A DNA stretch of 23,515 bases from positions 1 to 23,515 of IMG/VR virus record IMGVR_UViG_3300030106_001233; one strand, 5' to 3'. Shown piece by piece: positions 1 through 23,515 of this stretch (position 1 is the first letter of the stretch; the number at the start of each line of letters is the position of its first letter). The notes beneath the pieces are model-generated. The model saw nothing but the letters and a program-made list of their open reading frames with translations. It made no database searches and had not been told where the DNA came from. A program made the translations under genes and the position numbers. Origin of the DNA: a virus.

Positions 1-837
1 AGTTCTAACTTTGCAATAACACCAATTACTAGAAATATAGGATGTGTAAATGGATTTACAATTCAAGAATTTGCAGGAGATTTAATTTTTTTAAGTAAAG
101 ATGGTTTAAGAACTGTAGCAGCAACAGCTAGAATTGGTGACGTAGAATTAGGAACAATTAGTAGACCTGTTCAAAGTTTATTCTCAGGTGAAACAGATGT
201 AGATGAATTTGTAAGTTTAGTTATTCCTGAAAAAACACAGTATAGAATATTCTTTGCAAATTCAGACTTGACAGAAGCAAACACAAAAGGTATAATATGT
301 GTTCGTAAAGACAGTGGTTATGAGTTTAGTGAACTAAAAGGAATACAACCAAACTGTACAGATACGTCAATCGTTTCAGGCGACTCTGTCATTTTACATG
401 GAGGATTTGGTACTAACTCTTATGTATTTAGACAAGAACAAGGTTCACAGTTTGATAGCACAACTATAATAGGAAAGTATCGTTCACCTGATTTAACAAT
501 GGGTGATGCAGGAATTAGAAAAAACTTTCAACGTGCAATTATAAACTATTCACCTGAAGGTGCTTTAAATACAGATTTATTTTTAAGATATGATTATGAT
601 TCACCTGATGTTGCAAATCCTGCAGCATATCCGTTTGATAGTTCAAAAGTTGTAGCAATATATGGAACAGCTACATACAATACTTCAACATATGGTGGTC
701 AATCTACACCACTTACAAGACAACCAATAGAAGGAAGTGGGTTTGCAATAGCATTAAAAATTGTAGATAATGCTGTTTCACTTCCATACGCACTAAAAGG
801 ATTTCAATTAGAATTTGATGTAGGAGCAAGGAGATAA
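1..837 (+). CDS. Tail hub/nozzle-like structural protein (3' part)
   Basis: The reading frame is open from base 1, so the gene begins outside the window; 278 residues of its C-terminal part are visible. The stretch around residues 10-60 (CVNGFTIQEFAG, then LIFLSKDGLRTVA, then ELGTISRPVQ) has the look of repeated beta blades seen in podovirus tail nozzle or stabilisation proteins (T7 gp12 or P22 gp10 type). The C-terminus is also beta-rich and ends in FDVGARR. It sits directly before the fibre genes, separated from the next start by one base, as expected for a tail-tube component to which fibres attach. A TTG at 268 could be read as a start, but the upstream frame is fully coding in style, so it is treated as internal. 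Tail location is inferred from fold-like patterns and position; no catalytic motif is seen. Confidence 0.6.
   Translation, partial: SSNFAITPITRNIGCVNGFTIQEFAGDLIFLSKDGLRTVAATARIGDVELGTISRPVQSLFSGETDVDEFVSLVIPEKTQYRIFFANSDLTEANTKGIICVRKDSGYEFSELKGIQPNCTDTSIVSGDSVILHGGFGTNSYVFRQEQGSQFDSTTIIGKYRSPDLTMGDAGIRKNFQRAIINYSPEGALNTDLFLRYDYDSPDVANPAAYPFDSSKVVAIYGTATYNTSTYGGQSTPLTRQPIEGSGFAIALKIVDNAVSLPYALKGFQLEFDVGARR
268..296 (+). promoter_or_regulatory. Consensus sigma70-type promoter inside the tail gene
   Basis: The sequence shows TTGACA at 268-273, a 17-base spacer, and TATAAT at 291-296, a full match to the bacterial housekeeping consensus. It lies within coding sequence, about 540 bases upstream of the large fibre gene and reading toward it. 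Transcription would start near 303. Activity is inferred; an A+T-rich genome produces partial matches often, but a complete match at optimal spacing is uncommon. Confidence 0.45.
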
Positions 838-838
838 C

Positions 839-3271
839 ATGGGAGCAACCTATACAAGACAATCCACATACTCTGATGGAGATACAATTACAGCAGCACA
901 CAGTAATGATGAATTTAATCAATTACTAGCTGCTTTTGCTTCAGGTACAGGTCATACACATGATGGTACAACAGCAGAAGGTGGACCTATTACTAAGTTA
1001 CTTGGAACTGCTATTACAATCGGTGATGGCACAACAGGTACAGATATTGCTGTAACATTTGATGGTGAAACAAATGATGGTGTTCTTACTTGGATGGAAG
1101 ATGAAGACCATTTTAAATTTAGTGATGATGTAGTTATTGATGGTACAAAAAGATTATACTTTAATGACGAGGGTGGAGAATATATACATGGTGATGGCAC
1201 TGACCTTAATTTAGTTTCAGGTGCAGATATTAATATTCCTGCAAACATTGGATTGACATTCGGTGATGATGGAGAAAAGATTGAGGGTGACGGAACTGAT
1301 TTAACCATTACAGGTAATAACATTAATCTTACAGCAACAGCAGATGTAAATATACCATCAGGTGTAGGATTAACTTTTGCTACAGCAGAAAAAATAGAAT
1401 CAGATGGAACAGACTTAACTATTACTGTTGGGTCAAATGGTGATATAAATATACCTGCAAATATTGGATTAACATTTGGAGATGATGGAGAGAAGATAGA
1501 AGGTGATGGAACTGACCTAACAATTACAGGTAACAATATTAACCTAACTGCTACTGCTGATGTAGTTATTCCTGCAGATGTAGGTATCACATTTGGTAGT
1601 GGTGAAAAGATTGAAGGCGATAATACTGACCTAACAATTACATCAGGTGCAAAGATTAATTTAACTGCAACATCAGATGTACACATACCAAACAATGTAG
1701 GTATAGTATTTGGTGGTGATAGTGAAAAGATTGAAGGGGATGGAACTGACTTAACTATCTCTGCTAATAATCTTACAGTAGATGCTGTAGCTGATATTAT
1801 CTTAGATGCAGGTGGTGCTAATATAATATTTAAAGATGGTGGTACATCTATATTAGATATTGCAAATAATAGTACAGATGTTGAACTAACAGTTAGTACA
1901 GCAGATAAAAATTTTAAGATTAAAGGTACAGATGGTTCTAGTGCAATCACTGCTTTAGATATTGATATGGCATTAGCAGGTAAAGCTACATTTAATGGTG
2001 ATGTTGTTGTAACAGGCGATTTAACAATTACAGGGGATGACCTTGTAATGGGTACAAATACAGCAGGACATATTCTTGTTGGTGATGATACAAACTTTAA
2101 TCCTGTTGCAGTATCAGGCGATATATCAATGGCAGCAAATGGTGCAGTAACAATCGCTAATACTGCCGTTGAAAGTGGTATGTTAAATGCTAATGTAATT
2201 ACTGGACAGTCTGAATTAGGGTCGGCTGATGTAGACTCTACAAATGATGATTTACTTATACATGATGCAGATGCTGGTGCATTAAAAAAAGTATCTGTAG
2301 CTAATCTTGTTTCAAGTGCAGGAGGTATAACAGAAATTAGTGCAGATAGCACTCCACAATTAGGTGGTAATTTAGATACTAACTCACATAATATACTAAT
2401 AGATGATGCTCATTTTATTGCTGATGAAAATGGTAATGAACAGATTATATTTCAAACAACATCATCTGCTGTTAATCAGATTGATGTAACAAATGCTGCA
2501 ACAGGTAATGCACCTGAAATTTCAGCAACAGGTGGAGATACAAATGTAAGTCTTAAACTAACACCTAAAGGTTCAGGGCAAATTCTTATAGATGGAAATG
2601 TAGGTATTGAAACAGGAGTTATAGATTTAAAAAATGGTGGTTCTCAATCTAATGTTAAATTTTATTGTGAATCTTCAAATGCTCACTATGTTCAATTACA
2701 AGCACCTGCCCACAGTGATTTTTCAGGCAATGTAACAGCAACATTACCTAATGCTACAGGAACACTTGTAGGAACAGGTGATACAGGTTCAGTAACAAAT
2801 GGAATGTTAGCAGGAAGTATTGCAGCATCTAAATTAGCAGGAAGTATTGGAGATAGTAAACTTAGTACAATAAGCACAGCAGGAAAAGTTGAACTTGGAG
2901 CATTAGAAATTGATGGTGCTTCAGATATTGGAGCAGACCTTGCTGATGCTGATTTAATTATTGTTGATGATGGTGCAGGTGGAACAGAAGTAAAGTCTGA
3001 ACTAACAAGAGTTAAAAAATACATTTATTCTGCAATGTCAGGTGATGCAACTGCAAGTGATTCAGGAGCAGTTACAATAGCAAATGATGCAGTAGAAAGT
3101 GGTATGTTAAATGATAATGTTATTTCTGGTCAAACAGAATTAGCGAGTGGACTTGCAACAACAGATGAGTTGTTAGTAAGTGATGGTGGCACAATAAAAA
3201 GAATGGATGTATCTGTATTACAAGCAGTAACAGATGATTCAGCTACAGCATTAGCAATAGCTTTAGGATAG
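839..3271 (+). CDS. Large repetitive tail fibre protein
   Basis: This 810-residue protein is very rich in Gly, Asp, Thr, Asn and Ala and poor in Cys, as is usual for trimeric beta-structured fibres. The N-terminus has a GHTHDGT motif (about residues 38-44), common near the virion-attachment end of phage fibres. Residues about 104-333 hold six tandem repeats of 33-39 residues around the core EKIEGDGTDLTI. A second module (GAVTIAN, VESGMLN, then a TxELLVSDGG-like stretch) occurs twice, at about residues 426-496 and 734-800. A segment with SIAASKLAGSIGDSKL lies near residue 660. AAGGAG at 828-833 lies five bases before the ATG. It probably recognises a host surface structure. No S74 chaperone domain is present, so trimer assembly may depend on another factor. 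Confidence 0.8.
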   Translation: MGATYTRQSTYSDGDTITAAHSNDEFNQLLAAFASGTGHTHDGTTAEGGPITKLLGTAITIGDGTTGTDIAVTFDGETNDGVLTWMEDEDHFKFSDDVVIDGTKRLYFNDEGGEYIHGDGTDLNLVSGADINIPANIGLTFGDDGEKIEGDGTDLTITGNNINLTATADVNIPSGVGLTFATAEKIESDGTDLTITVGSNGDINIPANIGLTFGDDGEKIEGDGTDLTITGNNINLTATADVVIPADVGITFGSGEKIEGDNTDLTITSGAKINLTATSDVHIPNNVGIVFGGDSEKIEGDGTDLTISANNLTVDAVADIILDAGGANIIFKDGGTSILDIANNSTDVELTVSTADKNFKIKGTDGSSAITALDIDMALAGKATFNGDVVVTGDLTITGDDLVMGTNTAGHILVGDDTNFNPVAVSGDISMAANGAVTIANTAVESGMLNANVITGQSELGSADVDSTNDDLLIHDADAGALKKVSVANLVSSAGGITEISADSTPQLGGNLDTNSHNILIDDAHFIADENGNEQIIFQTTSSAVNQIDVTNAATGNAPEISATGGDTNVSLKLTPKGSGQILIDGNVGIETGVIDLKNGGSQSNVKFYCESSNAHYVQLQAPAHSDFSGNVTATLPNATGTLVGTGDTGSVTNGMLAGSIAASKLAGSIGDSKLSTISTAGKVELGALEIDGASDIGADLADADLIIVDDGAGGTEVKSELTRVKKYIYSAMSGDATASDSGAVTIANDAVESGMLNDNVISGQTELASGLATTDELLVSDGGTIKRMDVSVLQAVTDDSATALAIALG
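1148..1837 (+). repeat. Six tandem protein-level repeats in the fibre gene
   Basis: Six units, each 33-39 codons, follow the pattern GLTFGDDGEKIEGDGTDLTI followed by an Asn/Thr-rich strand and DxxIP. The second and fourth units encode an identical 41-residue block (bases 1226-1348 and 1442-1564) yet differ at 21 codons, all synonymous by direct comparison. The DNA is therefore diverged while the protein is constrained. This is a structural fibre repeat, not a CRISPR or recombination repeat. Confidence 0.85.
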
Positions 3272-3281
3272 GAGATAAAAG

Positions 3282-3641
3282 ATGGCTAATACATTTAAGG
3301 TTGTTTCCCATGACGTTATGCCAGCGAGCAGTGGAACTCCAGAAGATTTATATACAACTCCGGGTTCTACTACTACAGTTGTTTTAGGTATCATGGTGGC
3401 TAACGTACATTCATCACAAGTAACTGCTAGTGTAAAATTAGTATCAGATACAAGTGGTGGTGGTAGAGCAGCAACAAACACAACAACATTTTTAGTAAAA
3501 GATGCACCAGTTCCTGTAGGTTCAAGTTTAGAACTGTTATCAGGAAATAAGGTTGTATTAGAAACTACAGACAAAATTCAAATAGATTGTTCTGTAGCAG
3601 ATAAAGTTTCAGTTACAATGAGTATAATGGAGATAACATAA
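3282..3641 (+). CDS. Small beta-rich virion structural protein
   Basis: A 119-residue protein with alternating hydrophobic strands and little helix. The stretch VPVPVGSSLELLSGNKVVLE (about residues 76-94) with a following TTDKIQIDCS resembles small phage structural proteins found among tail-fibre genes of cyanophages and other marine phages. AGGAGATAAAAG lies just before the ATG, ten bases after the stop of the large fibre. Its stop shares its last base with the next gene's start, indicating translational coupling with the S74 fibre. It could be a fibre-attachment or tail decoration protein. The exact role is not recognised; structural function rests on context and beta-sandwich style. Confidence 0.6.
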   Translation: MANTFKVVSHDVMPASSGTPEDLYTTPGSTTTVVLGIMVANVHSSQVTASVKLVSDTSGGGRAATNTTTFLVKDAPVPVGSSLELLSGNKVVLETTDKIQIDCSVADKVSVTMSIMEIT

Positions 3642-4495
3642 TGGGTTATGTAGGAGTACAACCAGTAGAATTTTTAACCACAAGTTCAGGTTTTGATTTA
3701 AATGGAACGGAGTTAATTCTTGATGCAGATGACGATACAACAATTACCTCAGATACGGATGACCAAATTGATTTTAAAGTAGGTGGCACAGATACTTTTA
3801 CACTTACATCATCAGCAGTTGTTTTTAATGAAGGTAGTGGTGATATAGATTTTAGAATTGAATCTAATGGCAATGCTGATATGTTTAAATTAGATGCAAA
3901 TGATGATACAGTTTTAATAGGAAATACCACATTTGAAAATACAGGTCATGTAGGTGTAGGAATAGCAGACCCTTCAAATAGTGGTCAATTTGGAGGAACA
4001 CAGGTAAGTTTAAATGTTGGAGGTTCTGCTGCTGCTGAAGTTAGAATTAAATCTAATGCTAGTGATGCTGATACAGCTTTGATTTCATCAAATTCAAGTC
4101 ATCAATTTTTTATAATTAATGGAGCAAATGGAGTTGCACTTGCACATGATGGAAACAGTTTTAGTGCTGCTTCAGATGAACGAAAAAAAGATATTATTGA
4201 AAATATTACTGATGCAGAAACAAAAATAAATAAATTAAGAGCAGTAGTAGGAAAATATAAAACTACAGATGCAGATGGAACTAGAAGAAGTTTTTTAATT
4301 GCTCAAGATTTTTTAAATAATTTTCCAGAACCAGTTAATGAAGTTGCAGAAATAGATAGTGATGGAAAAGAAACAAGTGATACATATTATCAATTAGAAT
4401 ATCAAGCTGTTGTTCCATTATTAGTTGCAGGAATAAAAGAATTATCTGCTAAATGTGCCGATTATGAAACAAGAATAAAAGCATTAGAAGGATAG
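3641..4495 (+). CDS. Tail fibre/spike with C-terminal S74 chaperone
   Basis: A 284-residue protein. Residues 21-53 hold a cassette (LILDADDDTTITSDTDDQID) also present twice in the next gene. Residues about 100-175 form Gly/Ser/Asn-rich fibre-like strands. From residue 178 the motif SDERKK begins a typical intramolecular chaperone domain (peptidase S74, as in endosialidases), including LRAVVGKYK and a YQLEYQAVVPLLVAGIKEL segment and ending in a short coiled coil. In the characterised family the domain drives trimer folding and cleaves itself off just before the Ser of this motif, here predicted before S178. The ATG overlaps the previous stop by one base, with GGAG upstream. Confidence in the chaperone domain is high; the receptor is unknown. 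Confidence 0.85.
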   Translation: MGYVGVQPVEFLTTSSGFDLNGTELILDADDDTTITSDTDDQIDFKVGGTDTFTLTSSAVVFNEGSGDIDFRIESNGNADMFKLDANDDTVLIGNTTFENTGHVGVGIADPSNSGQFGGTQVSLNVGGSAAAEVRIKSNASDADTALISSNSSHQFFIINGANGVALAHDGNSFSAASDERKKDIIENITDAETKINKLRAVVGKYKTTDADGTRRSFLIAQDFLNNFPEPVNEVAEIDSDGKETSDTYYQLEYQAVVPLLVAGIKELSAKCADYETRIKALEG

Positions 4496-4759
4496 AATAT
4501 GCCATATATAGGAAAACAATTAGGATTTACAAATCTAGCAGGAGATGAGTTATTTCTTGACGCTGACTCTGATACTTCTATTACAGCTAGTACAGATGAT
4601 GTTATTGATATTAAGGTTGCAGGAAGTGATGTGTACCATTTTACAAGCACACACTTAGACATAAACGGAAAAGAATTAATTTTAGATGCTGATGCAGATA
4701 CAAGTATTACGACAGATACAGATGACCAAATTGATGTTAAACTTGCTGGTACAGATAGG
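3701..4759 (+). repeat. Shared cassette in two adjacent fibre genes (three copies)
   Basis: Three copies of a roughly 32-residue cassette with the pattern ELxLDADxDTSIT..TDDxIDxKxxGxD occur at bases 3701-3799, 4538-4633 and 4664-4759. The first is near the N-terminus of the S74 fibre and the other two are tandem at the N-terminus of the following fibre. They diverge at both protein and DNA level. The pattern suggests duplication of an N-terminal attachment or shaft module between neighbouring fibres. Confidence 0.75.
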
Positions 4760-5566
4760 ATAAGATTGCATGGCACTGGTAAACTAAGTGTTGCAGATAA
4801 TACAAGTGCATTTAGTACATCTCATGTAATTGAGGGCAGAGGTACAAGTGCTACTGGTATTGCTTTACAAATGCAAAATGATGAAAATAGTGCTTATGGT
4901 CAATTATTTATTGCAGGTTCAAGTTATAATGCTTATGGTGCTACAGCGTCAGATATGTGGTTATACAGTCCAAATAATGTAACTGTAGGTTCACACGCAG
5001 CAAAACTTGTAAAATTAGTTTCAAATAATGGCATCAGATTACAAGTAAATACAGATGGTTCTGTTACGATTGGTGGTGCTTTATCAAAGGGTTCAGGTTC
5101 ATTTAGAATAGACCATCCATTAGAAAGTAAAAAAGATACACATTATTTAGTACATTCATTTATAGAAGGACCACAAGCAGATTTAATTTACAGAGGTAAA
5201 GCAACATTATCTTCAGGCACAGCATCTGTAAATATTGACACAACAAATGGAATGACAGATGGAACATTCGTTGCATTGTGTAGAGATATAACTTGTTACA
5301 CAAATAATGAAACAGGTTGGACACCAGTAAAAGGTTCTGTAAGTGGGAATATTTTAACAATTACAGCACAAGATAATTCTTGCACAGATACAATTAGTTG
5401 GATGGTAGTTGGCGAAAGACAAGATGACCACATGAAAGATAATAATACAGGTTGGACAGACAGTGATGGTAAAATAATTATTGAACCTTTAAAATCAGAT
5501 GTTGCTACTAAAGAAGGACACAATACTACACCATCTAGTAATTCTCCACCTCCATCAGATTTGTAG
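4499..5566 (+). CDS. Tail fibre protein with conserved SFRIDHPL domain
   Basis: A 355-residue protein beginning with two LDADxDTSIT cassettes (residues 14-45 and 56-87). The middle contains GSGSFRIDHPLESKKDTHYL, then VHSFIEGPQADLIYRG (about residues 200-235), a block conserved in many marine phage tail-fibre proteins. A beta-rich domain with four Cys (CRDITCYTNNE and later NSCTD) follows. The last 30 residues are Ser/Pro-rich and probably flexible. The gene starts three bases after the stop of the S74 fibre with AAGGA upstream. Unlike most fibres, the IDHPL block is usually seen without S74 domains. It is likely a host-recognition or tail-side fibre; no enzymatic motif was found. Confidence 0.75.
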   Translation: MPYIGKQLGFTNLAGDELFLDADSDTSITASTDDVIDIKVAGSDVYHFTSTHLDINGKELILDADADTSITTDTDDQIDVKLAGTDRIRLHGTGKLSVADNTSAFSTSHVIEGRGTSATGIALQMQNDENSAYGQLFIAGSSYNAYGATASDMWLYSPNNVTVGSHAAKLVKLVSNNGIRLQVNTDGSVTIGGALSKGSGSFRIDHPLESKKDTHYLVHSFIEGPQADLIYRGKATLSSGTASVNIDTTNGMTDGTFVALCRDITCYTNNETGWTPVKGSVSGNILTITAQDNSCTDTISWMVVGERQDDHMKDNNTGWTDSDGKIIIEPLKSDVATKEGHNTTPSSNSPPPSDL

Positions 5567-5577
5567 GGAATTAACCA

Positions 5578-5811
5578 ATGGAAATATCTCCAATGATATT
5601 TTGGAATGTTGTTCTAACGCTAATTATAGCTCCTGCGTTTTGGACATTTCGTGCATTAGTATCTGAAGTAAAAAGAATAGATATATTATTAAATAAAACA
5701 AGAGAAGAATATGCTACTCGTGGTGATATGCATAATGAAATGCAACAAGTCATGGAAGCATTACATAGACTAGAAGACAAACTAGATAGAGCATTACAAA
5801 AGGATAAATAA
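5578..5811 (+). CDS. Small membrane/coiled-coil protein (possible lysis gene)
   Basis: A 77-residue protein. Residues about 5-25 (IFWNVVLTLIIAPAFW) form one membrane helix. The remainder is charged and predicted helical, with a heptad-like pattern from about residue 30 to 74 (MHNEMQQVMEALHRLEDKLD). One membrane helix followed by a coiled coil is the shape of holin-like or Rz-type inner-membrane spanin proteins, and position after fibre genes is common for lysis genes, but no endolysin is visible in this window. It could equally be a virion-associated membrane protein. The upstream AGGGA is weak and spaced ten bases from the ATG. Confidence 0.5.
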   Translation: MEISPMIFWNVVLTLIIAPAFWTFRALVSEVKRIDILLNKTREEYATRGDMHNEMQQVMEALHRLEDKLDRALQKDK

Positions 5812-5814
5812 TAG

Positions 5815-8088
5815 ATGGCAATGTTTAGAGCATTTAAACCTGAAGGGTTAAATAAGATTGCTAAAGCTATGGGTTATCAAGGTGATATGAAAGCGTTTGG
5901 AACTTTCTTAGAAGAAAATCCTGATAAGCAAGAGCAAATGCAAAGATATACGAATACAGCTATGCGAATGGCTCAAGGTGGTTTAGCATTTCAACAAGGT
6001 GGAACAGCACCTGCAAGAGGACAAGAAGGTAGTAATCCACCTAGATTGGAACTAACTAATCCTGCTATGCCTAGACCTGTTAATTTGGATAATACTCAAA
6101 CTCCTACAGGTGTAACATCTGCTCAAGATATAAGTAATATAGGAGTATCTAGAGCCCAACAAGCACAACCAACACCTACAAATAGAAATCCAGCTGGTCA
6201 AACAATAGGTACAACAACAATGCAAAGAATGACAGCTCCGGGATTACCTCAAGGAGGTGTTACACAAGCTGCATATACTCCAAGTGAAGAAGGACAATAT
6301 ATAGACCCTAGAGGTGGACAGTTAGTTGGTTCAATTCAAGTTCCTACTGCTATGGCTACAACAGCTCAAGCAGTTGTTCCTACAGAAACACAAGCAAACT
6401 TAATGCAAGCACAACAAGCGACACCTGCTGTAGATAGTGCTTTGGCTTCTGTGCAAGCATCTCAATTAAATCCTGATGACCCTAGAGCTAAAATAACTGC
6501 TGCTCAACAAACAGCATCAAGTGTAGGTAATCTTGAAGCTGCTCAAGGACAAGCAACTTTAATAGAAAGTCCAGTACAAAGACAAATACAACAAGGAGAA
6601 TTGGTATCTTCTGTTGCAAATGCTGAAACTGCAAGTAAATTTAGTGAGCAAATACAAGCTGCAACAGCAACTCCTACTGAAAAAGCAACAGTACAAGGAC
6701 AGTTAGCACAACTTACTGCAAACTTTGATGCAACGAACCCTCCCTCTTGGGCTGCAGGTGCATTAAGAGGTGTGCAAGCACAAATGGCACAAAGAGGGTT
6801 AGGTGCTTCTTCTATGGCTGGACAAGCTATGGTTCAAGCAGTATTAGAGTCTGCACTTCCTATAGCACAAGCAGATGCACAGTTACAAGCATCTTTTGAA
6901 ACACAGAATTTATCTAATAGACAACAAAGAGCAATGTTAGCTGCTCAACAAAGAGCAACATTTATTGGACAAGAGTTTGACCAAGAGTTTCAAACTAGAG
7001 TGCAAAATGCTGCAAGAATTAGTGATATAGCTAATCAAAACTTTACTGCTGAACAACAAGTACAACTAGAAAATTCTAGATTAGCTAATACTATGAATCT
7101 AAACAATCTATCTAATAGACAAGCTATTGTTGTTGCCGAAGCAAGTGCTTTAGCAAATATGGATTTATCTAATCTTAATAATAGACAACAAGCTGCTGTG
7201 CAAAATGCACAATCATTTTTACAAATGGATATGGCTAATTTATCTAATAAACAACAAACAGAAATGTTTAAAGCACAACAAAGAGTTCAATCTATGTTTA
7301 CAGATGCTGCAGCAGTTAATGCAGCAAGTCAATTTAATGCTACAAGTCAAAATCAAGTTGACCAATTTTTTTCTGGATTAGCAAATCAAGTAAGTCAATT
7401 TAATGCTACACAATCTAATGCTCAAGCACAATTTAATGCAGGACAAATGAATACTGTAAATAGATTTAATAGCGAAATGAATAATCAACGTGACCAATTT
7501 AATGCACAAAATCAATTAGTAATTGCACAAGCTAACGCACAATGGAGAAGACAAATTGCTACACAAGACACAGCAGCAGTTAATCGTGCTAATGAATTAA
7601 ATGCAAATGCTATTTTAGATATATCTAAACAAGCCTATTCAAATTTATGGCAGTATTATCGTGATACAATGGAGTGGGCATGGACTTCTGCTGAAAGTGA
7701 ATTAGATAGAATGAGAGATTTATCTATTGCTGAGTTAGATGCTAAAACAAAAGAACAAGTACAAAAATCTGCATCTTCTTCGCAAGCAGGGTCTGCTATT
7801 GGTGGACTTATAGGAACTGTTATATCTGGTGGATTAGAACATGGATTTGGTAATTTATTTTGTTGGGTAGCTAGAGAAGTGTATGGTAGAGATAATGTTA
7901 AATGGTTTATATTTAGACTTTGGTTAAGATATGATGCACCAAAATGGTTTGTATCTCTATATGGTAGGTATGGTAAAGATTATGCTAAATTTATTAGTGA
8001 TAAACCAATGTTGAAATATATAACTAGAAAATTAATGGATTATATAATTGATACGAAAAGGAGAAGTAGATATGAGCAGAACGCTTAA
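5815..8088 (+). CDS. Gln/Ala-rich virion protein with CWVAREVYG C-terminal domain
   Basis: A 757-residue protein in three parts. Residues about 1-60 are mixed, with GDMKAFGTFLEENPDKQEQM. Residues about 60-640 are very rich in Gln, Ala, Asn and Thr. In the second half LSNRQQ-like and QFNA-like motifs recur, suggesting a long helical rod. Residues 659-674 are Gly-rich and hydrophobic (GSAIGGLIGTVISGG), a possible membrane-inserting segment. From C683 a compact domain begins with CWVAREVYG and continues with aromatic residues (FRLWLRYDAPKWF) to the C-terminus. That domain recurs at the ends of other phage virion proteins. The likely role is an internal virion or tail protein that helps DNA enter the cell. 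The stop lies inside the next gene (17 bases). Confidence 0.65.
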   Translation: MAMFRAFKPEGLNKIAKAMGYQGDMKAFGTFLEENPDKQEQMQRYTNTAMRMAQGGLAFQQGGTAPARGQEGSNPPRLELTNPAMPRPVNLDNTQTPTGVTSAQDISNIGVSRAQQAQPTPTNRNPAGQTIGTTTMQRMTAPGLPQGGVTQAAYTPSEEGQYIDPRGGQLVGSIQVPTAMATTAQAVVPTETQANLMQAQQATPAVDSALASVQASQLNPDDPRAKITAAQQTASSVGNLEAAQGQATLIESPVQRQIQQGELVSSVANAETASKFSEQIQAATATPTEKATVQGQLAQLTANFDATNPPSWAAGALRGVQAQMAQRGLGASSMAGQAMVQAVLESALPIAQADAQLQASFETQNLSNRQQRAMLAAQQRATFIGQEFDQEFQTRVQNAARISDIANQNFTAEQQVQLENSRLANTMNLNNLSNRQAIVVAEASALANMDLSNLNNRQQAAVQNAQSFLQMDMANLSNKQQTEMFKAQQRVQSMFTDAAAVNAASQFNATSQNQVDQFFSGLANQVSQFNATQSNAQAQFNAGQMNTVNRFNSEMNNQRDQFNAQNQLVIAQANAQWRRQIATQDTAAVNRANELNANAILDISKQAYSNLWQYYRDTMEWAWTSAESELDRMRDLSIAELDAKTKEQVQKSASSSQAGSAIGGLIGTVISGGLEHGFGNLFCWVAREVYGRDNVKWFIFRLWLRYDAPKWFVSLYGRYGKDYAKFISDKPMLKYITRKLMDYIIDTKRRSRYEQNA

Positions 8089-8287
8089 TCCCGGAATCTT
8101 AATATATAGCAATATACAAAAGATAAATGCAAATAGACCAAAACAAGAAAAAAAGAATGATAGAGGATTACTTAGTCCAATGTCTAGACCTAGTATGATG
8201 CCTAAATCAGAGGATAGCACAAAACCTTTAATATCTGTTATAGAAACAGTAAATTTAATTAGTAAACGTAGGAAAGAAATAACATAA
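8072..8287 (+). CDS. Small basic protein of unknown function
   Basis: I do not recognise this 71-residue protein. It is rich in Lys, Arg, Ser and Pro, with no membrane segment. AAAAGGAG at 8056-8063 lies eight bases before the ATG at 8072, which I prefer over an in-frame TTG at 8048 that lacks a ribosome binding site. It overlaps the end of the preceding virion gene by 17 bases and its stop shares a base with the next start. This tight coupling inside the virion block suggests a small structural or assembly factor, but nothing in the sequence shows a function. Confidence 0.55.
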   Translation: MSRTLNPGILIYSNIQKINANRPKQEKKNDRGLLSPMSRPSMMPKSEDSTKPLISVIETVNLISKRRKEIT

Positions 8288-8820
8288 TGGCTGAACAACA
8301 AGATGAACCTTTATTTGATGGACCTATTCCCGGACAAGCATTAACTGCTGAAACAGGAACAAGAGCATGGGAAAATCCTCCTGAATTAACAACTGTAGAG
8401 GAAGCTACAGACTATTACCTTGAAAGAATGTCCTCAGATGAATTTACAGAGCAACTTGTAAATACTATGGAGACAGGTGTTCCTATAACAACTATTGCTA
8501 GTATTTTACAATTAGGTGCTGTTATGGAAGGTATACACTCTTTAGATGTTGGTATGTTAGTAACACCTATTTTAATTGAGATGATGATGTTAATAGGAGA
8601 TAGCGAAAAAATTAAGTATGAAACAGGATTAGAAAGAAAAAGATTAACTATTGACCCATCTCTTGTTGCTAATATCACTACTAAATTAAAAACAAAAGAA
8701 ATAGAAGAAAAAGAAACAAAAGAAGATATAAAAAAAGAACCTATAGAAATGGATAAAGAAGAAATGGATAAAGAAGAACCTAAAGGATTAATGTCTAGGA
8801 GAGAAAATAATGTTGAATAG
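8287..8820 (+). CDS. Conserved phage protein with PIPGQALT motif, acidic-basic tail
   Basis: A 177-residue protein. The N-terminus carries DGPIPGQALTAETGTRAWEN followed by PPELTTVEEATDYYLERM, a block I recall from unnamed structural proteins of cyanophages and other marine phages. A hydrophobic helical centre follows (about residues 65-100, TTIASILQLGAVMEGI and MLVTPILIEMMMLI). The last 50 residues are a run of Lys/Glu-rich sequence (KEIEEKETKEDIKKE and following). It overlaps the genes on both sides (one base before, eleven after), so it is translated with them. Function is not established; presence in the virion is inferred from neighbours. Confidence 0.6.
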   Translation: MAEQQDEPLFDGPIPGQALTAETGTRAWENPPELTTVEEATDYYLERMSSDEFTEQLVNTMETGVPITTIASILQLGAVMEGIHSLDVGMLVTPILIEMMMLIGDSEKIKYETGLERKRLTIDPSLVANITTKLKTKEIEEKETKEDIKKEPIEMDKEEMDKEEPKGLMSRRENNVE

Positions 8821-10165
8821 AATAGCAGATAGAATATCAAAAGTTATAGAAGACCCTAAAGCACAAGGGTTTGCAGCAGGTCTTGCTAAAAGTCTAGATG
8901 ATAATTTAAAAAATAGTTTAAATAGGACAAATTCAGCTATTGATAGATTTAGAGAAAGACAAGAAGCTAGAGAAGAAAGTAGAATGGTTGAATACAAAAA
9001 GAATAAAAAAGACACTGAAACAGCTATTCAAAATTTTGCAGGTCTTATTAAAGCAAATAATTTAATGCCTGAAGGTACAACAGGTAGTGTATATGATTTT
9101 GCAGCACAATTATATAAAAGTGCAGGGAGTGTTGAAGCTGCAGGACAATTATATAAAGATTTAACAAAAACAGCAAACACTATAGGATTGAGTGGTAAAG
9201 ATAATCCATTAGAATTTGTTACAGATGTGGCTAGTTTAAATAATATGACTTTTGCTGAAACTGTTAATCAATTAGCTAATAGACCTGAAAAATTTGTAAT
9301 GTCCGATACTAAAAAAATTATGGGTCGAGGGTTATTAGCAAGAGCAGATATTACATCTAAAGTAAAACAAGCAATTAGTGAAGTAACTTCTGATATTCCT
9401 GAACAAGATACAGACATGACTATACCAGCAGCAAAAATTGATAGAAGTAAAATGCTTGATGCTGTTACTTATAAAAAAGAAGATGAATTGCGAAAGGCTC
9501 AACTAGCTAATTTAGTAAATAGAACTAAATTAAATAAAGCACAAATAGATAAAATATACAAAGAAATAGATGATTATGGAAGATTAGATTTATCAGGTTT
9601 TAAATCTATTAACAAGGATATTTATACCCGATATATGAAAGGAAAAGGATTTAATTTAGATGGAGATGGAAACTTAAAATTTACTGATGGTGCTGATAGA
9701 GGAGAGTATGCTCAAAAATTCCAAGCGTATGCTAGAAATGTTTTTCGGTTTTATCCCTTTGGTATAAAAGATAAACCCTTAGTAAATAATGCTTATAAGG
9801 CTAGTATTCAAAGTGTGTTTGGAGATTTATCTGTAGCGACAGGTACAGATAGCGATAGAGAAGCACACGCAGGTAATCATTTTAAACCTATATTTATAGA
9901 CACAAAGAGAGATGCAGATGGAAGGGTTGTTAGTGAAGAATTAATTACACAACAAGGCGAAGGTTATGCCGTTGGACAGATATATTTTAGACCCGATACT
10001 GGTAGGGCATTTGTTTATACTGGTGAAAAAGATTTTAATAAACAAGTTTTATTAGATAGTAAATTTATATTAGAAGAATCACCCGTATACGACAATATTA
10101 CTTTTAAACGCCCTCAAGACAACAAAATTGTTACAATTAAAGGTTTTACACCTTTATCACGATAG
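8810..10165 (+). CDS. Probable internal virion protein
   Basis: A 451-residue protein. The first 80 residues are charged and helical (IADRISKVIEDPKAQGFA, then RFRERQEAREESR). The middle is mixed helix. The C-terminal 120 residues are more globular and include GYAVGQIYFRPDTGRAFVYT. No enzymatic motif was found. The ATG lies inside the end of the preceding gene, with AGGAGAG upstream, and it precedes the very large gene by eight bases. In short-tailed phages, genes at this place between fibre and large ejection proteins usually encode proteins stored in the head and ejected with DNA. That assignment is by position. Confidence 0.55.
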   Translation: MLNRIADRISKVIEDPKAQGFAAGLAKSLDDNLKNSLNRTNSAIDRFRERQEAREESRMVEYKKNKKDTETAIQNFAGLIKANNLMPEGTTGSVYDFAAQLYKSAGSVEAAGQLYKDLTKTANTIGLSGKDNPLEFVTDVASLNNMTFAETVNQLANRPEKFVMSDTKKIMGRGLLARADITSKVKQAISEVTSDIPEQDTDMTIPAAKIDRSKMLDAVTYKKEDELRKAQLANLVNRTKLNKAQIDKIYKEIDDYGRLDLSGFKSINKDIYTRYMKGKGFNLDGDGNLKFTDGADRGEYAQKFQAYARNVFRFYPFGIKDKPLVNNAYKASIQSVFGDLSVATGTDSDREAHAGNHFKPIFIDTKRDADGRVVSEELITQQGEGYAVGQIYFRPDTGRAFVYTGEKDFNKQVLLDSKFILEESPVYDNITFKRPQDNKIVTIKGFTPLSR

Positions 10166-10173
10166 GATAATAA

Positions 10174-13100
10174 ATGCCAGAACTTACAAAAGAAGAATTT
10201 GAAGCTAAAACAGGTACTACATTTGATGCCCTTTATAAAGGTAAAAGCACACCTATTGAAATTAAACCTACCGACCTAGAAACAGATGAACCATTTGTAG
10301 AAAAAGTAGATGCACCTAAAAGCATCATGGATTCTACAACAAGACAAATGCGAAATTTAAGTCTTTTAGCAACAGGTCAAGAAACCCCCAAAGAAAAATT
10401 TATAAGATTAGATGAAGAATCAGAGATTTTACCTAAAGTTACTAGAGAAGATTTAGAAAAAGATGAAGATTTTTTAAATATGTATCTACAACACAGAGTT
10501 GATAGATTTCCCCACATTGTAGGAGAAGGTGCAGAAGGGTTAAGTTATCCTGCTCACAATTTAATAGGGGGAAAAATTGAAGATTCTACTAATGAAGATT
10601 ATATTGATGATTATATAGACTATATGCGATTTGAAACACAAAACATTTTAGATGTAAGTTTTGCAAGAAGTTGGTTACAAGATACAAAAGATAAACAGAG
10701 AATATCTATTGAAAGAGGAGATACAGAAGAAGCAAATAAGTATGCAAATCAATTATTACGATATAAAAAATTACATCAAACTTGGAATAGATTTGCAGGT
10801 TTAACTGACTCAGCAAGGTATGAAAATAAAGATGCCTTGCAAATTATGGCAGATGTAGCAGGAACAGTTGGAACAAATGTTTTTATACAAGTTGCTGACC
10901 CTTTAACAATTTTTACTGCCGCAGGAACAAAATTAATAGATGCAGTAACTGTGGGTGCAGCTCGTAAGAAAGCAGTTGGAAGTTTATTAACTAATGCACT
11001 AGCTAGTGTAGGAAGAAATCCAATTAAAACTGGGGTAGTTACAGGTGCAATGATTGATGGTAGCACTTCTTTATTTTTAGATTTAGCTTTGCAATCAAAT
11101 GAAATAGAAGTAGGAATAAGAAAAGAAATAGACTATGATAGGGCAACTGCTACAGCTGCAGTGGGAGCAGTAACAGGAGGTGTTCTAGGTGGTGTTGGGA
11201 GTATGTCATTAACTAGAGCAGAAAGAATTACAAGAGGAGAAATTTCTAAAGGATTTAAAAATGCAGTAAAAAAAGCTGTTTCAGAAGCTAGAAAAACTAA
11301 TACGGATGTAAAAAATAAAGAACTTGCAGATAGTATTCGTGAAAAACTAGCAAAAGGTATTGAAAAAAACTTTGGAAAAAAATCTATTATTAGAAATAAA
11401 GATGGAAAAGCATTAAGAGTAAATTATGATGTAATGAAGAAAAAAACTGATGATGTTATGTTAAATGCAGGATTATCAGATGATTTCTTTGATGCTAGAC
11501 TTTCTTTAGAAACCCATGAACGTGTAATCGGTGCTTTAACAGATATAATTTCATCTGCTAGAAAAGGAGATATTGAATTAGATGTTCTTCCTAGTAGTAA
11601 TTTAACACCTAAGATGCTTACAGGTAAATTAAGAGGAAATGAAACTGTAAGTGAAAGAATGATAAATCTAGTAACTAATATTGATAAAAAACACCATAAT
11701 AAATTAAAAGAAATTTTTGGAAAATATAATGTAACATACAGAGAAATTGCTGCAGCAACTTTCACAGAAGCATCTGAAGCTGCTAAAATTTTACAGTTAA
11801 GAAGTCAACTCTCTAAAAATATAGGTAGAAGTCCATTTGATAAAATAAAACAAACTGCTGAAGATATAGCAGAACAACAAGCAGATACTATTTATAAAAA
11901 GTTAAGAAAAAATAGTGCTAATTTAGCATTAGCTATAGATAGTGGTTCTAGAACTGCTATACAAACATTAAAAACACAACAGCAAGCATTAAAAACACAA
12001 TTAAGAAAAGTTAAAAAAACTGCATCTGGTAAAAAAGTTATTGGAGTATATGATGCTGCATTACACGCTGAAAATTTAAGAAGATTAGCACTTGTTAGTG
12101 CAATTCCTACAGCAATTAGAAATAACTATTCGCAAAAAATACGTAGTGCTGTAGAAATGCCAATATATTTTTTAGAGAGTGTTTTAAATCCTAGAAAAAA
12201 AGTAAGTCTTGAAGGAACAATGTCACAGTTAAGATTTACATTTTATGACCAACAAGAAGCTGCTGTTTTAACACAAAGTATTTTAGGAATGTTTCCTGAG
12301 CAAAGGGCAAAATTTGCAAGTAATTATGCTGAATCTGTAAATTTAGTTAAAAAATTAAACCCTTCTCAAAACGGAACTGCAAGATTACAAAATGGTTTAG
12401 ATACAAAACCTAATCGTGTTTTGGACACAGCAGAGAATGTGCTTCATATGGTAAATGGTCTTAACAGATTTCAAGAAGCTGTTTATAGAAATGGTCATTT
12501 TGCTGCATCTATGCAAAGAATGTTGATAGATAAAGGTCAAAATGACATGATGAAAGTTTTAAGAAATGGTGAACTTTTAAAACATCTAGATGAAGCAGAT
12601 ATAGAAAAAGCTGTAGATGATGCATTAAATTTTACCTATGCAAGTGAACCTGAGTTTGGTCCTTTCAAAGCTATAAATAATATGTTAGTTAGAAGTATTG
12701 TAGGAACTTGGATTGCTCCGTTTCCTCGTTTTATGTTTAAAGCAATAGAAATGACTTATAATTATAATCATACTGGTATTGTTCATGGTTTAGGAGAAGT
12801 ATTGTATGGTTCTGCTGCAGGTAGTACCTATAGGTCTGATAAAGGATTTCGTAGAATAGCACAAGGAATTGCAGGTGGAACACCTTTAATTTCTTTAGGG
12901 TATTATTTACGTGACCCTGAAACAGGAACTGCTGGTGCAGAGTTTCACAACTTGGTAGATAGAGATGGCAATGAGTATAATGCATTATATTATTTTCCTT
13001 TAGCACCCTATCTATTAATAGGAGAAATGATACATAGGTCAGAAAACAATTTTTTTAACATGATGGGAGTAAATGTACCTAATCCATATAAAATTGGATT

Positions 13101-14289
13101 TAATGTTAATGAAGCCTTAAAATTAAAAGATTTTAATAAATGGAAAACAGAAGGATATAAAGCATTTCAATTAACAGGAGAAGGTAGACCGGGAAAAACT
13201 ACATTAGGATTGCCTGCAACAGGAAGAGAATTGATGCAAGGTTTTTTTGGTTCTACATTTAGAGGTGCAGGTCCTTTAATAAAAATAACAGATGATATAA
13301 TAAATAGTATAGACCCTGACTCTGATAATGTACAGAGTATGCGTTCTTATGCTAGACTAGGAGAATATTTTGGTGATGCTGCTAGTGGTTTTGGACAACC
13401 TATTTTTCAATTTGCTGAAGTACCTATAAGAGCTCCATCTGATGAAAAATTTTTACACTTTACAGCTATAGCTGACCCACATGAACGTAGAAGAGCATAT
13501 TTAGCTGACCCAACATATGAAAGTGGAGTAGGTGCTTTTATGGATGGATTTGCTAAACCTATTAAAGGTAGACTTGATAGGGTAATGCGAATTTTTGAAG
13601 CATCAGATGCAGAATTAGAAAGAATAAAAGAAGATAAAAGATATTTTGCAGAGAGTCCTATATTTGAACAAACACCTGTTAGAGTATTATCTTGGATGAA
13701 GTTACTATTTGGTGCAACTCTTACAAAAGCACCCCCACCATATTATAAAGAATTAGGAAGGTTAGGATTTACCTACAAAGATTTTATGGGTAAAACCAGC
13801 AATGATATCCAAAATGCAGAGTTTAATAAAAGAATGGGGGAATGGAATAATAGATATATGGCTAATCTTATACTAGATGCATTTGATAATGCTAAAAAAG
13901 TTTTAATAGCAGGACAAAGAATAACAGACCCAAAATTAATAGATAGGATTGCTGCTTCAAGAATAAGAAATGAAATATCAAAAGTAAGAACATCTATTAC
14001 AGAAGAAATAAAAAAATTAGATGATGGTGATGTAAAAGCAGCTAGTATGTATAATAGATACAATTCATTAGATAATCGAGATAAAGAATCTAGAGAACGC
14101 TTTTTACGAACAGAAATGAAAGCATTTTATGAACGAGATAATGTAGATTTAGAATATTTTAAAAAAAGATTAGGATTAAATAGTCTAGAAGAAATAGAAG
14201 AATTATACGACCCAAATAAAAAAGAGTTCCGATTAGATTTAACAAATATTAAAATTCTTAATGAATTATTATCTATTGATTTTAAGTAA
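10174..14289 (+). CDS. Very large probable ejection (internal virion) protein
   Basis: A 1371-residue, largely helical, Lys/Glu-rich protein with no recognised catalytic motif. Two low-charge segments stand out: about residues 228-265 (MADVAGTVGTNVFIQVADPL and on) and about 324-346, where AAVGAVTGGVLGGVGS is a Gly-rich hydrophobic stretch able to insert into a membrane. The central part has many Lys/Gln helices. The last 300 residues include ASGFGQPIFQFAEVPIRAPS. Size, composition and place at the end of the virion block match large T7 gp16-type ejection proteins, which extend the tail across the cell envelope. Unlike T7 gp16, I see no N-terminal lytic transglycosylase signature. It is the last + strand gene before the strand switch. 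Confidence 0.6.
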   Translation: MPELTKEEFEAKTGTTFDALYKGKSTPIEIKPTDLETDEPFVEKVDAPKSIMDSTTRQMRNLSLLATGQETPKEKFIRLDEESEILPKVTREDLEKDEDFLNMYLQHRVDRFPHIVGEGAEGLSYPAHNLIGGKIEDSTNEDYIDDYIDYMRFETQNILDVSFARSWLQDTKDKQRISIERGDTEEANKYANQLLRYKKLHQTWNRFAGLTDSARYENKDALQIMADVAGTVGTNVFIQVADPLTIFTAAGTKLIDAVTVGAARKKAVGSLLTNALASVGRNPIKTGVVTGAMIDGSTSLFLDLALQSNEIEVGIRKEIDYDRATATAAVGAVTGGVLGGVGSMSLTRAERITRGEISKGFKNAVKKAVSEARKTNTDVKNKELADSIREKLAKGIEKNFGKKSIIRNKDGKALRVNYDVMKKKTDDVMLNAGLSDDFFDARLSLETHERVIGALTDIISSARKGDIELDVLPSSNLTPKMLTGKLRGNETVSERMINLVTNIDKKHHNKLKEIFGKYNVTYREIAAATFTEASEAAKILQLRSQLSKNIGRSPFDKIKQTAEDIAEQQADTIYKKLRKNSANLALAIDSGSRTAIQTLKTQQQALKTQLRKVKKTASGKKVIGVYDAALHAENLRRLALVSAIPTAIRNNYSQKIRSAVEMPIYFLESVLNPRKKVSLEGTMSQLRFTFYDQQEAAVLTQSILGMFPEQRAKFASNYAESVNLVKKLNPSQNGTARLQNGLDTKPNRVLDTAENVLHMVNGLNRFQEAVYRNGHFAASMQRMLIDKGQNDMMKVLRNGELLKHLDEADIEKAVDDALNFTYASEPEFGPFKAINNMLVRSIVGTWIAPFPRFMFKAIEMTYNYNHTGIVHGLGEVLYGSAAGSTYRSDKGFRRIAQGIAGGTPLISLGYYLRDPETGTAGAEFHNLVDRDGNEYNALYYFPLAPYLLIGEMIHRSENNFFNMMGVNVPNPYKIGFNVNEALKLKDFNKWKTEGYKAFQLTGEGRPGKTTLGLPATGRELMQGFFGSTFRGAGPLIKITDDIINSIDPDSDNVQSMRSYARLGEYFGDAASGFGQPIFQFAEVPIRAPSDEKFLHFTAIADPHERRRAYLADPTYESGVGAFMDGFAKPIKGRLDRVMRIFEASDAELERIKEDKRYFAESPIFEQTPVRVLSWMKLLFGATLTKAPPPYYKELGRLGFTYKDFMGKTSNDIQNAEFNKRMGEWNNRYMANLILDAFDNAKKVLIAGQRITDPKLIDRIAASRIRNEISKVRTSITEEIKKLDDGDVKAASMYNRYNSLDNRDKESRERFLRTEMKAFYERDNVDLEYFKKRLGLNSLEEIEELYDPNKKEFRLDLTNIKILNELLSIDFK

Positions 14290-14430
14290 TACTCTCACAA
14301 TATCATTTAATTTTATTTGACAAGATTCTAACAAAGCTATTGTTGACTTAATATCTGCTAAAATCTTGTCATTTGTATTGTTTTTCTTTTTAGCTAAAAA
14401 ATCTTTAGCTTCTTGCTCTAACTTGTTCAC
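14269..14430 (-). CDS. Possible 53-residue protein at the convergent junction
   Basis: A GTG-start frame (begins MNKLEQEAKDFLAKKK) runs to a TAA inside the end of the large + strand gene, overlapping it by 21 bases. It starts inside the last codons of the RMF-like gene (26-base overlap), a coupling pattern common in this region. The product would be helical and charged in its first half, with leucine/isoleucine spacing fitting a small amphipathic helix bundle. The upstream AAAGAAAG is a weak ribosome binding site. Against it, the frame covers the inverted repeat proposed as a terminator. I rate it plausible but unproven. Confidence 0.35.
   Translation of the reverse strand: MNKLEQEAKDFLAKKKNNTNDKILADIKSTIALLESCQIKLNDIVRVLLKINR
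14318..14371 (+). terminator. Possible terminator of the virion transcript
   Basis: TGACAAGATT at 14318-14327 is the exact reverse complement of AATCTTGTCA at 14362-14371. The + strand then continues TTTGTATTGTTTTTCTTTTT. A 10-base stem followed by a T-rich run at a tail-to-tail gene junction fits a rho-independent terminator for the + transcript. The 34-base loop is long, though it could contain a small inner stem (AACAA/TTGTT at 14330-14344), so the call is tentative. Confidence 0.4.
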
Positions 14431-14620
14431 GTTGTTTTACTTTCTTTAAATTTTCAAAATAGGCTGTATTCCAACCTCTTTGCCATTCTCTATGTTGCAT
14501 AGAGTTTTGCTTCAATTTACTATCTAAACTACCTCTTTTGAAGGCTTTATATCCCCACCCAAATTGAATACTTAGTGGTGCATCATATTTACTTAGATAT
14601 TTTTTCCTTTTTTGTATCAT
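14405..14620 (-). CDS. RMF-like protein (ribosome modulation factor/CrpP fold)
   Basis: A 71-residue basic protein. Residues 23-53 follow the ribosome modulation factor pattern: G23-Y24-K-A26...G30, about 16 residues, then W46-Q-R-G49-W50...A53. E. coli RMF has GYQA...G and WLGGW...A at nearly the same spacing. RMF binds the 30S subunit and helps turn ribosomes into inactive dimers; related small proteins occur in plasmids and phages (Rmf/CrpP fold). A phage version might alter host translation, or might be a structural cousin with another role. AGGAGAG precedes the ATG at good spacing. The gene overlaps the upstream gene by 32 bases. Fold similarity is based on the conserved Gly/Trp pattern only. 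Confidence 0.6.
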   Translation of the reverse strand: MIQKRKKYLSKYDAPLSIQFGWGYKAFKRGSLDSKLKQNSMQHREWQRGWNTAYFENLKKVKQREQVRARS

Positions 14621-14837
14621 CTTTACTCTCCTCTTTTTTGTTAAAGTATTTTTCTAGTATCTCTATCTTGTCATGGTAATCTGCAATTATTCCAAGATGT
14701 TTTTCTATCTCTTCTTGTATATCACCATGTTCACCAATACCTACAGGTTGATTTAACAACACTTCAACATTGGCTACTCTTCTATTTATCATACCTATAT
14801 AGTATGATTTAGCAGTATTAATTAACATTTGTCGCAT
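14589..14837 (-). CDS. Conserved small phage protein, function unknown
   Basis: An 82-residue protein. The motif INRRVANVEVLLNQPVGIGE followed by HGDIQEEIEKHLGIIADYHD (about residues 17-56) is one I recall from unnamed small proteins of cyanophages and other marine phages. It is helical with a conserved HxDI turn and a Lys/Glu-rich C-terminal tail of about 18 residues. The ribosome binding site AAGGAG lies seven bases before the ATG. The start lies within the end of the upstream PD-(D/E)XK-like gene (20-base overlap) and the end covers the start of the RMF-like gene, so all three are probably one transcript. No catalytic motif is seen. Confidence 0.65.
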   Translation of the reverse strand: MRQMLINTAKSYYIGMINRRVANVEVLLNQPVGIGEHGDIQEEIEKHLGIIADYHDKIEILEKYFNKKEESKDDTKKEKISK

Positions 14838-15252
14838 CTTTTATCTCCTTTTTAAAAGCCTTAATCACATCTGATGAAAACAATCTTTGTATATTTAATA
14901 GATACATACGTGAAGCATTGTTATCACCACCTTTTACACTTCTTTTATAATCAAGATTGTTGATTATTTTTTTGAGGTTCTTCGTTTCAAAAACAATCGT
15001 AGCAAATGTTTCATCTCCAATACAAAGATTATGAAACCAATAATCCGACTCCGTACTGTTAATTCCACTAGGTTTACCATAGCTCTCATACTCGACAGCA
15101 ATATTACCCGAAGTTTGCCAAATATCTCTTTCACTTTTTACCTCTATCTTTTTATCTTGTAACATATCGACAATCATTTGTTCTCTTACTTTACCATATT
15201 TCAAATCAATGTCAAACTTTTTTCTATTATCTTTACTAGGTTCTATACTCAT
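14818..15252 (-). CDS. PD-(D/E)XK nuclease-like protein
   Basis: A 144-residue protein. The first half has KYGKVREQMIVDML with E24, then KIEVKSERDIW with E37 and K39, then TSGNIAVEYESYGKPSGIN with E54. A helix with Glu, an ExK strand and a following Glu are the usual pattern of small PD-(D/E)XK nucleases such as Holliday-junction resolvases. The ExK and GKPSGI blocks recur in unnamed marine-phage proteins. The expected Asp before the ExK strand is not clear, so the active site may be rearranged or the protein may have lost cleavage activity. The function could be DNA repair or degradation of host DNA. It follows the reductase by 22 bases and its ribosome binding site is part of a short inverted repeat. 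Confidence 0.55.
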   Translation of the reverse strand: MSIEPSKDNRKKFDIDLKYGKVREQMIVDMLQDKKIEVKSERDIWQTSGNIAVEYESYGKPSGINSTESDYWFHNLCIGDETFATIVFETKNLKKIINNLDYKRSVKGGDNNASRMYLLNIQRLFSSDVIKAFKKEIKDATNVN

Positions 15253-15266
15253 AAGGAATACTCCTT
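15253..15266 (-). promoter_or_regulatory. Ribosome binding site within a short hairpin
   Basis: On the minus strand AAGGAGTATTCCTT directly abuts the ATG of the PD-(D/E)XK-like gene. AAGGA and TCCTT can pair across a four-base loop, which would hide the ribosome binding site. The stem is only five pairs, so any effect on translation would be modest; ribosomes finishing the reductase 22 bases upstream could open it. Confidence 0.3.
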
Positions 15267-15274
15267 TCTATTTG

Positions 15275-17215
15275 TTAAGTTAAATCAACGACTTCACAAG
15301 AGTCTGCTGTACAAGCTAATTCTCTACCACCTGTAGTAGTATCTTCTCTTTCAAACTCTTGTAGTTTTGACCAATCTATATTCTTTGGCATCTTATCCAT
15401 CCATTCATTATATTCTTTTTCTGTAATGTCTTGATAAGGTGCTTGCTTATAAGAGTGGTCGCTATGTGGTAGGAAACTAATACCTGATACTTCATCAAAA
15501 TGTTTATACACCCAAGCACCAACTTCCATCCATTCTTCTTCTCTAACTGTTATTGTAACAGAGGGTTTATGTTCACACCAATATCTTTGATACATCAACC
15601 ATGTTTCTAATTGCCATAAAGCAGACTTATCATTTCGCTTAATAGCATTAGGTGGTGATTTCATTGGAAAACTAAACACCATAACACTTTGAGGTTTCAT
15701 TACATCAGGTTCACTAGGTATGCCTTGCTCTATCATAAACTGTGTTAATGGGTCTTTTACATCACCTCTAACAGTTCTGATGTAATAATCATTATGTCTA
15801 GCATGAATACCACTAGCACTATCTACAAGCTGTGATACTGTGCCACTAGGTTTAACACAAGTAATAGCAGTGGATTGTGGTATTTCTAATTGCTTGGCAT
15901 AAACAGCATTTGTTGTTACAGCAGTTTCTTTTAAGTTTTCTAACACACATTTTAATATATGATTATCTATACTACCATTCTTAGGAACAAGTGTAGGACA
16001 ATCTAATATACCTGTTAAAGATACTCCTAATAATCTTTCTTCTTCTGTATTATCTTTCCATATCTTTCTAATATATTTAAAGTCTGTGAGTGTAGATTGA
16101 AACGTACCTAGTATTGTAGCAAGTTCTACCTTTTCTTGTAAAGTTTCTAATGTATCATTCTCTCTTGCGACAACTTCAGATAGGTTACAGAATTGATAAG
16201 GTCTTAGTATAATCTCACTACAAGGATTACAACCAAATGCAAACTCTGTATTTCTTCTACCATTTTTCTCTGCTTGTTTAACAGCAGACTTACGATTAAA
16301 GATACCTCTTTCTCCTGACTTACTTTCTACAAGAGCTAACCACTCTCGCATAAATGTTTCCATTTGTACTTTACCTTTATAGGCAACAGAGTTATTTGCT
16401 AATGCTCGTTGTCCTTCGTTTTCCCACCAAGAACCTGACTTAGCGTGTCGCATTTGGTCATCACCAAGATTAGATAAACTAATCAATGCTGACCTTCTAA
16501 CACCACCTACAACAACAACTTCACCAATCTTACACATAATATCATGGCACTCTACTGGATATAATCTTCTACCTGCAGCATTTTTAAATATGCTTACACA
16601 AAAATGATATAAGTCTACCAAAGGTTGAGGACCTGATGCTCTACCACCAAATGTCTTTAATCTTGCACCTGCAGGTCTTACATCTTCAATATTAAACTGA
16701 GGTATCTGTCCTGCATATAACATAGCAATTAACTCTCTTAAAGATTTAGCCCAACCGGGTCTGCTATCTCCTACCTTAATTACTGTGTCAGATTCATGGA
16801 AGTCTTCATTAATGATAGGTAGTTTGTCTACATTTTCTCTTTCTACAGAAAACCCTACACCTGTGCCACACATTAATATATACATACATTCATCAAAAGC
16901 TCTAGGGCTATCTATAGGTATATATGAACAGTTATACCCTGCAACATGGCATCTATCTAAAGCAGGTCCTGATGTCATCAATGCTCGCATACTTGGCATA
17001 ATCTGCTGTGAGTATATTGCATCATATAATCTACTCTTTAATTCTGTAGGGATTGTATAATCATAATTATTCTCTAAATGATTACTCATATAATCCATAT
17101 ATCTTGTTACAGTTTCTCCCCAAGATTCTCTTCTTTGCTCATCATCTTTCCATCTAGCATACCTAGATAGTGCTATAAAGTTTTGGTAGTCTGTTGGTAG
17201 TGCATTATTAATCAT
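15275..17215 (-). CDS. nrdJ: Ribonucleotide reductase, class II (adenosylcobalamin-dependent)
   Basis: This 646-residue enzyme reduces ribonucleotides to deoxyribonucleotides for phage DNA synthesis, using vitamin B12 coenzyme to make its radical. The sequence shows AGYNCSYIPID with C96 and CGTGVGFSVE nearby. NPCSEI holds the radical cysteine C332 and E334, and QFCNLSE carries the partner cysteine C343. KPSGTVSQLVDSASGIHARH is the phosphate-binding region. The C-terminus ACTADSCEVVDLT has the redox pair C635/C640 that regenerates the active-site disulfide. It is shorter than the 739-residue Lactobacillus monomeric enzyme, consistent with phage versions. GGAGAG precedes the ATG. No nrdAB or class I small subunit is seen in the window. 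Class II needs no oxygen and no iron, but depends on host cobalamin. Confidence 0.93.
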   Translation of the reverse strand: MINNALPTDYQNFIALSRYARWKDDEQRRESWGETVTRYMDYMSNHLENNYDYTIPTELKSRLYDAIYSQQIMPSMRALMTSGPALDRCHVAGYNCSYIPIDSPRAFDECMYILMCGTGVGFSVERENVDKLPIINEDFHESDTVIKVGDSRPGWAKSLRELIAMLYAGQIPQFNIEDVRPAGARLKTFGGRASGPQPLVDLYHFCVSIFKNAAGRRLYPVECHDIMCKIGEVVVVGGVRRSALISLSNLGDDQMRHAKSGSWWENEGQRALANNSVAYKGKVQMETFMREWLALVESKSGERGIFNRKSAVKQAEKNGRRNTEFAFGCNPCSEIILRPYQFCNLSEVVARENDTLETLQEKVELATILGTFQSTLTDFKYIRKIWKDNTEEERLLGVSLTGILDCPTLVPKNGSIDNHILKCVLENLKETAVTTNAVYAKQLEIPQSTAITCVKPSGTVSQLVDSASGIHARHNDYYIRTVRGDVKDPLTQFMIEQGIPSEPDVMKPQSVMVFSFPMKSPPNAIKRNDKSALWQLETWLMYQRYWCEHKPSVTITVREEEWMEVGAWVYKHFDEVSGISFLPHSDHSYKQAPYQDITEKEYNEWMDKMPKNIDWSKLQEFEREDTTTGGRELACTADSCEVVDLT

Positions 17216-17217
17216 AG

Positions 17218-17379
17218 TTATCTCTCCGTAATTGATTTTATATTTATTATTTTAATACCACCTACATCATATAAATGGTCTTTTATTGAGTCTTCTAGTT
17301 CGCTACCAACATCTTCATCAGCAGGTATCTGATACTCTTCTTCATCAACATTTACAGTTATAAAAATTTTAACTTTCAT
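17218..17379 (-). CDS. Small conserved acidic phage protein
   Basis: A 53-residue protein. It has a strand-rich start (MKVKIFITVNVDEEEY), then IPADEDVGSELEDSIKDHL and YDVGGIKIINIKS, an overall pattern I recall from unnamed cyanophage proteins of about this size. The ATG at 17379 lies just after the stop of the upstream gene (17384), with GAG about 12 bases upstream. An in-frame TTG at 17415 would add 12 residues overlapping that gene and is less likely. It ends two bases before the reductase ATG. A partner of the reductase is possible from position alone, but nothing in the sequence proves it. Confidence 0.6.
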   Translation of the reverse strand: MKVKIFITVNVDEEEYQIPADEDVGSELEDSIKDHLYDVGGIKIINIKSITER

Positions 17380-17383
17380 AACA

Positions 17384-17686
17384 TTAATGTACTCTTTTTT
17401 TGTTTTGAAAGTCAACTTGTACTATATTATTTTCATCATTTATCATATTTTCTTCTTCTATCTCATCTAGAAAATCCATTAGTTTACCTCTTAAAGAGGG
17501 ATATTTTTCCATATAAGCAACCACAGATGCAACTATCTGTGTGTATTCCATTAAGTCATTATAACTATTCTTTTCTAAAGGATTTTTTTTATCTGTAGAA
17601 ATAGTAACATATAGACCCCCTGTCCACACATTATCTTTATCCATAGATGGTAATAAGTTTACACTAAATATTTCTGGTTTATACAT
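17384..17686 (-). CDS. Small conserved phage protein, unknown
   Basis: A 100-residue protein with the N-terminal pattern YKPEIFSVNLLPSMDKDNVW and TGGLYVTIST, then a helical centre (DLMEYTQIVASVVAYMEKYP) and a Glu/Asp-rich C-terminus (FLDEIEEENMINDEN). The N-terminal strand block followed by a helix resembles unnamed marine phage proteins. AAGGAG lies eight bases before the ATG. The start lies within the last codons of the endonuclease I gene (8-base overlap). No catalytic residue pattern is recognised. Confidence 0.6.
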   Translation of the reverse strand: MYKPEIFSVNLLPSMDKDNVWTGGLYVTISTDKKNPLEKNSYNDLMEYTQIVASVVAYMEKYPSLRGKLMDFLDEIEEENMINDENNIVQVDFQNKKRVH

Positions 17687-18182
17687 TATATAATCTCCTT
17701 ATGTTGTTGTTTTTAATTTCTATTTTTTTAGGAAATTTATCTTTCCCTTTTTCATTTAACCATTTCTTCGGTATAACTCTATTAGCATATTTAAACTTAT
17801 GTTCTTTACACCATTTAGCATACGTAGTTTTAGACCCTTTGTAAAGCATATTATTTTCATTTTGAAAAATAAAACGAATATCTAATTCAGGATGTTGTTT
17901 TTGTATAGATAAATGTTTAACTCTATCTGATTGTTTAAACCAACCTTTTACTTCAATTATTATACCATTGTCAAGAACAAAATCAGGTGTATAGAATCTC
18001 TTTTGAACGTAATACCAAGCTATTTTTATTTTTTCGTATCTAAACTTTCGTTTTATACTTTTTAAAAATTTAGCAATACAAAATTCAAATATACTTCTAT
18101 ACCCTGCTTTTGTTGCTTGTTCTTTAGTTATTTCTTTATCTTTAGAAGAAGACACTTTTATACCTAAAAGGACTCCATTCAT
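17679..18182 (-). CDS. Endonuclease I (Holliday-junction resolvase, T7 gp3-like)
   Basis: A 167-residue nuclease that cuts branched DNA during replication and packaging and may help break host DNA. With the ATG at 18182 as residue 1, the T7-like catalytic set is E33 (YRSIFEF), D67 (YTPDFVLDNG), E77 and K79 (IIEVKGW), with spacing nearly identical to E20, D55, E65 and K67 in T7. The downstream HPELDIRFIFQ, YKGSKTTYAKWC and IPKKWL blocks also match. The start is not certain: an upstream in-frame TTG (18200) and an internal GTG (18155) are alternatives, and no strong ribosome binding site is seen. It overlaps the upstream coiled-coil gene by 41 bases, so translation is probably coupled. T7 uses a dimer; the same is expected here. 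Confidence 0.9.
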   Translation of the reverse strand: MNGVLLGIKVSSSKDKEITKEQATKAGYRSIFEFCIAKFLKSIKRKFRYEKIKIAWYYVQKRFYTPDFVLDNGIIIEVKGWFKQSDRVKHLSIQKQHPELDIRFIFQNENNMLYKGSKTTYAKWCKEHKFKYANRVIPKKWLNEKGKDKFPKKIEIKNNNIRRLYNV

Positions 18183-18363
18183 CTGAAGCAGAATAACCAA
18201 GAGCTTTTAGTTCTTCACGTACAGCTTTCTCTGCTTCTTGCTTTGCTTGTAATGCAGTCCGTAAACTTGCTGTTCGTTTTTCCCTAAATTCTTTTTTCTT
18301 TTCCATCAAAGCCTTTTCCATTTCTTTGATTTCTTCAGCTAACATTTCCATTTCATTATCCAT
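18142..18363 (-). CDS. Small coiled-coil protein
   Basis: A 73-residue protein. Residues about 2-55 are a continuous charged helix (MLAEEIKEMEKALMEKKKEF, then RTALQAKQEAEKAVREELK) with a heptad-like pattern. A short globular end, LGYSASDEWSPFRYK, follows. GGAAAGGAG precedes the ATG. The start overlaps the end of the Cas4-like gene by 8 bases and the end overlaps endonuclease I by 41. The position between two nucleases suggests a role in DNA handling, but that is only context; no known family was recognised. Confidence 0.65.
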   Translation of the reverse strand: MDNEMEMLAEEIKEMEKALMEKKKEFREKRTASLRTALQAKQEAEKAVREELKALGYSASDEWSPFRYKSVFF

Positions 18364-19210
18364 TTTTATACTCCTTTCCTATATATGTATACGGCACAGT
18401 TTTTTTATTCTGTGCTTTAGAAACAAGAGATGGTAACTCTTGAAGAGTTGACCAACACTCTTTTCTATAAGAACAAAAGGAACAAGTTTTACATAGAATT
18501 TTATTACCTGTTGGTTTACTTCTAAATAATTCTTCTTCCTCTTCAAAAGACCTTTCAAACTTATTCTCTATAAGTTTGTTCATCTTTTTATCTAATATAG
18601 ATATTTCTTTTTCAATGTCAATATCTGCGGGAACATATTTAAATTGTCCATTACCTTTATTAACAACCCACCAACCACCTATTTTTTTCTTAGATGCTTT
18701 TGCATATCCTGCTAGTTGCCCAATATATCCAAATCCATCATTTTTAGATAATGAATCAAAAGATTCAAATTTATTTTTATAAGACCAATCAGAAGCAGAT
18801 TTTATATCATCAACTGCACCATCAATAATAATATCATAAGTGCCTGATATATCAGCATTAGATAATTGTAGAGTAACTTTTGAACTATTCTTATATTCAA
18901 CTCCAGCTTCTTTTAACAAACCTTTAAAAACTGCTTCAACAATATCTCCAATCATCATATTCATAATAAAAGTATTAGATTTAGGTAGTGCAGTTTTAGG
19001 TTTATTTTTATCAAACCACAACTGACAATATGGTTTTCCTATATTAGACATACGAAAAGCAAAAGATTTTTTATTGCTTCCAAATTGTCTTCTAAGAGCA
19101 TCCTCTATGTCTGAAGATACTTGTTTTATAGTTACCTCAGACATAGTGGCATTTTGATTTGAAACATCTAACATATATTTATGTAAGGATAGTTCTCTAG
19201 GATGATGCAT
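18356..19210 (-). CDS. Cas4/RecB-like PD-(D/E)XK nuclease with Fe-S cluster
   Basis: A 284-residue nuclease. The PD-(D/E)XK core shows GDIVEAVF (E92), SGTYDIIIDG (D126), VDDIKSAS (D135 and K137) and the QxxxY motif GQLAGYAKA (Q165/Y169), the order found in RecB and Cas4 nucleases. Near the C-terminus, CKTCSFCSYRKEC supplies C240, C243, C246 and C252, and C62 near the N-terminus could complete a 4Fe-4S cluster, as in Cas4 and AddB. Such proteins usually chew DNA ends. Phages use them in recombination or host-DNA breakdown, and no cas1/cas2 or CRISPR repeats are visible here. Its ATG shares one base with the stop of the upstream ssDNA-binding gene, with AGAGGA upstream. Confidence 0.85.
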   Translation of the reverse strand: MHHPRELSLHKYMLDVSNQNATMSEVTIKQVSSDIEDALRRQFGSNKKSFAFRMSNIGKPYCQLWFDKNKPKTALPKSNTFIMNMMIGDIVEAVFKGLLKEAGVEYKNSSKVTLQLSNADISGTYDIIIDGAVDDIKSASDWSYKNKFESFDSLSKNDGFGYIGQLAGYAKASKKKIGGWWVVNKGNGQFKYVPADIDIEKEISILDKKMNKLIENKFERSFEEEEELFRSKPTGNKILCKTCSFCSYRKECWSTLQELPSLVSKAQNKKTVPYTYIGKEYKNG

Positions 19211-20145
19211 TATTTATCCTCTATATCCATTTCAATAAAATCTTCAACTACACTAGCATCTTCATCTGAAATTTCATCTTGTCTTTGAATAGCTTTGCTA
19301 TCCCATTCCTTACAGATATAATCATTATAATTTTTTACCCACTCTAAAAAATCATTAAATAATTTTTCATCCTCTGTAGAAATAGAATGATTAACAGAAC
19401 TATCTATACTACAAATAGGAGTATAGTATTTAGAACCACTAGAAAGTTCATGCTCTTTAGGAGCAGAAAAAACTATATCATGTTGAATAGGTAATCTCTG
19501 TGTCTTTGCAAATTCTTGAAAAGGCACTCCAACAGTTTTAAATGCTTCTTTATTATCTATCTCCCATATAAAAGGAGTTTTTATTTCTTTCTTAATTTCA
19601 TCACCATTAGAATCCATAGGATTTATCATGGTTACTACACCAAACATAACTCTAACTCTTTTTATATTTCTTATTAAGTCTTGCATCTCTGTAGGAAGAG
19701 ATTTAAAATCTTCTACATATCCTGTAGGTTTTCCACAGTTAAACTTACCTGTATTATCTTTTAAATCTTGATTTAAAGTATTGGACATAATAGTTCTATG
19801 AAAAGAACCTCTAGGTTCTCCCTCTTTAGCATTAATATTCGCTACATATCTGCGATACATAAATCTTTGCATAAATGGTTGAACTCTTATATCCTTAGAA
19901 TATACAAATTTAGAAGTATCATCTTCTAATATTTCTAGTCTATAAGTTCCACCTTCGATTACTTCAACCTTAGTAAGTTTACCCTTAATCTCTTCTTGAC
20001 CCATGATAGGCGAGTGCCAAAGTCTTAATCTATTTAGATTAGTTGATTTTTTATTTTTATTAGAATTATCGTCAGATATACCCATCACTTGAGCCATAGC
20101 TGAATAATTCTCAGTATTTATCGTTGTCATTTCTGTTGTTGTCAT
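19210..20145 (-). CDS. Probable ssDNA-binding protein
   Basis: A 311-residue protein. The first 45 residues are low-complexity, followed by mixed beta-strands (IKGKLTKVEVIEGGTYRLEI). Scattered aromatic/basic stretches (QPFMQRFMYRRYVAN) could contact nucleic acid. The C-terminus is strongly acidic (DEISDEDASVVEDFIEMDIE), the usual partner-recruiting tail of ssDNA-binding proteins such as T7 gp2.5 and E. coli SSB. It lies between the polymerase and the Cas4-like nuclease, in the same operon as them, which fits. No zinc or nuclease motifs are seen. AAAGGAG precedes the ATG. The assignment rests on the acidic tail, size and neighbours; it could instead be another replication accessory protein. 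Confidence 0.5.
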   Translation of the reverse strand: MTTTEMTTINTENYSAMAQVMGISDDNSNKNKKSTNLNRLRLWHSPIMGQEEIKGKLTKVEVIEGGTYRLEILEDDTSKFVYSKDIRVQPFMQRFMYRRYVANINAKEGEPRGSFHRTIMSNTLNQDLKDNTGKFNCGKPTGYVEDFKSLPTEMQDLIRNIKRVRVMFGVVTMINPMDSNGDEIKKEIKTPFIWEIDNKEAFKTVGVPFQEFAKTQRLPIQHDIVFSAPKEHELSSGSKYYTPICSIDSSVNHSISTEDEKLFNDFLEWVKNYNDYICKEWDSKAIQRQDEISDEDASVVEDFIEMDIEDK

Positions 20146-20160
20146 ATTTTTCTCCTTTCA

Positions 20161-20186
20161 TAAAATTAAAAATCCCAAGTTGGGAT
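20161..20186 (-). terminator. Stem-loop with T-rich flank in the leader of the ssDNA-binding gene
   Basis: On the minus strand ATCCCA and TGGGAT pair around an ACT loop (20172-20186), followed by TTTTAATTTTA. It could terminate part of the polymerase transcript. It also lies about 11-25 bases after the start predicted for the nearby promoter, so it might attenuate or stabilise the ssDNA-binding mRNA instead. The stem is only six pairs, so read-through is likely. Confidence 0.5.
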
Positions 20187-20203
20187 ATTTAAAAAGTATC
20201 ATT

Positions 20204-20232
20204 GTTATATCATACTACATTGTGTGTGTCAA
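20204..20232 (-). promoter_or_regulatory. Near-consensus promoter before the ssDNA-binding gene
   Basis: Reading the minus strand, TTGACA (20227-20232), a 17-base spacer, and TATAAC (20204-20209) with TG one base before the -10 (extended -10). The -35 lies in the last codons of the polymerase gene and the -10 directly follows its stop codon. Predicted start is near 20197, ahead of the hairpin and ssDNA-binding gene. A good sequence match; activity is inferred. Confidence 0.55.
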
Positions 20233-22228
20233 GCCAGTTATTACCAATTTTTGCTTCTAATTCTAGAGGAACATTAAAATCTATATTCCATCTTTGATTT
20301 ATTAAAGTTGGTAAGAAGTTATTTGTATTTTGTATTATAAATAACACTTGTTTTTGTTCTTCGGGATGAACGTCTATAACAATAGAATCATGTACTGTGT
20401 TCACAATACAAGATTGTAAAGGGTTTAGCAGTTTATCTATATACAATAATGCTATAGGAACAATATCAGCAGTAGCAAAAGATTGTACTGGATAATTTTT
20501 AATCTGTGTAAAGTTAGTTACACTTCCATTTCTTCTTCTAGAAACTGAAGGAAAAGAAAACTCTCTGCCTGAAGGTGTAACTATTTTTTTAGTTGTTATA
20601 GCTTCTTTAGCCAATTTGGTATGCCAAACTTCGACCCCTCTGTATTTTTTTGTAAAGTGTTTATAGTATTGAGCTTCTTCTGCTGTTCTTCCGTATCCCG
20701 TTGCTCCATATAACGGAGCAAAGGTATGTGCTTTCGCATCTTGCCGAGATATATTTTGACCTGCACTCGTAATAATATCGGCAGTATACGAATGTACATC
20801 AAACCCTGTTTTAACTTCATTTATTGCCACCTTGTCTTGTGATAAATAGGCAGCAGTGCGAAACTCTAACTGAGCAAAGTCAGCTTCAAGTATCTTGCCA
20901 CCCTCAAATCGTGATACAAATACTTTTTTTACTGGAAATGTACCACCTCTAGGCATATTCTGCATATTAGGGTCTGCTCCTGAAAGTCTACCTGTTGCTG
21001 TTCTATGTTGTAATAATCTAACATGAAGCATACCATCTTGTTTTGTAAAAGATTTTATACCATCAACAAAAGATGATAAGTAAGTATCTAAAGCACTTAA
21101 CCTTTTAACACGACCTAAGAATGTAACTGCATCAGACATATTTTTTGACTTAGCAAACTGTTCTAACAAATCTAAATTTACTTTATTTGTAGTAAATCCA
21201 TTAGCACTAACCCATTTAGCATTAGGTGCTACAAATCTTAAACCTGCTACATTTTTTGTAGGAACAAAAATATACCCTTGCCCATTACAAGTTTTGCAAG
21301 TCGTGGGTTTTGCATAAGGATTTCCATTAACTTTTGTTTTTGTATAAGAACCAAACCCCTTACAAATATTACATTGTTTCGCTGTAGTTTTATACAATAC
21401 ATCAGAATGACTTACTATCATAGTTTTATAGTCAGACTTTGACATATAAGGTTGAAATGAATTTTGCCACATAGATTTATCTTTTGGTTTACGACTATAT
21501 ATTATCCATGATAATTGTTCAGGACTATTAAGGTTAATAGGAGTATCTCCCATTAAGTCTGTAACTTGTTTCTGTAAAGAATCTTGTAACTCTTTCTGTT
21601 CTTTTTCAAAGTCTGTTTTAACTTTATGTAATTCATCACTATCGACCTTAAATCCTCTGTGGTAAATCTTAGCTAAACACATAGACACTTCATTTGTAAG
21701 TAAAATTGTGTCCATTAATCCTGAATGTTTTACTGTGTTTAATTTTTTGTATAACCTATCAGATAATTCTTGTGTTGCTCGTAAATCTGCACATAAATAT
21801 TCTATTAATTCTACTCTAGGTATCTCATCAACATTCAAACCTTTTGCAAAATATTGTTTTAAAGTATCTTGCTTTTTAGTTTCTAAGTCATACCTTTCAG
21901 CACAGGCTTCAAGAGATAATGGTTTTTTAATACCTCGTTGAAGTACATACTCTGCTAACATGGTATCAAATATAGGACCATCATATTTAAATCCACACTC
22001 CCATAACCAAACTAAATCATACGCAATATTATGACCAATTAAAATAGTTGCTCGGTCTAATAACTCTTGTAACCCAGCAAAATTATTCTTTTCGTCAAAG
22101 AGATGATATGTGTTATCTTCTTGCTTTGCACCCACTAAAACTAATCTATTAGTAGGTTCAAATGGGTCAAGATGTTTTTTATCATCTCTTTTAGTTATTG
22201 TATTCTCAACATCTATTGTAAGTTTCAT
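20210..22228 (-). CDS. polA: Family-A DNA polymerase with DnaJ-type zinc finger
   Basis: This 672-residue replicative polymerase has an N-terminal 3'-5' exonuclease (D6-V-E8; GHNIAYDL with D71; YLCADLRATQ with D148), then a central insertion with CNICKGFG (C286, C289) and CKTCNGQG (C311, C314), a zinc-binding CxxCxGxG pair as in DnaJ. The polymerase part follows: TATGRLSGADPNMQNMPRG, motif A EADFAQLEFR (D450), the O-helix RQDAKAHTFAPLYG (R495, K499, F503 and Y507), and motif C TVHDSIVIDV (H613, D614). F503 falls at the position called 762 in E. coli Pol I, where phages vary between Phe, Tyr and Leu. No 5'-3' exonuclease domain is present. A DnaJ-like insertion at this place is known from the HMO-2011 group. 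AGGAG precedes the ATG. Confidence 0.95.
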   Translation of the reverse strand: MKLTIDVENTITKRDDKKHLDPFEPTNRLVLVGAKQEDNTYHLFDEKNNFAGLQELLDRATILIGHNIAYDLVWLWECGFKYDGPIFDTMLAEYVLQRGIKKPLSLEACAERYDLETKKQDTLKQYFAKGLNVDEIPRVELIEYLCADLRATQELSDRLYKKLNTVKHSGLMDTILLTNEVSMCLAKIYHRGFKVDSDELHKVKTDFEKEQKELQDSLQKQVTDLMGDTPINLNSPEQLSWIIYSRKPKDKSMWQNSFQPYMSKSDYKTMIVSHSDVLYKTTAKQCNICKGFGSYTKTKVNGNPYAKPTTCKTCNGQGYIFVPTKNVAGLRFVAPNAKWVSANGFTTNKVNLDLLEQFAKSKNMSDAVTFLGRVKRLSALDTYLSSFVDGIKSFTKQDGMLHVRLLQHRTATGRLSGADPNMQNMPRGGTFPVKKVFVSRFEGGKILEADFAQLEFRTAAYLSQDKVAINEVKTGFDVHSYTADIITSAGQNISRQDAKAHTFAPLYGATGYGRTAEEAQYYKHFTKKYRGVEVWHTKLAKEAITTKKIVTPSGREFSFPSVSRRRNGSVTNFTQIKNYPVQSFATADIVPIALLYIDKLLNPLQSCIVNTVHDSIVIDVHPEEQKQVLFIIQNTNNFLPTLINQRWNIDFNVPLELEAKIGNNWLDTHNVV

Positions 22229-22231
22229 ATC

Positions 22232-22354
22232 CTATACTCCTATAAAATGTATGGCAGTTGATAATATACCTAGTGCAACGATAAAGATAACGATAATCTT
22301 TAGCACTAAATCTATTTCAACTCTGTTTAAAAAATGAAGTACTCTACCTAACAT
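22232..22354 (-). CDS. 40-residue membrane protein
   Basis: A short gene between the polymerase and a membrane protein gene. The protein starts MLGRVLHFLNRVEIDLVLK and continues with one hydrophobic helix (IIVIFIVALGILSTAIHFIG). AAAGGAGATAAATA before the ATG is a strong ribosome binding site and is nearly the same as that of another tiny membrane gene at 22657-22800. Stop to polymerase start is three bases. Such small one-helix phage proteins can be holin-like, superinfection-exclusion or membrane-anchoring factors; none can be assigned here. Confidence 0.65.
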   Translation of the reverse strand: MLGRVLHFLNRVEIDLVLKIIVIFIVALGILSTAIHFIGV

Positions 22355-22369
22355 TATTTATCTCCTTTC
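22348..22369 (-). repeat. Leader repeat, copy 1 (22 bases)
   Basis: The 22 bases spanning the ribosome binding site and start of the 40-residue membrane gene are identical to those at 22794-22815, before another tiny membrane gene. The shared part includes AAAGGAGATAAATAATG and the next codon plus one base. The rest of the two genes differs. It may reflect an old duplication or selection for a strong start. Confidence 0.8.
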
Positions 22370-22660
22370 TTATTCATGTTCCCCACCTACTCCACGACCT
22401 AAACCACCAAAGTATTGTGGTCTTCTCTTTGCTGTTTCAAAGGTAGCTACAGTTAATACAATAGCACCTATAATAATTGAGTGTGCTATTGCAGTAAAAC
22501 CAAACACCCACATACTACCAAAGTACATAGAAAAAGATATGCACCACATCCAAGCTAACACTTGCATAACAAAATGTCTAGTATTTAAATCGGGAATATG
22601 TTTAAGTGGATTACTTTTGTGATTCATAACAAAGTTCCAAGATGTAACTATAAACTTCAT
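22370..22660 (-). CDS. Small two-helix membrane protein
   Basis: A 96-residue protein. After a charged N-terminus (about residues 1-30, MNHKSNPLKHIPDLN) there are two hydrophobic helices (FVMQVLAWMWCISFSMYFGS and about VFGFTAIAHSIIIGAIVLTV), then a basic/Gly-rich tail (RRPQYFGGLGRGVGG). The MWCISFSMYFGSMWVFG block recurs in unnamed marine-phage membrane proteins. The ATG at 22660 overlaps the stop of the 47-residue gene by four bases, so the two are translationally coupled. An upstream in-frame GTG (22696) would run further into that gene and is rejected. A lysis or envelope role is possible but unproven. Confidence 0.65.
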   Translation of the reverse strand: MKFIVTSWNFVMNHKSNPLKHIPDLNTRHFVMQVLAWMWCISFSMYFGSMWVFGFTAIAHSIIIGAIVLTVATFETAKRRPQYFGGLGRGVGGEHE

Positions 22661-22800
22661 AATAGTAAATCCATTAGAAATGCTACCACAAACCACCCAA
22701 ATAAAATTATTACAACAGTTCGTAATACATTATCCATTTGTGGGTCTTGTGATTCATCTGTATTAAACCAAAAAAATAATCGTTTTAATTTGTCTAACAT
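22657..22800 (-). CDS. 47-residue membrane protein
   Basis: A short gene upstream of the two-helix membrane gene. The protein has a basic start (MLDKLKRLFFWFNTDESQDP) and one hydrophobic helix near its end (VVIILFGWFVVAFLMDLLL). A strong AAAGGAGATAAATA ribosome binding site precedes the ATG. Its TGA stop overlaps the next ATG by four bases. Basic N-terminus and a single C-terminal helix would allow tail anchoring in the inner membrane. No function recognised. Confidence 0.65.
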   Translation of the reverse strand: MLDKLKRLFFWFNTDESQDPQMDNVLRTVVIILFGWFVVAFLMDLLL

Positions 22801-22815
22801 TATTTATCTCCTTTC
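22794..22815 (-). repeat. Leader repeat, copy 2 (22 bases)
   Basis: Identical to 22348-22369: the ribosome binding site, ATG and next bases of the 47-residue membrane gene. The pair marks two tiny membrane genes with the same translation start region. Confidence 0.8.
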
Positions 22816-22817
22816 AA

Positions 22818-23225
22818 TTAAAAATTATAACCTAATGCCATCTTAGCATCTTCACTCATTCTTTCAGGTGTCCAAGCAGGTTGCCAAATTAAATGTACAG
22901 AAACTAAACCAACATTTTTAAGTTTAGATACTTTATTAGCTACTTCTTTTGGCAGTTCCCCTGCAACTGGGCAACTTGGAGATGTTAATGACATTTCTAT
23001 ATCAACATCCCCATTATCATGTTTATGTATATTATAAATTAAACCTAACTCATAAATATTAACAGGTATTTCAGGGTCATATATTTTTGATATAACATTT
23101 AATATATCTGCCCTTGAAACTATATCTTTTTGTTTTATATTTTTTAATTTTAAACCTGCCTTTGCTACATAACCTTCATCAACAGAAGGTAAAAAATCAT
23201 TTAAAGATGGGTTCTCTTTATCCAT
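22818..23225 (-). CDS. SufT/MIP18-like Fe-S cluster assembly protein (DUF59)
   Basis: A 135-residue protein. After about 38 less conserved residues, the DUF59 domain shows YDPEIPVNIYELGLIYNI (49-66), then VDIEMSLTSPSCPVAGELP (74-92) with the family cysteine C85, and WQPAWTPERMSEDAKMALG near the end. Cellular relatives (SufT, PaaD, MIP18) help deliver or install Fe-S clusters on target proteins. In a phage it might serve its own Fe-S proteins, such as the Cas4-like nuclease, or host enzymes during infection. The upstream site is weak and the gene follows the oxygenase gene by eight bases. Family membership is clear; the phage role is inferred. Confidence 0.88.
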   Translation of the reverse strand: MDKENPSLNDFLPSVDEGYVAKAGLKLKNIKQKDIVSRADILNVISKIYDPEIPVNIYELGLIYNIHKHDNGDVDIEMSLTSPSCPVAGELPKEVANKVSKLKNVGLVSVHLIWQPAWTPERMSEDAKMALGYNF

Positions 23226-23233
23226 GATAATAA

Positions 23234-23515
23234 TTATTCTTCAAAACTTTGAAGTGTTGAAAAATCATCCTGTTTTGGTTTTTGTTTTGGAATCTCTAGG
23301 AAGTTCATGTTCATACTAAACGACCTACGTTCTCCTTTTGTTTTAAATGGATAGACACAATGAAATAACTGTGCAGGAAATATATAAAAATCTCCTACTC
23401 TAGGTTTTACTAAAAAGTTTGTACAAGAATATCCTGCTGAAGTACCACTTGCAAACTGTATGTGTCCATGCGAAGGATGGTGGTCTTTATAATCTTCTTC
23501 CCACTCTTCTTCTAT
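23234..23515 (-). CDS. 2OG-Fe(II) oxygenase (3' part)
   Basis: The gene enters from the right edge; 93 residues plus a TAA stop are visible. The segment PRVGDFYIFPAQLFHCVYPF carries the distal iron-binding His (H52 of the visible part), and GERRSFSMNMNF supplies the Arg expected to bind 2-oxoglutarate (R63 or R64). This HxxxP...R arrangement is the C-terminal half of the double-stranded beta-helix oxygenase fold common in marine phages. The first His/Asp pair lies upstream of the window or near the visible HGHIQF. Substrates could be protein, nucleic acid or small molecules; nothing here decides it. It lies eight bases before the SufT-like gene. Confidence 0.8.
   Translation of the reverse strand: MEEEWEEDYKDHHPSHGHIQFASGTSAGYSCTNFLVKPRVGDFYIFPAQLFHCVYPFKTKGERRSFSMNMNFLEIPKQKPKQDDFSTLQSFEE

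Follow-up and report, generated by a model that had tools for sequence, protein, structure and literature searches.

Does a small, unassigned gene in the replication operon of a marine phage encode a protein of the ribosome modulation factor (RMF) superfamily and, if it does, would that protein act on the ribosomes of the host? The gene lies in a virus record of 23,515 bases (IMGVR_UViG_3300030106_001233), which we analysed at its full length and refer to here as the window. A first-pass annotation had called its product RMF-like on account of two short motifs and had suggested docking on the 30S subunit. We asked how far sequence profiles, predicted structure, residue conservation and gene order agree with this view.

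The gene and its surroundings

The window has a G+C content of 32% and encodes a DNA polymerase whose zinc insertion is of the DnaJ type (PF00684 match under the Pfam cut-off, E 4.6e-5), a feature that the available part of PMC9038755 describes as typical of HMO-2011-type podoviruses. The best matches of this polymerase are those of CRP-345, HMO-2011 and CRP-1, at 62-64% identity. The phage is of the HMO-2011 type, and the RMF-like gene lies in its replication operon (Table 1). The first-pass annotation had placed it at the right coordinates and named no strand; it is read from the minus strand. From a dN/dS of about 0.14-0.23 between the window gene and its three nearest homologues, we conclude that the open reading frame is a real, conserved gene, one that by this sequence measure is under purifying selection. 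The close homologues share the Shine-Dalgarno-like motif upstream, and the phrog_1811 neighbour is found upstream in many loci of the family.

Two further genes of the window were observed in passing. A 135-residue protein (22818-23225, minus strand) contains an iron-sulfur assembly domain (PF01883, E 7.8e-17) and is a possible auxiliary metabolic gene product, and a long protein at 839-3271, without a Pfam match and built of repeated GEKIEGDGTDLT-like units, is probably fibre-related.

Table 1. Features of the RMF-like locus in the window
Feature	Position	Strand	Remarks
53-aa ORF	14269..14430	-	Downstream of the RMF-like gene; no family match; also downstream in loci L001-L003
RMF-like gene, 71 aa	14405..14620	-	ATG start; supported by ORF, homologues, dN/dS and predicted RMF-like fold
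Second motif, WQRGWNTA	14462..14485	-	Residues 46-53, in helix 2; W46/G49/W50 = RMF W40/G43/W44
First motif, GYKAFKRG	14531..14554	-	Residues 23-30, end of helix 1; G23 = RMF G16, G30 = RMF G23
82-aa neighbour, phrog_1811	14589..14837	-	No assigned function; overlaps the start of the RMF-like gene
Shine-Dalgarno-like AGAGGAG	14628..14634	-	Contains GAGGAG; upstream of the RMF-like start codon; from sequence
144-aa neighbour, phrog_13596	14818..15252	-	No assigned function; common to pelagiphages and HMO-2011
B12-dependent (class II) ribonucleotide reductase (RNR)	15275..17215	-	Upstream, same operon as the RMF-like gene

Distribution of the family

Searching IMG/VR with the single protein, we found 34 relatives among 60 candidate stretches, and an alignment query recovered at least 501 among 600. 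A tblastn search of isolates gave nine records: HMO-2011 (twice), CRP-1, CRP-345, ctYwJ313, CRP-3, CRP-212, CRP-235, for which membership is based on an E-value of 0.1 together with its position after RNR, and a Curtobacterium phage, whose match is at chance level. The gene is present in 6 of the 11 isolates with a polymerase match (at least 99% of the query, at least 36% identity), and the search for it gave no match in CRP-207, CRP-603, CRP-2, HTVC033P and CRP-738. Being absent from part of the polymerase-matched isolates, it is an accessory gene.

Annotated isolate copies are labelled hypothetical; the gene is gp20 in HMO-2011 and gp29 in CRP-1. In CRP-3, CRP-212 and CRP-235 the ORF directly follows RNR at a place where no feature is annotated, and six relatives (L199, L201, L202, L216, L243 and L244) have apparent TTG starts preceded by strong Shine-Dalgarno sequences. 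Comparison of the family with PHROGs gave no noteworthy match to an entry with a name or function; one member of the 25-sequence alignment A1 (see below) matches phrog_26995 (E 9.4e-6), an entry without a description. The proteins apparently form a large HMO-2011-type marine podovirus family that has gone without a name so far. The phages of this type are reported, in the available text of PMC9038755, to be dominant in the ocean and widespread there.

Motif and sequence kinship to RMF

The two motifs named in the first-pass annotation, GY.A...G and W..GW..A, are indeed present at RMF-like spacing: G30 and W46 of the phage protein lie 16 residues apart, and the equivalent G23 and W40 of E. coli RMF lie 17 apart. 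The combined pattern arose in one of 2,000,000 shuffles of the 71-residue protein and occurs in one of the 162 window ORFs of at least 40 codons, the RMF-like ORF itself. None of 3115 ORFs across six related isolates carries it, yet three of the six bear an orthologue with small changes, and the exact pattern is therefore narrow.

The window protein alone matches no Pfam family, PF04957 (RMF) included, and no NCBIfam family. The PF04957 gathering cut-off is 27.9 bits and the best isolate orthologue reaches 15.7 bits. Below that cut-off, PF04957 finds the orthologue, and nothing else, in the genomes of CRP-345, CRP-1, ctYwJ313, CRP-3 and CRP-212 (E 0.001-0.012). It misses HMO-2011 and CRP-235, the other two of the seven phages that carry the gene, and 15 family records from IMG/VR gave no match either. 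We assembled phage alignments A1 (25 members) and A3 (41 members), used a further alignment, A4, and compared them with a reference of 35 classic RMFs and 26 divergent bacterial RMF-like proteins. At E of 1 or less, PF04957 matches 6 of the 25 A1 members and 11 of the 41 A3 members, the best at 2.1e-4. Other weak Pfam matches of the family were treated as chance.

In the opposite direction, the A1 profile, which contains no sequences from Agrobacterium phage Milano, has exactly two matches over the whole Milano genome, and these are both of its annotated RMF-superfamily genes (E 0.0018 and 0.0029). Over eight bacterial genomes A1 matches three places, of which two are the PF04957 loci of G206 (E 0.068) and G144 (E 0.32) and the third, in G138 (E 0.97), is not among the PF04957 matches. 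Against 177,635 PDB sequences it has two matches only, both RMF (E 0.036 and 0.039); A3 and A4 find no RMF there, and the PDB matches of A4 to mTOR FRB and NucC (E 0.41 and up) were set aside as chance. A tblastn search with E. coli RMF gave no match in phages, and a similar query with a divergent bacterial RMF-like protein gave weak matches only, in Streptomyces, Caulobacter and Serratia phages.

Profile-profile comparison with hhalign gave probabilities for A1 of 92.8% against all 61 RMF-type sequences, 90.6% against the 26 divergent ones and 58.0% against the 35 classic ones. The A1 scores were 35.5 (divergent) and 27.0 (classic), with the best of 200 column-permuted controls each at 15.0 and 16.8, and the best permuted probabilities were 2.2% and 4.1%, respectively. 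A3 and A4 reached 75.1% and 86.0% against the divergent set, and 6.5% and 18.4% against the classic set. These controls reject chance likeness for A1, and the comparison of A4 with classic RMF alone is a borderline case (score 21.9, best permutation 19.9). Similarity to the divergent branch of the superfamily (IPR023200-type) is thus above controls, and as the divergent-set scores exceed the classic-set scores, we place the phage family nearest to that branch.

Predicted structure

AlphaFold2 predicts a two-helix hairpin both for the window protein (41 alignment rows, pLDDT 85.1, helices at residues 16-29 and 41-70) and for a compact relative (22 rows, pLDDT 83.5), the helices being joined by a loop, as in RMF proper. 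Foldseek listed no RMF among PDB matches of the first model, and Vibrio RMF (2jrm) at rank 1 for the second, with an E-value of 1.5. When the first model was realigned to the top Foldseek chains, E. coli RMF (9iot) came first (Z 6.0, rmsd 3.3, 52 aligned) and 2jrm second (Z 5.9, rmsd 3.9, 58 aligned), the next row having a Z of 4.0; for the second model RMF took ranks 1-3 (2jrm 5.3, 9iot 5.2, 6h4n 4.8), with the next at 3.5. We stress that a Z of 5-6 is modest for helical folds and can reflect a common arrangement of helices; the match carries weight because it agrees with the sequence evidence. With that caution, the predicted fold is that of the RMF superfamily, divergent branch. The first-pass annotation had regarded a fold unlike RMF as telling against its reading, and the prediction came out RMF-like; together with the profile matches in both directions and the controlled profile-profile comparison, it bears out the description of the protein as RMF-like.

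Residues shared with and lost from RMF

In E. coli RMF, according to the available part of PMC8126665, the substitutions G16A, C29A, W40A and W44A abolish ribosome binding, R3, K5 and R45 contact 16S rRNA, with R45 contacting the anti-Shine-Dalgarno sequence, and G23A and R45A keep ribosome binding and lose normal dimerisation. We counted the equivalent columns in 25 aligned phage members, 26 divergent bacterial relatives and 35 classic RMFs. The packing residues are kept: the equivalents of G16, W40 and G43 are G, W and G in all 25 phage members, and that of W44 is aromatic (W, F or Y) in all 25. An invariant Glu and an invariant Arg flank this core, giving an EW.RG signature. The charge of the window protein is +13, that of E. 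coli RMF +7, and the median over 85 family members +7. Conservation in the family concentrates on the RMF packing core and the basic ends.

Other positions differ. At the R45 position, occupied in the window protein by N51 (alignment A1), the phage family has N in 22 members and D in 3; each of the 35 classic RMFs has Arg there, and each of the 26 divergent bacterial relatives some other residue. C29-P30 of RMF corresponds to S34-K35 of the window protein, with C in 1 and P in 14 of the 25 phage members. The equivalent of G23 is G in the window protein and in 14 of the 25. Read from the alignment, the loss of C29 counts against ribosome docking. Because the Pfam cut-off, C29 and R45 all fail, the protein should not be filed as RMF itself.

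Proposed role and alternatives

Given these results, we hypothesize that the gene encodes a divergent RMF-superfamily protein that would dock on host ribosomes without pairing them, a proposition to which we give about an even chance. Like RMF, the basic hairpin would dock on the platform of the host 30S subunit, close to the 3' end of 16S rRNA; once docked, the protein may slow or redirect translation initiation in the host, or protect idle ribosomes. Docking would occur without formation of 100S dimers, since R45, the residue tied to dimerisation and to the anti-Shine-Dalgarno contact, is gone.

Gene order bears on what the protein might do besides. Among 85 non-redundant loci RNR lies upstream in 80, and in 78 the RMF-like gene has a mazG at its 3' end, either overlapping it or abutting on it; the overlap is annotated in HMO-2011, CRP-345 and CRP-1. 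Seven loci lack an adjoining mazG: those of the three close relatives of the window, two divergent ones, and two truncated ones that have no room downstream. In the window's clade the 53-residue ORF of Table 1 occupies the place of mazG. From the coupling to MazG in most relatives, we suggest that the pair probably adjusts the starved, slow-growing host for phage replication. E. coli RMF is ppGpp-dependent (available text of PMC11100668); a simple ppGpp story is unsupported, since the MazG of a cyanophage reportedly does not cleave ppGpp (available text of PMC9038755). A bolder form of the proposal, which we hold tentatively and on balance doubt, is a two-gene starvation-override module of HMO-2011-type phages, in which a non-dimerising RMF-superfamily protein on the 30S platform and a co-translated MazG would retune ribosome use and nucleotide pools, and so permit replication in slow-growing ocean bacteria.

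The same gene order also suits a protein that keeps the RMF fold and binds no ribosome, serving instead as partner or regulator of the adjoining MazG pyrophosphohydrolase or of another nucleotide enzyme of the operon; the start of mazG inside or just after the RMF-like gene and the loss of both R45 and C29 are what such a role would lead one to expect. We consider it unlikely, because the window's clade keeps the gene under purifying selection, and a search of the window and of its three close relatives' records (23.5-42 kb, all possibly incomplete) gave no MazG domain. In CRP-3, CRP-212, CRP-235 and ctYwJ313, moreover, the NTP-pyrophosphohydrolase gene stands before RNR, on its other side, and isolates without the RMF-like gene still carry MazG-type genes.

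Small proteins of phage early operons are often host-takeover factors, and a small basic protein might reuse an RMF-type hairpin against another target, such as RNA polymerase, a nuclease or the membrane. That the nearest relatives belong to a divergent RMF-like branch with no function established here leaves space for this idea; conservation that falls on the packing core and the basic ends, as rRNA binding would predict, speaks against it, and we think it a little less probable still. Much less credible is a genuine hibernation factor that, as E. coli RMF does, joins ribosomes into 100S particles: the fold and core residues agree with RMF, but all 25 members have N or D in place of the dimerisation residue R45 and only 14 of them keep G23, and it is R45A and G23A that bind and fail in normal dimerisation (PMC8126665, available part). 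That the likeness is a chance resemblance of short helical hairpins is very improbable: the protein is short, its single-sequence scores are weak and two profiles miss RMF in PDB, but forward and reverse searches led independently to loci of the same kind, the permutation controls were exceeded and RMF was twice the top structural match.

The first-pass annotation had also raised an effect on ribosome choice. We compared Shine-Dalgarno strength between the early and late strands of six isolates, of which three have the gene and three lack it, using simple ORF calling in which genes cut by piece borders are lost. Pairing was weaker on the late strand in five of the six phages, with or without the RMF-like gene (CRP-1, CRP-345, CRP-2, CRP-207 and CRP-603), and HMO-2011, which has the gene, showed no such drop. 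No consistent early/late difference thus separates phages with the gene from those without it, and we dropped ribosome choice through Shine-Dalgarno strength as an explanation. In the open-access literature searched, nothing joined roseophages, or MazG, to ribosome modulation factor, and the word 'ribosome' does not occur in the available portions of PMC9038755 and PMC6918029.

The predicted RMF fold of a protein encoded on at least 501 IMG/VR stretches gives a gene otherwise hypothetical or unannotated a named, testable hypothesis. If docking is true, ribosome-hibernation biology would extend to phage infection of slow-growing cells; if the module is true, a phage group that is common in the sea would possess a ribosome-targeting factor.

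Comparison with known systems

With E. coli RMF (PF04957) the phage protein shares the two-helix hairpin (predicted in the phage), the G16/G43/W40/W44 core, basic ends, and similar length and motif spacing. It differs in that, across the family, R45 has become N or D, C29 is lost, G42 is replaced by an invariant R and an E precedes the first W; the C-terminal helix is predicted to be longer, and the window protein has no PF04957 match. The divergent, PF04957-matched RMF-like proteins of Pseudomonadota are the closest of the known groups by single-set profile match (90.6%) and have likewise lost R45, in 26 of 26; unlike the phage family, they sometimes occur in several copies per genome, and the phage EW.RG signature is absent among the sequences listed.

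Among phages, proteins of Caulobacter phage CcrBL9 and Myoviridae sp. ctu2j3 labelled 'ribosome modulation factor' in BFVD match our model structurally, with weak E-values (1.4 and 3.7), and come from other phage groups. RMF-superfamily proteins have already been annotated in other phages, for example in Milano (available text of PMC6588377). The two Milano proteins (QBQ72082 and QBQ72098, IPR023200) are, like ours, phage-encoded, and both are found by A1; they belong to another phage group, score higher with PF04957 (34.5 and 25.9 bits) and have no MazG neighbour in the annotation examined. A third, unannotated PF04957 match in Milano (43598-43699, L284; E 3.3e-5) lies just after an annotated RMF-superfamily gene and runs into the start of a macro-domain gene. 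Given the Milano precedent, an RMF-superfamily protein in a phage is of a kind already known; the family described here is a new one, divergent within that superfamily and at home in a common group of marine phages.

What the first reader, a model, noticed from the sequence alone, without database searches (positions are those of the whole stretch)
20210..22228. DnaJ-type zinc finger inside a replicative polymerase
A CxxCxGxG pair (C286/C289 and C311/C314) sits between exonuclease and polymerase parts, about where T7 polymerase binds its processivity partner further on. The insertion is reported for HMO-2011 but its role is unknown. It might grip DNA, recruit a host or phage partner, or replace a clamp. 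F503 at the 762-equivalent position adds a testable biochemical trait.
Basis: partly seen in the sequence, partly recalled or inferred. Interest (0 to 1): 0.6.

Follow-up and report, generated by a model that had tools for sequence, protein, structure and literature searches.

The report
Zinc-tipped thumb in marine phage polymerase
A common marine phage group copies its DNA with a polymerase whose "thumb" carries a small zinc-held, positively charged arm, at a spot that touches the DNA in related enzymes, so it probably helps the enzyme hold on; the arm itself was already reported, but its exact place and likely job were not.

Summary
The gene lies on the minus strand (22228..20210, 672 aa) and is a family-A DNA polymerase with intact 3'-5' exonuclease residues, C286/C289 and C311/C314, and F503 at the E. 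coli 762 position. The insertion is already published for all HMO-2011-type phages, so the window is a new member of a known kind; no role is given in the papers read.

What I add: (1) The insert (about 245-348) is not between the exonuclease and polymerase domains. It replaces the H1-H2 loop of the thumb, one loop away from T7's thioredoxin-binding domain (between H and H1). (2) AlphaFold2 (pLDDT 89) predicts a beta-arm capped by one zinc knuckle resembling the inner half of the DnaJ zinc domain. (3) In 249 aligned relatives the knuckle encloses a conserved basic hairpin, [KR]x[KR]K[DN]GxP[YF]. (4) In Taq this same loop touches the primer backbone, and E507K there tightens DNA binding about 90-fold.

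Best explanation: a zinc-stapled grip on the exiting duplex, needing no thioredoxin. Main rival: a dock for the acidic-tailed, gp32-like SSB candidate encoded next to it. Neither is shown by experiment. A DnaJ-like chaperone role is not supported. F503 is invariant across the group.

The parts
20210..22228 (-). Family-A DNA polymerase of HMO-2011 type, 672 aa
21740..22228 (-). 3'-5' exonuclease part (residues 1-163); D6, E8, N67, D71, Y144, D148 kept
   Evidence: PF01612; conservation
21551..21640 (-). Thumb helix H (residues 197-226)
   Evidence: AF2; alignment
21497..21523 (-). Thumb helix H1 (residues 236-244, within INLNSPEQLSWIIYS)
   Evidence: AF2; aligns with bacterial FNINSPKQLGQILFE and T7 FNPSSRDHIQKKL
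21185..21496 (-). The insert in the H1-H2 loop (residues 245-348): helical hairpin 251-257/264-274, beta arm 279-285/319-327, zinc knuckle at its tip
   Evidence: AF2 (pLDDT 76-94 there); alignment with bacterial PolA
21275..21373 (-). Zinc knuckle (residues 286-318), like motifs 2-3 of the DnaJ central domain
   Evidence: PF00684 profile positions 13-54
21362..21373 (-). C286-N-I-C289 (first CxxC)
21287..21298 (-). C311-K-T-C314 (second CxxC)
21314..21340 (-). Basic hairpin between the knuckles, residues 297-305 (KTKVNGNPY; group pattern [KR]x[KR]K[DN]GxP[YF])
   Evidence: column counts over 249 sequences; K/R columns
21146..21184 (-). Thumb helix H2 (residues 349-361)
   Evidence: AF2
20213..21046 (-). 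Palm and fingers (residues 395-672); D450, R495, K499, Y507, D614 kept
   Evidence: PF00476
20720..20722 (-). F503, equivalent of E. coli Pol I F762
   Evidence: alignment with Pol I; invariant in 249
19210..20145 (-). Neighbouring 311-aa gene: candidate single-stranded-DNA-binding protein (gp32-like core)
   Evidence: no Pfam, PHROG or PDB sequence match; AF2; structural second look; orthologues at 247 of the fetched loci
19213..19287 (-). Acidic C-terminal tail of that protein (last 25 aa)
   Evidence: net charge -2 to -13 in 232 orthologues, median -8

Best explanation
The insert is a thumb-tip DNA grip. In place of the short lysine-rich H1-H2 loop of bacterial Pol I, the phage polymerase has an arm of about 100 residues: a helical hairpin, then a two-stranded beta ribbon, capped by one zinc ion held by C286, C289, C311 and C314. 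The zinc staples the base of a basic hairpin (residues 297-305), so that its lysines reach the sugar-phosphate backbone of the duplex leaving the active site. This should raise affinity for primed template and the time spent on DNA without a separate clamp or host thioredoxin. Shown here: the position, the conservation of the four ligands, the conserved basic hairpin, and intact polymerase and exonuclease residues. Inferred: zinc as the metal (from the DnaJ-like motif), the arm facing DNA (from the role of the same loop in Taq), and the effect on DNA holding.
For: Alignment with bacterial PolA puts the insert exactly in the PPIKKTKTG loop between H1 and H2. T7's thioredoxin-binding domain ends just before its H1 (FNPSS at residue 334), so the two insertions use neighbouring loops. 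AF2 gives a confident arm and knuckle, and the core matches Bst, Taq and Klenow Pol I (Z about 34, rmsd 2.9, 531 aligned). K/R at 280, 297 and 299 in all 249 aligned sequences, K300 in 247, K/R331 in 97% or more, G302 in all; only one acidic column (250) is as conserved in the insert; residues 279-327 have a net positive charge in every sequence. In Taq, E507 lies in the H1H2 loop, 3.8 A from a primer phosphate, and E507K lowers the Kd from 102 to 1.1 nM (PMC4132270). T7's clamp works through lysines that touch the backbone (PMC5984650), and plant organellar polymerases carry a lysine-rich thumb insertion (PMC7699545). The four Asp311 variants all have FH[DN] shortly after motif 2, which suggests the metal site is kept with other ligands.
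Against: No DNA was modelled and no coordinates were at hand, so the arm could point away from the duplex. E507K in Taq raised affinity but not processivity (20 nt in both), so tighter grip need not mean longer runs. The window itself has V300 where 247 of 249 have lysine. dN/dS in the arm (0.15) is low but higher than in the rest (0.05-0.11), so it is less constrained than the catalytic parts. The metal has not been measured.
Confidence: 0.58

Rival explanations
1. [quoted passage not shown] This would parallel T7, where acidic tails of gp2.5 and of the helicase bind basic patches on or near the thioredoxin-binding domain. Docking and DNA gripping could both be true.
For: The next gene has orthologues at 247 of the fetched loci; its predicted fold is closest to T4/RB69 gp32 cores among the chains compared (four gp32 entries lead, Z 6.4-7.5, while most other OB folds score about 3), and its last 25 residues are acidic in all 232 orthologues. 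T7's thumb domain binds the SSB tail (PMC7699545) and the helicase tail (PMC12593628).
Against: Zobellviridae relatives without the zinc insert also have acidic, DDIPF-like tails on a gene near the polymerase, so the tail does not track the insert. The T7-like helicase version is not supported: the helicases upstream end in a neutral to basic TARYxx tail. Z 7.5 is below the level that separates true relatives from common arrangements.
Confidence: 0.2
2. The zinc knuckle is only a structural staple: it keeps a long loop folded and soluble without a direct contact of its own.
For: Arm sequence is less constrained than the rest (dN/dS 0.15), and related phages carry a long cysteine-free loop at the same place.
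Against: The basic hairpin is conserved beyond what folding needs, and no HMO-type polymerase among those fetched lacks the insert.
Confidence: 0.15
3. A chaperone-type role: the DnaJ-like piece brings host DnaK or handles unfolded protein at the origin, as DnaJ does for phage lambda.
For: PF00684 is the best Pfam match of the insert; the idea is raised in PMC9038755.
Against: Only two of four motifs are present (one zinc site), there is no J domain and no HPD motif in the protein, and the match is below the family cut-off.
Confidence: 0.03
4. The four cysteines hold an iron-sulphur cluster, loaded by the SufT/MIP18-like protein encoded upstream in this window (23225..22818).
For: The FeS_assembly_P gene is real (E 7.8e-17) and close to the polymerase gene.
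Against: No match above the family cut-off in 13 other records with the same polymerase and no blastp match in the loci fetched; Pfam's best matches to the insert are zinc-type domains. The nearby Cas4-like exonuclease is a likelier client.
Confidence: 0.03

Closest known systems
DNA polymerases of HMO-2011-type phages (Puniceispirillum phage HMO-2011, Roseobacter phages CRP-1/2/3, Pelagibacter phage HTVC033P)
   Same: Same gene: exonuclease, insert with two CxxC motifs, polymerase; 64% identical to HMO-2011 and 43% to HTVC033P over the full length; same downstream SSB-candidate gene
   Different: The window has V300 in place of the lysine and a different upstream gene order (Fe-S and 2OG-oxygenase-like genes where HMO-2011 has helicase)
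Thioredoxin-binding domain of T7 DNA polymerase
   Same: Basic insertion at the thumb tip of a phage family-A replicase; thought to hold the duplex
   Different: Different loop (H-H1 against H1-H2); no zinc knuckle; needs host thioredoxin
H1-H2 loop of Taq/Bst/Klenow Pol I
   Same: Same place; lysine-bearing loop that contacts primer phosphates
   Different: About 10 residues there against about 100 here
DnaJ central domain (PF00684)
   Same: The knuckle matches the inner hairpin (motifs 2-3)
   Different: Half the motifs, one zinc site, no J domain, below the family cut-off
Thumb insertions of plant organellar polymerases
   Same: Lysine-rich insertion in the thumb thought to clamp DNA (PMC7699545)
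   Different: No zinc motif is described in the passages read; not shown to be related

Membership tests
HMO-2011-type DNA polymerase | Family-A polymerase domain and 3'-5' exonuclease domain | tested here: met
   PF00476 E 1.3e-51 and PF01612 E 2.4e-9; catalytic residues kept
HMO-2011-type DNA polymerase | Partial DnaJ domain with two CxxCxGxG motifs | tested here: met
   C286-G293 and C311-G318; PF00684 match
HMO-2011-type DNA polymerase | Closest relatives are HMO-2011-type phages | tested here: met
   Top 12 of 3131 phage records are HMO-2011-type phages; the next full-length matches are below 29% identity
HMO-2011-type phage | Capsid and terminase large subunit of this group | not tested
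   The window is a 23.5-kb fragment; these genes were not sought
DnaJ/Hsp40 central domain | Four CxxCxGxG motifs forming two zinc sites | tested here: not met
   Two motifs only
DnaJ/Hsp40 central domain | Pfam cut-off of 32.7 bits | tested here: not met
   24.0 bits whole protein, 30.0 insert alone; HMO-2011's own copy just passes
DnaJ/Hsp40 co-chaperone | J domain with HPD motif | tested here: not met
   No HPD in the protein; no J-domain match
T7-type thioredoxin-binding domain | Insertion between thumb helices H and H1 | tested here: not met
   Insert is between H1 and H2
T7-type thioredoxin-binding domain | Binds thioredoxin | not testable with these tools
   Needs protein
gp32-like SSB (neighbouring gene) | OB-fold core like gp32 | tested here: inconclusive
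   1gpc Z 7.5, rmsd 4.3, 179 aligned; no sequence match
gp32-like SSB (neighbouring gene) | Acidic C-terminal tail | tested here: met
   All 232 orthologues
gp32-like SSB (neighbouring gene) | Binds single-stranded DNA | not testable with these tools
   Needs protein

The most novel reading that the evidence does not exclude
A family-A replicase that carries its own zinc-rigidified half-clamp: the arm both grips the exiting duplex and docks the acidic tail of a phage gp32-like SSB, giving processive replication with no thioredoxin, sliding clamp or other host factor. It would be an independent solution, one loop away from the one T7 uses, in one of the most abundant marine phage groups.
Probability: 0.2. 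Interest if true: 0.65.

Novelty: new member of a known kind. Interest (0 to 1): 0.38.

Why it matters
HMO-2011-type phages are among the most abundant in the ocean, and all reported members carry this polymerase. If the arm is a built-in grip, it shows that phage family-A polymerases solved the processivity problem at least twice at the thumb tip, once with a borrowed host protein (T7) and once with a zinc ion. The precise position and the basic hairpin turn an unexplained "DnaJ domain" into a short list of residues to test, and the SSB candidate fills a likely gap in the annotated replisome of this group.

Tried and rejected
Insert-only tblastn in 50,697 phage records: only the 12 HMO-2011-type records plus one weak DnaJ protein, so no other phage protein with this knuckle was found there. 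Scan of bacterial and archaeal genomes: of 32 loci found, the only two close relatives (55% and 65% identical) are on contigs binned as MAGs, which look like stray phage contigs; the rest look like ordinary PolA. Insert-profile scan of viral contigs gave polymerases; in 22 of 80 loci my motif filter found no ORF and I did not follow these up. A scan with the zinc-less Stenotrophomonas phage polymerase gave one locus and no intermediate. PDB sequence search with the insert: only weak DnaJ matches. Whole-model structure searches show the Pol I core; no row is specific to the insert, and I had no model of the insert alone to search with, so a known fold for it is not excluded. Rejected readings: iron-sulphur cluster, DnaJ co-chaperone, T7-like docking of a helicase tail. 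Papers: no experimental study of this insert was found in the open library.

Full report
WHAT IS THERE. The gene is on the minus strand, 22228..20210, 672 aa. It is a family-A DNA polymerase (PF00476 E 1.3e-51) with a 3'-5' exonuclease (PF01612 E 2.4e-9). D6, E8, N67, D71, Y144, D148 (exonuclease) and D450, R495, K499, F503, Y507, H613, D614 (polymerase) are kept in the 249 aligned relatives, apart from two rows with gaps at D6/E8, so the enzyme should polymerise and proofread. Twelve phage records, all HMO-2011-type, match at 37-64% identity over the full length; the other full-length matches are below 29%, and one partial match is at 32%. The window is a 23.5-kb virus record, probably a fragment.

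WHAT IS ALREADY KNOWN. A "partial DnaJ central domain" with two CxxCxGxG motifs is reported for HMO-2011, three RCA phages (PMC6918029), and later seven more phages and 207 metagenomic genomes (PMC9038755). The latter notes DnaJ's part in lambda replication, without a test. Phe762 with a DnaB helicase is also reported for HMO-2011-like phages (PMC6302109). So the finding is not new as such.

WHERE THE INSERT REALLY SITS. Alignment with bacterial PolA shows something more exact: bacterial FNINSPKQLGQILFE-KLELPPIKKTKTG-YSTNADVLEKL corresponds to INLNSPEQLSWIIYS-[insert]-GFTTNKVNLDLL. These are thumb helices H1 and H2, so the insert replaces the H1-H2 loop at the tip of the thumb. In T7 the extra domain ends just before its own H1 (FNPSSRDHIQKKL, residue 334), so T7's thioredoxin-binding domain is one loop earlier, between H and H1. 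Pfam agrees: a weaker second DNA_pol_A stretch lies upstream of the knuckle.

SHAPE. AlphaFold2 with 53 relatives (pLDDT 89.4; 76-94 across the insert) gives helix H 197-226, H1 236-244, a helical hairpin 251-257/264-274, two strands 279-285 and 319-327 that I read as the two sides of an arm, the cysteine knuckle 286-318 at its tip, then H2 349-361. The core matches Bst/Taq/Klenow Pol I (Z 34.9, rmsd 2.9, 531 aligned). No coordinates were available to place DNA. The knuckle corresponds to positions 13-54 of 65 of PF00684, its inner pair of motifs.

CONSERVATION. Of the fetched full-length relatives with the insert, 251 have all four cysteines, 250 of them with exactly 21 residues between the CxxC pairs, and four (three distinct sequences) have Asp for C311. 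Counts include some contigs fetched twice; in 53 sequences under 82% identity to each other the picture is the same. The first Gly of motif 2 is missing in 99 of 251, so "two CxxCxGxG motifs" is not strictly general. All four Asp sequences have FH[DN] just after motif 2, and a His at aligned position 322 is seen in none of 245 Cys sequences, which hints at a swapped ligand. Between the two CxxC pairs lies a basic hairpin: K/R at 297 and 299 in 249 of 249, K300 in 247, D/N301 in 248, G302 in all, P304 in 233, an aromatic at 305; K/R280 in all. The window has V300. Residues 279-327 are net positive in every sequence (median +5), while the exonuclease is net negative (median -10). dN/dS is 0.15 in the arm and 0.05-0.11 in the other domains: under purifying selection, a little looser than the core.

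HOW IT MOST LIKELY WORKS. In Taq the H1H2 loop lies 3.8 A from the phosphate between the 6th and 7th primer nucleotides, and one added lysine there (E507K) lowers the Kd from 102 to 1.1 nM, without changing processivity (PMC4132270). T7's thumb domain is described as an intrinsic clamp whose lysines touch the backbone (PMC5984650), and plant organellar polymerases have a lysine-rich thumb insertion (PMC7699545). An arm that replaces this loop, stiffened by a metal and tipped with near-invariant lysines, is therefore most simply a grip on the exiting duplex. Position and conservation are shown; zinc, orientation and effect are inferred.

THE PARTNER QUESTION. The next gene (20145..19210, 311 aa) is labelled hypothetical in HMO-2011; neither it nor its orthologues gave a convincing Pfam, PHROG or PDB sequence match. 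Orthologues are found at 247 of the fetched loci. Its AlphaFold2 model (pLDDT 87.6) finds nothing significant with Foldseek, but among the chains compared by the second aligner the leading rows are four gp32 entries (1gpc Z 7.5, rmsd 4.3, 179 aligned), followed by a phiC31 integrase-RDF chain (6.3) and then other OB folds near Z 3. Its last 25 residues are acidic in all 232 orthologues. I read it as a candidate SSB. T7's thumb domain receives acidic tails of SSB and helicase; here the helicase has no acidic tail, so the SSB is the only candidate of that sort seen. Zobellviridae relatives lack the knuckle yet have similar tails, so tail and knuckle do not track each other.

OTHER READINGS. A DnaJ co-chaperone role lacks two motifs and the J domain. 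An iron-sulphur reading was considered because an FeS_assembly_P gene lies upstream, but 13 records with the same polymerase have no match above its cut-off, while all 13 have the DnaJ-like motif.

DISTRIBUTION. The insert was found only in HMO-2011-type polymerases, and no polymerase of that group among those fetched lacked it. This fits one gain at the base of the group and no loss, though no tree was built to test this.

VERDICT. Real, already described, and now better placed. Interest is moderate: it is a well-defined, testable question in an abundant phage group, with no experiment found.

Noticed in passing
19210-20145 (-): Gene next to the polymerase, labelled hypothetical in HMO-2011, looks like a gp32-like single-stranded-DNA-binding protein with a conserved acidic tail.
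   Followed up: partly
22818-23225 (-): FeS_assembly_P (SufT/MIP18-like) gene, not found above cut-off in 13 other records with this polymerase; an open 2OG-oxygenase-like frame (by eye) follows at 23234-23515. HMO-2011 has the helicase at this place.
   Followed up: partly
18356-19210 (-): Cas4-like exonuclease with a C-terminal cysteine cluster (KTCSFCSYRKECW), a plausible iron-sulphur protein.
   Followed up: no
L087 (ICP2), L088, L089 (MEP401), L090, L086: Zobellviridae and similar phages split the polymerase gene into an exonuclease-plus-thumb frame and a palm-plus-fingers frame, in several cases with another small gene between; the same H1-H2 loop is long but has no CxxC pair.
   Followed up: partly
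L091:2427-2693: Stenotrophomonas phage StenR_269 has a small thioredoxin-domain gene just upstream of its polymerase, which lacks the zinc insert.
   Followed up: no
L058, L061, L039/L223: Natural Asp replacement of C311 together with FH[DN] just after motif 2, possibly a swapped metal ligand.
   Followed up: partly
15275-17215 (-): Class II (B12-dependent) ribonucleotide reductase in the same gene block.
   Followed up: no
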